Assembly: GCA_030673965.1 (NCBI GenBank)
Contig: JAUTCN010000010.1
Location: forward strand, 24,849 to 88,848
Direction of reading: 5' to 3'
Source of the DNA: Fusobacterium sp. JB019
Lineage (GTDB): Bacteria > Fusobacteriota > Fusobacteriia > Fusobacteriales > Fusobacteriaceae
DNA length: 64,000 nt
Shown: piece after piece, positions 1 through 64,000 of the stretch
Numbering within the stretch: the stretch's first letter is position 1
Layout: each line of letters opens with the position of its first letter
Notes under the pieces: model-generated
Told to the model about the DNA's origin: nothing
What the model saw: only the letters and a program-made list of their open reading frames with translations
The model's database searches: none
Program-made: the position numbers and the translations under genes

Positions 1-879
1 ATAGAAGAAGGAGAAAATATAAAAGAAGAAATCAAATCTATGCCAGGGCAATATAGATTTTCTTTAGATAAATTATATGAGGAATTAAAAGAATTAAAAG
101 AGTTAGGAATAAAATCTTTACTTATTTTTGGAATTCCAAAAAATAAAGATGAAAAGGGAAGTCAAGCATATTACGAAAAAGGTATAGTTCAAGAAGGGGT
201 TAGATTAATAAAAGATAAATTTCCTGAATTTTTAGTTATAACTGATGTATGTATGTGTGAGTACACAAGTCATGGACATTGTGGAATATTAAATAATGAG
301 AATGTAGATAATGATGAGACTTTAGAATATATATCAAAAATAGCTTTGTCACATGCTAAAGCAGGAGCAGATATAGTAGCACCTTCTGATATGATGGATG
401 GTAGGGTGCTTGCTATTAGAGAAGAGCTAGATAAAAATGGATTTAAAGAACTTCCAATTATGTCATATAGTGTTAAATATGCTTCTAGTTTTTATGGTCC
501 TTTTAGGGATGCAGCAGATTCAGCTCCTAGTTTTGGAGATAGAAAAACTTATCAAATGGATTTTAGAAATTCTAAAGATTTTTATAGGGAAGTTGAAGCT
601 GATATTAAAGAAGGAGCTGATTTTATAATGGTTAAACCAGCTTTAGTTTATTTAGATGTAATAAAATCTATCTCTAATATTAATTTGCCAATTGTAGCGT
701 ATAATGTAAGTGCAGAGTATTCAATGATAAAAGCAGCATCTTCTAATGGATGGATAGATGAAAAAGGAATAGTAATGGAGACGATGTATTCTATAAAAAG
801 ATCTGGAGCAGATATAATAATTACTTATCATGCAAAAGATATTGCTACATGGATAAAAAATAAAGAGATTTCACTTTAA
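1..879 (+). CDS. hemB: Delta-aminolevulinic acid dehydratase (porphobilinogen synthase), 5' end cut by window
   Basis: Condenses two 5-aminolevulinate molecules into porphobilinogen, the second step after HemL in the C5 tetrapyrrole route. The reading frame is open from base 1, and the residues before MPGQYRF (IEEGENIKEEIKS) match the normal HemB N-terminal region, so roughly 25-30 residues lie outside the window. Both Schiff-base lysine contexts are present (SYSVKYASSFYGPFRDA and FIMVKPALVYLDV). The cysteine-rich segment DVCMCEYTSHGHCG is the zinc-dependent form of the active-site metal motif. hemL follows after 16 bp, so the two are co-transcribed. In Fusobacteria this route mainly feeds cobalamin or siroheme; that use is inferred. 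Confidence 0.97.
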   Translation: MEEGENIKEEIKSMPGQYRFSLDKLYEELKELKELGIKSLLIFGIPKNKDEKGSQAYYEKGIVQEGVRLIKDKFPEFLVITDVCMCEYTSHGHCGILNNENVDNDETLEYISKIALSHAKAGADIVAPSDMMDGRVLAIREELDKNGFKELPIMSYSVKYASSFYGPFRDAADSAPSFGDRKTYQMDFRNSKDFYREVEADIKEGADFIMVKPALVYLDVIKSISNINLPIVAYNVSAEYSMIKAASSNGWIDEKGIVMETMYSIKRSGADIIITYHAKDIATWIKNKEISL

Positions 880-895
880 AATTTAAGGGGGAAAA

Positions 896-2197
896 ATGAA
901 TAATAATAATTCAATTGAAATATTTAAAAAAGCTGAAAAATATATACCAGGTGGTGTAAACAGTCCTGTAAGGGCTTTTCAATCTGTAAAAAGGGAAGCA
1001 CCTATTTTTATAAAAAAAGCTTTAGGATCAAAAATATGGGATGAAGATGATAATGAATATGTTGATTTCATATGTTCCTGGGGACCTATCATATTGGGGC
1101 ATAATTTTAAAAATGTAATAAATGGAGTTAGAGAAGCTATAGAACTAGGAAGTTCTTATGGTTTACCAACAAAATTAGAAGTGAAACTTGCACAATTAAT
1201 AGTAAAATGTTGTCCTTCTATGGATAAAGTTAGATTAACGACTTCTGGAACAGAAGCTACTATGTCAGCTGTTAGATTGGCTAGAGCTTATACAAATAGA
1301 AATAAAATTTTGAAATTTCAAGGATGTTATCATGGACATTCAGATTCTTTATTAGTTAAATCTGGTTCAGGACTTTTAACAGAAGGATATCAAGATAGTA
1401 ATGGAATTACACAAGGAGTTTTAAAAGATACTTTGACTATTCCTTTTGGAGATATTGAAAATTTAAGAAAAATATTAGAAACAAAAGAAATAGCGTGTTT
1501 AATTATGGAAGTAATTCCAGCTAATATGGGAGTAATAAAAACAAAAGTAAAATTTTTAAAAGAAATTAGAAAAATTTGTAATGAGACAAAAACAGTTTTA
1601 ATTTTTGATGAAGTTATTACAGGATTTAGAATTTCTCTAGGAGGAGCACAAGAATATTTTGAAGTAACTCCAGATATAACAACTATAGGAAAAATAATTG
1701 GTGGAGGTTACCCTGTGGGAGCTTTTGGAGGAAAAGAAGAGATAATGAATTTAGTTGCACCAGTGGGAAGAGTTTATCATGCTGGGACATTATCAGGGAA
1801 TCCTATATCTGTTAGAGCTGGTTTTGAGACAATAAATTATTTGTATAAAAATAAAGATACTATTTATAAAAAATTAGAAGATAAAACTAAGTATATAACA
1901 TCTGAATTAAAAAAATTAATAGACAAGTATAAAATTTCAGCTTGTGTAAATAGTATAGGTTCGTTATTTACAATTTTCTTTACAGAAAATAAAAAAGTAG
2001 AAAATTTAAATGATGCATTAACTTCAAATATAGATATTTATGCAAAGTATTTTAATGTTATGCTAGATGAAGGAATAGTAATTCCACCTTCACAATTTGA
2101 AGCTAATTTTATTTCATTAGCTCATGATAATGAGGATGTTTATAGGTATTTAAAAGCAGCTGAACAAGCATTTAAGATTATTTCAGAAAGTAAATAG
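896..2197 (+). CDS. hemL: Glutamate-1-semialdehyde 2,1-aminomutase
   Basis: PLP-dependent enzyme that turns glutamate-1-semialdehyde into 5-aminolevulinate, the substrate of the adjacent HemB. The 433-residue length is typical. N-terminal IPGGVNSPVRAF, the PLP phosphate-binding TTSGTEATMSAVRLAR, the aspartate in LIFDEVITGFR and the catalytic lysine in TTIGKIIGGGYPVGAFGG are all present. The start follows an AAGGGGG ribosome site 6-7 bases upstream. An intrinsic terminator begins a few bases after the stop, so hemL is the last gene of this operon. Confidence 0.97.
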   Translation: MNNNNSIEIFKKAEKYIPGGVNSPVRAFQSVKREAPIFIKKALGSKIWDEDDNEYVDFICSWGPIILGHNFKNVINGVREAIELGSSYGLPTKLEVKLAQLIVKCCPSMDKVRLTTSGTEATMSAVRLARAYTNRNKILKFQGCYHGHSDSLLVKSGSGLLTEGYQDSNGITQGVLKDTLTIPFGDIENLRKILETKEIACLIMEVIPANMGVIKTKVKFLKEIRKICNETKTVLIFDEVITGFRISLGGAQEYFEVTPDITTIGKIIGGGYPVGAFGGKEEIMNLVAPVGRVYHAGTLSGNPISVRAGFETINYLYKNKDTIYKKLEDKTKYITSELKKLIDKYKISACVNSIGSLFTIFFTENKKVENLNDALTSNIDIYAKYFNVMLDEGIVIPPSQFEANFISLAHDNEDVYRYLKAAEQAFKIISESK

Positions 2198-2202
2198 AGA
2201 AG

Positions 2203-2233
2203 ATGGTAAAGAATTAATTCTTTACCATTTTTA
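2203..2233 (+). terminator. Rho-independent terminator after hemL
   Basis: A 26-bp perfect palindrome (half ATGGTAAAGAATT) is followed by a short T-run. It starts six bases after the hemL stop. Confidence 0.85.
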
Positions 2234-2268
2234 ATATAAGTGTGTTAGTACAATTTCAATTGTAATAG

Positions 2269-2297
2269 TTTACAGCAAAAATTTCTCATGCTATACT
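2269..2297 (+). promoter_or_regulatory. Promoter of phnDCE operon
   Basis: TTTACA and TATACT, each one mismatch from sigma-70 consensus, are separated by 17 bases. They sit between the hemL terminator and phnD. Confidence 0.75.
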
Positions 2298-2346
2298 TCT
2301 TTAAAAGAGGCAAGTGTAATATAAAATACATATTAGGGGGGATTTT

Positions 2347-3222
2347 ATGAAAAGAAAATATATAAGTTTATGGGTACTAATATTCACAATGGTGACAATA
2401 TTAGTAGGTTGTGGGCCAAAAAAAGAAAAAGATACTTTAGTTATGGGATTTGTTCCTCTTATTGATGGAGATAAGTTGGTTGATTCAGTAAAGCCACTTT
2501 CAGAAATATTAACAAAAGCAATTGGTAAAAAAGTAGAAGTATTTACAGCGACAAATTATGTAGGAGTAGTTGAAGCAATGGGATCATCGAAAGTAGATTT
2601 TGGAATTATTCCACCTTTTGCTTATATTCTTGCAAATAAAGAAAGCGGAGCTCAAGTTATACTTAAAGCTTTAAATAAGCATAATAAGTCATTTTATCGT
2701 TCTGAATTTGTAGTTAGAAAAGAAAGTAAAATAAATTCTTTAGAAGATTTAAAAGGGAAAATAGTGGCCTTTGTAGATCCTTCATCGTCTTCAGGGTATT
2801 TATATCCTGGTGCTTATTTAAAGAAAAATGGGATAGATATTGAAAAAGATATTCAGATTGTTTATAGTGGTGGGCATGACAAATCTATTCAACTTCTTTT
2901 AAATGGGGATGTAGATTTAATAGCAATATTTGAAGGAGCGAGAAAGAAGTATCAAAAAGAGTTTACTAATGTATTGGAAGATACAAAAATTTTTGGATAT
3001 TCTGAAAATATTCCATATATAAGCGTTACTGTTCGTGGGGATATGGATGAAAAAACTAAAAAAGAAATAAAAGAAGGATTGTTGAAGGGATTGAATAGTA
3101 AAGAGGCAAAAGAAATAACATCTAAATTATTTAGTATTTATGGTTTTGAGGAAGCTACAGATTCAGATTTTGATAGTATAAGAACAACAGCAAAATTAAT
3201 GAATATAAATCTTGAAAAATAG
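2347..3222 (+). CDS. phnD: Phosphonate-type ABC transporter substrate-binding lipoprotein
   Basis: Periplasmic-face binding component of a PhnCDE-type importer for phosphonate, phosphite or a related oxyanion. The N-terminus has a basic start, a hydrophobic stretch and the lipobox LVGC with Cys22, so a lipid-anchored product is expected. The body has PhnD family features (MGFVPLIDGDK, KVDFGIIPPFAY, VAFVDPSSSSGYLYPGAYL). The start follows a strong AGGGGGG site. phnC and phnE follow directly. No C-P lyase, phosphonatase or phosphite dehydrogenase gene is in view, so the actual ligand is unknown. Confidence 0.9.
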   Translation: MKRKYISLWVLIFTMVTILVGCGPKKEKDTLVMGFVPLIDGDKLVDSVKPLSEILTKAIGKKVEVFTATNYVGVVEAMGSSKVDFGIIPPFAYILANKESGAQVILKALNKHNKSFYRSEFVVRKESKINSLEDLKGKIVAFVDPSSSSGYLYPGAYLKKNGIDIEKDIQIVYSGGHDKSIQLLLNGDVDLIAIFEGARKKYQKEFTNVLEDTKIFGYSENIPYISVTVRGDMDEKTKKEIKEGLLKGLNSKEAKEITSKLFSIYGFEEATDSDFDSIRTTAKLMNINLEK

Positions 3223-3231
3223 GAGAAAAAT

Positions 3232-3960
3232 ATGTTGAAAATTGAAAATTTAAAAGTTACCTATGATAAATTTGAGGCTATAGAAAATTTGAGCTTGAAA
3301 GTGGATGATGGAGAATTTGTTGCAATCATAGGATCTTCAGGTAGTGGAAAATCTTCACTAATAAAATCAATAAATTTATTAGTAAAACCTAAAGCAGGGC
3401 ATATATTTATTGGAAAAGAAGATATAACTTTAGCAAATTCAAAAGAACTAAAAAAATTAAGAAGAGAAATAGGATTTATTTTTCAAGATTATAATTTAAT
3501 AGATAGATTAAGTGTAATTGAAAATGTATTAATAGGAAGACTTGGATATAAGTCTTCCTTAGAGTCTTTATTAGGAATATTTAAAAAAGAAGAATATAAA
3601 AATGCTATGGATGCTTTAGAAAAAGTAGGATTAAAAGAGAAAGCTTTTGTTCGAGCTGATGAATTAAGCGGTGGACAAAAGCAAAGAGTATCCATAGCAA
3701 AAGTTTTTATACAAAATCCTAAATTAATTTTAGCAGATGAGCCAGTAGCTAGTCTAGATATAGCTACTTCTCAAAATATAATGAAATATTTTGAAAGGAT
3801 TAACAAAAAATATAAAATTTCAATAATTATAAATTTACATGATGTTAACTTAGCTAAAAAATATGCTAAAAGGATAGTAGCTTTAAAGAATGGAAAAATT
3901 ATATTTGATGGACATGGAGGTGAATTAACGAATGATGTCCTTAGAAAAATATATACATAA
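3232..3960 (+). CDS. phnC: Phosphonate-type ABC transporter ATP-binding protein
   Basis: ATPase that energises the PhnD/PhnE importer at the inner face of the membrane. Walker A GSSGSGKSS is at residues 34-42, followed by a Q-loop (FQDYNL), signature LSGGQKQR near 145, Walker B LILADEPVASLD and a switch histidine in INLHDV. Length 242 residues is usual for PhnC. It starts 9 bases after the phnD stop, and its 3' end overlaps phnE by 29 bases, suggesting coupled translation. Confidence 0.94.
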   Translation: MLKIENLKVTYDKFEAIENLSLKVDDGEFVAIIGSSGSGKSSLIKSINLLVKPKAGHIFIGKEDITLANSKELKKLRREIGFIFQDYNLIDRLSVIENVLIGRLGYKSSLESLLGIFKKEEYKNAMDALEKVGLKEKAFVRADELSGGQKQRVSIAKVFIQNPKLILADEPVASLDIATSQNIMKYFERINKKYKISIIINLHDVNLAKKYAKRIVALKNGKIIFDGHGGELTNDVLRKIYT

Positions 3961-5509
3961 ACAAAATAAAAATAAAATAAAGATTTGCATTTATTTTGTT
4001 TTTTTAACAGTAGCATTATTTTATTTTATAGGTTTTGATTTTTTTACTTTTTTTGAAGGTATTCCAGATATGATTTCTTTATTAAAAAGAATTTTAAAAC
4101 CTAATATTTCATATAGTGATATTGTTTGGAAAGCTATTTTAGATACAATACAAATGAGTTTAGTAGGGTCTTTTTTAGGAGTTATATGTTCTATTCCTTG
4201 GATATTTTTAACAGCTTCAAATATATCATTTTCTAAGAAAATAGCATCAATATTAAATAGGATATTTGCTATATTAAGAACAATACCTAGTTTAATTTGG
4301 GCAGCTATTTTGGTAAGTGTTTTTAGTATTGGAAAATTTTCAGGTACAGTAGCTTTAATAATCATAGCTTTTTTGATATCTCAAAAATTATTAAGAGAAA
4401 GAGTAGAAGAAATAGGAGAAAATAAATTAAATTCTACGTTATCTATAGGAGCTTCAAAAATTCAATTAATGAAATATTCAGTTATGCCAGAAATAAAAAA
4501 ACATATAATATCTGTTTTTTTTATAGTATTAGAAAGTAACATAAGAAGTGCTACAATATTAGGATTTGTAGGAGCTGGTGGGATAGGGCAAATAATGTGG
4601 AGAGATTTAAATCATTTGAGATTTGATAATTTAGCAACAATTATATTAATTTTATTTATAGTAATTTTAAGTATAGATTTTTTAAGTTTATTAATAAGAA
4701 GTGATAAAAAAATAATTAATTATAAAATAAAGACATATGGTGGTTTTAGAATTTATAAATTTTTAAAAAAAATATTAATTGTCTGTTTAATTTTAACAAT
4801 AATAGTAATTTTAAAAAATTATTTTAATATTACTGTAGAAAGATTTATAAAAGGTCTTGTTCAAGGGAAATTAATTTTAATAAGGATGTGTCATTTAAAT
4901 ATTAAATATTTTCCTAAAATAATAAAAGGCATTTGGGATAGTTTTGTTATTGCTTTATTTTCTACTTTTTTTTCAGGGATATTAGGATTTATATTGAGCT
5001 TTTTAACAGCTTACAATAGTTCTCCTAATAAATTTATTTCAGTTATATTTAAAGGGTTAATAAATATAATGAGGACTATACCTCCAATGATAGTTGCAAT
5101 TATATTTTTTAGAGGTGTTGGACCAGGAAAAGTTGCAGGAGCTTTAGCATTAACGGTTTATACTTCAGGAACTTTAACTAAAATGTATAGTGAAATAATT
5201 GAAAATGTAAATAAAAATATTGAAGATAGTATAAAATCAACAGGCGCTAAAAAGATAGCGGTTTATATTTCAGGTTTATTTAGGGAAACTTATCCATCTT
5301 TTATTGGGGTTCTATTATATAGGTTAGAATCTAATATAAGAAATTCTACAGTATTAGGAATAATTGGGGCGGGAGGAATAGGGACTCTATTAAATATGAA
5401 TATTGTGTGGAGAAATTGGGAAAATGTAGGGTTAATTGTTTTAGCAATAGGAATAATGATAGGATCTATTGATGTGTTAAGTAGAAAAATAAGAATGTTT
5501 ATAAAATAA
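3932..5509 (+). CDS. phnE: Phosphonate-type ABC permease, two PhnE domains fused
   Basis: Integral membrane permease of the importer. At 525 residues it is twice the usual PhnE length and holds two BPD-type permease domains. The first runs to about residue 265, with an EAA-type loop and ATILGFVGAGGIGQIMW. The second covers about 290-525, with the parallel STVLGIIGAGGIGTLLN. It therefore supplies both halves of the transmembrane channel in one chain, where many operons encode PhnE1 and PhnE2 separately. The start inside phnC is supported by GGAGG 11 bases upstream. A second ATG lies one codon later. Confidence 0.9.
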   Translation: MMSLEKYIHKQNKNKIKICIYFVFLTVALFYFIGFDFFTFFEGIPDMISLLKRILKPNISYSDIVWKAILDTIQMSLVGSFLGVICSIPWIFLTASNISFSKKIASILNRIFAILRTIPSLIWAAILVSVFSIGKFSGTVALIIIAFLISQKLLRERVEEIGENKLNSTLSIGASKIQLMKYSVMPEIKKHIISVFFIVLESNIRSATILGFVGAGGIGQIMWRDLNHLRFDNLATIILILFIVILSIDFLSLLIRSDKKIINYKIKTYGGFRIYKFLKKILIVCLILTIIVILKNYFNITVERFIKGLVQGKLILIRMCHLNIKYFPKIIKGIWDSFVIALFSTFFSGILGFILSFLTAYNSSPNKFISVIFKGLINIMRTIPPMIVAIIFFRGVGPGKVAGALALTVYTSGTLTKMYSEIIENVNKNIEDSIKSTGAKKIAVYISGLFRETYPSFIGVLLYRLESNIRNSTVLGIIGAGGIGTLLNMNIVWRNWENVGLIVLAIGIMIGSIDVLSRKIRMFIK

Positions 5510-5551
5510 AAATATACTTTTATCTTAAATAACTCAGATAAAAGTATATTT
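5510..5551. terminator. Bidirectional terminator between phnE and rubrerythrin
   Basis: A 16-bp perfect stem (AAATATACTTTTATCT and its complement) with a 10-base loop is flanked by A and T runs. It lies between two convergent genes and can serve both. Confidence 0.88.
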
Positions 5552-5572
5552 TAAAGTAAATATTTTTATTTT

Positions 5573-6112
5573 TTAATAATTTTCTTTTCTAACTTCAAAA
5601 TAAGATTTAGGATGATCACAGACAGGACAAACGTCAGGAGCACTTTCTCCAATATGAAGATGACCACAATTACCACATTCCCAAACTACGGCAACTTTTT
5701 TAGTGAAAACAGAGTCATCCATAATATTTTTAAGAAGCTTTCTATATCTTTCTTCATGTTCTTTTTCTATTTTTCCAACTCCTTCTAGAAGTTTAGCAAT
5801 ATCTTCAAACCCTTCTTCTCTAGCAATATTAGCAAATTCATCATACATATCAGTCCATTCGTAATTTTCTCCATTAGCAGCATCTTTTAAATTCTCTATT
5901 GTAGAAGGAACAGAACCTTCGTGAAGAAGTTTAAACCAAAGTTTAGCATGCTCTTTTTCATTAGCAGCAGTTTTTTCAAAAATATTAGCAATTTGTACAT
6001 AACCTTCTTTTTTTGCTTTAGAAGCATAATAAGAATATTTGTTTCTAGCTTGTGATTCTCCAGCAAAAGCGGTCATTAGATTTTGTTCAGTTTTACTTCC
6101 TTTTAAATTCAT
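5573..6112 (-). CDS. rbr: Rubrerythrin
   Basis: Non-heme iron peroxidase that reduces hydrogen peroxide in anaerobes, with electrons from rubredoxin-type donors. The ferritin-like domain carries ExxH motifs at residues 52-55 and 116-119 plus Glu19 for the diiron site. A C-terminal rubredoxin-like domain holds Cys146/Cys149 and Cys162/Cys165. At 179 residues it is a little shorter than the classic 191-residue form. It is monocistronic with its own promoter, and the start follows GGGAGG. It fits oxidative-stress defence in an obligate anaerobe. Confidence 0.96.
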
Positions 6113-6164
6113 AAAAATCCTCCCTTAACTTTAAGTAAAATGTAATGATTTCAAATATGTTTTT

Positions 6165-6193
6165 ATTGTACTATTCTTTTGTTTTAAAGTCAA
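6165..6193 (-). promoter_or_regulatory. Promoter of rubrerythrin gene
   Basis: On the minus strand TTGACT and TACAAT are separated by 17 bases, upstream of the rbr start. No clear PerR-type operator was recognised. Confidence 0.72.
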
Positions 6194-6208
6194 TAGTTAA
6201 AAATAAAA

Positions 6209-7486
6209 TTAATATCTAATATTTATATAAATAAGACTTAATATAATAGATTGGATGACGATAATAATTCCCCATTTAAAAAATTCTTTGAAGCTGATTT
6301 CTATTCCTACTTTTTTAGAAACAGAAGTACCTACCATATTAGCGGCAGCCCCAACTATTGTCATATTTCCTCCTAGACAACATCCTAATGATAAAGCCCA
6401 CCATAAAGATTCCGTATTTCCTGTATAATTAGGAAGAATTTCTAAAACTAATTTTCCAAAGGATAAGCTTAAAGGGATAGACCCAACAATTGGAGATAAG
6501 ATTCCAGAAACTAAAACAAGAAGAGAAGAAGTTAACTTTAAATTTCCTTGAGTAAAAGTAACTACATAAGAACCAATAAATTCTATTATTCCTAGCTCTT
6601 CTAATCCTTGAATTAAAACAAATAAAGCTCCAAAGAAAAATAAAGTATCCCATTCTATTTTGCTAAATATCTCTTCTGGTTTTTTTTTAGAAATAAGTAC
6701 AAGGATAGAAGAACCTAAAATAGAGATTATTGCAAGTCCTATTTGTGAAAAAGAATTGGTTAAAAACCCTAAAATAACTAAAATAAAGATTAGACTAGAT
6801 TTGAATAATAAATTTTTATCTTTAATAATTCTGGAAGAATCAAGTTCCATTATACTAGCTTTTAATTCTCTAGAGACAATTAGTTTTTCTTTTAAAAATA
6901 AGCTGGCGGTAATTAAAAGAACAATAATATTAATAATAATAATGGGAGTTAAATTTATAATAAAATCATTAAAACCTCTGTTTGAAAGAGCTGCAATAAT
7001 TAAATTAGGAGGATCTCCTATCATAGTAGCGGTACCTCCAATATTAGACATAAAAATTTGCATTAAGACAAAGGGTTTTGGATCTAATTGTAATTTTTGA
7101 GCTAAAAATATGGTAATAGGAACGATTAATAAAATAGTAGTAACGTTATCTAAAAGAGCTGAGAAAAAAGCAGTAACAAGTGATAATAAGATAAGGATTT
7201 TGATAGGATTTCCCTTTGATACTTGAGCTAATTTAATTGCAATCCATTGAAAAATACCAGTTTCTGACATAATTTCAACAATCATCATCATTCCCATCAA
7301 TAAAATAAGAACTTCTAAATTATATCCAATTGTTTTTAAAGCAGTTTCCTCATTTAAAATATTAATAATAATCATTAAGGAAGCTCCAATAATAGTAACA
7401 AGTGATTTAGGGTATTTTTCTGTAATGATAAAATAAAAGGTTAATATAAATATTAAAAATCCGAGTATCATGTATAAATTTTCCAT
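6209..7486 (-). CDS. ArsB/NhaD-superfamily ion transporter (probable Na+/H+ antiporter)
   Basis: Polytopic inner-membrane carrier of about 425 residues with roughly 11-12 hydrophobic segments. Family marks are the inverted-repeat signatures GGTATMIGDPPNLIIAAL in the first half and GAAANMVGTSVSKKVG in the second, as in P-protein/ArsB/NhaD carriers. The frame is open 63 bases further upstream. The ATG at 7486 is chosen because AGGAGG lies 7 bases before it and the extension would be translated from a terminator hairpin. Substrate is inferred: Na+/H+ exchange is likelier than arsenite, since no arsenic gene is nearby. Its mRNA carries a terminator-containing leader that resembles the one before the antiporter at 50908. 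Confidence 0.85.
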   Translation of the reverse strand: MENLYMILGFLIFILTFYFIITEKYPKSLVTIIGASLMIIINILNEETALKTIGYNLEVLILLMGMMMIVEIMSETGIFQWIAIKLAQVSKGNPIKILILLSLVTAFFSALLDNVTTILLIVPITIFLAQKLQLDPKPFVLMQIFMSNIGGTATMIGDPPNLIIAALSNRGFNDFIINLTPIIIINIIVLLITASLFLKEKLIVSRELKASIMELDSSRIIKDKNLLFKSSLIFILVILGFLTNSFSQIGLAIISILGSSILVLISKKKPEEIFSKIEWDTLFFFGALFVLIQGLEELGIIEFIGSYVVTFTQGNLKLTSSLLVLVSGILSPIVGSIPLSLSFGKLVLEILPNYTGNTESLWWALSLGCCLGGNMTIVGAAANMVGTSVSKKVGIEISFKEFFKWGIIIVIQSIILSLIYINIRY

Positions 7487-7626
7487 AGTAAGCCTCCTAA
7501 ATGTAGTGTAAAAACAAAAAAACTCTATGAACCTTTTAAGGATGTTCATAGAGTTTTATATTAACTTCAAGCATTTAACAAGTTAGTTGAATGTTTGGAG
7601 AACTCTATCTCCAAGGTATTACTTAT
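7487..7626 (-). promoter_or_regulatory. Candidate riboswitch leader with transcription terminator, copy 1
   Basis: On the minus strand the transcript forms P1 (TTGGAGA/TCTCCAA, 7595-7614) with loop AGAGTT. Then come ATTCAA and AAATGCTTGAA, which can form a second stem, and last an intrinsic terminator whose 5' arm begins AACTCTATGAAC (7544-7555). The P1 loop (AGAGTT, at 7601-7606) is fully complementary to AACTCT (7550-7555) in that arm, so a loop pairing would block the terminator. A related leader with compensating changes lies at 50763-50878. What is seen is the pairing potential; ligand control is inferred. Confidence 0.72.
7513..7557 (-). terminator. Leader terminator before the ion transporter
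   Basis: A 12-bp perfect stem (AACTCTATGAAC/GTTCATAGAGTT), with an 11-base loop and a run of seven or more U residues on the minus strand. It lies between promoter and start codon, so it is an attenuator rather than an end-of-gene signal. Confidence 0.85.
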
Positions 7627-7632
7627 GTTAAC

Positions 7633-7661
7633 ATTATACTAAAAATTTATAAAATATTCAA
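7633..7661 (-). promoter_or_regulatory. Promoter of the ion-transporter leader
   Basis: Minus-strand TTGAAT, 17-base spacer and consensus TATAAT, just downstream of pyrG. Transcription should start near 7626. Confidence 0.8.
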
Positions 7662-7669
7662 ATTATAAA

Positions 7670-9283
7670 TTATTTGTTTCTATTATGGATAGCTTTTACA
7701 AATCCTACAAATAAAGGATGAGGATTATTAGGTCTAGTTTTAAATTCTGGATGGAATTGTCCAGCTATAAAGAAAGGGTGCTCTTTTTTAGGTAATTCAA
7801 CAATTTCAGCTAAAATACCGCTTGGAGAAGTACCTGTTATTTTTAATCCAGATTTTTCAATTTCTTCCTTAAATATATTATTAAATTCATATCTATGTCT
7901 ATGTCTTTCTGAAATTTCAGTTTGTCCATATAATTCTTTGGCAATACTATTATCTTTTAAAATACAAGGATATGCTCCAAGTCTCATAGTTCCACCCATA
8001 TTTTCTATATTTTTTTGATTTTCTAATATATCGATAACTGGATAAGAAGTATTTGGATTAAATTCAGTTGAATCAGCATCTTTATAATTTAAAACATTTC
8101 TAGCATATTCGATAACAGCAAGTTGCATTCCAAGACAAATTCCTAAGAAAGGGATTTTGTTTATTCTAGCAAAATTAATAGCTTGTATTTTTCCTAAGAT
8201 TCCTCTATCGCCGAATCCTCCAGGAACAAGAATACCGTCAAAATTTTCAAGAATTTTTGAGTCTAAATTTTCAGATTGAATATAACTAATATCAGCCTTA
8301 AGACCTTGAGCAAAAGCTGCGTGTTCAATTGATTCAGTAATACTAATATAAGCATCTTTTAATTCAACATATTTTCCAACTACAGCAACTTTAATTTTTT
8401 CTTTAGGATTTTTAATGTTATACACAACTTTTTCCCAATTGCTTAAATCAAAATCTTTTTCTTCTAAGTTTAATTTTTTACAAACAGTTTTAGCTAAACC
8501 TTCTTTTTCCATAACTAAAGGAACTTCATAAATAGTTTCAGCATCAGCAGCTTCAATAACAGCTTCCTTTTCAATATTGCAGAACATTGAAAGTTTTTCT
8601 TTGATACTATTATTTATAGGATGTTCAGTTCTACAAACAAGTATATCCGGTCTTATTCCTAGACTCATAAGAAGTTTCACAGAGTGTTGAGAAGGTTTTG
8701 ATTTTAATTCTTTAGCAGCTTTTAAATATGGTAATAAAGTAACATGAATATAAATGGCATTGTTTTCTCCGATATCATATTTAAATTGTCTGATTGCTTC
8801 TAAAAAAGGTGTAGATTCAATATCTCCAACAGTACCTCCTATTTCAGTAATAACTATATCTGCTTCAACTTCTTTGGTAACAGCAATAATTTTTGATTTA
8901 ATTTCATTTGTAATATGAGGAATAACTTGAACAGTTTTCCCAAGATACTTTCCTTCTCTTTCTTTATTAATAACAGATTGGTAAATTTTACCAGTGGTTA
9001 TATTACTACTTTTAGAAAGGTTTCTATCGATAAATCTTTCGTAGTGACCTAAATCTAAATCTGTTTCAGCTCCATCTTCAGTTACAAAAACTTCTCCATG
9101 TTCATAAGGATTCATAGTTCCAGGATCGACATTTAAATAAGGATCAAATTTTTGCAAAACAACTTTATATCCTCTTTCTTTTAATAATCTTCCTAATGAA
9201 GCTGCAGTAATTCCTTTTCCAAGTGAAGACACAACTCCTCCAGTAACAAAAATAAATTTAGTTTCTTTGTTAACGCTTTCCAT
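7670..9283 (-). CDS. pyrG: CTP synthase
   Basis: Aminates UTP to CTP using glutamine nitrogen and ATP. The N-terminal synthetase domain opens with [17 protein letters not shown] and contains [20 protein letters not shown]. The C-terminal class I glutaminase has the nucleophile in FLGICLGMQ and the His/Glu pair in AGQFHPEF. The 537-residue length is standard. GGAGG sits just upstream of the start. It has its own promoter, and a terminator-like hairpin in the leader suggests pyrimidine-responsive attenuation. Confidence 0.98.
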
Positions 9284-9330
9284 TTATTACCTCCAATAAA
9301 ATTAACTTTTTTTATTTTACACAAAAAAAT

Positions 9331-9360
9331 AAATCAGGTGAAAAAAAAAATACCTGATTT
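9331..9360 (-). terminator. Terminator-like hairpin in the pyrG leader
   Basis: On the minus strand the stem AAATCAGGT/ACCTGATTT encloses a loop made almost entirely of U and is followed by A then seven U residues. It lies after the predicted pyrG promoter and before pyrG. No plus-strand gene ends here, so it should act as a pyrG attenuator. Confidence 0.75.
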
Positions 9361-9408
9361 TTGTTTACGTTATTTAGTTTTGATGAGTAAAAATTTACTA
9401 CGAGATAT

Positions 9409-9436
9409 ATTGTATCATAAAAAAAGAAAAAAGCAA
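9409..9436 (-). promoter_or_regulatory. Probable pyrG promoter
   Basis: Minus-strand TACAAT preceded at 16 bases by TTGCTT. The -35 element overlaps the terminator of the upstream BCCT gene. Confidence 0.5.
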
Positions 9437-9454
9437 ATAAAAATTTGCTTTTTT
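9427..9454 (-). terminator. Terminator after the BCCT transporter gene
   Basis: Symmetric hairpin (AAAAAAGCAAAT and its complement) flanked by A and T runs, 13 bases after the stop of the minus-strand transporter gene. Confidence 0.82.
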
Positions 9455-9466
9455 CTTTTTTCATAT

Positions 9467-11203
9467 TTATTTTTTATTTTTTTTATTTTTACCTTTAATT
9501 TTGTCTTTGAGTTTTCTTTTTTGAGTGATTACGATTCCGCCTATTTCTTCTAAAGTTTGTTTATCGATGTCATTTTCAATATCAATATATTTATCCATAA
9601 GAGTTTCAAATCTAGTGGTAGCTTTCTTAAATTCTTGTTTTTTATGAGCTTGTCGTAAACTTTCAATAAGGACAAAAGCTACAAGTAATAGAATAATTGC
9701 AAATGGTAATCCAGTAGTTATAACAGCAGTTTGTAAAGCTTTTAAAGCTTTTTCTCCTCCTATAAGAAGTAAAACTATAGCTGTTAATCCTTCCATAGCA
9801 GCCCAAAACACTCTTTGAGGTACAGGAGAATCTAATTTTCCACCAGAAGTAATTTGATCAACAACAAGAGAACCAGAATCACTAGATGTAACGAAAAAAG
9901 AAATGACTAAAATAGTACTAAATATAGACAAGAATGTTCTTATAATTCCTTGGAATAAAGGAATATTTAAATGTCTTATCATTTCAAATAAAGCAACAGA
10001 AACGTCATTTTGAACTACATTAAATAATTGTCCATTAGTTATTGCGTTTATATTAAAAGCAGTAACACCAAAGATACTTAACCATATAAATGAAAGTAAA
10101 GAAGGGACAATCATTACAGCTAAAACAAATTCTCTAATGGTTCTTCCTTTAGAAATTTTAGCAATAAACATTCCAACAAAAGGTGACCAAGAAATCCACC
10201 AAGCAAGGTAGAAAACAGTCCAAGATCCTTGCCAAGTACTATCGGTAACATTTATATAAAATGTAGTTGTAAGGAAATCATTTAAATAAAGACCAATAGA
10301 ATTGCTAAAAGTTCTAACTATAAGACCTGTAGGACCTAAAAGGAATATAACCACCATTAAAAAGCCAGCAAAAATAATATTTAATTGAGAAAGAAATTTA
10401 ACTCCTTTATCTACTCCAGAAACAACACTCATAGTTGCAATAGCAGTAATAATAGCAATTAAAATAACTTGAACAAAAACTGAAATTTCGATTCCAAATA
10501 CATAATTAAGTCCACTATTTATTTGTTGGACACCTAATCCTAGAGAAGTTGCTAATCCGAAAAGACAAGAAACAACAGCTAATATATCAATTAAATCTCC
10601 CCAAAATCCGAATATTTTATTTTTTAAAAGAGGATAAAAAACTGATCTTAAAGATAGAGGTAATTTTTTGTTATATGCAAAAAATGCTAAAGCTAATGAA
10701 ATTAATGCATATATTCCCCAAGGGTGGACTCCCCAATGAAAAAAAGTAGTAGCAAGAGCTTGTGTTAAAGAATTAGGATTTGAATAAATAGGAGGAACAA
10801 TTTGTTGATGATAAAGGGGTTCTCCAACAGACCAAAACATAAGTCCAATTCCCATTCCTGCAGATATTAACATAGAATACCAAGCAAAATTGCTAAATTC
10901 AGGTTTAGCATTAACCCCTCCTATTCTAACTTTTCCTAATTTTGAAAAAGCAAAAATAAGACAAACTAATATAAAAATATTACTAGTTATAATAAATAAC
11001 CAGTCTAAATTCTGAACAACATAATGATTTATAAAATTAAAAACTTGGTTAGCTCTATTTAAATCTAAAAAAGCAAATAGAGAAAATCCTAATATTATAA
11101 ATCCAGTACCGATTGAAACAACTGGATTTAAATCCATTCCAAAGCCTGTGAAATTACGGCTAAACAGTTTATCTTCAGCTGTTTTTTTTAAAAGTTTACT
11201 CAT
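9467..11203 (-). CDS. BCCT-family transporter (betaine/choline/carnitine type)
   Basis: Secondary carrier for quaternary ammonium osmolytes or precursors, 578 residues, with about 12 hydrophobic segments. Diagnostic segments are GMGIGLMFWSVGEP in the third helix, the tryptophan-rich YLAWWISWSPFVGMF substrate box and FFVTSSDSGSLVVD. The start at 11203 is preferred over one 13 codons upstream because GGAGGTGTT directly precedes it. The charged C-terminal tail of about 60 residues resembles osmosensing tails of BetP-like proteins. Substrate and coupling ion are not certain. It is a single-gene unit with a strong promoter. Confidence 0.94.
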   Translation of the reverse strand: MSKLLKKTAEDKLFSRNFTGFGMDLNPVVSIGTGFIILGFSLFAFLDLNRANQVFNFINHYVVQNLDWLFIITSNIFILVCLIFAFSKLGKVRIGGVNAKPEFSNFAWYSMLISAGMGIGLMFWSVGEPLYHQQIVPPIYSNPNSLTQALATTFFHWGVHPWGIYALISLALAFFAYNKKLPLSLRSVFYPLLKNKIFGFWGDLIDILAVVSCLFGLATSLGLGVQQINSGLNYVFGIEISVFVQVILIAIITAIATMSVVSGVDKGVKFLSQLNIIFAGFLMVVIFLLGPTGLIVRTFSNSIGLYLNDFLTTTFYINVTDSTWQGSWTVFYLAWWISWSPFVGMFIAKISKGRTIREFVLAVMIVPSLLSFIWLSIFGVTAFNINAITNGQLFNVVQNDVSVALFEMIRHLNIPLFQGIIRTFLSIFSTILVISFFVTSSDSGSLVVDQITSGGKLDSPVPQRVFWAAMEGLTAIVLLLIGGEKALKALQTAVITTGLPFAIILLLVAFVLIESLRQAHKKQEFKKATTRFETLMDKYIDIENDIDKQTLEEIGGIVITQKRKLKDKIKGKNKKNKK

Positions 11204-11258
11204 AACACCTCCGTAAGTATTTCGTAGTAAATAATTTTGCAAAAAAATGCACCCTTCT

Positions 11259-11287
11259 AGTATATCACATGTAGCAAATTATTTCAA
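11259..11287 (-). promoter_or_regulatory. Promoter of the BCCT gene
   Basis: Minus-strand TTGAAA, exact 17-base spacer, TATACT, about 55 bases upstream of the start codon. Confidence 0.8.
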
Positions 11288-11351
11288 ATCATCTACTTTT
11301 AGTGCAAAAATATAGTGCCTAAATTAGCTAAAAAAAATATTGAAAAAAAAG

Positions 11352-11380
11352 TTGAAAAATGTGCGTAAATAGAATATATT
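11352..11380 (+). promoter_or_regulatory. Promoter of rmlD
   Basis: TTGAAA, 17-base spacer, TATATT, 36 bases before the rmlD start and divergent from the BCCT promoter. Confidence 0.78.
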
Positions 11381-11416
11381 AAATGTATAAACATTGAATA
11401 TAAAAAAGGGGAAAAA

Positions 11417-12256
11417 ATGATTTTAATAACAGGAGCAAATGGACAATTAGGTAATGATTTTAAAAGGTTATTTAGTAGTAATGATATTAAATACATAGGA
11501 ACTGATGTTAGAGAACTAGACATAACTAAAGAAGATGAAATTAGGGAATTTTTAAAAGGAAAAAATATAAATTTAATAATTAATTGTGCAGCATACAATA
11601 ATGTAGACAAAGCAGAAGAGGAACAAGAATTATGTAAAAAATTAAATAGAGATTCTCCAGTTATGTTGGCTAAAATAGCAAAAGAAATTGATGCAGAACT
11701 AATTACTTATTCAACAGATTTTGTGTTTGATGGGAAAAAAAGTAAACCTTACACAGAAGAAGATGAACCAAATCCTCTGTCTGTTTATGGGAAGACTAAG
11801 TTACAAGGAGAAAAAGAAACTCTAAATTGCTATGACAAAGTTTTTGTAGTAAGGACATCTTGGGTTTTTGGAATGGGAAATAATAACTTTAATAAGCAGC
11901 TTATTAGTTGGAGTAAAGAAAAGAATAAATTATTTATAGTAGATGATCAAATTTCTTCACCTACTTATTCAAAAGATTTGGCAGAATTTACATGGGAGCT
12001 TATAAGAACTAAAAAGTATGGTTTGTATCATTTTTCAAACTCTGGAGAAGCTTCAAAGTTTGATCAAGCTAAATATTTATTAAATAAAATAGGCTGGAGG
12101 GGAGAGTTATTAAGAGCAAAAACTAAGGATTTTAATCTTAAAGCAAAAAGAGCAAATTATACAAAATTATCTAGTAATAAAATAGAAAAATTATTGGGTA
12201 TATCAATTCCTAATTGGCAATCAGGGATTGATAGATTTTTAGAAGAATTGATATAA
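11417..12256 (+). CDS. rfbD: dTDP-4-dehydrorhamnose reductase
   Basis: Last enzyme of dTDP-L-rhamnose synthesis for surface polysaccharide, an NAD(P)H-dependent extended SDR. The Rossmann motif is G6-A-N-G9-Q-L-G12. Catalytic Tyr124 and Lys128 lie in YGKTK, and STDFVFDG carries the Thr/Asp region. Length 279 residues is usual. It stands alone between terminators: rfbA, rfbB and rfbC are not in view, so the other steps must be encoded elsewhere. RmlD homologues of unknown sugar specificity exist, so the exact substrate is probable rather than certain. Confidence 0.88.
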   Translation: MILITGANGQLGNDFKRLFSSNDIKYIGTDVRELDITKEDEIREFLKGKNINLIINCAAYNNVDKAEEEQELCKKLNRDSPVMLAKIAKEIDAELITYSTDFVFDGKKSKPYTEEDEPNPLSVYGKTKLQGEKETLNCYDKVFVVRTSWVFGMGNNNFNKQLISWSKEKNKLFIVDDQISSPTYSKDLAEFTWELIRTKKYGLYHFSNSGEASKFDQAKYLLNKIGWRGELLRAKTKDFNLKAKRANYTKLSSNKIEKLLGISIPNWQSGIDRFLEELI

Positions 12257-12283
12257 AAAAAGGATGTTAAACATCCTTTTTTT
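12255..12283. terminator. Bidirectional terminator between rfbD and pssA
   Basis: Stem AAAAAAGGATGT/ACATCCTTTTTT with a 3-base loop. It overlaps the ends of both convergent genes. Confidence 0.88.
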
Positions 12284-13004
12284 AATCTTCATATGAACTT
12301 GTAAATTTCATTTCTTTTCTATAACGATGATATTGTAGTAAATTATAAATGATATAATAAAAAGAAATTAAAAACATACTATATTTTAAAGTTAGAAAAA
12401 TTAAAATAATGAAAACAGGCGTAAATTTTTTAGGTACAAATTTAAATGCTTTATCAGGTGTGACAAAAGGGATAGTAGAAACCATTAAAGCAGCTGAAAT
12501 AACAGTTATTCCCATAAAAATTTCTACACTAAATAAATTATGTCCAAATTTATCAGCTTGTTGACAAATTAAAAGATAAGAGATAATAGTTGCGGCTCCA
12601 TTTGGTATAGGCATACCACTAAAATCATCTTTTTCATCTGAAGCGATTGTAACGACGTTAAATTTAACTAATCTCATAACTCCACAAAGAGCATATATAA
12701 AGGCAACTGGAATTACAAAAGATACAAATTTAGGAAAATTAGAAAGAATAGAGTAAACTAGAATACTAGGTGCTATACCAAAAGATATTGCATCAGCAAA
12801 AGAATCAAATTCTTTACCAAATTCACTAAAAGCATCTAATTTTCGAGCTGTTTTTCCATCTAATCCATCACATACCATAGCTAAAAAAATAAACCAAATA
12901 GCATAACTAATATTTCCTTTTATAGATGATGTAATACTAAGATAACCAAGAAGCATATTAGCAGCAGTAATTGCATTAGGTGCTATATATTTCTTTTCAA
13001 CCAT
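12282..13004 (-). CDS. pssA: CDP-diacylglycerol--serine O-phosphatidyltransferase
   Basis: Membrane enzyme making phosphatidylserine, the precursor of phosphatidylethanolamine. The CDP-alcohol phosphotransferase motif is complete: D46, D49-G50, A53-R54, G63, D67 and D71 within residues 46-71. Six to eight hydrophobic segments fill the 240 residues. The start at 13004 is chosen over one 22 codons upstream because AAGGAAG lies 9-10 bases before it. The serine specificity rests on overall similarity to type II PssA proteins. It is a single-gene unit. Confidence 0.88.
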   Translation of the reverse strand: MVEKKYIAPNAITAANMLLGYLSITSSIKGNISYAIWFIFLAMVCDGLDGKTARKLDAFSEFGKEFDSFADAISFGIAPSILVYSILSNFPKFVSFVIPVAFIYALCGVMRLVKFNVVTIASDEKDDFSGMPIPNGAATIISYLLICQQADKFGHNLFSVEIFMGITVISAALMVSTIPFVTPDKAFKFVPKKFTPVFIILIFLTLKYSMFLISFYYIIYNLLQYHRYRKEMKFTSSYED

Positions 13005-13165
13005 TTTAATCACTTCCTTGTTTTTAATTAATGTACATAGAATTCTAACATAAAAAGCAATAAAATTCAATTTTATTTCTTTTTATGCGAGGACATAAAA
13101 AATATGGTATAATTAATCTAAAGAAGGAATGATAACATAATTTATTTTTTATTGGAGGTATTGTT

Positions 13166-13738
13166 ATGAAAAAAATATTTAATATGATTGCAGTTTTTCT
13201 TTTGGTTTTTTTAGTTGCAATATTCGGATTAAAAGATACCATTATAAAAAATACAATAGAAAAAGAAATGACTAAAGGACTAGGTGCAAATGTTAAGGTT
13301 TATGGCGTTGATTATTCTGTTTTTAAAAATTTTTTAGAATTGAAAAAAATAGATATAGAGGATATAGCTACTATAGAAAAAGTAGACACTAAGTTAGATT
13401 TTTCTAAGGTCTTTAGTAAACAAATACAAATAAACAAAATAGATGTAAAAGAGTTAGAATTTTCTGAAAATAAGATGGAAATGCTTTTAAAATTAGGAAA
13501 ATTATCTTCTGATAAAGTAAAGTCTAAGTTAGCAAAGAAAACTTCAGAAGAAAATATAAAGTCTGAAGTAAGCAATAAATCTAAAGATTGGTCTATAGAA
13601 GTTCAAGAAATAAATATACATTCTAAGCTATTTGGGAAAAATATTGATATTAAGATGAGAGCTCCTGGAGATTCTAAAATAGATTTCAAAAAGTTTATTA
13701 ATTTTGTAAAAAATAATGTTATTGACGAAAAAAATTAG
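13166..13738 (+). CDS. Membrane-anchored protein of unknown function (AsmA-like character)
   Basis: I do not recognise a specific family. The 190-residue product has one N-terminal hydrophobic segment (about residues 5-22), then a soluble part rich in alternating beta pattern, for example VYGVDYSVFKNFLELKKIDIEDIATIEKVDTKL. Layers of this kind occur in AsmA/DUF748 proteins of the Gram-negative envelope, which is only a suggestion. GGAGG precedes the start and a TATAAT -10 element lies at 13108-13113. The SRP RNA promoter is embedded in its last codons. Confidence 0.72.
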   Translation: MKKIFNMIAVFLLVFLVAIFGLKDTIIKNTIEKEMTKGLGANVKVYGVDYSVFKNFLELKKIDIEDIATIEKVDTKLDFSKVFSKQIQINKIDVKELEFSENKMEMLLKLGKLSSDKVKSKLAKKTSEENIKSEVSNKSKDWSIEVQEINIHSKLFGKNIDIKMRAPGDSKIDFKKFINFVKNNVIDEKN

Positions 13739-13750
13739 ATATGTTATAAT
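13722..13750 (+). promoter_or_regulatory. Promoter of the SRP RNA gene
   Basis: TTGACG, exact 17-base spacer and TATAAT. The -35 element lies within the last codons of the preceding gene. Start site predicted near 13757. Confidence 0.88.
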
Positions 13751-13756
13751 TATTAA

Positions 13757-13876
13757 GTCATGAGTAGAAATGGTGGAGGTTTGCGGCGTAGTCGTATTGA
13801 ACCGTGTCAGATTCGAGAGGAAGCAGCACTAAGGTATAGTTGCGGGTGCAGATTCGAAATGTTTTTGCTCATGGCA
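13757..13876 (+). ncRNA. ffs: Signal recognition particle RNA (small bacterial type)
   Basis: RNA core of the SRP that binds Ffh and targets membrane proteins. The universal domain IV is seen as GTGTCAG..GAGAGGAAGCAGC (13804-13826): a symmetric loop strand CAG, a closing stem UUC/GGA with GNRA-type tetraloop GAGA, then AGCAG. The flanks fold into one long hairpin closed by CATGAG (13759-13764) and CTCATG (13868-13873). That gives about 115-120 nucleotides, the usual length of the form without an Alu domain. The tetraloop is GAGA rather than the frequent GGAA. Confidence 0.93.
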
Positions 13877-13898
13877 CTATTATTTTATAGATATATCT

Positions 13899-13927
13899 AA
13901 GGAGAGAGAGAACTCTCCTTTTTTTTG
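13899..13927 (+). terminator. Terminator after SRP RNA gene
   Basis: Stem AAGGAGAG/CTCTCCTT followed by eight T residues, 23 bases past the RNA 3' end. Confidence 0.85.
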
Positions 13928-13965
13928 TAAATATTATAATTTAAAATCACAGAGGTGATAATTGA

Positions 13966-15195
13966 ATGTATAAAATATTAGATTGTAGACAAATAGAAAA
14001 AGCATTAGAAAAATTTGTAAAATTAGATAAAGACATTCCAATAATAGAAAAAGCATTATACATAGTTTTAACAGATGAAAATCAGGAAATAGGTTATATT
14101 GTTGCAAGGGTATTACCTAAAAAATATATTTTAGAGAGAATATTTATAAAAGAAGATGAACGATATAAATCTTATGGAATGAAACTTTTAATATTCTTTA
14201 TAGAACATGGAATAAAAAAGAAAAAAGAAACTATTGAATATGAAAAAGAAGATATTGATAATTTTTTAAAAAAAGCAAGATTCGAAAAAAGAAACGATAA
14301 TAGATTAGTTTTGGATATAAGAGAAGAAAGAAAAAGAAAAAAAGAAGGAAGTTTAGTAGCTATAAAAGCAGTATTTTTAAATATATTTTTAGCAGTGATA
14401 AAGATATTTGGAGGGATATATGGTCATTCAAGAGCACTGGTTGCAGATGGTATAAATTCTCTCTCAGATGTTTTTACGTCTTTTGGGATTCTTTTAGGTA
14501 TATATTTTAGTAACATTCCGAGTGACGAAGAGCATCCCTATGGGCATGAAAAAATAGAAAGTATTATAGGTACTATTATGGGAGTAATAATAATATTAAC
14601 ATCTTTTGAAATAGCAAGAAATGCTGTAGGAAATTTATTAAGAAAGCAAGTTGATTATGAAATAAACCTTAATATTATTTGGTTTGCAGGTATATCTGTA
14701 GTTGTAAAATATATGATGTATTTAAATAAAATGAAAGTAGGGAAGAAGACAAATAATATTGCTTTGATAGCAGCAGCAAGAGATAGTAAAAGTGATTCTA
14801 TCTCATCTTTTAGTGTTATAATAGGTATTCTTTTATCCTATTATATTTCTAATATATTTGATGTTATTTTAACAATACTAGTTTCAATATTGATTTTTAA
14901 AGAAGGAGTTGTAACTGTATTAGAAACTTCAAATTCTCTTTTAGACAAACAAGAGGAGAGTTTTATAAAAAAAATAGAAGAATATGTTTATAAAAATACA
15001 AATATAAAGAATGTTCATGAAATATATATGAGAAGGTATGGAGATAAAATATATTTAAGTATGCATATAAGATTAGATAAAAATATGACTGTCTACGAGG
15101 CACATAGTTTAACAGATAGTTTGAGTGAATCTATTGTGATAGATTTTAAAGAAGTAAAAGATGTAATGATACATATAGATTGTTTGATAGATTAA
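13966..15195 (+). CDS. GNAT-like domain fused to a cation diffusion facilitator (probable Mn2+ exporter)
   Basis: Two-part protein of 409 residues. Residues 1-115 look like an N-acetyltransferase fold: LTDENQEIGYIVARVL, then ILERIFIKEDERYKSYGMKLL resembling the acetyl-CoA-binding R/Q-x-x-G-x-G/A turn. Residues 125-409 form a CDF efflux carrier with six membrane helices and a cytoplasmic C-terminal domain. The metal-site residues are Asn164/Asp168 (helix 2) and Asp273/Asp277 (helix 5). This N-D-D-D pattern is linked to Mn2+ in the CDF family, unlike the D-D-H-D of zinc carriers. What the N-terminal domain does is unknown. pcrA follows 15 bases later. Confidence 0.85.
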   Translation: MYKILDCRQIEKALEKFVKLDKDIPIIEKALYIVLTDENQEIGYIVARVLPKKYILERIFIKEDERYKSYGMKLLIFFIEHGIKKKKETIEYEKEDIDNFLKKARFEKRNDNRLVLDIREERKRKKEGSLVAIKAVFLNIFLAVIKIFGGIYGHSRALVADGINSLSDVFTSFGILLGIYFSNIPSDEEHPYGHEKIESIIGTIMGVIIILTSFEIARNAVGNLLRKQVDYEINLNIIWFAGISVVVKYMMYLNKMKVGKKTNNIALIAAARDSKSDSISSFSVIIGILLSYYISNIFDVILTILVSILIFKEGVVTVLETSNSLLDKQEESFIKKIEEYVYKNTNIKNVHEIYMRRYGDKIYLSMHIRLDKNMTVYEAHSLTDSLSESIVIDFKEVKDVMIHIDCLID

Positions 15196-15210
15196 TGTAA
15201 GGAGAGTTAA

Positions 15211-17433
15211 ATGGAAAGTATATTATCAAAATTAAATGAACAACAAAAAATAGCTGGGGAAAAAATAGAGGGTCCTTTGTTAATTTTAGCTGGTGCGGGA
15301 TCAGGGAAAACGAGAACAATAACTTATAGGATAGCACATATGATAATGGAATTAGGAATTTCTCCTTATTCTATTTTAGCTGTAACTTTTACAAATAAAG
15401 CAGCAAAAGAAATGAAGGAAAGGGTGGAAAGTTTAGTTGGTGAAAATGGGAAAAGAGTAATGATTTCAACGTTCCATTCTTTTGGGTTAAAGTTATTAAG
15501 AATATATTCAAATGTAATAGGATATGATGCTAACTTTACTATTTATGATGTTGATGATCAAAAAAAAATAGTTAAGGCAATATTAAAAAAATTAGTAGTA
15601 AAAGATAGTGAATTAACAGAAGGAAAAATAGTTTCAAGAATATCAAAATTAAAAGAAGATGGAGTGGATCCTGAAGATTATGAAAAAAATCATAAATTTG
15701 AACCAAATGCAAATATAATTAGTGAAGTTTATAAAAGATATAATACGGAATTAAAAATAAATAATAGCATGGACTTTTCGGATATATTAGTTAATACTTA
15801 TAAATTACTTGAAGGTGAGGAAATTTTAAAAAAAGTTCAAGAAAAATATAAATATATAATGGTTGATGAGTATCAAGATACAAATAATATTCAATATAAT
15901 ATTGTAAATAAAATAGCAGGAAAATATAAAAATATTTGTGTGGTTGGAGATGAAAATCAGAGCATTTATGGATTTAGAGGAGCGAATATAAGAAATATTT
16001 TAGACTTTGAAAAAGATTACCCAAATGCTACAATTATAAAATTAGAAGAAAATTATAGATCAACAAAGACAATATTACAAGCAGCAAATTCAGTTATAAA
16101 AAATAATAAGACTTCTAAAAATAAAAAATTATGGACTAGTAAGGCTAGTGGAGAAAAAATTTTTGTTAAACCTTGTATAACAGCAAGAGAAGAAGTGAAT
16201 TATGTTATTGAAAAAATAGTAGAAATGAAATCTCAAGGGAAAAGATATAATGATTTTACTATTTTATATAGAACGAATGCACAATCTAGATTATTTGAGG
16301 AAGGATTTTTGAGATATGGTATTCCTTATAAAATTTTTGGAGGAATGCAATTTTATCAAAGAATGGAAGTAAAGGATATTTTAGCTTATTTATCTGTGAT
16401 CAATAACCAAAAAGATGGAATAAATTTAAATAGAATAATTAATATCCCAAAAAGAAAAATAGGAAGTAAAACATTAGAGAAAATTAATTTATATGGTGAA
16501 GAGAATAATTTAACTTTTTACGAAACACTAGGAGAGATTGATAATGTTTTAGGCATTGGCAAATCTACTTTGATTAAATTGAAAGAGTTTTATTCAATAA
16601 TGGAAGAATTAATTTCATTTTCCTTTGAATTACCAGTTTCAGAAATTTTTGATTTGTTAATTTCTAAAATTTCTTATAAAGAATATTTAAAAACGTTAAA
16701 TGATAATGTTGAGTCAAGAATAGAAAATATAGATGAATTAAAAAATTCTATTGTTGAATTGGAAAAAATATTAGAGAATTTAACCTTAAGAGAATACTTA
16801 GAAAATGTCTCTCTAATTAGTGCAACAGATGATTTAGAAGAAGAAAAAGAATATATAAAATTAATGACAATACATAATGCTAAAGGACTTGAGTTTCCAG
16901 TTGTATTTTTAGTTGGGATGGAAGATGAATTGTTTCCAAATGCCGGAAAAGTATTAGTTGATGAAGATGCACTTGAAGAAGAAAGAAGAGTTTGCTATGT
17001 TGCAATAACAAGAGCAGAAGAGAAGTTGTTTATGAGTTATTCAGTAAGTAGATATGTTTATGGCCGTGAAGAATATAGAACAGCATCTAGATTTATAGAA
17101 GAAATTTCTCCAGAGCTTATAAAAAAAGAGAAAAATCCTCAGTTAGAATATAGAAAAAAACAAGCTGAAAAGGATATTGCTGAAAAAATATTAGAAAGAC
17201 ATTCTAAAAGAAAAATAAATACAAGAAACACTATAGATAATATAGAAGAACTTAAAGCAAATATAGAAATAATGAAAAATTTACCTTATAGAGTAGGGGA
17301 GAAGGTAAGTCATTCTAAGTTTGGATTAGGAAAAATTATAGGAGTAAATGAAAAGAAGGTAACTGTTCAATTTGTAACAGGAAAGAAAAATATAGCCATG
17401 GTATTAGCAGGAAAATTTTTAACAAAAGAATAG
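15211..17433 (+). CDS. pcrA: UvrD/PcrA-type superfamily 1 DNA helicase
   Basis: ATP-driven 3'-5' DNA helicase for repair and replication-fork maintenance. Motif I GAGSGKT is at residues 28-34, motif Ia TFTNKAAKEMKERV follows, motif II is VDEYQDTN, motif III is GDENQSIYGFRGA, motif IV is LEENYRS, motif V is LMTIHNAKGLEFPVVFL and motif VI is RRVCYVAITRAEEKL. The C-terminal Tudor-like end (GEKVSHSKFGLGKIIGV) is typical of PcrA. Length 740 matches the family. It leads into lpxC after 13 bases. Confidence 0.96.
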   Translation: MESILSKLNEQQKIAGEKIEGPLLILAGAGSGKTRTITYRIAHMIMELGISPYSILAVTFTNKAAKEMKERVESLVGENGKRVMISTFHSFGLKLLRIYSNVIGYDANFTIYDVDDQKKIVKAILKKLVVKDSELTEGKIVSRISKLKEDGVDPEDYEKNHKFEPNANIISEVYKRYNTELKINNSMDFSDILVNTYKLLEGEEILKKVQEKYKYIMVDEYQDTNNIQYNIVNKIAGKYKNICVVGDENQSIYGFRGANIRNILDFEKDYPNATIIKLEENYRSTKTILQAANSVIKNNKTSKNKKLWTSKASGEKIFVKPCITAREEVNYVIEKIVEMKSQGKRYNDFTILYRTNAQSRLFEEGFLRYGIPYKIFGGMQFYQRMEVKDILAYLSVINNQKDGINLNRIINIPKRKIGSKTLEKINLYGEENNLTFYETLGEIDNVLGIGKSTLIKLKEFYSIMEELISFSFELPVSEIFDLLISKISYKEYLKTLNDNVESRIENIDELKNSIVELEKILENLTLREYLENVSLISATDDLEEEKEYIKLMTIHNAKGLEFPVVFLVGMEDELFPNAGKVLVDEDALEEERRVCYVAITRAEEKLFMSYSVSRYVYGREEYRTASRFIEEISPELIKKEKNPQLEYRKKQAEKDIAEKILERHSKRKINTRNTIDNIEELKANIEIMKNLPYRVGEKVSHSKFGLGKIIGVNEKKVTVQFVTGKKNIAMVLAGKFLTKE

Positions 17434-17446
17434 AATAGGAGAAAAG

Positions 17447-18280
17447 ATGAATAGAAAAACTATAAAAACAGATATATTTTATGAAGGAATTGGACTTCAT
17501 AAAGGAAATAAAATAAAATTACATTTAATACCAGCAAAAGAAGGTGGGATTGTTTTTAGAAGAGTTGATTTGGAAGAAGGAAAAAATGAAATAAGACTAA
17601 GCTTGGAAAACACTTTTGATTTAACAAGAGGAACAAATTTAAAAAATAAATTTGGAGCTTCAGTTTATACAATAGAACATTTTTTATCAGCTTTGTATAT
17701 TTTAGGTATAACAGATTTGATTGTAGAATTAGAAGACAACGAATTGCCAATTTGTGATGGGAGTGCAAGAGTTTTCATAGAAAAAATAGAAGAAGTGGGA
17801 ATAGAAGATTTACAAACTGAAATAGAAGAATTAGAAATAAGCAATCCGGTTTATTTAACTAAAGGAGATAAACATATAATAGCTTTACCTTATGATGGTT
17901 ACAAGATAACATATACGATAAAATTTGATCATACTTTTTTAAAGAGTCAAATGTTAGAATTAGATATAACTTTAGATAATTATAAAAAAAATATAGCTAA
18001 TGCAAGAACTTTTGGATTTGATTATGAAATTGAATATTTGAAAAAAAATAATTTAGCATTAGGAGGAACTTTAGACAATGCTATTGTTATAGAAAAAGAT
18101 GGAGTAATGAATCCTGGAGGTCTTAGATATGAAGACGAATTTGTAAGACATAAAATATTAGATTTAATAGGAGATTTAAAGGTTTTAAATAAGCCTATAA
18201 GAGGTCATATTATAGCTATAAAAGCTGGGCATGCTCTTGATATTGAGTTTGCAAATTTAATCAAAAATATAAAAAAATAA
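17447..18280 (+). CDS. lpxC: UDP-3-O-acyl-N-acetylglucosamine deacetylase
   Basis: Zinc enzyme of the first committed step of lipid A synthesis. Zinc ligands His78, His235 and Asp239, general base Glu77 and His262 are all in the expected contexts (TIEHFLSALY, RHKILDLIGDL, GHALDIEF). The 277-residue length suits a stand-alone LpxC, not the LpxC-FabZ fusion found in Bacteroidetes. fabZ comes 70 bases later behind its own -10-like element, so the block has both read-through and internal starts. Confidence 0.97.
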   Translation: MNRKTIKTDIFYEGIGLHKGNKIKLHLIPAKEGGIVFRRVDLEEGKNEIRLSLENTFDLTRGTNLKNKFGASVYTIEHFLSALYILGITDLIVELEDNELPICDGSARVFIEKIEEVGIEDLQTEIEELEISNPVYLTKGDKHIIALPYDGYKITYTIKFDHTFLKSQMLELDITLDNYKKNIANARTFGFDYEIEYLKKNNLALGGTLDNAIVIEKDGVMNPGGLRYEDEFVRHKILDLIGDLKVLNKPIRGHIIAIKAGHALDIEFANLIKNIKK

Positions 18281-18350
18281 AAAAATATACAAAAAATATA
18301 AAAATTTGGTATAATATATTGATACAATATTAAGGAGGAAATATAAAATT

Positions 18351-18788
18351 ATGTTAGATACTTTAGAAATAATGAAGAGAATACCACATAGATATCCATT
18401 TTTATTAGTGGATAGAATATTAGAAGTTAACTTAGAGGAAAAAACAGTAGTAGGATTAAAAAATGTAACAATAAATGAAGAATTTTTTAATGGTCATTTT
18501 CCAGGACATCCAATAGTTCCAGGGGTAATGATTGTTGAAGGATTAGCTCAAGCTCTAGGAGTTTTAGTGTTTGAACAATATGGAGAAGAAGGGAAAGGAA
18601 AAGTACCTTATTTTGCAGCATTTGAGTCAGTTAAATTTAAAGCTCCAGTAAGACCTGGAGATCAAATGATATATGAGGCTAAAATTTTAAAACAAAGAAG
18701 AAATATTATAAAAGCAGAAGGTGTTGCTAAAGTAGATGGAAAGGTTGTAACAGAAGCAAAATTTACATTTTCAATTATGGAAAAATAA
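18351..18788 (+). CDS. fabZ: (3R)-hydroxyacyl-ACP dehydratase
   Basis: Dehydrates 3-hydroxyacyl-ACP in fatty-acid elongation, competing with LpxA for hydroxyacyl-ACP. Catalytic His49 is in FNGHFPGHP and Glu63 in IVEGLAQA. Length 145 is standard for this hot-dog fold enzyme. AAGGAGG precedes the start, and a TATAAT element lies at 18310-18315, giving a possible internal promoter. Its position between lpxC and lpxA is a common arrangement. Confidence 0.97.
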   Translation: MLDTLEIMKRIPHRYPFLLVDRILEVNLEEKTVVGLKNVTINEEFFNGHFPGHPIVPGVMIVEGLAQALGVLVFEQYGEEGKGKVPYFAAFESVKFKAPVRPGDQMIYEAKILKQRRNIIKAEGVAKVDGKVVTEAKFTFSIMEK

Positions 18789-18806
18789 TGTGTTAGGGGG
18801 AATAAA

Positions 18807-19580
18807 GTGGTTGAAATACATAGTACTTCTATAGTTGAAGAGGGCGCTTTAATTGGAGATAATGTAAAAATAGGACCTTTTTGCATTATTGGAAAAGATG
18901 TTAAAATTGGAGAAGGGACAACAATTCAGTCTCATACTGTTATAGAGGGAATTACTGAAATAGGAAAAAATAATACAATTTATTCTTTTGCTTCAATAGG
19001 AAAAGCATCTCAAGATTTAAAATATAAAGGAGAACCTACCAAAACTATAATAGGAGATAATAATACTATTAGAGAGTTTGTGACTATACACAGAGGAACA
19101 GATGATAGATGGGAAACAAGAATAGGAGATAACAATTTACTAATGTCTTATGTTCATGTAGCTCATGATGTTATTGTCGGTAATAATTGTATATTTTCTA
19201 ATAATGCAACCCTAGCAGGTCATGTTGTAATAGGAAATTTTGTTATTGTAGGTGGATTAACTCCTGTTCATCAATTTTGTAAAATTGGTGATCATGCAAT
19301 GGTTGGAGGAGCGTCTGCAGTGACCCAAGATATTTGTCCATTTATATTGGCTGATGGAAACAAAGCTGTTCCAGTAGGATTAAATAGTGTTGGTCTTAGA
19401 AGAAGAGGATTTACAGATGACGATTTAAGAACTTTAAAAAGAGCTTATAGAATTATTTTTAGAAAAAAACTTCCTTTAAAAGGAGCTTTAGCTGAATTAG
19501 AAGAAAATTATAAGGGAAATAAATCTGTTGAAAAGTTAGTTGATTTTATAAGAAATAGTAATCGGGGGATAGCTAAATAA
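18807..19580 (+). CDS. lpxA: UDP-N-acetylglucosamine acyltransferase
   Basis: First enzyme of lipid A synthesis, transferring a hydroxyacyl chain from ACP to the 3-OH of UDP-GlcNAc. It has a left-handed beta-helix of hexapeptide repeats (IGDNVKIGPFCIIGKDVKIG and so on) and catalytic His120 in SYVHVAHD, the counterpart of E. coli His125. The C-terminal helical part is present. Translation starts at GTG, preceded by AGGGGG 7-8 bases upstream. Its stop overlaps the lpxI start by one base. Confidence 0.97.
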   Translation: MVEIHSTSIVEEGALIGDNVKIGPFCIIGKDVKIGEGTTIQSHTVIEGITEIGKNNTIYSFASIGKASQDLKYKGEPTKTIIGDNNTIREFVTIHRGTDDRWETRIGDNNLLMSYVHVAHDVIVGNNCIFSNNATLAGHVVIGNFVIVGGLTPVHQFCKIGDHAMVGGASAVTQDICPFILADGNKAVPVGLNSVGLRRRGFTDDDLRTLKRAYRIIFRKKLPLKGALAELEENYKGNKSVEKLVDFIRNSNRGIAK

Positions 19581-20389
19581 TGGAAAAAATAGGTGTAATA
19601 GTCGGAAATGGAAAATTACCTATTTGCTTTATGAAAGAAATAAAAGATATAAATAAAGATATAGAATTTTTTCCAATAGGCTTATTTGAAAGCATAGAGG
19701 AAGAGATAAAACAGCATAAAAATTTTATTAAATTTAATATAGGCCAAGTTGGTGAGATTACTAAATATTTTATAAAAAATAATATATCTAAAATTATATT
19801 TTTAGGTAAAGTAGAAAAAGAAATAATGTTCAAAGAGATACAATTAGATCAATATGGTAAAGCTATAATAGAGAGTCTTCCAGATAGGAAAGATGAGACT
19901 CTCCTTTTTGGCGTTATAAGCTTTTTTAGATTAAATAAAATAAAGGTATTGCCCCAAAATTATCTTTTGAAAGAAATATTATTTCAAGAAAAATTATACA
20001 CAAAAAGTTCACCGGATAAGAATGATTTAAAAACGATTAGAGTAGGAATAGAGGCAGCTAAAAAATTAAGTGAAGTAGATGCAGGGCAAACTGTAGTATG
20101 TAAAGATTATTCAGTAATTGCATTAGAGGGAATAGAAGGAACAGATAAAGCTATTTTAAGAGGCGGAGAGTTAGGTGGTGATAATTGTATTGTTGTAAAA
20201 ATGGCAAGACCTCAACAAGATATGAGAGTAGATATTCCAACAGTAGGAATAGATACAATAAAAACGCTTATAAAAATAAAAGCTAAAGGAATAGTTGGAG
20301 AAGCTGGGAAAATGATATTTATAGATAAAAATGAATCTATAAAATTAGCAAATGAAAATAATATATTTATTATGGGAATTAAACCTTAA
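19580..20389 (+). CDS. lpxI: UDP-2,3-diacylglucosamine pyrophosphatase, LpxI type
   Basis: Cleaves UDP-2,3-diacylglucosamine to lipid X and UMP. The 269-residue sequence matches the LpxI family (MEKIGVIVGNGKLPICFMKE at the N-terminus; GQTVVCKDYSVIALEGIEGTD and KMARPQQDMRVDIPTVG in the C-terminal domain). LpxI is unrelated to the calcineurin-like LpxH used by E. coli. It is translationally coupled to lpxA and followed by lpxB, the next step. Confidence 0.95.
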   Translation: MEKIGVIVGNGKLPICFMKEIKDINKDIEFFPIGLFESIEEEIKQHKNFIKFNIGQVGEITKYFIKNNISKIIFLGKVEKEIMFKEIQLDQYGKAIIESLPDRKDETLLFGVISFFRLNKIKVLPQNYLLKEILFQEKLYTKSSPDKNDLKTIRVGIEAAKKLSEVDAGQTVVCKDYSVIALEGIEGTDKAILRGGELGGDNCIVVKMARPQQDMRVDIPTVGIDTIKTLIKIKAKGIVGEAGKMIFIDKNESIKLANENNIFIMGIKP

Positions 20390-20399
20390 GAGGAGAATT

Positions 20400-21476
20400 A
20401 TGAAAATATTTGTATCTACTGGTGAGGTATCTGGAGATTTGCACCTTTCTTATTTAATAAAGAATATGTTAAAAATAGATAAAACTATTAAGTTTTATGG
20501 AGTGGCAGGGGAACATAGTAGAAAACTAGGGGTTAATATTATATATGATATTAAAGATCTAGCTGTTATGGGATTTGTAGAAGCTTTAAAAAAATATAGA
20601 TTTTTAAAAGCAAAAGCAAAAGAATATTTAGAATTTATAATTGTTAATAAAGTTGATAAAGTAATCTTAGTTGATTATGGAGGATTTAACTTAGCTTTTT
20701 TAAAATTATTAAAAAGATATGCTCCTGATGTAGAAGTTTTTTATTATATTCCTCCTAAAATTTGGATTTGGGGAGAAAAAAGGATAAAGAAATTAAAGTT
20801 AGCAGATCATATTTTAGTGATTTTTCCATGGGAAGTTGAATTTTATAGATCTCATGGAGTGGAAGTTATTTATTATGGAAATCCTTTTTTTGAAAAATAT
20901 TCTTACATAGAAGAAAAAGGAAAAAATATTTTATTACTTCCAGGAAGCAGGAAGCAAGAAATAGAATCTCTTTTACCAATTATGTTAGAAATAGTTGAAG
21001 AAAAAAAAGAAAGTAATTTTATTTTAAAATTACCAAACAAGAAAATTTTAGAATGGATTCATGAGGATTTGAGAAAGTATGTTAATTTAGTAATAGAATA
21101 TGGTAGCTTAGAAGATAATGTGAAAAAATCTAAATTAGCAATAGCTGCTTCAGGAACAGTAACTTTAGAACTTTCTATTATGGGAATTCCTACAATAGTT
21201 TTATATAAAGTTGGAGCTATAAATGCATTTATTGCAAAGAAAATCTTAAAAGTCGGGCTAGTATCTCTTCCTAATATAGCTTTAAATGAAGAGGTGTATC
21301 CAGAATTACTTCAAGAAAGATGTGAAAAAAATGAAATTTTAAAATATATGAATATTCTTGAAAAAAATAAAGAAGAATATTATAGAAAAATAAAAAAGGT
21401 AAGAAAAAAGTTATCAGGAAGAGATATAGTTAAAAATTATGGTGACTACATATTGAGAGGGAAAATTAATGATTAA
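20400..21476 (+). CDS. lpxB: Lipid-A-disaccharide synthase
   Basis: GT-B glycosyltransferase (family GT19) joining lipid X to UDP-diacylglucosamine. Recognisable parts are KIFVSTGEVSGDLHLS at the N-terminus, YYIPPKIWIWGEKRIKK, LLLPGSRKQEIESLLPI and AASGTVTLELSIMGIPTIVLYK. The start at 20400 is used because GAGGAG lies just before it. An in-frame ATG 16 codons upstream lies inside lpxI and lacks a site. Length 358 is slightly short for the family. It overlaps the following gene by 8 bases. Confidence 0.96.
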   Translation: MKIFVSTGEVSGDLHLSYLIKNMLKIDKTIKFYGVAGEHSRKLGVNIIYDIKDLAVMGFVEALKKYRFLKAKAKEYLEFIIVNKVDKVILVDYGGFNLAFLKLLKRYAPDVEVFYYIPPKIWIWGEKRIKKLKLADHILVIFPWEVEFYRSHGVEVIYYGNPFFEKYSYIEEKGKNILLLPGSRKQEIESLLPIMLEIVEEKKESNFILKLPNKKILEWIHEDLRKYVNLVIEYGSLEDNVKKSKLAIAASGTVTLELSIMGIPTIVLYKVGAINAFIAKKILKVGLVSLPNIALNEEVYPELLQERCEKNEILKYMNILEKNKEEYYRKIKKVRKKLSGRDIVKNYGDYILRGKIND

Positions 21477-23253
21477 AGAAAAAATAGGACAAGTCTATAA
21501 AAGTGACTCTTTAGCAGGGTTCTTAAAATATAGTTTAAAATATAAAAAATGGTTAATGATAACGGTTTTATTATCTATTGTATCATCAGGATTAGGAACA
21601 GCTCCAGCTTGGCTTTCTAAATATTTAATAGATGATGTTTTAATTTCAAAAAATGGAAGAATGATGATGATTGTTGGTGCAGCAATTTTTATAACAACGA
21701 TTTTAAAATTAATTTCAGCTTACTATGCTGAAATAACTTCTACTTATTTAACAGAAAAGATAAGAAGAGATATTAAAATAGATATATTTCAGTATTTAGA
21801 ACATTTACCAATATCTTACTTTAATAAAAATAAATTAGGAGATATTATGGCAAGACTTTCAGGAGATTCATCGAGTCTTGGAAGAATAGGGTTCTTGATG
21901 TTTGATATGCTAAGAGAAGGAATAACGGTTTTAGCTTTTTTAGTCAGAATGTTTCAAGTTGATTTTTTATTAGCAACAATATCAATTACAGTTGTACCAG
22001 CTATGATAGGTATTATTAAAAAATATACTAAAAAGTTAAGAAAGTCTGGAAGAAGAAGACAGGATACCATTGGAGATGCAACAGCTTTTATGCAAGAATC
22101 TTTAGCAGGGATACAAGTTATAAAAGGATTTAATAAAATAGATGAGATAGTGGAAAAGTATAAAGGAGTAACTCAGGGTGAGATGGATAGGATATATCGT
22201 GCTAAAAAAATAAAGGCGAAGATATCACCATTAAATGAATTGTTAGCAACAATAATGATATTACTTGTTGCAGCTTACGGAGGCTACTCAATAGTTTATA
22301 CTAAAAGTTTTACAGCTGGAGAGTTAGTCTCATTTATAACTGCAATAGGACTTATGCAGCAACCTTTAAAGAGGCTAGTTAAAAGAAATAGTGAATTATA
22401 TGAAATATTGCCGTCAGGAGACAGGGTAATGGAAATATTTAATGAAAGTAAAGAAGTAGATACTTATTCTGATAAACCAGCAGTATTTACAGGAGAAGTA
22501 GATAAAATTTCTTTTGAGAATGTTAATTTTACATATCCAGAAAGTGAAACAAAAGTATTAAAAGATATATCTTTTGAAGTTGGCAAGGGGGAAGTAGTTG
22601 CTTTTGTAGGAAGTAGTGGCAGTGGGAAAACTACTTTAGTGAATATGATTCCTAGATTTTATGATGTTGATTCAGGAAAGATAAAAATTAATGAAGTAAA
22701 TGTTAAAGATTATTCATTAAAACAGTATAGATCTCATATAGGAATGGTTCCTCAAGATACATTTTTATTTAGTGGAACAATAGCTGAAAATATTGCTTTT
22801 GGAAAAGAAAATATAGGGATGGAAAAAATTATGGAAGCTGCAAAAATGGCAAATGCTTATGAATTTATTTGTAGTTTAGAGAAAGGCTTTGAAACTGAAG
22901 TAGGAGAGCGTGGAGTATTACTTTCAGGAGGTCAAAAGCAGAGGATAGCTATAGCAAGAGCCTTAATTCAAAATCCATCTATAATGATATTGGACGAAGC
23001 AACTTCAGCATTAGATACTGAATCTGAAAAATTGGTCCAAGAAGCATTGGATAAGTTAATGATAGGAAGAACTACTTTTGTTATAGCTCATAGACTTTCT
23101 ACAATTATTTCTTCAGATAAAATAATTGTTATGAATAAAGGAAAAATAGTTGAGATTGGGAAACATGAGGAATTATTATCTAAAAATGGAGTATACACAA
23201 ATTTATACAATATACAATTTAAAGGGAGAAAAGTAAATGGAAAGAATAGTTAG
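21469..23253 (+). CDS. msbA: Lipid A export ABC transporter (MsbA-like)
   Basis: Half-size ABC exporter expected to flip the lipid A core across the inner membrane as a homodimer. An ABC_membrane domain with six helices covers about residues 25-310. The nucleotide-binding domain has [51 protein letters not shown] and the H-loop in VIAHRLSTI. Lipid specificity is inferred from its place directly after lpxB. Its 3' end overlaps rph by 17 bases. Confidence 0.9.
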
Positions 23254-23983
23254 AGAAGATGGAAGAGAAGTTGATAATACTAGAAAAGTTAATGTAATAA
23301 GAAATTATACAATGCATGCAGAAGGATCAGTTTTAATTTCATTTGGAAATACAAAAGTAATATGTACAGCTTCTATTTCTGATAGAGTTCCACCTTTTTT
23401 AAGAAATCAAGGAAAAGGATGGATAACTGCAGAGTATTCTATGCTGCCTAGAGCAACAGGAGAAAGAAATAATAGAGAGTCAGCTAGAGGAAAACTTACT
23501 GGAAGAACAATGGAAATACAAAGATTAATAGGAAGAGCTTTAAGAGCATGTATAGATTTAGATAAAATTGGAGAAAGAACAATAACTATCGATTGTGATG
23601 TTATTCAAGCTGATGGAGGAACAAGAACAGCATCAATTACTGGGGGATATATTGCTTTAGCTATGGCTATAGAAAGAATGCTCAAAGCTGGGAAATTAAA
23701 ACAAAATCCTTTGAAGTCTAAGATAGCAGCAATTAGTGTAGGAGTTGTAAGTGGGATACCTATGCTAGATTTGAAATATACTGAAGATTCAGCAGCAGAA
23801 GTAGATATGAATGTTGTTATGAATGACAAAGGTGAATTTATAGAAGTTCAAGGAACAGGAGAAGAAGCAACTTATTCTAGAAAAGAATTAAATCAACTTT
23901 TAGATTTAGCAGAAATAGGTTTAAAAGAGTTATTTGAAGTTCAAACTCAAACATTACATGATGAATTTTCTATATTTGAGTAG
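23237..23983 (+). CDS. rph: Ribonuclease PH
   Basis: Phosphorolytic 3'-5' exoribonuclease that trims tRNA 3' ends. Full-length family features are R-E-D-G-R-E at the N-terminus, [61 protein letters not shown] and [16 protein letters not shown]. Length 248 is usual. The start lies within the end of msbA and has AGGGAG 9 bases upstream. rdgB follows after 9 bases, a common rph-rdgB pairing. Confidence 0.97.
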
Positions 23984-23992
23984 GAGGAAAAT

Positions 23993-24577
23993 ATGAGAAT
24001 ATTTTTAGCTACAGGAAATAAAAATAAAATAAAAGAAATTGAAAAAATATTTAATGTTGAAGGAATTGAGATTTTATCTATAAATGATGGTATTAATATT
24101 CCTGATGTTAAAGAAGATGGAGATACTTTTGAAAAAAATTCCCAGAAAAAAGCTTTAGAAATTGCTAAATTTACTAATATGATTACAATTGCTGATGATT
24201 CAGGGCTTTGTGTGGAGGCTTTAAATGGAGAACCAGGAGTTTTTTCAGCTAGATATGCTGGAGAAAAAGCTACAGATGAAGAGAATAATAAAAAATTAAT
24301 CTATGTACTTAAGGGAATAAAAAATAGAAAGGCTAAATTTGTTTGCGTTATAACATTAGCTAAACCTACAGGAGAGACTTATAGTTTTAAAGGAGAAGTT
24401 TGTGGGGAAATCATAGATGAACCTAGAGGAGAATATGGATTTGGTTATGACCCGTATTTTTATATAAAAGAATATGGAAAAACAACTGCAGAGATGCCAG
24501 ATAAAAAAAATGAAATAAGTCATAGATCAATTGCATTAAAATTATTAAAAGAAAATTTATTTGAAATTTTAAAATAA
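23993..24577 (+). CDS. rdgB: XTP/dITP diphosphatase (HAM1/RdgB family)
   Basis: House-cleaning pyrophosphatase that removes non-canonical purine nucleotides (dITP, XTP). Motifs seen are ATGNKNKIKEI at residues 5-15, ADDSGLCVEALNGEPGVFSARYAG, EYGFGYDPYFYI and EISHRSIALK. Length 194 is typical. AGGAGG precedes the start. The gene ends the long operon that begins at the CDF gene; a very strong terminator follows. Confidence 0.96.
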   Translation: MRIFLATGNKNKIKEIEKIFNVEGIEILSINDGINIPDVKEDGDTFEKNSQKKALEIAKFTNMITIADDSGLCVEALNGEPGVFSARYAGEKATDEENNKKLIYVLKGIKNRKAKFVCVITLAKPTGETYSFKGEVCGEIIDEPRGEYGFGYDPYFYIKEYGKTTAEMPDKKNEISHRSIALKLLKENLFEILK

Positions 24578-24586
24578 AGAGTAATT

Positions 24587-24638
24587 AAAACTGGTCTACT
24601 AAAATTAGAAATAATTTTAGTAGACCAGTTTTTTATTT
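24587..24638 (+). terminator. Strong terminator after rdgB
   Basis: A 21-bp perfect stem (5' half begins AAAACTGGTCTACT) with a GAAA loop and a T-run. Confidence 0.93.
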
Positions 24639-24928
24639 TTGAATACACTAAAATACATTGTAATATCTTATAATACAAGGGTAAAAGAGCATATAAAAAA
24701 TAAATGAGTAAAAATAAAATATAGAAAATAAAAGGAGAATAGGCTTAGAAAAAAAGATTAATATACCAAAAAAATAGACACATATAAATTATATATATGT
24801 ATTATCATTTGTTGAAAAAAAGCTGACTTTACAAAATAAAGAAAAGATACTATCCTTATATCAAATGAAAGCAAACCTTATATAAATATAATTAATTAAA
24901 AATTTTATATAAATAAAAGGGGGGATTT
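24639..24928 (+). other. Non-coding region before the AbgT gene
   Basis: About 290 AT-rich bases with no open frame of note. A TTGTA/TACAA inverted repeat spans 24658-24678. A weak promoter-like pair, TTTACA at 24828 and TATCCT at 24851 with a 17-base spacer, is the best candidate for the downstream operon. AAGGGGGG before 24929 is the ribosome site. I see no RNA gene here. Confidence 0.45.
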
Positions 24929-26530
24929 ATGAAAGCAAAAAGCAAAAAAAAATCGTTTATGGGAAAATTTATTGATCTCATTGAAAAAGGAGGGAATAAA
25001 TTACCACATCCATTTATTCTTTTTACTTGGTTAATTTTGATCACAATGGTAGCATCTTTTTTGTTAAGTAAAATGGGATTTGAAGTTACTTATTTTGGTG
25101 TTTCTAAAAAATTAGGGGAGGCAAGTAAAGAAACAACAATTAAAGTTGTTAATTTATTGTCTAGAGAAAATTTACAGTATTTAGTTAGAGAAATTCCAAC
25201 AATATTTGTTTCATATGCGCCTTTAAAATTAGTTATGATTATGATGGTGGCGAGTGCATTTATCGAAAAAACAGGTTTTTTCGAAACTTTTATGAAAAAA
25301 TATTTATTAAAGGCACCTAAATCTCTAATAACTTTTGCATTAGTATTCATAGCTATAAACGCTAATTTAATGTCTGATGCAGGAACTATTTTTGCTATAT
25401 CAATAGGAGGGGTAGTATTTGTTGCTTTAGGTAGAAATCCATTAATTGGAATAATATTGGGGTATGTAGGTGCTAGTGGAGGATTTACAGCTAATTTATT
25501 TTTGGCAGGAACAGATGCCTTGTTGGCAGGAATAACAGAAAATGCAGTAAGAAGTATGGGCCTAGATGTAGCAATAAATCCAGTTGTAAATTATTTTTTT
25601 ATGGCAAGTGCAACTTTCATAATGGCAATAACTGTGACTTTGTTTACTGAGAAAGTTATAGTTCCTATGGTTGGAGATGGTGATGGAGTTATCGATAATG
25701 AACTTTTATCAAAGCATAAATTGACTTTAGAGCAAGAAAAAGGTTTAAAATATGCATTGTATGGATTTATATTTTTTATAGTAGTTATGTTAATGTTGAC
25801 AGTTCCTCAAGGAGCTTTTTTTAGAAATTCTTCAGGTAATTTTTTACCTAAGTCACCTTTATTTAAATCAATTATCGTTATAATAGCTTTTTTATTTATG
25901 TCAACAGGGATTCCTTATGGAATAGCTACTAAATATATAAAAACTTCTAGAGATATTCCTAGAATAATTAGTTTAGGAATAACTCAGTCAGTACCATTTT
26001 TAACAACAACATTAGCAGCAGCAATATTTATAGATTTAGTAAATAAATCTAATATATTTAAAATTATAGCAATAAAAGGAGCTGAGATATTAAAAGAAGG
26101 AGATGTAGGATTAATTGCTCTATGTCTGACAGTAATACTAATCACAACTTTTGTTAATCCATTTATGACTAGTGGATCTTCAAAATGGTTATTGATAGCT
26201 CCTATGGTAGTTCCTATGTTTACAGTATTGAATGTTCACCCTGCTTATGCACAATTAGCTTATAGAATAGGAGATTCTTGTACAAATATAATTTCTCCTT
26301 TACATTCAGCTCTACCTATTTTACTTGGTTTGTTAGCTGAATATCAGATGCAAGGAAAGATACCTTTAAGACCAGGAGAAACAGAACAAAGAGAAATGGG
26401 AATGGGAACTATATTTTCATTAACGATACCTTATTCTATGGTTTTGTTATTAACAATGACAGTTATGTTTATAGTTTGGATTATATTTAAACTTCCAATT
26501 GGACCAGGAGTAACAATGAATTTATTATAA
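24929..26530 (+). CDS. AbgT-family transporter
   Basis: Inner-membrane carrier of 533 residues with about 11-13 hydrophobic segments, from the family that includes the p-aminobenzoyl-glutamate importer AbgT and drug exporter MtrF. Characteristic segments are the GGNKLPHPFILFTWLI start, NLMSDAGTIFAISIGGVVF, FVNPFMTSGSSKWLLIAPM and RIGDSCTNIISPLHSALP. Two hydrolases follow in the same operon, so uptake of an N-acyl amino acid or peptide-like amide for cleavage is likely. The substrate itself cannot be read from sequence. Confidence 0.9.
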   Translation: MKAKSKKKSFMGKFIDLIEKGGNKLPHPFILFTWLILITMVASFLLSKMGFEVTYFGVSKKLGEASKETTIKVVNLLSRENLQYLVREIPTIFVSYAPLKLVMIMMVASAFIEKTGFFETFMKKYLLKAPKSLITFALVFIAINANLMSDAGTIFAISIGGVVFVALGRNPLIGIILGYVGASGGFTANLFLAGTDALLAGITENAVRSMGLDVAINPVVNYFFMASATFIMAITVTLFTEKVIVPMVGDGDGVIDNELLSKHKLTLEQEKGLKYALYGFIFFIVVMLMLTVPQGAFFRNSSGNFLPKSPLFKSIIVIIAFLFMSTGIPYGIATKYIKTSRDIPRIISLGITQSVPFLTTTLAAAIFIDLVNKSNIFKIIAIKGAEILKEGDVGLIALCLTVILITTFVNPFMTSGSSKWLLIAPMVVPMFTVLNVHPAYAQLAYRIGDSCTNIISPLHSALPILLGLLAEYQMQGKIPLRPGETEQREMGMGTIFSLTIPYSMVLLLTMTVMFIVWIIFKLPIGPGVTMNLL

Positions 26531-26551
26531 TATTTATTTTGGAGGAGAATT

Positions 26552-27655
26552 ATGCTTATAAAGAATGCGAAAATATTAAGTTATGGAGTGAAAGAAGATA
26601 TATATGATATTTTTATAGAAAAAGGAAAAATAAAAAGTATTAAAAAGAATATTTTAGGTTTAGAAAATGAAAAAATAATTGATGCTAAAGGAATGTATGT
26701 AACCCCTGGTTTAATAGATGCACATACTCATTTAGGTTTAAAGGGAGATTCGTTAGGAGAATTTTATTCAGAACATAATGAAAAAAATAGCAAAATATCT
26801 CCACATTTAAGAGCAATAGATGCTATAAATCCTCAGGATAGAACTTTTAAAGAGGCTGTAAATGCAGGGATAACTACTTGTGCTAGTGGACCAGGATCGG
26901 CAAATATTATAGGTGGACAATTTGCATGTATAAAGACTTATGGCGGTGTGATAGATAGTATGGTTATAAATCCTTATATTGGTATGAAAGCAGCTTTAGG
27001 AGAAAATCCTAAAAAAAGATATGAAACAACAAGAATGGGAATTGCGTCAGAGTTAAGAGAATTTTTATTAAAGTGCCAAAAATATTTAACTACAGATGGA
27101 GAATATGATAAAAAATGTGAGGCAATGATTCCTATAATGAAAAGAGAAAAGCCTTTAAAAATTCATGTTCATAGAGCAGACGATATAGCTACTGCTATAA
27201 GAATTTCAGAAGAGTTTAATATTAAATATACATTGGATCATGTTACAGGAGGAGTAGAAATCTTAGAATATATACAAAGTAAAAAGGAAGTTCCCCTTTT
27301 ACTTGGACCAAGTTTAGGAGGAAGAGGGAAAGTAGAATTGCTAGGAAAAAGTTTTGAAAATGTTGTTAAATTATCTGTGGGAAGGGATGTTTGCTTGATT
27401 ACAGATGCCCCGGTAATTCCTTTACAATATCTTCCAGTTTGTGCAGGATTAGCAATTTCTAAGGGAATGGATTATAAAAAAGCTTTTGAAGCAGTTACGA
27501 TTAATCCTGCTAAAGTAATGGGAATAGAAAATAGGTTAGGAAGTTTAGAAGAAGGAAAGGATGGGGATGTTGTTATTTGGAAAGATAAACCACTAGTAAC
27601 TATACAGGATCCAATTTATGTTATAGTCGATGGAAAAATAATTAAAGGTGATTAA
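26552..27655 (+). CDS. Metal-dependent amidohydrolase (imidazolonepropionase-like)
   Basis: Amidohydrolase-superfamily enzyme of 367 residues. The barrel metal ligands appear in order: HxH in GLIDAHTHLGLKG, histidine in KIHVHRADD, histidine in TLDHVTGG and aspartate in ITDAPVIP. The composite C-terminal beta part (NRLGSLEEGKDGDVVIWKD) is typical. ATG of the next gene directly abuts its stop. Substrate is unknown. With the AbgT carrier and an M20 enzyme it probably opens an amide or cyclic amide of an imported compound. Confidence 0.85.
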   Translation: MLIKNAKILSYGVKEDIYDIFIEKGKIKSIKKNILGLENEKIIDAKGMYVTPGLIDAHTHLGLKGDSLGEFYSEHNEKNSKISPHLRAIDAINPQDRTFKEAVNAGITTCASGPGSANIIGGQFACIKTYGGVIDSMVINPYIGMKAALGENPKKRYETTRMGIASELREFLLKCQKYLTTDGEYDKKCEAMIPIMKREKPLKIHVHRADDIATAIRISEEFNIKYTLDHVTGGVEILEYIQSKKEVPLLLGPSLGGRGKVELLGKSFENVVKLSVGRDVCLITDAPVIPLQYLPVCAGLAISKGMDYKKAFEAVTINPAKVMGIENRLGSLEEGKDGDVVIWKDKPLVTIQDPIYVIVDGKIIKGD

Positions 27656-28837
27656 ATGGAAAAAATAGAAAGACTAAGAGAATTAGATAATTATTTACAT
27701 TCAATACCAGAATTAGGACTTCAAGAGTATGAAACTGCAAATTTTATAAGAAAAACTTTAGAAAATAAAAAAATTTTATACGAGAAGATTGCAAATACAG
27801 GAACGTTAGTATATTTTGAAGGGGAGGAGAAAAGTATTATTGCTTTTAGAGCGGATATTGACGCATTGCCTTTAGGAGATAATTCTAATCACGGTTCTCC
27901 TTCTAAAAAAGAAGGATATTCTCATGCTTGTGGACACTCAGGACATACTTCGGCTTTATTAGAAACTATTTTAGAGGTTAAAGAACTTATAAATTCAGGG
28001 ATAAAATTAAAAAAATCATTATTATTTATCTTTCAACCAGGAGAAGAGGGATTTGCAGGAGCTAAAGTTGTGATAAGTGATAAAAATTTTAAAAAATATT
28101 CTAACGATATAGTAGGCTTTTATGCGACACATTTAAGACCTGAACTAAAAGAAGGGGTAATAGGTGTTAATACAGGATTTATGACAGCCCAAAATATTAA
28201 TATAAAATGGGATATAGAAGGAAAGGGTGGTCATGGAGCATATCCTCATAAAGGAATAGACATTGTTGTTATAACTTCTGAATTGATAGGAGCCTATCAA
28301 ACTATTCGTTCAAGAAATATTCATCCAGGAGATATGTATTTATTTACTATAGGGAAATTTTTTACAGGTTCTAAAATAAATGGTAAATTTAAACCTGGTG
28401 GAGCAAGAAATATAATTCCAAATAATATTCAATTAGAGGGAACAATAAGAATGTATGATAAAAAATATATTGAAGTTTCCAGAGAAAGAATAGAAAAAAT
28501 TAATAAAGGTTTTGAAGAAGCATATGATATAAAGATAAATATGTATTTTGAACCAAAATATCCTCCAATGTTAAATGATGAAAAATTATCAAAAAATATT
28601 AAAAAGGCAGCACAGAATTTAAAGATTCAGGTAATAGAAGAAAACAAAAGTACAGGATCTGAAGATTTTTCGTTTTTTGGAGATATAGCACCTATTTTTA
28701 TGTTTGCCACAGGGATTAGGAATGAAAAAAAAGGTCATATTTTTGGTTTACATAATCCAAAATTTGGTTATGATGTGAATGCTTTGCAAAGTATAGTTAA
28801 AATTTATTTGAAAGTAATAGAAAATTGTTGTATATAA
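27656..28837 (+). CDS. M20-family amidohydrolase/peptidase (AbgB/aminoacylase-like)
   Basis: Binuclear-metal amidase of 393 residues of the M20D type, which includes AbgA/AbgB and N-acyl amino acid hydrolases. Seen are IIAFRADIDALPLGD, the metal motif HACGHSGHTSALL, FQPGEEGFAGAKVV, a dimerisation domain around GGHGAYPHKGIDIVV and GSEDFSFFGD near the end. The usual Asp after HACGH is Ser here, while the presumed Cys and His ligands are kept. It lies last in the AbgT operon and ends at a terminator shared with the convergent regulator. Confidence 0.88.
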   Translation: MEKIERLRELDNYLHSIPELGLQEYETANFIRKTLENKKILYEKIANTGTLVYFEGEEKSIIAFRADIDALPLGDNSNHGSPSKKEGYSHACGHSGHTSALLETILEVKELINSGIKLKKSLLFIFQPGEEGFAGAKVVISDKNFKKYSNDIVGFYATHLRPELKEGVIGVNTGFMTAQNINIKWDIEGKGGHGAYPHKGIDIVVITSELIGAYQTIRSRNIHPGDMYLFTIGKFFTGSKINGKFKPGGARNIIPNNIQLEGTIRMYDKKYIEVSRERIEKINKGFEEAYDIKINMYFEPKYPPMLNDEKLSKNIKKAAQNLKIQVIEENKSTGSEDFSFFGDIAPIFMFATGIRNEKKGHIFGLHNPKFGYDVNALQSIVKIYLKVIENCCI

Positions 28838-28856
28838 AATTTTTATAAGAATTAAT

Positions 28857-28896
28857 AAAAAAGGATTGATTTATTTTTATAATCAATCCTTTTTTA
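28857..28896. terminator. Bidirectional terminator between the M20 gene and the GntR regulator
   Basis: Stem AAAAAAGGATTGAT and its complement with an 11-base loop, flanked by A and T runs between convergent genes. Confidence 0.88.
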
Positions 28897-28900
28897 TTTT

Positions 28901-29587
28901 TTATTTAGTCATATATTTGTAAATATATTCAAAATGTTTATTTAGAGCTTTTCTTGATTTTTCAAGATTTTTTTCATATAATCCCTCAACTATTTCTTCG
29001 TGTGATTTAAATAATTTTTCTTTATTTTCTTCATCTGTAAAAATTTTAGCTCTTATGTTTTCAATAAAAGTATTTAGTAATGTATCAAAGGCTTTTAAAT
29101 TATCAATAATATATCTATTTTCTGAAAGTTCAGCTATATAAAAGTGCAATTTTTTATCATAAAAAGATTTCATTTCTTCTGTTTGACAATTTTTAAGCAT
29201 ATTTAAGAAAATAGAAATTTCTTTTAATTGACTAGGAGTTATTTTATTAATTGTAAGGGTTAATGCCTCTAATTCTAGAGCGTATCTAAAATCTATTATT
29301 TCCTTTAAACTAGAATGCCCTTCCAGAGAAGCCATTAAAATTATAAGTTCTTCCAAAGGTTTTAAAAAATTATTATGTATATAATTTCCAGAACCTTGTA
29401 TTACTTTTAAAGCTCCCATTCTATTTAAAATACGAATCCCTTCTCTTACAGAATTTCTACTGATATTTAAACTTTCAGCAAGTTGTCTTTCTGGAGGAAG
29501 TTTATCTCCGAGCTTATAATGACCACTTTTAATATTATCTTTTACAAAATTAATTAAAATTTCGTAAGACTTTTCATTTTTTTCCAT
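28901..29587 (-). CDS. GntR/FadR-subfamily regulator (LldR-like)
   Basis: Transcription factor of 228 residues. The winged helix-turn-helix has LPPERQLAESLNISRNSVREGIRILNRM in residues about 28-57, and an all-helical FCD effector domain follows with metal/ligand-type histidines (KLHFYIAEL, SHEEIVEGL). It is divergent from the lactate operon, whose promoter carries the FadR/LldR/PdhR-type palindrome TTGGTAGGACCAA. The start at 29587 is preferred: AAGGAG is 10 bases upstream, while the TTG three codons earlier sits almost on that site. Lactate as effector is inferred from neighbours. Confidence 0.88.
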   Translation of the reverse strand: MEKNEKSYEILINFVKDNIKSGHYKLGDKLPPERQLAESLNISRNSVREGIRILNRMGALKVIQGSGNYIHNNFLKPLEELIILMASLEGHSSLKEIIDFRYALELEALTLTINKITPSQLKEISIFLNMLKNCQTEEMKSFYDKKLHFYIAELSENRYIIDNLKAFDTLLNTFIENIRAKIFTDEENKEKLFKSHEEIVEGLYEKNLEKSRKALNKHFEYIYKYMTK

Positions 29588-29620
29588 TTGAATCAAACTC
29601 CTTTTAATCTATTAGAACTA

Positions 29621-29649
29621 ATTATATCATTAAATAGCTATTTTATAAA
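29621..29649 (-). promoter_or_regulatory. Probable promoter of the GntR regulator gene
   Basis: Minus-strand TTTATA, 17-base spacer and consensus TATAAT, about 35 bases before the start codon. Confidence 0.6.
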
Positions 29650-29881
29650 GAAAAAACAATGTTTTCTAATGAAAAAATAATTTTATCTTTTTTTATATAA
29701 AAAACCAGATTAAATTTTAATCAAAAAAGAATAAAAAATAAATCTAAAAGAACATTGAAAATAAATAATTCAAATGTAAAAAAAGCTCGCTTGCTAAGCG
29801 TCTCTGTAAAAAAATAGTTCAAAAAATTCTAAAATAATAGAAAAAGAGTTATAATTGCTCGAATTTAAGCCGACTTTAAAT
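29650..29881. other. Non-coding region between divergent regulator and lactate operon
   Basis: AT-rich spacer. The only less AT-rich part is a short hairpin, CGCTT/AAGCG, near 29789-29801. No gene or further operator was recognised. Confidence 0.5.
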
Positions 29882-29910
29882 TTGACAAAAAATAATAAAA
29901 AGGATAGAAT
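29882..29910 (+). promoter_or_regulatory. Promoter of the lactate utilisation operon
   Basis: Consensus TTGACA, exact 17-base spacer, TAGAAT. The transcript should start near 29917 and carry a leader of about 125 bases. Confidence 0.83.
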
Positions 29911-29921
29911 TACCCTATAAC

Positions 29922-29934
29922 TTGGTAGGACCAA
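29922..29934 (+). promoter_or_regulatory. GntR/LldR-type operator at the lactate promoter
   Basis: Palindrome TTGGT-AGG-ACCAA, centred about 11 bases after the predicted start. It matches the TGGTnnnACCA boxes known for FadR-subfamily regulators such as LldR and PdhR, and the divergent gene encodes such a regulator. Confidence 0.75.
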
Positions 29935-30042
29935 TTAAAGAAAATAAAAGAGCTTAAATATATAAAATAAAAAAATAGTTACTAATGATTCTTTACTTAA
30001 CAATAAATTACAGGGGTTTAATTTTTTAGGGAGGTGCATTTG

Positions 30043-31593
30043 ATGTTTTTTAAATTTATTTTAGCGGTTCTACCAATTATCTGGCTTATAATTGGTTTAA
30101 GTTGGTTTAAAATGTCTGGACATAAAGCTTGTCCGATAGCGTTATTAATTACAACTATTTTATCACTTATTTTTTGGAAGATGCCTTTTATAGGAGCATT
30201 AACAGCAGCATTAGAAGGAGTGGCTTTAGCTATTTGGCCAATCTGTTTAACCATAGTATCAGCAGTTTTTGTTTATAATATTATAGTTCATACAAAAAAT
30301 ATGGAGATAATAAAGGCGATGTTAACAAAAGTTTCTGTAGATAAGAGAGTTCTTGTGCTTATTATTGCATGGGGATTTGGAGGATTTATGGAAGGAATGG
30401 CAGGGTTTGGTACTGCAGTAGCTATTCCAGCAAGTATTTTATACGGATTAGGAGTTAATCCAGTATATGCAGCAGCAGTTTGTATGTTATCTAATACTAC
30501 ACCGACTATTTGTGGATCAATTGGAATTCCAGCAATAACAGCAGGTTCTATAATTGGAGTTCCAGCAGGAAAAGTTGCTTTAACAGCAATAATGCAATCT
30601 TCTCCAATAGTTATATTAACTCCATTTATTTTGGTAATAACAATAGGAAGATCATTTAAAGCTTTGAAAGGAATGTTTTGGGTAACATTAATATCTGGAG
30701 TAGCATTTTTAATACCAGAATATTTTGTAGCTAAATTTATAGGTCCAGAATTACCAGTAGTAATAGGAGCATTAGTTTCTATGGCAGCAACAATATTAGC
30801 GGGAAGAATTTTTGTTAAAGAAACAGAAGAAAATAAACAATATCACGTAATTAGAGATATAAATAAGATAGAAAAGAAAGAGATTTCTTTTTCTAGAGGT
30901 ATTCTAGCGTGGTTACCTTTTATATTGATTCTTTGCTTATTATTATTAACTTCAACTTTATTTCCTATGATTCATAATCCATTAGCAAAAATAAAAACAG
31001 CAGTACAGATATATAAGGGTGTTGGAGCAAGTAAATATGTATTTACGTGGATAGCAACTCCAGGAATAATAATATTAATTGCAGGTTTTATAGGTGGAAG
31101 TATTCAAAAAGCTTCTTTTGGAGAAATGTTTGAAGTTTTAATAAAAACTTTAATAGAAATGAAAAAAACAATTATAACAATAGTATCTGTAATAGCAACA
31201 GCTAAGATTATGGGATATAGTGGAATGATTGGAGATATAGCTACTTTAGCAGTAGCAGTAACAGGAAGTTTTTATCCTTTGATTGCTCCATTTGTAGGAT
31301 CTATAGTTACATTTGTAGCAGGAAGTGCAACTCCTTCAGTAGTATTATTTACAGGTCTTCAAGCTCAAACTGCAAAAACTTTAGGAATACCAGAAGTGTG
31401 GTTGGCGGCTATAAATATTTGTGGGGCTGTTTCTGCTAAGGCGGTTTCTCCTCAAAGTATTGCAATAGGAGTTGCGGCAGTTGGAATAGCAGGAGAAGAA
31501 AGTAGAATATTCAATATAGTCATAAAGTACTATTTCTTCTTTATGATTATATTAGGAGTAATAGCTTATGTTTTTAAAGGAATAGCAATTTAA
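30043..31593 (+). CDS. lldP: L-lactate permease family transporter
   Basis: Lactate (or glycolate):H+ symporter of 516 residues with about 13 hydrophobic segments. Family segments are GFMEGMAGFGTAVAIPASILYGLG, NTTPTICGSIGIPAITAG, FVAGSATPSVVLFTGLQAQTA and NICGAVSAKAVSPQSIAIGVAA. AGGGAGG lies 8 bases before the ATG at 30043; an in-frame GTG at 30034 overlaps that site and is rejected. It is the first gene of an operon with a flavin-dependent lactate dehydrogenase, an acyl-CoA dehydrogenase and EtfBA. Confidence 0.93.
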   Translation: MFFKFILAVLPIIWLIIGLSWFKMSGHKACPIALLITTILSLIFWKMPFIGALTAALEGVALAIWPICLTIVSAVFVYNIIVHTKNMEIIKAMLTKVSVDKRVLVLIIAWGFGGFMEGMAGFGTAVAIPASILYGLGVNPVYAAAVCMLSNTTPTICGSIGIPAITAGSIIGVPAGKVALTAIMQSSPIVILTPFILVITIGRSFKALKGMFWVTLISGVAFLIPEYFVAKFIGPELPVVIGALVSMAATILAGRIFVKETEENKQYHVIRDINKIEKKEISFSRGILAWLPFILILCLLLLTSTLFPMIHNPLAKIKTAVQIYKGVGASKYVFTWIATPGIIILIAGFIGGSIQKASFGEMFEVLIKTLIEMKKTIITIVSVIATAKIMGYSGMIGDIATLAVAVTGSFYPLIAPFVGSIVTFVAGSATPSVVLFTGLQAQTAKTLGIPEVWLAAINICGAVSAKAVSPQSIAIGVAAVGIAGEESRIFNIVIKYYFFFMIILGVIAYVFKGIAI

Positions 31594-31633
31594 GAAAATA
31601 AAAATTTAAAGATAATAAATTTAAGGAGGAATT

Positions 31634-33055
31634 ATGAAAACTTATAATAAAATTACACCAGAAATAATTGAAAAATTTAAGGGGATAGCTCCTAAAAGAG
31701 TTTATTTTGGAAAAGAAGTCAATGAAGATTATTCTCATGATGAAATGTCCATTTATGGTAAAGCTATACCAGAAGCTGTTATAGAGGTATTATCGACAGA
31801 GGAAGTTTCAGAAATCATGAAGATCTGCAATGAAAATTCAATACCAGTAACTCCAAGAGGTGCAGGAACAGGACTTGCAGGAGGAGCTGTTTGTATACAT
31901 GGTGGAATAGTTATTTCTACAGTTAAAATGAATAAAGTTTTAGAGTGGGATTTAGAAAATTTTATAGTTAAAGTTGAGCCAGGAGTTTTACTTAACGATT
32001 TAGCTGAGGCTGCAAACAAAAAACATTTATTATATCCGCCAGATCCCGGTGAAAAATTTGCTACATTAGGTGGAAATGTTTCAACTAATGCAGGGGGAAT
32101 GAGAGCAGTAAAGTATGGAACAACTAGAGATTATGTAAAGGCAATGACAGTTGTTTTACCTACAGGTGAAATTGTAAAATTTGGAGCAAATGTTTCTAAA
32201 ACAAGTTCAGGTTATAGTTTACTAAATTTAATGATAGGATCAGAAGGAACTTTAGGAATAATAACAGAGCTTACTTTAAAACTAATTCCTCAACCAAAAG
32301 AAGTTGTTAGTTTAATAATTCCATATGTTGATTTAGATGAATGTATTTCAACTGTTCCTAAATTTAAAATGAATCATTTAGCACCGCAAGCTTTAGAATT
32401 TATGGAAAGAGAGATAGTATTATCTTCAGAAAATTATTTGGGGAAATCAGTATTCCCAAAAGAAGTTGAAGGAGAAAAAGTAGGAGCTTATTTATTAGTT
32501 ACTTTTGATGGTAATTCTGAAGAAGAGTTAGAAGATATTATAGAAAAAGCTTCAGAAGTTGTTCTAGAAGCTGGTGCTCTAGATGTTTTAGTTGCAGATA
32601 CTCCAGCACTTAAAAGAGATGCTTGGGCAGCAAGAGGATCATTTCTTGAAGCAATAATTGCAGATACAAAATTATTAGATGAATGTGATGTAGTAGTGCC
32701 AATTACTAAAATACCTGAATATTTAAAATATATTAATTCATTAGAAGGAGAAGTTGGATTAAAAATTAAAAGTTTTGGACATGCAGGTGATGGTAATTTA
32801 CATATTTATGCTTGCAGTAATGAATTAGAAAAAGAAGAATTTATAAAAAGAGCAGATAACTTTATGGAGAAAGCTTATAGCAGAGCAACTAAATTAGGAG
32901 GACAAATTTCAGGAGAACATGGTATTGGACATGGAAAGGTAGATTTTTTAGTAGAATCACTAGGAGATACTAATATGAGATTAATGAAAGAAATAAAGAA
33001 TGTGTTTGATCCTAATATGGTATTAAATCCAGGAAAAGTTTGTTATAAATTGTAA
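31634..33055 (+). CDS. FAD-dependent 2-hydroxyacid (lactate/glycolate) dehydrogenase, GlcD family
   Basis: Oxidises lactate or another 2-hydroxy acid with FAD. The N-terminal FAD_binding_4 domain has PRGAGTGLAGGAV, PPDPGEKFATLGGNVSTNAG and GSEGTLGIITELTLKLIP. The C-terminal FAD-oxidase domain has FGHAGDGNLHIYA and SGEHGIGHGK. Length 473 is usual. With Etf genes in the same operon it probably passes electrons to EtfBA, as in the Etf-coupled lactate dehydrogenase complex of Acetobacterium, where NAD+ reduction by lactate is driven by ferredoxin. That mechanism is inferred here. Confidence 0.92.
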   Translation: MKTYNKITPEIIEKFKGIAPKRVYFGKEVNEDYSHDEMSIYGKAIPEAVIEVLSTEEVSEIMKICNENSIPVTPRGAGTGLAGGAVCIHGGIVISTVKMNKVLEWDLENFIVKVEPGVLLNDLAEAANKKHLLYPPDPGEKFATLGGNVSTNAGGMRAVKYGTTRDYVKAMTVVLPTGEIVKFGANVSKTSSGYSLLNLMIGSEGTLGIITELTLKLIPQPKEVVSLIIPYVDLDECISTVPKFKMNHLAPQALEFMEREIVLSSENYLGKSVFPKEVEGEKVGAYLLVTFDGNSEEELEDIIEKASEVVLEAGALDVLVADTPALKRDAWAARGSFLEAIIADTKLLDECDVVVPITKIPEYLKYINSLEGEVGLKIKSFGHAGDGNLHIYACSNELEKEEFIKRADNFMEKAYSRATKLGGQISGEHGIGHGKVDFLVESLGDTNMRLMKEIKNVFDPNMVLNPGKVCYKL

Positions 33056-33093
33056 AAAGTAGCTAAAAATAAAATAAAATGGAGGATATAATT

Positions 33094-34233
33094 ATGGCTT
33101 ATATAATTTCAGATGATGCTAAAGATTTATTAGAAGATGTTAAGGATTTTTGTGAAAATGAAGTAAAAGAACAATGTAAAGAATATGATAAAAGTGGAGA
33201 ATGGCCAAAAGAGATGTATGATAAGGCAATTGAAATGCAACTACATATGTTAGAAGTTCCAGAAGAATATGGTGGAATGGGACTTAGCAGAATAGATGTA
33301 GCTGCTTTAATGGAGGAGATGGCAATTGCAGATGCAGGTTTTGCAACAACAATATCAGCTAGTGGATTAGGAATGAAACCAGTATTAATTGCAGGAAATG
33401 AAGAACAAAAGAAAAGAGTTTGTGATTTGGTTATCGAAGGTGGTTTTGGAGCTTTTTGTTTAACAGAACCAGCTGCAGGATCTGATGCAAGCGCAGGTAA
33501 AACTACAGCAGTTAAAGATGGAGATGAATATGTACTTAATGGAAGAAAATGTTTTATTACTAATGCAGGAGTAGCTTCTTTTTATTGTGTAACTGCAATG
33601 ACAGATAAAACAAAAGGAGTTAAAGGAATTTCAATGTTTTTAATTGAAGCAGGAACTCCAGGATTAAGTACAGGAAATCATGAAAATAAAATGGGAATAA
33701 GAACTTCTAATACTTGTGATGTTGTATTTGAGGATTGTAGAGTACCAGCATCAGCTTTAATAGGAGTCGAAGGAAAAGGATTTGGAATAGCAATGAAAAC
33801 TCTAGATCAAGCTAGAACTTGGATGGGTTGTATTGCAACAGGAATAGCTCAAAGAGGTATAGATGAAGCTATAGCTTATGGAAAAGAAAGAATTCAATTT
33901 GGGAAACCAGTTATAAAAAATCAAGCTATGCAGTTTAAGATAGCAGATATGGAAATAAAAACAGAAACAGCTCGTCAAATGGTAGCTCATGCATTAACAT
34001 TAATGGATATGGGTCTTCCTTATGCTAAAGAATCTGCAATAGCTAAATGTTATGCAGGAGATATAGCAATGGAGGTTGCTTCAGAAGCTATACAAGTATT
34101 TGGAGGATATGGATATAGTAGAGAATATCCAGTGGAAAAATTAATAAGAGATGCTAAAATTTTCCAAATTTTTGAAGGAACAAACGAAATTCAAAGAATA
34201 GTAATAGCAAATAATATAATAGGAAGAATTTAA
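33094..34233 (+). CDS. Acyl-CoA dehydrogenase (short-chain type)
   Basis: FAD enzyme of 379 residues that oxidises or, in fermenters, reduces an acyl-CoA/enoyl-CoA pair with Etf as partner. Signatures are FCLTEPAAGSDASAG, the region around QAMQFKIADMEI, EAIQVFGGYGYSREYPVEKLIRDAKI and the catalytic Glu in FEGTNEIQR. The start at 33094 has GGAGG 8 bases upstream; an earlier in-frame ATG overlaps that site. Next to a lactate dehydrogenase, a role as butyryl-CoA or acryloyl-CoA reductase is possible. Chain length cannot be decided by eye. Confidence 0.93.
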   Translation: MAYIISDDAKDLLEDVKDFCENEVKEQCKEYDKSGEWPKEMYDKAIEMQLHMLEVPEEYGGMGLSRIDVAALMEEMAIADAGFATTISASGLGMKPVLIAGNEEQKKRVCDLVIEGGFGAFCLTEPAAGSDASAGKTTAVKDGDEYVLNGRKCFITNAGVASFYCVTAMTDKTKGVKGISMFLIEAGTPGLSTGNHENKMGIRTSNTCDVVFEDCRVPASALIGVEGKGFGIAMKTLDQARTWMGCIATGIAQRGIDEAIAYGKERIQFGKPVIKNQAMQFKIADMEIKTETARQMVAHALTLMDMGLPYAKESAIAKCYAGDIAMEVASEAIQVFGGYGYSREYPVEKLIRDAKIFQIFEGTNEIQRIVIANNIIGRI

Positions 34234-34252
34234 GAATACTAGGAGGAAAGTA

Positions 34253-35038
34253 ATGAATATTTTAGTTTGTATAAAACAAGTTCCAGATGATTCTGTGGAA
34301 GTTTCAGTAAAAGATAATAGACCAGCATTAGAAGATATAGGAAAAGTTGTTAATGCTTTTGATACATACGCTTTAGAAATGGCAACAAGATTTAAAGAAG
34401 CTAATGATGGAGAAATAACTGTATTAAGTATAGGGGATAAAAGTACAGAAAAATCTTTAAAAAATTGTTTAGCAGTAGGAGGAAATAAAGCGGTATTAAT
34501 AAATGATAAAGAATTTAAAGAATCAGATGCATTAGGAACAGCCTATATATTAGCAAGCGGAATAAGAAAACTAGAAGAAGAAAATGGGAAAGAATTTGAT
34601 ATAATTTTTTGTGGAAAAGAATCAACAGATACAGGTTGCGGACAAGTAGGAGCTCAAATATCTGAAATATTAGGAAGAGGTTTTGTTACAGATATAATAG
34701 AGGTTTCAAATAAAGAAGATATATTTTCTTTTAATCAAGAAACAGAAGAAGGTTATAATGTAGTAGAGACAAGTTGTCCTTGTGTAGTAACAGTTACTAA
34801 ACCAAATTATGATCCAAGATATCCAACAATAAAAAATAAAATGAAAGCAAGAAGAATGCCTATTGATGATTTAGAAATTTCTAATGTTGAAAAAGTTGTG
34901 GAAAAAGGAGCATATGTTAAGATTATAAATTTCTATGAACCTCCTAAAAAAGAAGCAGGAATAAAAATTCAAGAAGAAAAATGTGAAGATTCAACATTAA
35001 AAGCAATTCAAATAATGTCTGAAGCTAAAGTATTTTAA
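34253..35038 (+). CDS. etfB: Electron transfer flavoprotein beta subunit
   Basis: Small subunit of the heterodimeric electron carrier serving the preceding dehydrogenases. It has the N-terminal MNILVCIKQVPD, FDTYALEMATRFKE, VLSIGDKSTEKSLKNCLAVGGNKAVLI, the FCGKESTDTGCGQVGAQISE segment and the ETF beta signature region VTKPNYDPRYPTIKNKMKAR. Length 261. AGGAGG precedes the start. The second, AMP or FAD, site seen in bifurcating EtfB proteins cannot be assigned firmly without alignment. Confidence 0.95.
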   Translation: MNILVCIKQVPDDSVEVSVKDNRPALEDIGKVVNAFDTYALEMATRFKEANDGEITVLSIGDKSTEKSLKNCLAVGGNKAVLINDKEFKESDALGTAYILASGIRKLEEENGKEFDIIFCGKESTDTGCGQVGAQISEILGRGFVTDIIEVSNKEDIFSFNQETEEGYNVVETSCPCVVTVTKPNYDPRYPTIKNKMKARRMPIDDLEISNVEKVVEKGAYVKIINFYEPPKKEAGIKIQEEKCEDSTLKAIQIMSEAKVF

Positions 35039-35049
35039 GGGGGATTAAA

Positions 35050-36021
35050 ATGAAAAATATATTAACATTTGTAGAAATAAAAGAGGGAAATATCTTAAAA
35101 AATAGTTTAGAAGCTATTTCTGCTGGAAAAAAAATAGGAGATAAAGTTATAGCAGCTATATTAAAAAATGATGAAAAATTAATAAAAGAACTAATAAATA
35201 GTGGTGCTGATGAAGTAATGGTATTAAAATCATCAAAATTAGAAAAAATAAACTTAGATATATATGTTGAAGCTTTTGAAAAAATCTTGAAAGATAAAGA
35301 GTTTTCAGCTTTTATATTAGGAGGTACTTTAGTAGGTAAAGAATTAGCATCAAGATTAGCATCAAGATTAGAGGTTGGATGTGTAACAGATGCAATAGGT
35401 TTAAAATTAGATGAGAAAGAAAATGTAATATGGACTTGCCCAGCATATGGAGGAACTTTATTTTCTGATATGATGATGGATAATTCACAATTACAAATAG
35501 GAACTATTCGTTCTGGAGCTTTTAAAAAATTAGAAGAAGAGGAAAGAAAAGGTGAAGTAGTTTCTGTAGAATTAGAGTTAGAAGAAAATAATATAAAAAC
35601 AAGAATAGTAAATGTGGTTAAAGAAATAGCTGAAACAGTAGATTTAGAGTCAGCTGAAGTTATTATAGCTGGTGGAAGAGGAATGGGAAATGCAGATAAC
35701 TTCAAGTTAGTAGAAGAGTTAGCTGGTCTATTAGGAGGAGTTGTAGGGGCAACAAGGCCAGCTATTGAAGCGGGATGGATATCAAAAAATCATCAAGTTG
35801 GACAATCAGGGAAAATAGTTGGTCCTAAATTATATATAGCTTGTGGAATATCGGGAGCAGTGCAACATGTTTCAGGAATGGTTGGTTCTGATTATATAGT
35901 TGCTATTAACAAAGATGAAGATGCTCCAATTTTTGAAGTAGCCAATGTAGGGATAGTAGGAAATGTTATGGAAGCTTTACCGATTATGATAAATGAAATA
36001 AAGCAAATGAGAGAAAATTAA
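35050..36021 (+). CDS. etfA: Electron transfer flavoprotein alpha subunit
   Basis: Large Etf subunit with FAD in the C-terminal domain: GGRGMGNADNFKLVEELAGLLGG, GATRPAIEAGWISKNHQVGQSGKIV and LYIACGISGAVQHVSGM. Length 323; no N-terminal ferredoxin-like extension is seen, unlike the LctC protein of Acetobacterium. It begins 11 bases after etfB and closes the operon at a terminator. Confidence 0.95.
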   Translation: MKNILTFVEIKEGNILKNSLEAISAGKKIGDKVIAAILKNDEKLIKELINSGADEVMVLKSSKLEKINLDIYVEAFEKILKDKEFSAFILGGTLVGKELASRLASRLEVGCVTDAIGLKLDEKENVIWTCPAYGGTLFSDMMMDNSQLQIGTIRSGAFKKLEEEERKGEVVSVELELEENNIKTRIVNVVKEIAETVDLESAEVIIAGGRGMGNADNFKLVEELAGLLGGVVGATRPAIEAGWISKNHQVGQSGKIVGPKLYIACGISGAVQHVSGMVGSDYIVAINKDEDAPIFEVANVGIVGNVMEALPIMINEIKQMREN

Positions 36022-36052
36022 ATAGAGTTTTAGGTATATGTTTTTATAGTTT

Positions 36053-36090
36053 AAATGGATGGTAACTTTTTAAGTTAGCATCCATTTTTT
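36053..36090 (+). terminator. Terminator after etfA
   Basis: Stem AAATGGATG-TAACTT and its complement, with one internal mismatch, then six T residues. Confidence 0.87.
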
Positions 36091-36201
36091 ATTATGGGAA
36101 ATGTATAATTTCAGATGTTTTTATTTAAAAATTATGGTACAATAATATGTCAGTAAACTAAGAAAATAAAAAAATTATTATAGAAGAAAGGAGATACAAT
36201 A

Positions 36202-37527
36202 ATGATAGAGAAAAATTTAGTTCCTAAAATAATAGTCAAAGAATTAGATAAATATATTGTTTCTCAAGATGAAGCAAAAAAAAATGTAGCAGTATCTTTA
36301 AGAAATAGATATAGAAGAAAGTTAATAAAAAATGAAATAATGAAAAAAGAAATAACTCCTAAAAATATAATTTTAATGGGGTCTACAGGTGTAGGAAAGA
36401 CAGAAATAGCAAGAAGATTAGCTAAAATAACAAATTCTCCCTTTATAAAAGTAGAAGCAACAAAATATACAGAGGTTGGTTATGTGGGGAAAGATGTTGA
36501 AAGCATTATTAAAGATTTAGTGGCTATAACAATTAGAAAATTAAGAAAAGAAAAAATAGATAGTTTGAAAGATAAATATATGGATTTTGCTATAGAAAAA
36601 GTAGCTAAGAAACTTGATAAGTTATCAACAATTAATGACGAAAGTAAAGAAAAATTAATAAATGAAATAAAAGAAGGGATTTATGATGATAGGGAGGTTG
36701 AAATAAATAAACCTATAAAAAGAGGAAATACAGATGGAGCTGTAGTTGAAGTTATAGGAAATAAGCCAGATGGAGATATGGGACCTATAATAGAAAGTAT
36801 AATGTCAAATTTTGACGGAAAAAAGTCAAAAAAAGTAAAAGTGACAGTAAAAGATGCTATTGATATTATAATAAATGAAGAAATAGAAAAGAATATCAAT
36901 ATGGATGAAATAAACATAGAAGCAGTAAGAGCAGCAGAGGAAGATGGAATAATTTTTATTGATGAGATTGATAAAATTGCTGGAAGTGGAAATGTAGGGA
37001 GAAGTGAAGTTTCTAGGCAAGGAGTGCAAAGAGATATATTGCCAATAGTTGAAGGGACAACAGTTATGACTAAATATGGTCCAGTTAAAACAGATCATAT
37101 ATTATTTATAGCTGCAGGAGCTTTTTCAGAATCTAGTTTTTCAGATCTTATGCCAGAATTGCAAGGGAGATTTCCAATAGTAACAGAGATGCAAGATTTA
37201 AATGAGCAAGATTTTAAAAAAATATTAACAAATATAGACTATAATTTAATAGATCAATATAGAGAAATGCTTTTAATTGATAATGTAGAACTAAAGGTAA
37301 CTAAAGGAGCTATAGAAAAAATATCCGAATATGCAATATATTTAAATGAAAATATTGAGAATATAGGAGCTAGAAGACTTTCTACAATATTGGAATTTTT
37401 ACTTAAAGATATTATGTTTGAGGCACCTTATGAAGGAAAAGAAAAAATTACAATTGATAAAAAATATGTTGAAAAAATATTTAAAGGAAAATTTAAAGAA
37501 GAGAATTTAGACAAATATATATTATAA
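36202..37527 (+). CDS. hslU: ATP-dependent protease ATPase subunit HslU
   Basis: AAA+ unfoldase that feeds substrates to the HslV peptidase. It has the HslU-specific start VKELDKYIVSQDEAKKNVAVSLRNRYRR, Walker A GSTGVGKTE near residue 60, an intermediate I domain, Walker B IIFIDEIDKIA and sensor segments. Length 441 equals that of E. coli. The C-terminal tail ENLDKYIL corresponds to the tail that docks in HslV, so a partner is expected. No hslV lies on either side: the preceding gene is etfA and the next is smc. AAGGAG supports the start; a GGTACAAT -10 element is at 36136-36143. Confidence 0.96.
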   Translation: MIEKNLVPKIIVKELDKYIVSQDEAKKNVAVSLRNRYRRKLIKNEIMKKEITPKNIILMGSTGVGKTEIARRLAKITNSPFIKVEATKYTEVGYVGKDVESIIKDLVAITIRKLRKEKIDSLKDKYMDFAIEKVAKKLDKLSTINDESKEKLINEIKEGIYDDREVEINKPIKRGNTDGAVVEVIGNKPDGDMGPIIESIMSNFDGKKSKKVKVTVKDAIDIIINEEIEKNINMDEINIEAVRAAEEDGIIFIDEIDKIAGSGNVGRSEVSRQGVQRDILPIVEGTTVMTKYGPVKTDHILFIAAGAFSESSFSDLMPELQGRFPIVTEMQDLNEQDFKKILTNIDYNLIDQYREMLLIDNVELKVTKGAIEKISEYAIYLNENIENIGARRLSTILEFLLKDIMFEAPYEGKEKITIDKKYVEKIFKGKFKEENLDKYIL

Positions 37528-37539
37528 GAGAGGTATTGG

Positions 37540-40500
37540 ATGTATTTGAAAAGTGTTGAAATATATGGGTTTAAATCATTTGGTGAAAGAGTGAAAATAG
37601 ATTTTGATGGTGGTATTACCTCTATTGTAGGACCTAATGGATCTGGGAAGTCAAATATATTAGATTCTATATTATGGGTTTTAGGAGAGCAATCATATAA
37701 GAATATAAGAGCTAAAGAAAGTAAGGATATTATTTTTTCAGGTGAAGCGAAGAAAAATGGAGCTTCTTATGCTGAGGTGTCTTTAAGTATAGATAATAAA
37801 GATAGGTTTTTTCCAATAGAAGAAGAAGTTGTAAAAATAACTAGAAAGCTTTATAAAACAGGAGAAAATGAATATTTAATAAATGATAAAAAATCGAGAT
37901 TAAGAGATATTAGTAATTTATTTATGGATACAGGAGTTGGAAAATCAGCTTATTCTGTTATAGGACAAGGAAAAGTAGAAAGAATTATTTCATCATCTAA
38001 AAAAGAAATAAAAGAAATAATAGAAGAAGCAGCAGGAGTAAAAAAATATCAAATAAGAAAACTAGAATCTGAAAAAAAATTAGTTAATGTAACAAATGAA
38101 GTAGAAAAGATAGAATTGATATTGAATGAGACTTATGAAAATAGATCTAAAATAAAGAAACAGGCTGATAAAGCTTTAGCTTTTTTAGAATTAAAAAAAG
38201 AAAGAGATTCTTTGAATAAAGGAATAATAATTTATGAAATAGAAAATAATAAAGATAATATAGAAATTTCAAGAGAAAAAGTTTTAAATATTTCAAAAAA
38301 TAGAGATAATTTAAAAGAAGATAAAATAATTAAAGAAAATTCTTTATCTCAAACAATTTTAGATAAAGAAAAAATAAAAGAAGAAATAAAAAATTCTTTA
38401 AATAAAAATGAAGAGCTTAAAAATTTGATTAATAATTTTGAAAATGAAGAAACTAAATTATTAGAGAGAAAAGAATCCTATAATAGGGAAATCTCTGAAA
38501 AAAAAGAAGCTTTAGATAAATTAATTAATAAAAAAGATGAAAATTTAAAAACTTTTGAAATATTAAAAGAAGAAAAGAAAAAATTAGAGATAAATATAAT
38601 TTCTGGAGAAAAAAACTATTCTAAATTTGAAGAAAAAATTAAAATAAAAGATAAAAATAAAATAGAAATTGAAAAAATAATAGAAGATAATCAGAGAAAA
38701 ATATTGGACTATGAGGTTATAAAATTACAACAATCTAATGATATTGAAAATTCAGAGAAAAGAATGAAAGGTAGTAACTCAAGAATAAAAAATATAAATA
38801 GTGATATAACTGAAATAGAAGAAAAAATTAAGTCAAATAAAGAATTTAAAGAAATAGCTAGGAAAAATGGATTATCAAAAAAAGAACAATTGGTAGAAGT
38901 AACGAAAAAACAAGAAATTTGTGAAGAAAAAATTTCAAAAATAAGTATTGAATCTAATAAAATTGCAGAACAATTAAGAAGAGATGAAAGAGAAGAAATT
39001 AGTAATAGAAGAAAATATGAACAAATATTAAGATTTGAAGGGAATAATGAGGGCTTTTATAAAGGAGTAAAAGAAATATTAAATGAAGGAATAAGAGGAG
39101 TTGAAGGGGCACTTATTTCAATTATTAAGGTTCCAGAAAAATATGAAAAAGCCATAGAAGCATCTATTTCAGGAAATTTACAAGATATTGTTGTTGAAAA
39201 TAGTAATGTAGCAAAGAAATGTATTAAAATTTTAAAGGAAAGAAGAGTAGGAAAAGCTTCTTTCTTAGCTCTAGATACGATAAAAACTTTTGGAAAAAAG
39301 AATATCCCTTCTATTTCAGGAGTTATAGGAAGAGGATCAGAGTTGATAGAATATGATTCTAAATATAAAAAAATAATTGAGATGATTCTTGCTAATTTAC
39401 TTGTTGTTGAGAATATGGATATAGCAGTTAATATTTCAAAGAAAAATTTATTTGCAGGAAATATAGTAACTTTACATGGTGAATATATCAGTGGTTCTGG
39501 AAGGATAACAGGAGGAAGTAATAGAAATTCAGCTGTTTCTCAAATGTTTGAAAGAAGAAAAGAATCAAAAAGATTAGAAAAATTATTAGAAGAATTAATA
39601 AATAAGATAAATGAAAATAAATTAAAACAAGAAAATTATTCTAAAAATATAGAAATGTTGGAAAATAAGACACAAGAATTGGATGTTTTAATTGAAAATT
39701 TAAGAAAAAATGTTAAAATTTATCATGAGGAGTTTGAAAATTTAAAATTAAAAGAAGAAAAACTATTGAAAGATAAAAATATCTATTTGGCAGAAAAACA
39801 AGAGGAAGAAAATTATGCTAGAGAGTATATGAAAAAAATAGAAAGTTCAAGTAAAGAAAAAAAGGATACAGAAAAAAAGACAGAAGATATTAAAATATCT
39901 ATTGAGAAAAAATCACAGGATCTTAAAGAGATAAGTTTATCTTTAGTAAAATTGAAAGATGAATTTTCAGATATGAAGATTAAATTTTTAAATAGTAAAG
40001 ATAGAATAATAACAATAAAAAATGATATTTATAAAAATGAAAGAGAAAAATTAGAATTAGAAGAAAATCAAAATTTAATAAAAGATAGAATTTTTAAACT
40101 TTCTGATGGAATAAAAAAAATAGAAGAAAAATTAAAAATAATAAATCAAGAAAGAGAAGAAAAAAATGTTCAATTTGAAAAAGAAAATATAAATTTAGAA
40201 GTTATGAAAGAAAGAAGTGATTTTTTAAATATTAAAGAAAAAGAATATATGGTTGAAATAAAAGAATTTGAAAATAAAATTTATAAGGAAGAAGAAAAAC
40301 TAAAATTAGAAAAAGATAAATTAGCTAACTATAATGAAAAATTAGAATCATTAAAAGAAAATTTAAAAAGTTTAGAAAATATTAATAAAGAAAAAAAGAT
40401 AGATAGAAATAATTATAAAGTTTCTATGGATAAAACTAAATATTTAAATAACAAACTAAAATCTTTTGAAACTGTTAATTTACTAGCAGTTGAAGAATTT

Positions 40501-41058
40501 AAAGAGTTAGATGAAAAATATAATTTTATAAAAAATCAAAAAGATGATCTAGAAAAAAGTAAAGGTTCTTTAATGGAAGTTATAGAAGATATTTCAAATA
40601 ATATAAAAACTAGATTTTTAGATGCTTATGAAAATATTAATAAAAATTTTAATTTTATGTGTATGGAAACAATTGATAATTCTGAAGGTAGTTTAACATT
40701 GATAAACAAAGAAGATTATGAAAATTGTGGAGTAGAAATATATGTTAAATTTAAAAATAAAAAAAGACAATCATTAACATTATTATCAGGTGGAGAAAAA
40801 TCAATGGTTGCAATAGCATTTATAATTGCTATATTTATGTATAAACCTAGTCCATTTACTTTTTTAGATGAGATTGAAGCAGCTTTAGATGAAAAAAATA
40901 CAAAAAAACTTATTAATAAATTAAAAGAATTTACTGATAAATCACAGTTTATTTTAATAACTCATAATAAAGAGACTATGAGATCTTCAGATAGTTTATT
41001 TGGAGTTACAATGAATAAAAAAATAGGTATTTCTAAAATTGTACCAGTTAGATTGTAG
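37540..41058 (+). CDS. smc: Chromosome segregation protein SMC
   Basis: Condensin ATPase that compacts and segregates the chromosome. N-terminal Walker A GPNGSGKSN is at residues 31-39. Two very long coiled coils rich in Lys, Glu and Asn flank a hinge near residues 490-660 (GFYKGVKEIL to GRITGGSNRN). The C-terminal head has the signature LSGGEKSMVAIAF and Walker B PFTFLDEIEAALD. Length 1172 is normal. It starts 12 bases after hslU. No scpA or scpB is in view. Confidence 0.97.
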   Translation: MYLKSVEIYGFKSFGERVKIDFDGGITSIVGPNGSGKSNILDSILWVLGEQSYKNIRAKESKDIIFSGEAKKNGASYAEVSLSIDNKDRFFPIEEEVVKITRKLYKTGENEYLINDKKSRLRDISNLFMDTGVGKSAYSVIGQGKVERIISSSKKEIKEIIEEAAGVKKYQIRKLESEKKLVNVTNEVEKIELILNETYENRSKIKKQADKALAFLELKKERDSLNKGIIIYEIENNKDNIEISREKVLNISKNRDNLKEDKIIKENSLSQTILDKEKIKEEIKNSLNKNEELKNLINNFENEETKLLERKESYNREISEKKEALDKLINKKDENLKTFEILKEEKKKLEINIISGEKNYSKFEEKIKIKDKNKIEIEKIIEDNQRKILDYEVIKLQQSNDIENSEKRMKGSNSRIKNINSDITEIEEKIKSNKEFKEIARKNGLSKKEQLVEVTKKQEICEEKISKISIESNKIAEQLRRDEREEISNRRKYEQILRFEGNNEGFYKGVKEILNEGIRGVEGALISIIKVPEKYEKAIEASISGNLQDIVVENSNVAKKCIKILKERRVGKASFLALDTIKTFGKKNIPSISGVIGRGSELIEYDSKYKKIIEMILANLLVVENMDIAVNISKKNLFAGNIVTLHGEYISGSGRITGGSNRNSAVSQMFERRKESKRLEKLLEELINKINENKLKQENYSKNIEMLENKTQELDVLIENLRKNVKIYHEEFENLKLKEEKLLKDKNIYLAEKQEEENYAREYMKKIESSSKEKKDTEKKTEDIKISIEKKSQDLKEISLSLVKLKDEFSDMKIKFLNSKDRIITIKNDIYKNEREKLELEENQNLIKDRIFKLSDGIKKIEEKLKIINQEREEKNVQFEKENINLEVMKERSDFLNIKEKEYMVEIKEFENKIYKEEEKLKLEKDKLANYNEKLESLKENLKSLENINKEKKIDRNNYKVSMDKTKYLNNKLKSFETVNLLAVEEFKELDEKYNFIKNQKDDLEKSKGSLMEVIEDISNNIKTRFLDAYENINKNFNFMCMETIDNSEGSLTLINKEDYENCGVEIYVKFKNKKRQSLTLLSGGEKSMVAIAFIIAIFMYKPSPFTFLDEIEAALDEKNTKKLINKLKEFTDKSQFILITHNKETMRSSDSLFGVTMNKKIGISKIVPVRL

Positions 41059-41148
41059 GTTGAAAAAATTAAAATAAATTTTTTTTGCAATTTATCTAAA
41101 TTAAAGGTAAAATATAATGATAGAAAGAAATTATAAAAAGAGGTAAGA

Positions 41149-42171
41149 ATGAAGATTTTGTCATATTTGTATTTTCTTATTACAAGTTTAAGAAATTTAT
41201 TATACGATAAGGAAATTTTAAAAATAAAGAAAATAGAAGATTTATTTGTTATATGCATAGGAAATATAACAGTTGGGGGAACAGGAAAAACTCCAGCAGT
41301 ACAGTATTTTGCAAAAAAGTTAACAAGTGAGGGTAAAAAAGTTGCAGTTGTATCTAGAGGATATAGAGGAAAAAGAAAAGAAGATCCTTTAGTTGTTTCA
41401 GATGGAGAAAAAATATTTGTCACAGCTAAAGAAAGTGGGGATGAGCCTTATATTCATGCTTTGAATTTGAAGGTTCCCATAGTTGTTGGGAAAAATAGAT
41501 ATGAGGCAGCAAAATTAGCTAAAGAAAAATTTAATGTGGATACTATTATTTTAGATGATGGTTTTCAGCATAGAAAATTTTTTAGAAATTGGGATATAGT
41601 CTTAATAGATGCTACTAATCCATTTGGTTGGAATAATCTTTTACCTAAGGGAACTTTAAGAGAAAAATTTGATACAGCAGCTCAGAGATCTTCAGAGTTT
41701 ATAATAACTAAATCTGATTTAATAGCTGAAAGAGATTTAAATAAATTAAAAAGATTTTTTAGAGGAAAGTATGGAAAGCCAGTTTCCGTAGCTAGACATG
41801 GGATAAAATGTCTTTATAATATAGAGGGAAATATGAAACCATTATTTTGGGTAAAAGGAAAAAGGGTTTTATTATTTTCAGGACTTGCAAATCCTTTAAA
41901 TTTTGAAAAAACAGTAATATCTTTAGATCCAGAATATATAGAAAGAATAGATTTTTTAGATCATCATTCTTTTAAAAATAAAGATATAGAACTTATAAAA
42001 AAACGTGCTAGAGATATAAATGCTAGATATATAATTACAACAGAGAAAGATATAGTTAAAATTCCAAAGGATATAGAATGGGACAATTTATATGTTCTAA
42101 AAATAGAGTTTGATTTTTTAGAAAATAATTCTTTGGAATGTTTTAAAGGGGGAAAAGATGTTGGACTTTAA
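41149..42171 (+). CDS. lpxK: Tetraacyldisaccharide 4'-kinase
   Basis: Phosphorylates the lipid A disaccharide precursor at the 4' position, at the inner face of the membrane. The N-terminal hydrophobic region is followed by a P-loop in ITVGGTGKTPAVQYFAKKL, then VSRGYRGKRKEDPLVVSDG, ILDDGFQHRKFFRNWDIVLIDA and TTEKDIVKIP. Length 340 suits LpxK. It lies 19 kb from the main lipid A block. A TATAAT -10 element lies at 41113-41118. The next gene overlaps it by 14 bases. Confidence 0.96.
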   Translation: MKILSYLYFLITSLRNLLYDKEILKIKKIEDLFVICIGNITVGGTGKTPAVQYFAKKLTSEGKKVAVVSRGYRGKRKEDPLVVSDGEKIFVTAKESGDEPYIHALNLKVPIVVGKNRYEAAKLAKEKFNVDTIILDDGFQHRKFFRNWDIVLIDATNPFGWNNLLPKGTLREKFDTAAQRSSEFIITKSDLIAERDLNKLKRFFRGKYGKPVSVARHGIKCLYNIEGNMKPLFWVKGKRVLLFSGLANPLNFEKTVISLDPEYIERIDFLDHHSFKNKDIELIKKRARDINARYIITTEKDIVKIPKDIEWDNLYVLKIEFDFLENNSLECFKGGKDVGL

Positions 42172-42913
42172 TAGTCAAAGTGAATTTTTAGAAGAAAAAG
42201 GGAGATTTTTTAGAAAAAATACGTATTTTACTTTAAATAATAATGGAATAATAAATAGAAAAGAATTCAATAATATAATTCCATTATCTGTATATACTGA
42301 TGATATTCAAAAATTTATAAATTATTCGATGGAATTCTATAATGAATCTGAAGATAAGGAAATAAGAAAAATTTCAAGAATGACAACAGAAAAAGATGAA
42401 AAACTAGATAAAAATATGTTAAAACTAATTGCAAAAGGAAGCTATAAGCATGTATTACCATATTGTAAAGAAATGTATTTTAGAGATGAAAACAAATTTT
42501 TTAAGACATTATTTAATTATGTTCTTATGGATAATATGGATTTTAATAAAGGAATACAAGTTTATTCTATGAGAGAGTATTTTAAAAAATATGGATATGT
42601 TGATATAGTTATGGATTTAGTTATTTGTTTTGTTACTAAAATGAGATCAGATTTTCATGATTTTGAATATGCTTGTGAATCTCTAGTTTCAAAAGAAGAA
42701 TTAAAAGAAAAAATAATGAATAATAAAGAAAAATTTATGACAAAAGAAGGTTTTAAAATAGTTTCATATTTTAAAGTTTTAAATTCTTTTGAATATCAAG
42801 AAGAAAAAAAATATATTTCAATTTTGGTGAAAAAAATAGATGAGTTTAATGAAAAAAATCAAAAAACTATTGATGAAATAGAAAGAGAAATTTTAACTAA
42901 ATTATTTATATAA
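42158..42913 (+). CDS. Conserved-looking protein of unknown function
   Basis: I do not recognise this 251-residue protein. It is soluble, helical by appearance, rich in Lys, Glu, Phe and Tyr, with no signal peptide, membrane segment or catalytic motif I can name. AAGGGGG lies 6 bases before the ATG, and the 14-base overlap with lpxK implies translational coupling. The following PTS-like gene starts 12 bases later. Its operon place between lipid A and nucleotide-cofactor genes gives no firm clue. Confidence 0.75.
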   Translation: MLDFNSQSEFLEEKGRFFRKNTYFTLNNNGIINRKEFNNIIPLSVYTDDIQKFINYSMEFYNESEDKEIRKISRMTTEKDEKLDKNMLKLIAKGSYKHVLPYCKEMYFRDENKFFKTLFNYVLMDNMDFNKGIQVYSMREYFKKYGYVDIVMDLVICFVTKMRSDFHDFEYACESLVSKEELKEKIMNNKEKFMTKEGFKIVSYFKVLNSFEYQEEKKYISILVKKIDEFNEKNQKTIDEIEREILTKLFI

Positions 42914-42925
42914 TGGAGGAAACTC

Positions 42926-43378
42926 ATGATAAATTATTTTAATAGTAAATTAATGACAATTATAAAAGGAAAACATACAAAATTAGAAATTATTAATAAA
43001 TTAGTTGAACTTGTAGATAACAATACAAACTTAATAGTGGATAAAAAAGGGTTCTCAAAGAATTTACATGAGCGAGAAAAAATTGGGAGTACTTGCATAG
43101 GAATGGGGATAGCTATTCCACATGCAAGATGCGAAGGATTAAAAGATTTAGTAATTGCGATTGGTTTATTGGAAGAGCCTGCATTATATGATTCTTTAGA
43201 TAGCGAACCTATTAAAATAGTTGTTTTGGTAGGAGCACCAAAGGAAAAAAGTTCAGAATATTTGGTTTTATTATCACAGTTAGCTAAAATATTTAGAAGT
43301 AAAAATAATAGAGAAATAATAAAAAGTGCAAGGAATCAAAAAGAACTAATAGAATCTATTATGGAAATAGAGGATTAA
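42926..43378 (+). CDS. PTS EIIA type-2 (fructose/nitrogen, PtsN-like) domain protein
   Basis: Single-domain phosphotransferase protein of 150 residues. The phospho-accepting histidine is His66 in GMGIAIPHARCEG, with the preceding REKIGSTCIG typical of EIIA-Fru/Ntr. No EIIB or EIIC permease is adjacent, so a regulatory PtsN-type role is likelier than sugar import. It sits between an unknown gene and nadD in one operon, with GGAGG before the start. Confidence 0.88.
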   Translation: MINYFNSKLMTIIKGKHTKLEIINKLVELVDNNTNLIVDKKGFSKNLHEREKIGSTCIGMGIAIPHARCEGLKDLVIAIGLLEEPALYDSLDSEPIKIVVLVGAPKEKSSEYLVLLSQLAKIFRSKNNREIIKSARNQKELIESIMEIED

Positions 43379-43390
43379 TGGAGAGAAGTT

Positions 43391-43957
43391 ATGAAAATAG
43401 GTATTTATGGTGGAAGTTTTAATCCTCCTCATCAAGGTCATGAAAATATATCAAAATTAATTATAGATAAATTAAATTTAGATAAATTGTTAATAATTCC
43501 AATAGGAACGCCTTGTCATGGAAAGACAGATCTTATAGATTCAAATGAAAGATATAAGTTATGTGAATTATGTTTTAATGATATAGATAAAGTTGAGCTT
43601 TCTAGAATAGAAATAGATTTAGATGAAACTTCTTATACTTATGATACATTGAATAGGATAATTGAAAAATATGGGAAAAATCATGAATATTTTGAAATTA
43701 TAGGGGAAGATTCGGCAGCTTATTTTGATAAATGGAAGGATTATAAAAAAATTTTAGAATTAGCAAAAGTGGTTGTTCTAAAAAGAAGAGGTTATAAAAG
43801 TGTAATTAATTCTGATAACATTATAGAAATTGAAAATGATTATTACGATGTTTCTTCTAGCAAAGTAAGAGATAACATAAGAAGTAGTAAAAATTGTGAA
43901 GGATTTTTAAAAAAAGAAGTCTTAGAATATATTAAAAAGAAAAAACTATATAAATAA
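43391..43957 (+). CDS. nadD: Nicotinate-nucleotide adenylyltransferase
   Basis: Forms deamido-NAD from nicotinate mononucleotide and ATP. The nucleotidyltransferase motif GIYGGSFNPPHQGH (HxGH at residues 14-17) and the C-terminal YDVSSSKVRDNIR are present. Length 188 is standard. It ends the smc-lpxK-nadD operon; the terminator that follows also lies close to the end of the convergent phosphatase gene. Confidence 0.95.
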   Translation: MKIGIYGGSFNPPHQGHENISKLIIDKLNLDKLLIIPIGTPCHGKTDLIDSNERYKLCELCFNDIDKVELSRIEIDLDETSYTYDTLNRIIEKYGKNHEYFEIIGEDSAAYFDKWKDYKKILELAKVVVLKRRGYKSVINSDNIIEIENDYYDVSSSKVRDNIRSSKNCEGFLKKEVLEYIKKKKLYK

Positions 43958-43986
43958 AAGCCTCTTCTTCTTGAAGAGGTTTTTTA
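43957..43986. terminator. Terminator after nadD
   Basis: Stem CCTCTTC/GAAGAGG with a 5-base loop and six T residues, flanked on the other side by AAAA. Confidence 0.85.
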
Positions 43987-44763
43987 TAAAGAAAAATATT
44001 TTTTTAAATAATAAGCTACCCCATCTTCAATATTAGAAAGAGTTTCAGTTTTAATAGAATTTTTTAGTTTAAAGCTACTATTTTTCATAATGACAGGATG
44101 ACCAACCATTTTTAACATATCTAAATCATTTTCAGCATCTCCAAAAGCAATAATATCACATATTGAAATGTTTAATTTTTCTGAAAGTAATTTAATTCCA
44201 TTTCCTTTAGTGGCATTAATGCTAACAATATCTAAACAAGTTGGATGAGAGATAGTTATATCTAAAAAATTAGAAAATAAATTAATCATTTCATCTTTTA
44301 GGGAAATTATATAATCTTCTTTTCCTTTAACAATTAATTTAATCATTTTTGGAAAATTCTTTTTGTTTTCTAATTCAACAATATTATATTGATGTTCTAA
44401 AGTAACAACTTTATTTTTGTTTAAATTATCAATAAAAAGTTTATCTTTATAAAATCCATTATAGTTAATATTTTTTTTTCTGAAAAAATTTATAAGTTCT
44501 TCTACAATTTTTTCATCAATAGGATATTCATAAATTAAATTTTCATGTTTGTCATAAATACTAGCACCATTATTACAAATAAAATAAGCATTGATACCTA
44601 AAAAATCTCTATAAGGAATAATAGAACCTATACCTCTTCCAGAAGCAAAGGCAAAGTCAATACCTTTTAAATTCAGTTCATATAAAATTTTTTTTGTTTT
44701 TTTTGAAATTTCTCTTTTGTCATTTAAAAGAGTACCGTCTAAATCACTAACTATTAGCTTCAT
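43984..44763 (-). CDS. HAD-superfamily Cof-type phosphatase
   Basis: Cytosolic sugar-phosphate or flavin-mononucleotide type hydrolase of 259 residues. Motif I is VSDLDGTLLND with nucleophile and acid aspartates at the N-terminus, then FASGRG (motif II) and ATKGNGIKLLSEKL followed by IAFGDAENDLDML (motifs III and IV). The C2B-type cap lies between them. Specific substrate is not predictable. A short gene lies 15 bases upstream in the same operon. Confidence 0.9.
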   Translation of the reverse strand: MKLIVSDLDGTLLNDKREISKKTKKILYELNLKGIDFAFASGRGIGSIIPYRDFLGINAYFICNNGASIYDKHENLIYEYPIDEKIVEELINFFRKKNINYNGFYKDKLFIDNLNKNKVVTLEHQYNIVELENKKNFPKMIKLIVKGKEDYIISLKDEMINLFSNFLDITISHPTCLDIVSINATKGNGIKLLSEKLNISICDIIAFGDAENDLDMLKMVGHPVIMKNSSFKLKNSIKTETLSNIEDGVAYYLKKYFSL

Positions 44764-44778
44764 AATATCTCCTTTAAA

Positions 44779-44970
44779 TTATTCATTTTTGCAATAAAAA
44801 TTAACTTCTGTGCCATCTATTAAATTTAAAATATACCAAGTATATCCAATTTTTAAACCACTAGCTCCACAATTTTGAAAAAATGCAATGAATTCACTTT
44901 GCATAATTTCATTTAGTTTTTCAGTTGTAATAATAGTTCCTTCTATTTTAAAAATATCTTCTAAAGTCAT
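44779..44970 (-). CDS. Small protein of unknown function (63 residues)
   Basis: Short frame with good support: GGAGG ahead of the ATG, a clear promoter at 45003-45031 and tight spacing to the phosphatase gene. The protein has no signal or membrane segment. It contains two cysteines, the short segment NCGASGLKIGYTWY and a C-terminal strand-like NFYCKNE. No family recognised. Confidence 0.65.
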   Translation of the reverse strand: MTLEDIFKIEGTIITTEKLNEIMQSEFIAFFQNCGASGLKIGYTWYILNLIDGTEVNFYCKNE

Positions 44971-45002
44971 TATTCTACCTCCATATGTCGTATCTTATTT
45001 AT

Positions 45003-45031
45003 AGTATAAAATGTTTCAAAGATATATTCAA
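45003..45031 (-). promoter_or_regulatory. Promoter of the 63-residue protein and phosphatase genes
   Basis: Minus-strand TTGAAT, 17-base spacer, TATACT. Confidence 0.72.
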
Positions 45032-45047
45032 GAATTTTATAAAATTC

Positions 45048-45076
45048 TTTACAAAAACTTTTAAAAATAATATACT
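45048..45076 (+). promoter_or_regulatory. Promoter of the threonine aldolase gene
   Basis: TTTACA, 17-base spacer, TATACT, divergent from the preceding promoter. Confidence 0.74.
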
Positions 45077-45108
45077 TAAATTATATTTTAACTAGAGGAG
45101 GTATTAAA

Positions 45109-46134
45109 ATGATAAGTTTTAAAAATGATTATAGTGAGGGGGCTCACCCTAAAATAATAGAGGCATTATTAAAAACAAATTTATTACAAACTGATGGGTA
45201 TAGTGAAGATGAATACACAAAAGAAGCCTATGATAATATAAAAAATAAACTAAAATGTAATAGTTGTTATATTCGTTTTTTGGTAGGGGGGACTCAAACT
45301 AATTTAACAGTAATATCTCATGTTTTAAAACCTTATCAAGCGGTTATTTCTGCAGAAACAGGGCATATAAATTCTCATGAAACAGGAGCTATAGAAGCTA
45401 CAGGTCATAAAATTAGATTGATAAAAACAGAAGATGGAAAATTATCTCCTAAAGTAATTGATAGTTTATTATCAAGCCATACAGATGCTCATAATGTAGA
45501 ACCTAAGATGGTTTATATTTCTAATCCAAATGAATTAGGAGTTATTTATAAAAAGAAAGAATTAGAACTATTGTTTCAGCATTGTAAAGAAAAAGGGTTA
45601 TATCTATTTATAGATGGAGCAAGATTAGCTTCAGCTTTAGCTTCTAGTAATAATGATATTTTATTTGAAGATTATAAAAACTTATGTGATATTTTATACA
45701 TTGGTGGAACAAAATGTGGAGCTTATTTTGGAGAAGGAGTTATATTTTTTAATGAAAAATTAACAGAAGGATTTCAATATAGTATTAAACAAAGAGGAGC
45801 TTTGTTTGCCAAGGGAAGATTATTAGGAATTCAATTTAATGAGTTATTTAAAGAAAACTTATATTGGGAAATAGGAAAACATTCTAATTTAATGGCTAAA
45901 AAATTAAAAGATAATTTTATAGAAAAAAATATAAAATTATATAAAGAATCTTATAGTAATCAATTATTTGTAATTATTTCTAATGATATATTAAAAGAAT
46001 TGGAGAAAAAATATAAATATGAAATTCAGGAAAGATATGAAGAAGAATCTATAGTTAGATTTGTAACATCTTGGGCAACCACAGAAGAAAATATAAATTT
46101 ATTTATAGAAGATTTTAATAAAATTTGTAAATAA
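45109..46134 (+). CDS. Threonine aldolase family PLP enzyme
   Basis: Beta-eliminating lyase of fold type I, 341 residues, expected to split L-threonine or allo-threonine into glycine and acetaldehyde. Seen are FLVGGTQTNLTVISH, HINSHETGAIEATGHKI, the aspartate in LFIDGARLASAL and the PLP lysine in DILYIGGTKCGAYFGEG. GAGGAGG precedes the start. It is a single-gene unit. Related aldolases and tyrosine phenol-lyase-like enzymes share these motifs, so substrate is probable only. Confidence 0.9.
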   Translation: MISFKNDYSEGAHPKIIEALLKTNLLQTDGYSEDEYTKEAYDNIKNKLKCNSCYIRFLVGGTQTNLTVISHVLKPYQAVISAETGHINSHETGAIEATGHKIRLIKTEDGKLSPKVIDSLLSSHTDAHNVEPKMVYISNPNELGVIYKKKELELLFQHCKEKGLYLFIDGARLASALASSNNDILFEDYKNLCDILYIGGTKCGAYFGEGVIFFNEKLTEGFQYSIKQRGALFAKGRLLGIQFNELFKENLYWEIGKHSNLMAKKLKDNFIEKNIKLYKESYSNQLFVIISNDILKELEKKYKYEIQERYEEESIVRFVTSWATTEENINLFIEDFNKICK

Positions 46135-46160
46135 AAAAAGACTGCTTTCAGTCTTTTTTT
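46133..46160. terminator. Bidirectional terminator between threonine aldolase and ABC-F genes
   Basis: Stem AAAAAAAGACTG/CAGTCTTTTTTT with a 4-base loop, between convergent genes. Confidence 0.87.
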
Positions 46161-47713
46161 TATACAATTTTAGTAGTCCAATTTTCTACATTCCAAATTT
46201 CTGTAGCTATATCTTGGTAAAATTCAGGTTCATGACTAACTAAAAGAATAGTACCTTTAAATTCTTGTAAAGCTTTTTTTAATTCATTTTTAGCATCCAC
46301 GTCTAGATGGTTAGTTGGTTCATCTAAAATTAAAAAATTAGATTCTCTTAACATTAATTTACATAAACGAACTTTAGCATTTTCTCCACCTGATAAAACT
46401 TGAATTTGACTAGTAATATGATCATTTGTAAGTCCGCATTTTGCTAAAGCTGATCTTGCTTCATAATTAGTTAGGCTAGGAAATTCATTCCAAATAAAAT
46501 CTAAAGCAGTTATTCCTTTGATATTTTCTTCTTGTTCAAAATATCCAGTTTCTAAAAATTGACCCTGTTCAACTTCTCCAGACATAGAAGGTATGATTCC
46601 CAAAATAGTTTTTAAAAGAGTAGATTTTCCAAGACCATTAACACCTTTAATTGCAATTTTTTGGTTACGTTCAATTGAAAAATTTAATTTTTTAGTCAAA
46701 GGTTCGTTGTATCCTATAACTAAATCTTTGGCAATGATTATTTCTCTACTAGGAGTTCTGGCAGTTTTAAAATTAAATGTTGGTTTTATTTTTTCTTTAG
46801 TAATTTCAATAATATTCATTCGATCTAACTTTCTTTGTCTATCTTTAGCAAGATTTGTAGTGGCAACTCTTGCTTTGTTTTTTGAAATAAAATCTTTAAG
46901 ATGTGCAATTTCTTTTTGTTGTTTTTTATAAGCTTGTTCTAGTTGTTTCTTTTTTAATTCATGCATTTTCATAAATTCATAATAATCACCTGTATAACGA
47001 GTAAGGGTGGCATTTTCAACATGGTAAATAACATTGGTAACATCATTTAAGAAAGGAATGTCATGAGAAACTAAAATAAAAGCATTTTCATAATTTTTTA
47101 AGAAATTTTTAAGCCATATAATATGATTTTCATCTAAAAAGTTAGTTGGTTCATCAAGAATTAATATCATAGGATTTTCAAGAAGAACTTTTGTAAGTAA
47201 AATTTTAGCTCTTTGTCCTCCAGAAAGTTCAGAAACATCTTTATCAAGACCAATTTCAATTAATCCTAATCCAGAAGCATATTCTTCTATTTTAGAATCT
47301 AAAGAATAGAAATCAGAACTTTCTAATATAGATTGAATTTCTCCAACTTCTTCCATAAGAAAATCCATTTTTTCAGAATCACAATCAGCCATTTTGTCAT
47401 AAAGTTCTAACATTTCTTTTTCTAGATCAAACATATGATTAAAGGCAGAACGAAGAATATCACGAATAGTTTTTCCTTTCTCAAGAGTGCTATACTGATC
47501 TAAATATCCTGTAGTAATATGATTACACCATTGAATGTTTCCTTCATCAGGAACAAGAGAACCGGTTATTATATTTAAGAAAGTAGACTTACCTTCTCCA
47601 TTAGCTCCGACTAAACCAACATGTTCTCCTTTTAAAAGACGAAAGGAAGCATCTTCTAATATAGTTCGCGAGCCATAGCCGTGGCTTACATTTTTAACAT
47701 CTAAAATACTCAT
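46160..47713 (-). CDS. ABC-F family ATPase
   Basis: Soluble ribosome-associated ABC protein with two ATPase domains and no membrane part. Domain 1 has GANGEGKST, LSGGQRAKILL and LILDEPTNFLD; domain 2 has GVNGLGKST, LSGGENAKVRL and LILDEPTNHLD. Between them is a charged linker (roughly residues 245-305, MKMHELKKKQLEQAYKKQQ), the P-site tRNA interaction motif region. Length 517 fits YbiT/YkpA-like factors that rescue stalled ribosomes. Nothing in the linker marks it as an antibiotic-resistance member. Confidence 0.92.
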   Translation of the reverse strand: MSILDVKNVSHGYGSRTILEDASFRLLKGEHVGLVGANGEGKSTFLNIITGSLVPDEGNIQWCNHITTGYLDQYSTLEKGKTIRDILRSAFNHMFDLEKEMLELYDKMADCDSEKMDFLMEEVGEIQSILESSDFYSLDSKIEEYASGLGLIEIGLDKDVSELSGGQRAKILLTKVLLENPMILILDEPTNFLDENHIIWLKNFLKNYENAFILVSHDIPFLNDVTNVIYHVENATLTRYTGDYYEFMKMHELKKKQLEQAYKKQQKEIAHLKDFISKNKARVATTNLAKDRQRKLDRMNIIEITKEKIKPTFNFKTARTPSREIIIAKDLVIGYNEPLTKKLNFSIERNQKIAIKGVNGLGKSTLLKTILGIIPSMSGEVEQGQFLETGYFEQEENIKGITALDFIWNEFPSLTNYEARSALAKCGLTNDHITSQIQVLSGGENAKVRLCKLMLRESNFLILDEPTNHLDVDAKNELKKALQEFKGTILLVSHEPEFYQDIATEIWNVENWTTKIV

Positions 47714-47756
47714 TATTTTTCTCCTTAAATTTTTATAGTACTAATAGTATAACAAA

Positions 47757-47795
47757 AAAAATAAAAAGAGTTAAATCTTTTTTAGATATAACTCC
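47757..47795 (-). terminator. Terminator after the AGCS symporter gene
   Basis: On the minus strand GAGTTATATCT pairs imperfectly with AGATTTAACTC and is followed by a T-rich run. Confidence 0.78.
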
Positions 47796-47823
47796 TTAAA
47801 TTTTCATTGAATTTTATTTTAAT

Positions 47824-49212
47824 TTATTTCCAACATTCAACATGTTCTGTTAAACCAATATCTTCAGCTTTAAAAACAGGATCTTTACCAGCTGCTTTTT
47901 GAGATAGATAATCATCAAGACAACGTTTAGCAATTTTTCCAAGTCTAATAATAGCATAAATATTTATAATAGTCATTAATCCCATAAATAGATCAGCTAA
48001 ATTCCATACAAAACCAAGTTTAGCAACACTTCCGAAAGCGATCATTAATAGACATGACAGTCTATATAAATTTAAATAAAATTTATTTTTTGAAAGAAAT
48101 TGAATATTTGCTTCTCCATAATAGTAGTTTCCAATAAGAGAACTAAAAGCGAATAAGAATATACAAATTGCAATAAAAATTTCTCCAAAACTTCCAATTT
48201 GAGAAGTAAGAGCTTCTTGAGTAAGTTGAATTCCAGAAAGATCTGAATTTTTGTAGATTCCTGTGATTAAGATTAAAAATGCAGTTGATGAACAAACAAT
48301 AATTGTATCAGTAAAAACAGATAAAGTTTGTACTAATCCTTGTTTAACTGGATGAGAAACATGAGCTGTTGCAGCAGCATTAGGTGCACTACCCATACCA
48401 GCTTCGTTAGAAAATAATCCTCTTTTGATTCCTTGCATCATAGCTATACCAATTGCTCCACCAGCAAATTGTTGAGGACCAAAAGCATCAGAAATTATTA
48501 ACATAAAAATTCCAGGTATTTTAGTTATATTCATAGCTAAGATAATAAAAACAACAGTTACATAAAGAACAGCCATAATAGGAACTATTTTAGATACAAC
48601 TCCTGCAATTCTTTTAATTCCACCAAAAATGATTAAACCAGTTAAAGCAAATAAAATAATAGCAGCATAACTTCTATTAAGGCCAAAGGCTCTATTAAAG
48701 GCAAAGGAAATAGTGTTTGATTGAACAGAGTTAAATACTAATCCATAAGTAATAGAAATTAATATTGCAAAAGTGACTCCAAGCCATTTTAGATTAAGAG
48801 CTTTTTCAATATAATATGCAGGTCCACCAACAAAGTTGTCACCACGTTTTTCTTTGTAAAGTTGTCCTAAAGTTGATTCAACAAAAGCAGAAGCTGCTCC
48901 AAGTAAAGCAATAAGCCACATCCAGAAAACCGCTCCAGGACCACCAATTGCAACAGCAAGAGCAACTCCAGCTAAGTTACCTGTACCAACTCTAGACGCT
49001 GTACTAATACAAAAAGCTTGAAATGATGATACCCCATTTTTAACTCCACCAGTTCCTTCTTTTAAAAGAATAATCATTTCTTTTAGTAATCTAAATTGAA
49101 CAAATTTAGTTTGAAAAGAAAATAATAACCCGGCCCCAATTAATAATATAATAAGCACATACGACCATAAGATATTATTAAGAAAATCTACCATTGACGA
49201 AATAAAAACCAT
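47824..49212 (-). CDS. Sodium:alanine/glycine symporter (AGCS family)
   Basis: Na+-coupled amino-acid importer of 462 residues with about 10-11 hydrophobic segments. The family block ISTASRVGTGNLAGVALAVAIGGPGAVFWMW is complete, with AFVESTLGQLYKEK and MQGIKRGLFSNEAGMGSAPNAAATA further on. GGGAGG lies before the start. It is a single-gene unit divergent from the DAACS symporter gene. Alanine, glycine or glutamine are the usual substrates. Confidence 0.94.
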   Translation of the reverse strand: MVFISSMVDFLNNILWSYVLIILLIGAGLLFSFQTKFVQFRLLKEMIILLKEGTGGVKNGVSSFQAFCISTASRVGTGNLAGVALAVAIGGPGAVFWMWLIALLGAASAFVESTLGQLYKEKRGDNFVGGPAYYIEKALNLKWLGVTFAILISITYGLVFNSVQSNTISFAFNRAFGLNRSYAAIILFALTGLIIFGGIKRIAGVVSKIVPIMAVLYVTVVFIILAMNITKIPGIFMLIISDAFGPQQFAGGAIGIAMMQGIKRGLFSNEAGMGSAPNAAATAHVSHPVKQGLVQTLSVFTDTIIVCSSTAFLILITGIYKNSDLSGIQLTQEALTSQIGSFGEIFIAICIFLFAFSSLIGNYYYGEANIQFLSKNKFYLNLYRLSCLLMIAFGSVAKLGFVWNLADLFMGLMTIINIYAIIRLGKIAKRCLDDYLSQKAAGKDPVFKAEDIGLTEHVECWK

Positions 49213-49267
49213 ATATCCTCCCTTGTTTTAAATAAAATTTTGAATAATTAAAAAATTATATCAACAA

Positions 49268-49296
49268 ATTATAAAGTATTTAAACAATAAATGCAA
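49268..49296 (-). promoter_or_regulatory. Promoter of the AGCS symporter gene
   Basis: Minus-strand TTGCAT, 17-base spacer and consensus TATAAT. Confidence 0.76.
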
Positions 49297-49349
49297 GCAA
49301 TATTTTTTGAAAAAGCATTAAAATAAGACTAGAAATAATGAAATAAAAG

Positions 49350-49378
49350 TTGACTAAAGTATTGATATATGGTAACAT
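49350..49378 (+). promoter_or_regulatory. Promoter of the DAACS symporter gene
   Basis: TTGACT, 17-base spacer, TAACAT. Predicted start near 49385, a few bases before a long palindrome. Confidence 0.68.
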
Positions 49379-49388
49379 TTAGCAAGTG

Positions 49389-49414
49389 GAATACTTGTGT
49401 ATACACAAGTATTC
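49389..49414 (+). promoter_or_regulatory. 26-bp perfect palindrome, probable operator
   Basis: Half-site GAATACTTGTGTA followed directly by its exact complement. It lies just after the predicted start of the DAACS transcript, where other operators in this window lie. Its core TTGTGTATACACAA resembles GntR-type boxes with two extra central bases. A 5'-UTR hairpin is the alternative. Confidence 0.65.
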
Positions 49415-49471
49415 TGTAGAATATTTTTTAGTTTTTAACAAAATTTAATATAAAATTTTAGGGAGGATGTT

Positions 49472-50710
49472 ATGAAAAAATTAAAAATGATTCATAAGAT
49501 TTTTATTGGTTTAATGTCGGGGATTTTAGTGGGGGCTTTATTATATCCATTCAAAGAAACTCCAATTGTAAGCAAATATATTTTAGGATTTGTATTTCAG
49601 CTATTAGGTCAAGGATTTTTAAGATTAATAAAAATGATAATAGTACCATTAGTTTTTGTATCTTTAGTAAATGGAACAGCAGCTATGAATGATGTAAAAA
49701 AATTAGGTAGTATTGGGATAAAAGCAGTTTTATTTTTTATGAGCACAACAGCTCTTGGTATAGTTTGTGCAATTTTTGGTGCAAATATATTTAATCCTGG
49801 AAAAGGAGTTATGATACAAAATTTAGAACAAACAAAATTTGTAGCTAAAGAAGCAGGTTCTTTTGTTAATGTTTTGCTTAACATTATTCCTAAAAATCCC
49901 TTCAAGGCATTAGTTGAAGGAAATATGTTACAAGTTATTTTCTTTGCTATAATGGTTGGAATAGTTCTTACTGTCATTGGAGAAAAAGGTCAAAAAATTA
50001 AAAATATATTTGAAGAAGCGAATGAGTTAATGTTAAAAATGGTAGAAATAATAATGAAATTAGCTCCTCTAGGAATATTTGGTTTAATAGGTAAAACTTT
50101 TATTACTTTAGGATGGGGAGCAATGAAACCTCTAGCTGCTTTTATAGGAGTAACTTACATAATACTAATATTTCATGCTTTAGTGACATATCAAGTATTA
50201 CTTCGTATAATTGCTAAAGAAAGTCCAATAAACTTTTTCAAAAATATTTTAGGTTCAATAACACTTGCTTTTTCAACTGCAAGTAGTGCGGCATGTATAC
50301 CTTTAAATTTAAAATTATTAAAAGAAAAATTTAATGTATCTGAAAAAGTATGTGCATTCACTATACCATTAGGAGCAACAATAAATATGGATGGGACTGC
50401 AATAATGCAAGGAGTTGCGACAGTGTTTATAGCTCAATTATATAATGTTAGTTTAACAACAAATGATTATTTTATAGTAGTTTTAACAGCTGTTTTAGCT
50501 TCAATAGGAACTGCAGGAGTACCCGGAGTTGGGACAATTATGTTATCAATGGTAATAGTTCAGGTGGGATTACCTTTAGAAGGAATAGGACTTATAATGG
50601 CTGTTGATAGAATAGTTGATATGGGAAGAACTACTGTAAATGTAACAGGAGATCTTGTTTGTTCTTTAATTGTTGATAGAGTTGAAAAAAGAAAAGAATT
50701 GAAAAATTAA
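49472..50710 (+). CDS. Dicarboxylate/amino acid:cation symporter (DAACS family)
   Basis: Elevator-type Na+ or H+ coupled carrier of 412 residues for glutamate, aspartate, C4-dicarboxylates or serine. Family signatures are the serine-rich loop AFSTASSAACIPLNLKLL, GATINMDGTAIMQGVATVFIAQ and DRIVDMGRTTVNVTGDL. GGGAGG precedes the start. The gene is monocistronic. A palindrome after its promoter suggests repressor control. Substrate is not fixed by eye. Confidence 0.93.
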   Translation: MKKLKMIHKIFIGLMSGILVGALLYPFKETPIVSKYILGFVFQLLGQGFLRLIKMIIVPLVFVSLVNGTAAMNDVKKLGSIGIKAVLFFMSTTALGIVCAIFGANIFNPGKGVMIQNLEQTKFVAKEAGSFVNVLLNIIPKNPFKALVEGNMLQVIFFAIMVGIVLTVIGEKGQKIKNIFEEANELMLKMVEIIMKLAPLGIFGLIGKTFITLGWGAMKPLAAFIGVTYIILIFHALVTYQVLLRIIAKESPINFFKNILGSITLAFSTASSAACIPLNLKLLKEKFNVSEKVCAFTIPLGATINMDGTAIMQGVATVFIAQLYNVSLTTNDYFIVVLTAVLASIGTAGVPGVGTIMLSMVIVQVGLPLEGIGLIMAVDRIVDMGRTTVNVTGDLVCSLIVDRVEKRKELKN

Positions 50711-50727
50711 AAGAATTAAAATATAAG

Positions 50728-50756
50728 TTGAAAAAAAATAAAAAATTAGTTATAAT
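50728..50756 (+). promoter_or_regulatory. Promoter of the CPA antiporter leader
   Basis: TTGAAA, exact 17-base spacer, consensus TATAAT, 18 bases after the DAACS stop. Start predicted near 50763. Confidence 0.83.
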
Positions 50757-50762
50757 ATTGAG

Positions 50763-50878
50763 TAAATAAAAAAGGAGAAGAGGCTCTCCTAAAAATTCAA
50801 AGATTATTTGGGTTTTGAAATGCTTGAAAAAGATGATGGCTTCTGTAAATATAATTTTATATTTACAGAAGCTTTTTT
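50763..50878 (+). promoter_or_regulatory. Candidate riboswitch leader with transcription terminator, copy 2
   Basis: P1 AGGAGA/TCTCCT (50773-50790) has loop AGAGGC. ATTCAA follows, then AAATGCTTGAA, then TGATGGCTTCTG. The loop AGAGGC can pair with GCTTCT (50839-50844), which is also the 5' end of the terminator stem. Copy 1 upstream of the transporter at 6209-7486 has the same order with AGAGTT pairing with AACTCT, so the pairing is kept while the bases change. The 3' part resembles the fluoride (crcB) riboswitch, but the conserved AUG in P1 reads AAG and the middle differs. Confidence 0.75.
50839..50878 (+). terminator. Leader terminator before the CPA antiporter
   Basis: A 15-bp perfect stem starting GCTTCTGTAAATATA with a 4-base loop and six T residues, placed between promoter and start codon. 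The preceding symporter gene has no other terminator, so the hairpin could also end its transcript. Confidence 0.9.
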
Positions 50879-50907
50879 GATTTTTATTAAAATTTTAAGG
50901 AGGAAAT

Positions 50908-52116
50908 ATGTTATTTAGTTTTGCATTTTTTATTTTGGTAGCTATGTTTTTAGCAAAAGTTTTTGAGAAGTTAAGATTACCATCTCTATTAGGAATGTTA
51001 CTTACTGGTATTTTATTAGGAGGTTATTCTAAAAATTATTTTGTGGATATTTTAGGTTATGATTATTTAAATAGTTTTTTTATATCAGATAAAATTTTAT
51101 CTATTTCTTCAGATTTAAGACTTTGTGCTCTAATAATTATATTAATAAGAGCAGGACTTGGAATAGATAAGAAAGTACTGAATAGAATAGGTAAAGTTGC
51201 AATAAGAATGGCTTCTATTCCATGTTTATTAGAGGGGTTTACTATAATGATAGTGACTCATTTATTATTAGGTTATAATTATTTTATATCAGGATGTTTG
51301 GGATTTATTATTGCAGCAGTATCTCCTGCAGTTGTAGTTCCAGAAATGTTGGAATTGAAAGAGAAAGGTTATGGAAAAGAAAAAGATATACCTACAATTA
51401 TATTAGCAGGAGCTTCAATAGATGATGTATTTGCAATAACTTTATTTTCTTCTTTTTTAGCCATGGCTATGGGTCAAGGAGTGAATATTTATTTAGAAGT
51501 TATTAAAATTCCATTGAGTATAATTATAGGTATAACTTTAGGAATTCTAGCAGGAGAGATTCTAGTTAGAATATTTAAAAAATATCACACTAGAGATACA
51601 AGAAAAGCAATAATTTTTATGATGATAGCAGCAGTATTTCATGAATTAGAAAATATAAAAATGTTTCCAATTGCAAGTTTATTAGGAATAATGGCTATGG
51701 GGTTTATGATATTGGAAAGAAATCCTAAATTAGCTAAGAGACTATCTTTAAAGTTTAATAAGATATGGGTTTTTGCTGAAATTTTATTATTTGTATTAAT
51801 AGGTGCCGCGGTAAATGTGGGGGTAATATTTAATTCAGGAATTATAGGAGTGATGATAATTATAATAGGTTTGTCTGGAAGAATGCTTGGAGTTGGAATT
51901 TCATTAATAGGATCCAATTTAAATAATAAAGAAAGAGTATTTTGTGGATTAGCATATACACCCAAAGCCACAGTACAAGCAGCTATTGCAGGAATTCCTC
52001 TTATGATGGGAGTTCCTCATGGAGAAACATTACTTGCAATAGGAGTTTTATCAATAATTATAACTGTGCCAATAGGTGTTTTAGGTATTAGAATAGGTAG
52101 AAAAGAATTATTGTAA
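50908..52116 (+). CDS. Monovalent cation:proton antiporter (CPA1/CPA2 type)
   Basis: Polytopic exchanger of 402 residues with about 12 hydrophobic segments, of the Na+/H+ exchanger domain family. LRLPSLLGMLLTGILLGG opens the fold, the discontinuous-helix region is AAVSPAVVVPEMLELKEKG, and GASIDDVFAITLFSSFLAMA carries the acidic pair typical of the ion site. GGAGG precedes the start. Expression is expected to depend on the leader at 50763-50878. Na+ or K+ as substrate is inferred. Its stop directly abuts the stop of the convergent TauE gene. Confidence 0.88.
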   Translation: MLFSFAFFILVAMFLAKVFEKLRLPSLLGMLLTGILLGGYSKNYFVDILGYDYLNSFFISDKILSISSDLRLCALIIILIRAGLGIDKKVLNRIGKVAIRMASIPCLLEGFTIMIVTHLLLGYNYFISGCLGFIIAAVSPAVVVPEMLELKEKGYGKEKDIPTIILAGASIDDVFAITLFSSFLAMAMGQGVNIYLEVIKIPLSIIIGITLGILAGEILVRIFKKYHTRDTRKAIIFMMIAAVFHELENIKMFPIASLLGIMAMGFMILERNPKLAKRLSLKFNKIWVFAEILLFVLIGAAVNVGVIFNSGIIGVMIIIIGLSGRMLGVGISLIGSNLNNKERVFCGLAYTPKATVQAAIAGIPLMMGVPHGETLLAIGVLSIIITVPIGVLGIRIGRKELL

Positions 52117-52899
52117 TTAAAAGAAAAGTTCAATTATCATTTTAAAAGTAGTTATAGATGCTACAACTAAAAAAACAGGTCTAATGAACTTAGCTCCTTT
52201 TAAAATTGCAAATTTAGCTCCACACTGAGCTCCTATAAAAGAAAAAAAGCTTAAAGGAACAGAATAAAGATAGGCAATTTTTCCTAAAAAAATAAAGACT
52301 AAAAGGCTAGCAATATTAGCTATTAAGTTTATTAATTTAGCATTACCTGAGGCCTGTATAAAATCAAAGTTATATATTTTAATAAAGGCAAATATTAAAA
52401 AGGAACCTCCTCCAGGTCCAAAAAATCCAATATAAAAACTTATAAAAAAGGCCCATAAAGTTCCATTAAAAGTATTTTTTTTATTGATTCCTTTAAATTC
52501 ACTAGATAATCCCATAGTTTTGTTTGTAAAAGTATAAATAGTAACACTTAATAAAAGAATGATAACAATAGGCCCTAAGAATTTAGCATCTATAAGATTA
52601 AGAACATATACTCCTAAGCAAGCACCTATCAAAGAGGAAATAACTGGATATTTTAGAGCTTTAAAATTAACTTTTCCAGAAGTAATATACTTTAAACTAC
52701 TTCCAACGGTTGAAAAAGTTCCAGACATTTTATTACATCCAAGAGCGATATGAATAGGTAAGCCAGAAGAAATATAAGCAGGAACAGTTATTAATCCACC
52801 ACCACCAGCAATAGCATCTATAAAAGATCCAATAAAGCAAGCTATAGCTAAAAATATAAAGGTTGTAATACTAAAGTTTGAAAAAAAGTCATTGAACAT
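52117..52899 (-). CDS. TauE/SafE-family membrane transporter
   Basis: Membrane protein of 260 residues with about 7-8 hydrophobic segments. Two family half-signatures are visible: IGSFIDAIAGGGGLITVPAYI with LGCNKMSGTFSTVGSS near the N-terminus and GFFGPGGGSFLIFAFI with SGNAKLINLIANIAS in the second half. Family members export or import sulfite, sulfoacetate or other small organic anions. Nothing nearby points to sulfur metabolism, so the substrate is unknown. TAGGAGG precedes the start. Confidence 0.9.
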   Translation of the reverse strand: MFNDFFSNFSITTFIFLAIACFIGSFIDAIAGGGGLITVPAYISSGLPIHIALGCNKMSGTFSTVGSSLKYITSGKVNFKALKYPVISSLIGACLGVYVLNLIDAKFLGPIVIILLLSVTIYTFTNKTMGLSSEFKGINKKNTFNGTLWAFFISFYIGFFGPGGGSFLIFAFIKIYNFDFIQASGNAKLINLIANIASLLVFIFLGKIAYLYSVPLSFFSFIGAQCGAKFAILKGAKFIRPVFLVVASITTFKMIIELFF

Positions 52900-53035
52900 A
52901 AGTTCCTCCTAAAAGAAAAAGTAGTATATTATAATAATTAATATTATAACAAATAAAAAAAAATAGTCTAATAAAATTTTATTTTTTTTAAAAAATATAG
53001 TATACTGTATATCAGATTTAAAAATAGGAGGAAAG

Positions 53036-53839
53036 ATGAAGGAAATAAATAAATTTTTATTTAGTTTTATATTTGTTTCTCTTCTTTTTATTCAAGAAGA
53101 GAAATGTATGGGAAGTTTTTTTAAGAAAGAATCAATAATAACTGATATTAAATATGAAAAAATAGAAGTAAATAAACTAGAGGACATATATAGTGAAAGA
53201 GAAGGAGATTTTGTATTTAGTGAACTAAATATTGACCTTAGAAAATTATCTGTAGTCAAAAGAAAAGAAGCTTTTATAAGATTGATGCTACCTTCAATAA
53301 AGGTTGTTCATAAAGAAATTTTGAATAATAAAAGGATAGTATCTATTTTAAAAAGTAGAGAAAATTATACACTTGAGGAAGAAGAATATTTAAAAAGAAT
53401 ATTTAAAAAATATAAAGTAAAGTATAAAGATTTTAAAACATTAGAATCAAAAATGGTAATATATCCAACTTCTTTAATTTTAGCTCAAGGAGGATTAGAA
53501 AGTGCTTGGGGAACTTCAAGATTTTTTAGAGAGGGTAATAATGCTTTTGGAATATGGTCTTCAAATAAAACTGAACCAAGGATAGCTGCAAAATCTTCAA
53601 GGAAAACTTTTACTGCTCATTTAAGAAGTTATGGAACATTAAAAGAAACGGTAGAAGATATATGTATGCTAATTTCAAGAGCTGAGGCATATAAAAAAGT
53701 AAGAGATTATATTAATGAAGGAGAGAATTCTTATAAAATCGCAGAAGGGTTGATTAGATATTCAGAAGAAGGAAGAGTTTACGTAAAAAAAATAAAAGGA
53801 ACATTAAAATATAATCATTTAGAAAAATATGATAAATAA
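53036..53839 (+). CDS. Bax-like glucosaminidase-domain protein
   Basis: Exported peptidoglycan hydrolase candidate of 267 residues. The N-terminus is a signal-like hydrophobic stretch ending near CMG at residues 24-26. The C-terminal half is a GH73-type glucosaminidase domain: LILAQGGLESAWGTSRFFREGNNAFGIW with catalytic Glu in LESAWG, then FTAHLRSYGTLKETVEDIC and a final YVKKIKGTL. It resembles E. coli Bax. AGGAGG supports the start, and a TATACT -10 element lies at about 53001-53006. Confidence 0.88.
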   Translation: MKEINKFLFSFIFVSLLFIQEEKCMGSFFKKESIITDIKYEKIEVNKLEDIYSEREGDFVFSELNIDLRKLSVVKRKEAFIRLMLPSIKVVHKEILNNKRIVSILKSRENYTLEEEEYLKRIFKKYKVKYKDFKTLESKMVIYPTSLILAQGGLESAWGTSRFFREGNNAFGIWSSNKTEPRIAAKSSRKTFTAHLRSYGTLKETVEDICMLISRAEAYKKVRDYINEGENSYKIAEGLIRYSEEGRVYVKKIKGTLKYNHLEKYDK

Positions 53840-53869
53840 AAAAGAAGAGGAATTTCCTCTTCTTTTTTA
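53836..53869. terminator. Bidirectional terminator between Bax-like and ybaK genes
   Basis: Stem AAAAAAGAAGAGGAA and its complement, with A and T runs, between convergent genes. Confidence 0.9.
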
Positions 53870-53874
53870 ATAGG

Positions 53875-54345
53875 TTAGATAATTATATCTCCGACATTAA
53901 TATTTAAATAATTAATTAAATCTTTAGGTGTTATTTCAATTTGAAGTCCTCTTACTCCTCCACTTAAAACAATAGTTTTATGTTTTAAAGCACTTTCGTG
54001 TATAAAAGTAGTGTGTTTTTTCTTTATTCCAATAGGAGAACATCCTCCTCTAACATAACCAGTATAGGAAGTTAAATCTTTTAAGTGTAACATCTCTACT
54101 TTTTTGCATTTAGCTAATTTTGCAAGTTTTTTTAAATCAATTGAATCTCCTCCTGGAATACAAGCAATGATAAGTTCTTTTTTTTCATTAAGCAAAGACA
54201 GAGTTTTAAATATAATTTCTAAATCAAGACCAGTTTCTAAAGCAACATGAATAGCTCCTAAGTCATTTTCATCAACTTTATATTGTTTTAAATTATATTT
54301 GATTTTATGTTTATCTAGTTCTCTAACAGCGTTAGTTTTTTTCAT
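53875..54345 (-). CDS. ybaK: Cys-tRNA(Pro)/Cys-tRNA(Cys) deacylase (YbaK/EbsC)
   Basis: Trans-editing protein of 156 residues that clears misacylated Cys-tRNA(Pro). It has the family N-terminus TNAVRELDKHKIKYNLKQY, the KTLSL region, the substrate-pocket segment YVRGGCSPIGIKKKHTTFIHESA and VLSGGVRGLQIEITPKDLI. AGGAGG precedes the start. Single-gene unit. Confidence 0.95.
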   Translation of the reverse strand: MKKTNAVRELDKHKIKYNLKQYKVDENDLGAIHVALETGLDLEIIFKTLSLLNEKKELIIACIPGGDSIDLKKLAKLAKCKKVEMLHLKDLTSYTGYVRGGCSPIGIKKKHTTFIHESALKHKTIVLSGGVRGLQIEITPKDLINYLNINVGDIII

Positions 54346-54455
54346 TTAAGGCCTCCTAAAAATATTCTAATTGTTATTTTAACATATTTTTAAAAAAAAT
54401 AGAAATTATGATATAATAAAAACAGATGAGAGATTAAAAAATTAGGAGGAAAAAA

Positions 54456-54809
54456 ATGATAAAAAGATATAATCAAGGGAAAAGATTAAGTGAAGCTGTT
54501 ATATATAATGGGGTGGCATATTTATGTGGACAATGCTGTCATGAAGAAAATGAGGGAAAGAAAGATGTGAAATGTCAAACAAAAGAAGCTTTAGAAAATA
54601 TAGAAAGAGTTTTAAAAGATATAGGATCTGATAAAACTAAAATATTATCAGCTACAATTTATTTGAAAGATATTAGTTACTTTGATGATATGAATGAAAT
54701 ATGGGATAATTGGGTATTAGATGGGTACTCTCCAGCTAGAGCTTGTGTTGAAGCAGCTTTGGCAGAAAAGGAATTATTAGTAGAAATAGTAGTAACAGCA
54801 GCAGTATAA
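54456..54809 (+). CDS. RidA/YjgF family protein
   Basis: Enamine/imine deaminase-type protein of 117 residues. Matching segments are RLSEAVIYNGVAYLCGQ, QTKEALENIERVLKDIGSDKTKILSATIYLKDISYFDDMN and SPARACVEA, whose Arg corresponds to the substrate-binding arginine of RidA. The early segment and the WDNWV region look more like the YoaB branch. It precedes potA by 22 bases and may be co-transcribed with it. Confidence 0.92.
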   Translation: MIKRYNQGKRLSEAVIYNGVAYLCGQCCHEENEGKKDVKCQTKEALENIERVLKDIGSDKTKILSATIYLKDISYFDDMNEIWDNWVLDGYSPARACVEAALAEKELLVEIVVTAAV

Positions 54810-54831
54810 TTTTCATTTTAGGAGGACAAGA

Positions 54832-55971
54832 TTGAAAAAAGAAAGTATTTTTATTAAAGGAATTAATAAATCTTTTAATGGTGAAGTAGTTTTAAAAAAT
54901 ATAGATTTAGAAATTAAAGGGGGAGAATTTTTCTCTATTTTAGGACCTTCAGGTTGTGGAAAGACAACATTACTTAGAATATTAGCAGGATTTATTGAGG
55001 CGGATAATGGAGTTGTGTATTTAGGAAATAAGGATATATCAGATTTACCGTCTAATCTTAGGCCAATAAATACTATATTTCAAAAATATGCTTTATTTCC
55101 TCATTTATCAGTATATGAAAATATAGCTTTTTCTTTAAAATTAAAAAATAAATCTAAACAGTTTATTGATGAAGAAGTAAAAAAAATGCTTAAAATGATA
55201 GATTTAGAAGGATATGAAAATAAAAAGCCTAATCATTTAAGCGGTGGACAACAGCAGAGAGTATCCATAGCAAGAGCGTTAATAAATAAACCTAAAGTTT
55301 TATTGCTTGACGAGCCATTATCAGCTTTAGATGCAAAGTTAAGACAAACATTATTGATTGAGTTAGACAATATACACGAAGAAGTAGGTATTACTTTCAT
55401 ATTCATAACTCATGATCAACAGGAAGCACTTTCTATTTCTGATAGAATTGCAGTTATGAATAAAGGTGAAATTCTTCAAGTAGGATCTCCTGCAGAGGTT
55501 TATGAATCTCCAGATGATATGTTTGTTGCAGATTTTATAGGAGAAAATAATTTTATTGAGGGAAAGGTTATAAAAATTAATAGTGAAAATCATGCTACTT
55601 TATATAATAAAAAATATGGAGAGATACTTTTTGAAATAGATAAAGAAATAAACTTAGGAAATAAAGTTAAGTTATCAATAAGGCCGGAAAAAATAAAAGT
55701 TACAAAGAGCTTTCCTAAAAAAATAGATAATAGATTTAATGTTTTGAAGGTTTATGTTCATGAAGTTATATATACAGGTTTTCAAAGTAAATATTTTGTA
55801 TGGGTAAATGGAAATGAAAATATTTCTATGAGAGCCTTTAAACAGCATGCTATTTATTTTGAAGATGATGATACTAGTGTTAAGTGGGATGAGGAAGCTT
55901 ATATTTCTTGGAATTCAGAAGATAGTTATTTAGTAGAAGTTGTTGAGGGTGAGTTCAATGAGAAAAGATAA
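54832..55971 (+). CDS. potA: Spermidine/putrescine ABC transporter ATP-binding protein
   Basis: ATPase of a polyamine importer, 379 residues. Walker A GPSGCGKTT is at residues 38-46. Signature LSGGQQQRVSIARAL, Walker B VLLLDEPLSALDAKL and the switch histidine in FITHDQQEAL follow, and then a C-terminal TOBE-type domain (LSIRPEKIKV). Translation starts at TTG, 6 bases after GGAGG. The 3' end overlaps potB by 14 bases. Confidence 0.94.
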   Translation: MKKESIFIKGINKSFNGEVVLKNIDLEIKGGEFFSILGPSGCGKTTLLRILAGFIEADNGVVYLGNKDISDLPSNLRPINTIFQKYALFPHLSVYENIAFSLKLKNKSKQFIDEEVKKMLKMIDLEGYENKKPNHLSGGQQQRVSIARALINKPKVLLLDEPLSALDAKLRQTLLIELDNIHEEVGITFIFITHDQQEALSISDRIAVMNKGEILQVGSPAEVYESPDDMFVADFIGENNFIEGKVIKINSENHATLYNKKYGEILFEIDKEINLGNKVKLSIRPEKIKVTKSFPKKIDNRFNVLKVYVHEVIYTGFQSKYFVWVNGNENISMRAFKQHAIYFEDDDTSVKWDEEAYISWNSEDSYLVEVVEGEFNEKR

Positions 55972-56797
55972 AAAGGGAATAAACTATACATTACCAATAA
56001 CTTTATGGCTGACTATTTTCTTTTTAATTCCTATGGGAATAGTTTTGATTTATTCATTTTTAAAGAAGGGACTTTATGGGGGAGTTGAACTAGAGTTATC
56101 TTTTGAGGCGTTTAAAATATTTTTAAATCCAATGTTTTTAAAAATAGTATTTAAAACAATTTTAATGAGTTTAGGAGTAACTATTATAACTTTAATAATA
56201 GCAGTTCCAACTGCTTATTATATTGTTAAATCTCCATATAAAAAAATGTATATTTATCTCATAATAATACCATTTTGGACTAACTTTTTAATAAGAATTT
56301 ACTCATGGATGGCTATTTTGGGACATAATGGTTTTGTAAATATGTTTTTAAAAAAAATAGGATTGATAGATAGTTCAATACAATTTTTATATAATACAGG
56401 AGCGGTTATTTTAATTTCAGTTTATACAAGTTTACCGTTTGCAATACTTCCATTATATTCAATAATAGATAAATTTGATTTTTCTTTAATGGATGCAGCT
56501 AGAGATTTAGGAGCAACCAATAAAGAAGCTTTTTTTAAAGTGTTTTTACCAAATATAAAGTCAGGAATATTTACAGCAGGAATATTTACTTTTGTTCCTA
56601 TGTTAGGTTCTTATGTTATTCCTAAATTAGTTGGGGGGGTTAATTCGATATTTATGGGAAACGTTATTGCTCGGCAATTAACTGAAACTAGAAATTGGCC
56701 ATTAGCAGCAACAATATCTTCAGTTTTAATATTAATAACAATGATATTTGTTTTATTAGGTTCAATAACTAAAAAAAGAGGTGGTGATTATGAATAA
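55958..56797 (+). CDS. potB: Spermidine/putrescine ABC transporter permease PotB
   Basis: First membrane subunit of the polyamine importer, 279 residues with six hydrophobic segments. The EAA loop reads DAARDLGATNKEAFFKVFLPNIKSG. The ATG at 55958 follows GAGGGTGAG; a TTG six codons upstream overlaps that site and is not preferred. It overlaps potA upstream and potC downstream, so the three are translationally coupled. Confidence 0.93.
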   Translation: MRKDKKGINYTLPITLWLTIFFLIPMGIVLIYSFLKKGLYGGVELELSFEAFKIFLNPMFLKIVFKTILMSLGVTIITLIIAVPTAYYIVKSPYKKMYIYLIIIPFWTNFLIRIYSWMAILGHNGFVNMFLKKIGLIDSSIQFLYNTGAVILISVYTSLPFAILPLYSIIDKFDFSLMDAARDLGATNKEAFFKVFLPNIKSGIFTAGIFTFVPMLGSYVIPKLVGGVNSIFMGNVIARQLTETRNWPLAATISSVLILITMIFVLLGSITKKRGGDYE

Positions 56798-57563
56798 AAG
56801 AAAAACATCTTTATTTTTCTTTATTTTTTCAATGGTATTTTTTTATTTACCTCTTTTAGTAATAGTTATTTATTCTTTTAATGAGGGTAAATCAATGGTC
56901 TGGCAAGGATTTTCTGTAAAGTGGTATAAGGAATTATTTTTATACTCAGATGAACTTTGGAGAGCTTTTAGATATAGTATATTTATAGCAATAATTTCAA
57001 GTGTCGTTTCTACAACGTTAGGAACTTTAGGAGCGATAGGTATTCATTGGCATAAATTTAAATATAAAAAGTATTTAAAAGTGTTGGGATATTTACCACT
57101 AATAGTTCCAGATATTATAATGGGGGTATCTCTTTTAATATTATTTGTAACAGTTAAATTAAAGTTAGGTTTGATAAGTATTATAATTGTTCATACAACA
57201 TTTAATATACCTTTTGTTTTATTTATTGTTTTAGCAAGGTTGTCAGATTTAGATTATTCAATTGTAGAAGCTGCGTATGATTTAGGAGCAACAGAAATGG
57301 AAACTTTAAAAAAAGTTATAATACCAATGTTACGTCCTGCTATAATTTCAGGTTTTTTAATTGCAATAACTCTTTCTTTTGATGATTTTGTGGCAACTTT
57401 TTTTGTGGCAGGACCAGGAATAACAACTTTACCTTTAAGAATTTATTCAATGATTAGGTTAGGAATATCTCCGGTAATTAATGCGTTATCAGTTCTATTT
57501 ATTGGTTTTGCAGTCACCTTAACATTATCAACAACGAAATTACAAAAATATTTTATAAAATAA
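56790..57563 (+). CDS. potC: Spermidine/putrescine ABC transporter permease PotC
   Basis: Second membrane subunit, 257 residues with six hydrophobic segments. The EAA loop is EAAYDLGATEMETLKKVIIPMLRPA, followed by SFDDFVATFFVAGPG, characteristic of PotC. The start at 56790 has AGAGG about 8 bases upstream. The expected next gene, the binding protein PotD, is absent; a cyclophilin lipoprotein gene follows instead. Confidence 0.93.
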   Translation: MNKRKTSLFFFIFSMVFFYLPLLVIVIYSFNEGKSMVWQGFSVKWYKELFLYSDELWRAFRYSIFIAIISSVVSTTLGTLGAIGIHWHKFKYKKYLKVLGYLPLIVPDIIMGVSLLILFVTVKLKLGLISIIIVHTTFNIPFVLFIVLARLSDLDYSIVEAAYDLGATEMETLKKVIIPMLRPAIISGFLIAITLSFDDFVATFFVAGPGITTLPLRIYSMIRLGISPVINALSVLFIGFAVTLTLSTTKLQKYFIK

Positions 57564-57627
57564 TTAAACTAAATATTGAAAAAGTCAGTCAAAAGGTAGT
57601 AATTATATTTGTTTGGAGGAAAAAATT

Positions 57628-58407
57628 ATGAAAAAATATTTAAAAACAATTCTTATATCAATGACTTTAGTTCTTTTAGGAGGATGTTCTTTTATAGGAG
57701 GAAATAAAGCGGAAAGAATAGCTAAGTATAATGATATCAGAGCAACTTTTGTGACAACGCAAGGAGAAATAAGCTTTTATTTATATCCAGAGGCAGCACC
57801 AATAACAGTTACAAATTTTGTTAATTTAGCATTAAGAGGTTATTATGATAATACGATATTTCATAGAGCTGTTGAAAATTTTATAGTACAAGGTGGAGAT
57901 CCAACAGGAACAGGAAAAGGAACTCCAGGTTATAAAATAAAAGATGAATTTGTAGATTGGCTAGATTTTTATCAAACAGGAATGTTAGCAATGGCTAATG
58001 TTGGGCCTAATACAGGTGGAGGACAATTTTTCATAACTCTTTATCCAGCAGATTTTTTGAACCAAAAACATACTGTTTTTGGAGAAGTAATTTCTAGAAT
58101 AGATGGAGAAAGAATTAAAAAATTAGAAAAAGGAGACGTTATAAAAACTATAAAAATAACAGGTCACGCAGATTTACTTTTGGCAATGAATCAAAAGCAA
58201 GTGAAAGAATGGAATAAAAAAATAGATAAAAAGTATCCTAAGTTAAAAAAATATCCATTGAAACCACTTTCTGACTTTGGACCAGAAGTAAATGAATATA
58301 AAAAAGAATTAGAAAGAATATATACTCCTAAACAAAAAGAAGAAGAAGATAAAGAATATATAGTACCCAAATTAATAAGAGCAGTTGAAAAAAAGCTTCA
58401 AGACTAA
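57628..58407 (+). CDS. Cyclophilin-type peptidyl-prolyl isomerase, lipoprotein
   Basis: Proline isomerase of 259 residues expected to be lipid-anchored in the envelope. The lipobox LLGGC has Cys20. The cyclophilin domain covers about residues 35-190 (YPEAAPITVTNFVNLALRGYYD, FHRAVENFIVQGGDPTGTGKG, MANVGPNTGGGQFFITL, LNQKHTVFGEVI). A charged helical tail of about 60 residues follows. GGAGG lies 7-8 bases before the ATG; a TTG five codons earlier overlaps the site. It follows potC by 64 bases. Confidence 0.93.
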   Translation: MKKYLKTILISMTLVLLGGCSFIGGNKAERIAKYNDIRATFVTTQGEISFYLYPEAAPITVTNFVNLALRGYYDNTIFHRAVENFIVQGGDPTGTGKGTPGYKIKDEFVDWLDFYQTGMLAMANVGPNTGGGQFFITLYPADFLNQKHTVFGEVISRIDGERIKKLEKGDVIKTIKITGHADLLLAMNQKQVKEWNKKIDKKYPKLKKYPLKPLSDFGPEVNEYKKELERIYTPKQKEEEDKEYIVPKLIRAVEKKLQD

Positions 58408-58408
58408 T

Positions 58409-58453
58409 AAATGACCCCGTTAATGAAAATTTATTAATGGGGTCATTTGTTTT
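58409..58453 (+). terminator. Terminator after the cyclophilin gene
   Basis: Stem AAATGACCCC-TTAAT and complement with a slightly mismatched upper part, followed by TTTGTTTT. Confidence 0.8.
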
Positions 58454-58529
58454 AAAATAAAGTTTTACAAAACAAAAAAAATTATATACAATTATTATAA
58501 AAAATAAAAAAATTTAATTGGGAGGAGAA

Positions 58530-59582
58530 ATGAAAATTTTTGTGCTAATTTTTTTAGGAATAATTGGTGGTAGAATAGCTAAAAAATTAAAAGTTCCAGC
58601 AGGATCTATGTTAGGTTCTATCTTTGTAATGATTATTTATAATTATTTTTTCAAAGAAATAATATTGTCATCTAATTTTAGAATATTAGTTCAAATATTA
58701 ACAGGAGCATATATAGGATCAAAAATTCAAAGTAAAGATATTAAAGAATTTAGATACATATTAAAGCCAGCTCTTATTATTTTGTTAACTATGGTATTTT
58801 TAAATTTAATAATGGTTTTTTTTATGCTTAAATTTACAGATATGGATTTTGTAACAGCAGTGTTTGCAACTTCTCCAGGAGGACTTTCAGATATGGCAAT
58901 AATTGCTTATGACTTTGGAGCGGATGTGGGTAAAATTACAATCTTACAGTTAGTAAGACTTCTTTCTGTAATAATAATAATTCCTAGTATAATTCAAATT
59001 TTATTGAAAAAATTTAATTATATTTCTATTGAAGAAAAGAATATAAAAAAAATAGTTAGAAAAAAATTATCAAAAGAAGAAGACATATTAAAAATAATGA
59101 TAACTTTTATAATAGGACTTTCTGGAGGAATATTAGGAACCATCTTAAATATACCTGCAGGTCCAATGACTTTTGCGATGATATTTACAGCAATATATAA
59201 TATAAAATTAAAAAAAGCATATTTTCCATCAAAGATTAAAGATTTAGCTCAAGTTTTAGCAGGGATTTTGATAGGGTCAAAAGTAACTATTGATGATATA
59301 ATTCAAATTAAAGCAATAGGTGTTCCTGTTTTAATTGTTATTGTAGGTTTTATTTTGATGAATATTATATTGGGAACTTTGGTTTATAAAGCGAGTGATT
59401 TTAATTTAGCTACTTCCTTTTTTTCAGCTTCTCCAGGAGGTATGACAAATATTTCTATAATTGCAGAAGATTTTGGAGCAGATACTCCTAAAGTTACTAT
59501 TATTCAATTGATGAGATTGATAGGGATAATAGCTTTTTATCCAATCTTTATAACTGTAGCTATAAAGATATTAAAGATTTAG
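58530..59582 (+). CDS. AbrB-family membrane protein (two-repeat)
   Basis: Membrane protein of 350 residues with about 10 hydrophobic segments, of the family named after E. coli AbrB (not the Bacillus regulator). It is an internal duplication: VPAGSMLGSIFVMIIYN, YIGSKIQSKDI and FATSPGGLSDMAIIAYDFGAD in the first half recur as IPAGPMTFAMIFTAIYN, LIGSKVTIDDI and FSASPGGMTNISIIAEDFGAD in the second. Function is unknown; the family is often beside tricarboxylate transport genes, as here. GGGAGG lies before the ATG at 58530. Confidence 0.87.
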   Translation: MKIFVLIFLGIIGGRIAKKLKVPAGSMLGSIFVMIIYNYFFKEIILSSNFRILVQILTGAYIGSKIQSKDIKEFRYILKPALIILLTMVFLNLIMVFFMLKFTDMDFVTAVFATSPGGLSDMAIIAYDFGADVGKITILQLVRLLSVIIIIPSIIQILLKKFNYISIEEKNIKKIVRKKLSKEEDILKIMITFIIGLSGGILGTILNIPAGPMTFAMIFTAIYNIKLKKAYFPSKIKDLAQVLAGILIGSKVTIDDIIQIKAIGVPVLIVIVGFILMNIILGTLVYKASDFNLATSFFSASPGGMTNISIIAEDFGADTPKVTIIQLMRLIGIIAFYPIFITVAIKILKI

Positions 59583-59587
59583 GAGAA

Positions 59588-59598
59588 ATGTATACAAT
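59588..59598 (+). promoter_or_regulatory. GntR-type operator near the regulator gene, site 1
   Basis: ATGTATACAAT, starting six bases after the AbrB-family stop. It matches the box in the tctC promoter region exactly over 11 bases. Confidence 0.7.
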
Positions 59599-59610
59599 AA
59601 AACAATAAAA

Positions 59611-59621
59611 TGTGATACAAT
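59611..59621 (+). promoter_or_regulatory. GntR-type operator near the regulator gene, site 2
   Basis: TGTGATACAAT, a degenerate copy of site 1 about two helical turns later. It overlaps a TACAAT -10 candidate, which would allow autoregulation. Confidence 0.5.
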
Positions 59622-59660
59622 ATTAAATATTTATATTTAAATACATTTAGGGGGCAGTTT

Positions 59661-60317
59661 ATGTTAAAAGGAAGAAAAAATATAAGTGATTATATATATG
59701 ACACAATAAAAGAGGAGTTTATTTCTGGAGAATTGGAATTTGGAGATAAAATCGTAGAGACAGAATATTGCAAAAAATTAAATGTAAGTAGAACTCCCTT
59801 AAGAGAAGCTATAAAAAAGTTAGAAATAGAAGGAATAGTTGAAAGGTCATTAAATGGTAGAATAAAAATAATGGATATGGATGAAAATAGAATTAGAGAG
59901 ATGGCTAAAATAAGAATGGCATTAGAGGATATCATTCTAGAGAATGTAGGCAGAAGTAAAAATTTAAAAGAAGCAATTAAGGAATTAAAAGAAAATTTAA
60001 AACTTACAAAGTTTCAAATCTCTTCTGAAAATTGGAGAGAGGCAAGAAAATTATTTGTAGAATATAATGATATTTTATATAAATACTCTGAGTTAGAATT
60101 CACAATAAAAATTTTAAATTCATATACTTTTATATTGTCTAAGCTTAGAAAAAAAGCTTTAACAGAAAATGAAAGAGTTAAAGAAGCTTATGAAGAGCAT
60201 GTTACAATGGTAAAATTTCTTGAAGAAGGAAAAATAAAACAGGCTAAAGATCTAAATAGAAAACATCTATTTTCTTCTAAAACAGCAATTATAAAATATT
60301 TTAATAATAAAAAATAA
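59661..60317 (+). CDS. GntR-family regulator (FCD domain)
   Basis: Transcription factor of 218 residues. The winged helix-turn-helix contains KLNVSRTPLREAIKKLEIEGIVER (about residues 37-60), followed by a helical FCD effector domain (MRMALEDIIL, HVTMVKFLEEG, NRKHLF). Boxes of the type TTGTATACAA occur upstream of this gene, after the tctC promoter and before the carboxyltransferase gene, which makes this protein the best candidate for their binder. A citrate-like tricarboxylate is the likely effector; this is inferred. Confidence 0.9.
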   Translation: MLKGRKNISDYIYDTIKEEFISGELEFGDKIVETEYCKKLNVSRTPLREAIKKLEIEGIVERSLNGRIKIMDMDENRIREMAKIRMALEDIILENVGRSKNLKEAIKELKENLKLTKFQISSENWREARKLFVEYNDILYKYSELEFTIKILNSYTFILSKLRKKALTENERVKEAYEEHVTMVKFLEEGKIKQAKDLNRKHLFSSKTAIIKYFNNKK

Positions 60318-60331
60318 CTTAAGATAAAAAT

Positions 60332-60367
60332 AAAAAATCTAAGGATTTTATTCCTTAGATTTTTTTT
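60332..60367 (+). terminator. Terminator after the GntR gene
   Basis: Stem AAAAAATCTAAGGA/TCCTTAGATTTTTT with a 6-base loop and T-run. Confidence 0.88.
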
Positions 60368-60452
60368 ATTTTTTAGTAAACTATAATAGAACAATAAAAA
60401 TTAAAATGAGACCATATCTTTAGAAAAAAAACTAAATTCATATAAAATAAAC

Positions 60453-60481
60453 TTGACAAAGAGAGATAAATAAAATATAAT
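60453..60481 (+). promoter_or_regulatory. Consensus promoter of the tctCBA operon
   Basis: TTGACA and TATAAT, both perfect matches, with a 17-base spacer. Start predicted near 60488. Confidence 0.9.
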
Positions 60482-60495
60482 TACCTCAAGAATAA

Positions 60496-60506
60496 ATGTA
60501 TACAAT
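60496..60506 (+). promoter_or_regulatory. GntR-type operator at the tctC promoter
   Basis: ATGTATACAAT, about 8-18 bases after the predicted start, a position that would block initiation when bound. A related half-site, GGTTGTATTCC, follows at about 60525-60535. Confidence 0.75.
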
Positions 60507-60579
60507 TACACAAATGCTGAATGTGGTTGTATTCCATTAAATTTAAATAAAAAATATATGCAGCAATTAAGGAGGGGTT

Positions 60580-61563
60580 ATGAGTTTTAAAAATTTAAGA
60601 AATGTATTATTAGTTTCTGCTATGGTTGGTTTATCTGCGGTAAGTTTTGGGAAAATAAAACGTATAGATGGTTATCCAAAGAGACCAGTTGAAATGGTTG
60701 CACCTGGTGGAGCTGGTGGAGGCTGGGATTTAACAGCGAGGACAGTTTCTAAAGTTTTAAAAGATGAAAAAATAATTACAGTACCTACACCAGTTGTAAA
60801 TAGACCTGGCGGAGGTGGAGGAGTAAACTTAGCTTATATGCAATCAAAAAAAGGTAATGGACAAATGGTATCTATTTATTCGCCACCTTTAATTCTAACA
60901 AAATTAACAGGAACCTCTGAATATGGATACGAAGATACAACTCCAATTGCTGGTTTAATAGCTGATTATGGAGCATTTGTAGTTGGGAAAAACTCTAAAT
61001 TTAAAAATATTAATGAGGTAATGGATGCTTTAAAAAGAGATCCTAAAAGTGTAAAAATAGGAGGATCTTCTTCTGCTGGAAGTATGGATCATATTCAATT
61101 TTTACTTATGGCTAAAGCTGCAGGAGTTGAAAATTTAAAAGATATTGACTATGTAAGTTTTCAAGAATCAGGAGTTACTCAAATTTTAGGAGGGCATATA
61201 GATTTATTTACTACAGGTTTATCTGAGGTAAAAGGATTAATGGCTTCAGGAAATCTAAGAGCATTAGCCTCAACAGCTGATAAAACTATAAATGGAGTTC
61301 CTAGTTGTAAAGAAGAAGGAATAAATGGTACATTTGTAAACTGGAGAGGAATTTTTGCTAATCCAGGAGTTGAAACTAATGTAGTTGAATATTGGACAAA
61401 AGCTATGGAAGAAATGGTTAAAACTAAATCGTGGAAAGAAGCATTAGTTAGAAACGGTTGGGATAATAATTTTATGGTTGGAAAAGATTTTAGAAATTTC
61501 TTAGCTAACCAGGAGAAAGATTCAAAGGGAATATTAAAAGAAATAGGAATGTTAAAAGATTAA
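60580..61563 (+). CDS. tctC: Tripartite tricarboxylate transporter substrate-binding protein
   Basis: Periplasmic binding protein of a TctCBA system, 327 residues. An N-terminal signal peptide of about 24 residues ends near SFG. The family segment PVEMVAPGGAGGGWDLTARTV is followed by VNRPGGGGGVNLAYM, GGSSSAGSMDHIQFLLM and FQESGVTQILGGHIDLF. AAGGAGGGG precedes the start. Citrate or another tri- or dicarboxylate is the probable ligand, given the carboxyltransferase gene downstream. Confidence 0.93.
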   Translation: MSFKNLRNVLLVSAMVGLSAVSFGKIKRIDGYPKRPVEMVAPGGAGGGWDLTARTVSKVLKDEKIITVPTPVVNRPGGGGGVNLAYMQSKKGNGQMVSIYSPPLILTKLTGTSEYGYEDTTPIAGLIADYGAFVVGKNSKFKNINEVMDALKRDPKSVKIGGSSSAGSMDHIQFLLMAKAAGVENLKDIDYVSFQESGVTQILGGHIDLFTTGLSEVKGLMASGNLRALASTADKTINGVPSCKEEGINGTFVNWRGIFANPGVETNVVEYWTKAMEEMVKTKSWKEALVRNGWDNNFMVGKDFRNFLANQEKDSKGILKEIGMLKD

Positions 61564-61569
61564 TAAAAA

Positions 61570-61609
61570 TTAAATTATTCCGTGAATATTTATTCACGGA
61601 ATAATTTAA
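61570..61609 (+). repeat. Long inverted repeat between tctC and tctB
   Basis: Perfect 19-bp arms (5' part TTAAATTATTCCGTGAATA) with a 2-base centre, starting seven bases after the tctC stop. There is no U-tract, so it is not a standard terminator. An mRNA 3'-protecting hairpin for tctC is the likely role. Confidence 0.75.
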
Positions 61610-61702
61610 AAATAATAAACTAATATAAATTTATTATTTTTAAATTATAAATTTTATAATTATTTTATCAATTTTATTTATTAAATTATTAAGGAGAAAA
61701 TT

Positions 61703-62137
61703 ATGACAGGAATTATTTCAATAGTTTTAGGAATTCTTTATTTGATAGGAATGATGCAAATAGAGCTAGCTGCAATTGGACATCCTCATGCACCAATATA
61801 CTTTCCAAGTGCATTGGGATTAGGAATGATAGGATTAGGGATTGCTCAATTAATTAAAGATAAAAAAATTAGTATACATCAATATTTAAATGATGAAACA
61901 ATTCCAATGATATTAAAAACAGCGGGAATTATAATTATTTATGCAGTGTTATTTGTTCCTGCAGGATATGTTATTTCAACAATGATATTTATGTTTATGA
62001 TGTTGTATTTATTTAATGGTAAAAATAAAATAAAAAGAACAGTAATAACAACAATTATTTTTAGTATATTAGTATATGTTGTTTTTTCAAAATTATTGGG
62101 TGTTTATTTACCAGTGATGCCATTTATCTATATTTAA
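61703..62137 (+). CDS. tctB: Tripartite tricarboxylate transporter small membrane subunit
   Basis: Small permease subunit of 144 residues with four hydrophobic segments, as usual for TctB. The pattern is MTGIISIVLGILYLIGMMQIE, a short loop with HPHAPIYFPSALGLGMIGLG, then two closely spaced helices and a final VYLPVMPFIYI. AAGGAG precedes the start. It lies between tctC and tctA. Confidence 0.88.
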   Translation: MTGIISIVLGILYLIGMMQIELAAIGHPHAPIYFPSALGLGMIGLGIAQLIKDKKISIHQYLNDETIPMILKTAGIIIIYAVLFVPAGYVISTMIFMFMMLYLFNGKNKIKRTVITTIIFSILVYVVFSKLLGVYLPVMPFIYI

Positions 62138-62153
62138 TAGGAGGTAAAGTTTA

Positions 62154-63668
62154 ATGGATACATTAGGATTTTTGATGCAAGGAATGGGTGTAGCTTTACA
62201 ACCAATGAATTTATTTTGGGTTACATTAGGAGGAGTTTTAGGGACAATAGTAGGTATGCTACCAGGGCTTGGGCCAGCAACAGGAGTAGCTGTTTTATTA
62301 CCGATGACTTTTTCTATGGGACCAGAGGCAGCAATGATTACAATGGCAGGTGTATATTACGGGGCTATGTATGGAGGATCAAGAAGTTCAATTTTAATAA
62401 ATACTCCAGGAGATGGGGCAGCAGTTGCAGCTACATTTGATGGTTATCCTATGGCTAAAAAAGGAAAAGCAGAGTCAGCATTAGCAATTTCAGCAATAGC
62501 CTCATTTTTTGGTGGAGGGATAGCAATTATATTTATGGTGTTTTGTGCAAATACAGTCGCACAATTTGCACTGAAATTTGGGCCATCAGAATATTTCATG
62601 TTAATGGTATTTGCTTTGACTGCAACGGCTGCAATGTCTAGAGGAAATATGGTAAAAGGATTTATTTCGATGATTATGGGACTAATGATTTCAACAGTTG
62701 GGCTAGATGCTTTATCAGGAGTTCAAAGATTTACTTTTGGAATAATGGAACTTCAAGGAGGAATTGATTTCTTAGTAGTTATAATAGCTATTTATGCTTT
62801 AGGAGAAGTATTTAAAAGTTTTAAAAATATAAATAAAGAAAGAGTTGAGATGCAAACTAAATTTGGAAAAATTTGGATAACCAAAGAAGAATGGAAAAGA
62901 ACTAAATGGCCAATACTTAGAAGTGCTCCATTAGGATTTTTTATAGGAGCATTACCAGGTGCAGGAGGAACAATGGCATCATTGATGGCTTATAATAATG
63001 AAAAGCAAATGTCTAAACATCCAGAAAAATTTGGAGAGGGAGAAATTATTGGATTAGCAGCCCCAGAGTCAGCTAATAATGCGGCTTCTGTGGGAGCTTT
63101 TATTCCCATGTTATCTTTAGGAGTTCCAGGATCAGGAACAACAGCTGTAATGATGGGTGCTTTATTAATGCTAGGAATTCAACCTGGACCAATGTTATTT
63201 GTGCAACATCCAAATGTAGCTTGGGGATTAATTGCAAGTATGTTTGTCGGAAATATTGTATTAGCAATAGTAAATATTCCTTTAGCAGGATTATTAGTTA
63301 GAGTTTTAGCAATACCTGAAAAAGTTTTATATCCTCTTGTTTTAGGACTTGCATTTGTAGGAACTTATGCAATTGGAAATTCAACGATTGATTTCTTTTT
63401 ACTGTTAGTATTTGCATTAGTTGGGTATATAATGAATAAAGAAAATATACCAACTTCTCCTTTAATTTTAGCTATAATAGTTGGAAACATGATGGAACAA
63501 TCATTTAGACAAGCAATGGTAATTTCTAATAATAATTTAGGGACATTTTTAAAATCAGGAGTTTCAATTACATTATTTATTTTAGCTATAGGTAGTGTTT
63601 TGGTATCTATCTATAAGACTCATCAAGATAAGAAAAAATTTAAAAAATTAGACGAAAAAAATAGTTAA
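62154..63668 (+). CDS. tctA: Tripartite tricarboxylate transporter large membrane subunit
   Basis: Main permease subunit of 504 residues with about 12 hydrophobic segments. The conserved TctA motif GTIVGMLPGLGPATGVAVLLP is near residue 30, with MAGVYYGAMYGGSRSSILINTPG after it; the second-half counterpart is FFIGALPGAGGTMASLMAY and PESANNAASVGAFIPMLSLGVPGSGTTAVMMGAL. AGGAGG before the start lies at the end of tctB. It completes a Na+ or H+ driven importer with TctC and TctB. Confidence 0.95.
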   Translation: MDTLGFLMQGMGVALQPMNLFWVTLGGVLGTIVGMLPGLGPATGVAVLLPMTFSMGPEAAMITMAGVYYGAMYGGSRSSILINTPGDGAAVAATFDGYPMAKKGKAESALAISAIASFFGGGIAIIFMVFCANTVAQFALKFGPSEYFMLMVFALTATAAMSRGNMVKGFISMIMGLMISTVGLDALSGVQRFTFGIMELQGGIDFLVVIIAIYALGEVFKSFKNINKERVEMQTKFGKIWITKEEWKRTKWPILRSAPLGFFIGALPGAGGTMASLMAYNNEKQMSKHPEKFGEGEIIGLAAPESANNAASVGAFIPMLSLGVPGSGTTAVMMGALLMLGIQPGPMLFVQHPNVAWGLIASMFVGNIVLAIVNIPLAGLLVRVLAIPEKVLYPLVLGLAFVGTYAIGNSTIDFFLLLVFALVGYIMNKENIPTSPLILAIIVGNMMEQSFRQAMVISNNNLGTFLKSGVSITLFILAIGSVLVSIYKTHQDKKKFKKLDEKNS

Positions 63669-63698
63669 GAAAAATTTGGTATAAGAAGTTATATATAA

Positions 63699-63728
63699 TT
63701 GAAGGGGGACCTATAGGTTGCCCTTCAA
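63699..63728 (+). terminator. Hairpin after tctA
   Basis: Stem TTGAAGGG/CCCTTCAA encloses CCTATAGG, itself self-complementary. The downstream tract is only weakly T-rich, so termination may be partial. Confidence 0.55.
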
Positions 63729-63764
63729 ATAATGTATTTTAAGTAAAAATCTCAGTCAAAGAAA

Positions 63765-63774
63765 TTGTATACAA
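63765..63774 (+). promoter_or_regulatory. GntR-type operator before the carboxyltransferase gene
   Basis: Perfect palindrome TTGTATACAA, with a TATAAT -10 element at 63782-63787 just downstream. It would sit between the -35 and -10 regions of that promoter. Confidence 0.7.
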
Positions 63775-63802
63775 GAATACATATAATGTTAGAGGAGGAT
63801 AA

Positions 63803-64000
63803 ATGCGACAGTTAAAAATAACTGATACATCTTTTAGAGATGGACAACAATCATTAATAGCTACAAGACTGACTACTGAAGAAATAATGCCGATAATTGA
63901 GAAGATGGACCAGGCAGGTTATTATTCAATGGAAGTTTGGGGAGGAGCAACATTTGATTCATGTATTAGATTTTTAAATGAAGATCCTTGGGAAAGGTTA
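63803..64000 (+). CDS. Oxaloacetate decarboxylase alpha / pyruvate carboxylase subunit B-like carboxyltransferase, 3' end cut by window
   Basis: Only the first 66 residues are in view. They carry the carboxyltransferase-domain start LKITDTSFRDGQQSLIATRL, with the metal-binding Asp in TDTSFRD, and SMEVWGGATFDSCIRFLNEDPWERL. This pattern is shared by the oxaloacetate decarboxylase alpha subunit, the methylmalonyl-CoA carboxyltransferase 5S subunit and pyruvate carboxylase subunit B. Next to a tricarboxylate importer, decarboxylation of citrate-derived oxaloacetate (Na+ pump) is the likeliest role. AGAGGAGG precedes the ATG. Confidence 0.85.
   Translation, partial: MRQLKITDTSFRDGQQSLIATRLTTEEIMPIIEKMDQAGYYSMEVWGGATFDSCIRFLNEDPWERL

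What the first reader, a model, noticed from the sequence alone, without database searches (positions are those of the whole stretch)
7487..7626. Second, related leader before an unrelated-fold ion transporter: evidence for a shared RNA class
Seen on the minus strand: P1 TTGGAGA/TCTCCAA with loop AGAGTT, then ATTCAA, then AAATGCTTGAA, then a terminator beginning AACTCT. Order and several exact words match the leader at 50763. The loop-to-terminator pairing is kept with different bases (AGAGTT/AACTCT here, AGAGGC/GCTTCT there), which is covariation. Two transporters of different families, both plausible Na+/H+ exchangers, share the element, so an ion or pH signal is the natural hypothesis.
Basis: partly seen in the sequence, partly recalled or inferred. 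Interest (0 to 1): 0.85.

Follow-up and report, generated by a model that had tools for sequence, protein, structure and literature searches.

The report
Rewired copy of fluoride RNA switch
The leader in front of this transporter gene matches the known fluoride-sensing RNA switch in its first half but differs at ligand-core positions that are the same in all 42 relatives examined, so it is likely a copy of that switch that still turns the gene on by blocking a terminator, perhaps in answer to a changed signal.

Summary
In detail: a promoter-like site, hairpin aptamer, terminator and loop/terminator complement lie at 7661-7484 (minus). It is not a new class of two Na+ genes. The sister leader at 50763 is a fluoride (crcB) riboswitch: RF01734 30.8 bits (cut-off 34), E 4.7e-7, with matches in 41 of 61 family genomes (40 credible), before antiporter, CLC and CrcB genes. 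The 7487 leader fails RF01734 (9.1 bits), but a model of 19 local fluoride leaders picks only these two places in the window (53.1 and 21.3 bits, next 12.7), the G031 copy scores 29.6, and 0 of 5000 shuffles reach either copy. Against: genome-wide the window copy is at chance level (E 0.35). It keeps the P1-P2-P3 scaffold and terminator overlap, but differs where 42 of 42 relatives agree: A for G8, about 4 added bases, A for U48 (or a shifted register). It was found in 2 of 98 phylum genomes, 65 of 71 columns identical. Best reading: a duplicated fluoride riboswitch with a rewired core, working by pseudoknot antitermination; its ligand is untested.

The parts
7633..7661 (-). sigma-70-like promoter, TTGAAT-17-TATAAT
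   Evidence: consensus scan, 10 of 12 matches; not functional proof
7544..7614 (-). class-B aptamer region, diverged from the fluoride riboswitch
   Evidence: R2 21.3 bits, E 0.0098 in the window; RF01734 only 9.1 bits; 65 of 71 columns identical to G031
7595..7614 (-). P1 hairpin TTGGAG/CTCCAA with loop ATAGAGTT (7608-7601)
   Evidence: sequence; fold
7577..7595 (-). P2, AACA (7595-7592) with TGTT (7580-7577), about 4 bp
   Evidence: R2 alignment; an inner AAC/GTT pairing is an alternative
7564..7576 (-). J2/3 AAAT and mini P3 GCT-TGA-AGT
   Evidence: R2 alignment; the P3 closing pair is G-U here and G-C in G031
7555..7563 (-). TAATA followed by the TAAA insertion relative to the fluoride relatives
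   Evidence: 42 of 42 relatives have fixed spacing here
7548..7555 (-). pseudoknot strand AACTCTAT, complement of the P1 loop, inside the terminator 5' arm
   Evidence: sequence; 211 of 20,000 shuffles match 8 of 8
7516..7557 (-). intrinsic terminator: 14-bp stem (7557-7544 / 7532-7519) and T-run
   Evidence: fold; -15.9 kcal/mol.
6209..7486 (-). transporter gene, 425 aa from ATG 7486, PF03600/ArsB superfamily
50765..50852 (+). sister leader: fluoride riboswitch aptamer (A at position 7 instead of U)
   Evidence: RF01734 30.8 bits, E 4.7e-7; R2 53.1 bits
50908..52116 (+). Na_H_Exchanger antiporter gene behind the fluoride riboswitch
   Evidence: PF00999 131.5 bits

Best explanation
The leader at 7614-7516 matches the local fluoride riboswitches in P1, P2, J2/3 and P3 but not in the ligand core, and it is likely a duplicated fluoride riboswitch that is predicted to switch its transporter gene on by holding the terminator's 5' arm in a pseudoknot. 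Shown: the match of the first half, the terminator, the complement of the P1 loop inside the terminator arm, and the core changes. Inferred: RNA polymerase transcribes P1-P2-P3; the P1 loop ATAGAGTT would pair with AACTCTAT; when this pseudoknot is held (by a ligand with Mg2+, as in the parent) the terminator cannot start and the gene is read; without it the 14-bp terminator forms. Inferred and undecided is the ligand: within this reading I give about 0.4 to fluoride kept with an adapted pocket, 0.35 to another ion or small ligand, and 0.25 to no ligand.
For: A covariance model (R2) of 19 fluoride leaders of the family (no row from G000 or G031) picks exactly 50771-50852 (53.1 bits) and 7552-7615 (21.3 bits, E 0.0098) in the window; the third is 12.7. 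G031's copy: 29.6 bits, E 1.4e-5 in its 5.5-kb locus, and E 0.0048 genome-wide. Reverse test: a model (R1) of the two class-B leaders over 98 genomes lists, by E-value after its own two rows, G032's fluoride leader first (29.0 bits, E 0.036), two apparent chance places, then G030's fluoride leader (27.3 bits, E 0.076). A sequence-only profile scores both copies above 5000 of 5000 shuffles of each. G031-B TTGGAGATAGGGCTCTCCAAACA against G032's fluoride leader TTGGAGATGAGGCTCTCCAAACA: 21 of 23 the same. Conserved between two species, 65 of 71 columns. The terminator overlaps the pseudoknot strand as in the parent, where strand exchange between pseudoknot and terminator base is the described mechanism (PMC13273304, passages).
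Against: RF01734 itself does not recognise it (9.1 bits, E 6.4) and lists no hit for G031's copy at E up to 10. Against its whole genome the window's copy scores only E 0.35, level with a hit in an enolase-like coding stretch (21.3 against 21.8 bits; enolase recognised by eye). R1 does not find the window's own 50763 leader above chance (10.6 bits, E 5.1) and listed only 2 fluoride leaders among the 98 genomes at E up to 1, with stricter filters; one chance place has more bits, 29.8. Only two sequences exist, so class B has little covariation of its own: A-U to G-U at loop position 10, but U-A to C x A at position 12. The G031 pseudoknot run of 6 is not better than shuffles, and its loop/strand duplex is -4.6 kcal/mol against -7.0 here.
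Confidence: 0.62

Rival explanations
1. It is still a working fluoride riboswitch with an unusual register: one extra A in the P1 loop and about 3 extra nt before the strand, so that G-C 8-47 and the A40-U48 linchpin are kept.
For: TAAT after P3 and CUA at the strand end fit a shifted register; the sister leader is a fluoride switch before an antiporter; all 7 genus genomes have one and none shows CrcB (0 of 7; the same search rings in 10 of 14 control genomes), so fluoride handling by other transporters is plausible.
Against: In the straight register position 8 is A and position 48 is A; all 42 relatives have G8, U48 and fixed spacing. U48A abolishes the fluoride-locked state in the B. cereus switch (PMC8752731, abstract and passages).
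Confidence: 0.25
2. It is an altered-specificity variant: the rewired core binds another ion or small ligand handled by the ArsB/CitMHS-type transporter.
For: Core positions changed while the scaffold and 65 of 71 columns between two species are kept; a different transporter family stands behind it; variants of other riboswitch classes have changed ligand through changes near the pocket (PMC7266159, passages).
Against: No ligand evidence; found in only two species (2 of 98); the longer pseudoknot could simply fill the pocket.
Confidence: 0.22
3. It has lost ligand binding and acts as a ligand-free attenuator, set by Mg2+, temperature or polymerase speed, or it is decaying.
For: The pseudoknot may extend to 8 bp (-7.0 kcal/mol against -4.4 for a 5-bp fluoride-leader pseudoknot), through U7-A48 and A6-U49, which might occupy the ion site.
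Against: 65 of 71 identical columns between two species argue against decay; in G031 the duplex is only -4.6 kcal/mol; the terminator is stronger than the pseudoknot in both (-15.9 and -17.5 kcal/mol).
Confidence: 0.16
4. The two leaders form a new Na+ or pH sensing RNA class.
For: Both stand before membrane transporters, one of them PF00999.
Against: 50763 is RF01734-like, and related leaders stand before CrcB (1), CLC (2) and PF00999 (5) among 10 downstream genes tested of 42.
Confidence: 0.04

Closest known systems
Fluoride riboswitch (crcB motif, RF01734)
   Same: P1 with an 8-nt loop, P2 (absent in some), AAAYGC J2/3, P3, U-(G/A)-A-U, and a loop/terminator-arm pseudoknot overlapping an intrinsic terminator
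   Different: G8 to A, position 9 to G, about 4 nt inserted after the UAAU, strand ACUCUA instead of strands such as GCUUCUAC or ACUCCUAC, longer potential pseudoknot, far below the Rfam cut-off (9.1 against 34 bits)
Na+-I (DUF1646) and Li+ (nhaA) riboswitches
   Same: Ion-responsive RNAs of sodium- or cation-related genes (starts of the abstracts of PMC9337991 and PMC9646797 in listings)
   Different: No match of the leaders to any other Rfam riboswitch at the gathering score or as a credible weak hit; motif consensus not compared by hand
Fluoride riboswitch before CLC and NhaP antiporter in C. difficile
   Same: Fluoride switch in front of an antiporter gene (PMC11477304, passages), the precedent for the 50763 leader
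   Different: Described there as a regular predicted fluoride riboswitch; no CitMHS/ArsB transporter

Membership tests
Fluoride riboswitch RF01734 (7487 leader) | Score at or above the curated cut-off of 34 bits | tested here: not met
   9.1 bits, E 6.4; no listed hit in G031's copy at E up to 10
Fluoride riboswitch RF01734 (7487 leader) | P1, P2, J2/3 and P3 scaffold | tested here: met
   R2 alignments; 0 of 5000 shuffles reach either copy; but genome-wide E 0.35 for the window's copy
Fluoride riboswitch RF01734 (7487 leader) | G8-C47, fixed A40-C44 spacing and U48, as in 42 of 42 relatives | tested here: not met
   A8, about 4-nt insertion, A48 in the straight register; a shifted register would keep U48
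Fluoride riboswitch RF01734 (7487 leader) | Pseudoknot strand lies in the terminator 5' arm | tested here: met
   the complementarity beats shuffles (about 1%) in G000 counted without G-U, and does not in G031
Fluoride riboswitch RF01734 (7487 leader) | Fluoride-dependent antitermination | not testable with these tools
   needs in vitro transcription or probing
Fluoride riboswitch RF01734 (50763 leader) | Score at or above the cut-off of 34 bits | tested here: not met
   30.8 bits, E 4.7e-7, just below; a long P2 insertion and one core change; four of the six other genus genomes exceed 34
Fluoride riboswitch RF01734 (50763 leader) | Related leaders before fluoride genes | tested here: met
   CrcB 1, CLC 2, PF00999 antiporter 5, others 2, of 10 downstream proteins scanned out of 42 leaders
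Fluoride riboswitch RF01734 (50763 leader) | G8-C47, U48 and fixed spacing | tested here: met
   it alone of 42 has A instead of U at position 7

The most novel reading that the evidence does not exclude
A fluoride riboswitch was duplicated inside one genus, placed before an ArsB/CitMHS-type transporter, and rewired at the Mg2+/fluoride site, giving the first altered-specificity descendant of the fluoride riboswitch: a young aptamer caught while changing ligand.
Probability: 0.22. Interest if true: 0.78.

Novelty: new variant of a known kind. Interest (0 to 1): 0.52.

Why it matters
Riboswitch variants with changed ligand are known for guanine, c-di-GMP-I and ykkC RNAs (PMC7266159, passages); none is named for the fluoride riboswitch in the passages I saw, nor evident in my paper-search listings. 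A parent-type switch and a rewired relative in one genome make a natural experiment on how an anion pocket built from three Mg2+ ions can change, and on whether the linchpin base pair is truly indispensable.

Tried and rejected
New class independent of Rfam: rejected, since 50763 matches RF01734. Na+-I or Li+ riboswitch: no match. Wider spread of class B: model R1 over 98 phylum genomes, with stricter filters, gave 17 matches at E up to 1: G000 and G031 strong, two fluoride leaders (G032, G030), and 13 others that I take, by eye, as chance. The pattern scan of genome contigs gave 19 stretches; read by eye, none has the downstream P3, pseudoknot strand and terminator, so I take them as chance. 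That scan leaves out the window's genome and near ones, so it had no positive control. Leaders before other transporter copies: no match better than E 0.36 in 21 loci (20 of the 28 other fetched transporter loci, plus L107). BLAST of the leader in 61 genomes: 56 have some match at E up to 1, but only G031 (E 8e-29) matches over most of the length; the next genome, G001, has 23 bases at E 8e-4, not examined. A pairing of loop 11-14 with the P3 3' strand is also possible in both copies; noted by hand and not pursued.

Rows dropped: L104 and L105 (21.5 and 18.9 bits) from 44 matches as chance, leaving 42. L105 is the only match of genome G051, so 40 of 61 genomes keep a credible match. Alignments A1 (wrong coordinates) and A4 (held L104) were discarded; A2 was not used for a model. 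One search stopped with a script error after most of the pair counts; the planned column counts and shuffle test did not run, and only its printed part is used.

Full report
What is there. On the minus strand a promoter-like TTGAAT-17-TATAAT (7661-7633) is followed by TTGGAG-ATAGAGTT-CTCCAA (P1), a short P2, AAATGC, a mini P3 (GCT-TGA-AGT), TAATATAA, and a 14-bp terminator whose 5' arm begins AAAACTCTATGAAC; then AGGAGG and the ATG at 7486. The P1 loop is the exact complement of AACTCTAT in that arm; 211 of 20,000 shuffles of the downstream stretch do as well, or 1807 if G-U is allowed. The gene upstream is CTP synthase (PF06418) and the gene downstream is a rubrerythrin.

What the sister leader is. 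The 50763 leader matches the fluoride riboswitch, RF01734, over the full model at 30.8 bits, E 4.7e-7, just under the cut-off of 34. In 61 genomes of the same family RF01734 has a match at E 0.01 or better in 41, and over the cut-off in 37; dropping two chance matches leaves 42 leaders in 40 genomes. I scanned 10 of the 42 downstream genes, chosen by me and not at random: PF00999 antiporter 5, CLC 2, CrcB 1, others 2. C. difficile has a published parallel, a fluoride switch before CLC and an NhaP antiporter (PMC11477304, passages seen). No CrcB family gene was found in the genus (0 of 7 genomes; the control rings in 10 of 14).

Is the 7487 leader related to it? Rfam alone says no (9.1 bits; no listed hit in G031). 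A local model (R2) of 19 fluoride leaders, none from G000 or G031, says yes: over the whole window with filters off, 50771-50852 scores 53.1 and 7552-7615 scores 21.3 bits (E 0.0098), the next place 12.7. The orthologous leader in genome G031 scores 29.6, E 1.4e-5 in 5.5 kb and E 0.0048 against its genome. The window's copy genome-wide is only E 0.35, level with a hit of 21.8 bits inside an enolase-like coding stretch, so the case rests on both copies together. The reverse model (R1, two class-B leaders) over 98 phylum genomes ranks, by E-value after its own two rows, G032's fluoride leader first (E 0.036) and G030's fourth (E 0.076), with apparent chance places between, one of them with more bits (29.8). 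R1 does not find the window's own 50763 leader above chance (10.6 bits, E 5.1). A sequence-only profile puts both copies above 5000 of 5000 shuffles each. The closest match in words is G032's fluoride leader: 21 of 23 positions of P1 and its flank are the same as in G031-B.

How it differs. In 42 of 42 relatives (12 distinct loop/strand pairs) the loop has G8 with C47, position 48 is U, and the spacing from A40 to C44 is fixed; 41 of 42 have U7, the exception being the window's own 50763 leader. These 42 were found with RF01734, which favours such features, so strongly altered relatives could have been missed. Class B has A8, about four extra bases (UAAA or CAAA) before the strand, and A48 if read straight. 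A shifted reading (extra A in the loop, about three extra bases) would keep U48; two sequences cannot decide. In B. cereus U48A abolishes the fluoride-locked state (PMC8752731, abstract and passages), and U41A removes the fluoride response (PMC11077080, passages; U41 is kept here). Class B could extend its pseudoknot to U7-A48 and A6-U49; the relatives have U7 against U48 in 11 of 12 distinct pairs.

Is it kept? G000 and G031 share 65 of 71 aptamer columns. Of the differences, loop position 10 (A/G against U) and the P3 closing pair (G-U/G-C) keep pairing; loop position 12 (U/C against A) does not. The loop/strand duplex is -7.0 kcal/mol in G000 and -4.6 in G031. The transporters of the two genomes form one clade (support 100/100), in a group with the genus' other copies except G034's (support 87/87, drawn open; the long branch of the C22 paralogue is unsure). 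In 20 of the 28 other fetched transporter loci R2 finds no leader better than E 0.36. G000 also has two further paralogues on contig C22, without this leader.

How it most likely works. As in the fluoride switch, where the pseudoknot strand swaps into the terminator base (PMC13273304, passages), the P1 loop would hold the first bases of the terminator arm and let polymerase pass. All steps after the sequence facts are inferred; the ligand is unknown. The gene is of the CitMHS/ArsB superfamily (PF03600 272.8 bits, ArsB 81.0, Na_sulph_symp 72.1, NhaB 38.8; nearest solved chain an arsenical pump, E 1.7e-15; no NCBIfam model over its cut-off), so its substrate does not name the ligand.

Naming. 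Position numbers follow the fluoride-switch numbering seen (A40, U41, U48); numbering of the P1 loop (A6, U7, G8) and the part those bases play in the crystal structure are recalled, not read here.

Literature. Searches for fluoride-riboswitch variants or Fusobacterium listed no altered-specificity fluoride variant; I saw listings and passages only, and the founding 2012 paper is not held.

Noticed in passing
window 50771-50852 (+): The genome's own fluoride leader has AAG in the P1 loop where all 41 other relatives have AUG: U7 to A, an otherwise constant position; A7 could pair U48.
   Followed up: partly
G000 and six other genus genomes: No CrcB/Fluc family gene in 7 of 7 genus genomes, although all 7 have a fluoride-type leader; the gene behind it is PF00999 in the two tested (window, L095) and looks alike by eye in the others, so it may be the fluoride-defence transporter here.
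   Followed up: partly
L016 1501-1573 and L106 2458-2532: Two fluoride leaders of the family precede unusual genes: a protein with a weak, sub-cut-off NifU-like match and a GGGtGRT protein (PF14057).
   Followed up: no
G046:C15, L061, L145-L147: Copies of this transporter subfamily with stops inside, or cut at contig ends, in several genomes.
   Followed up: no
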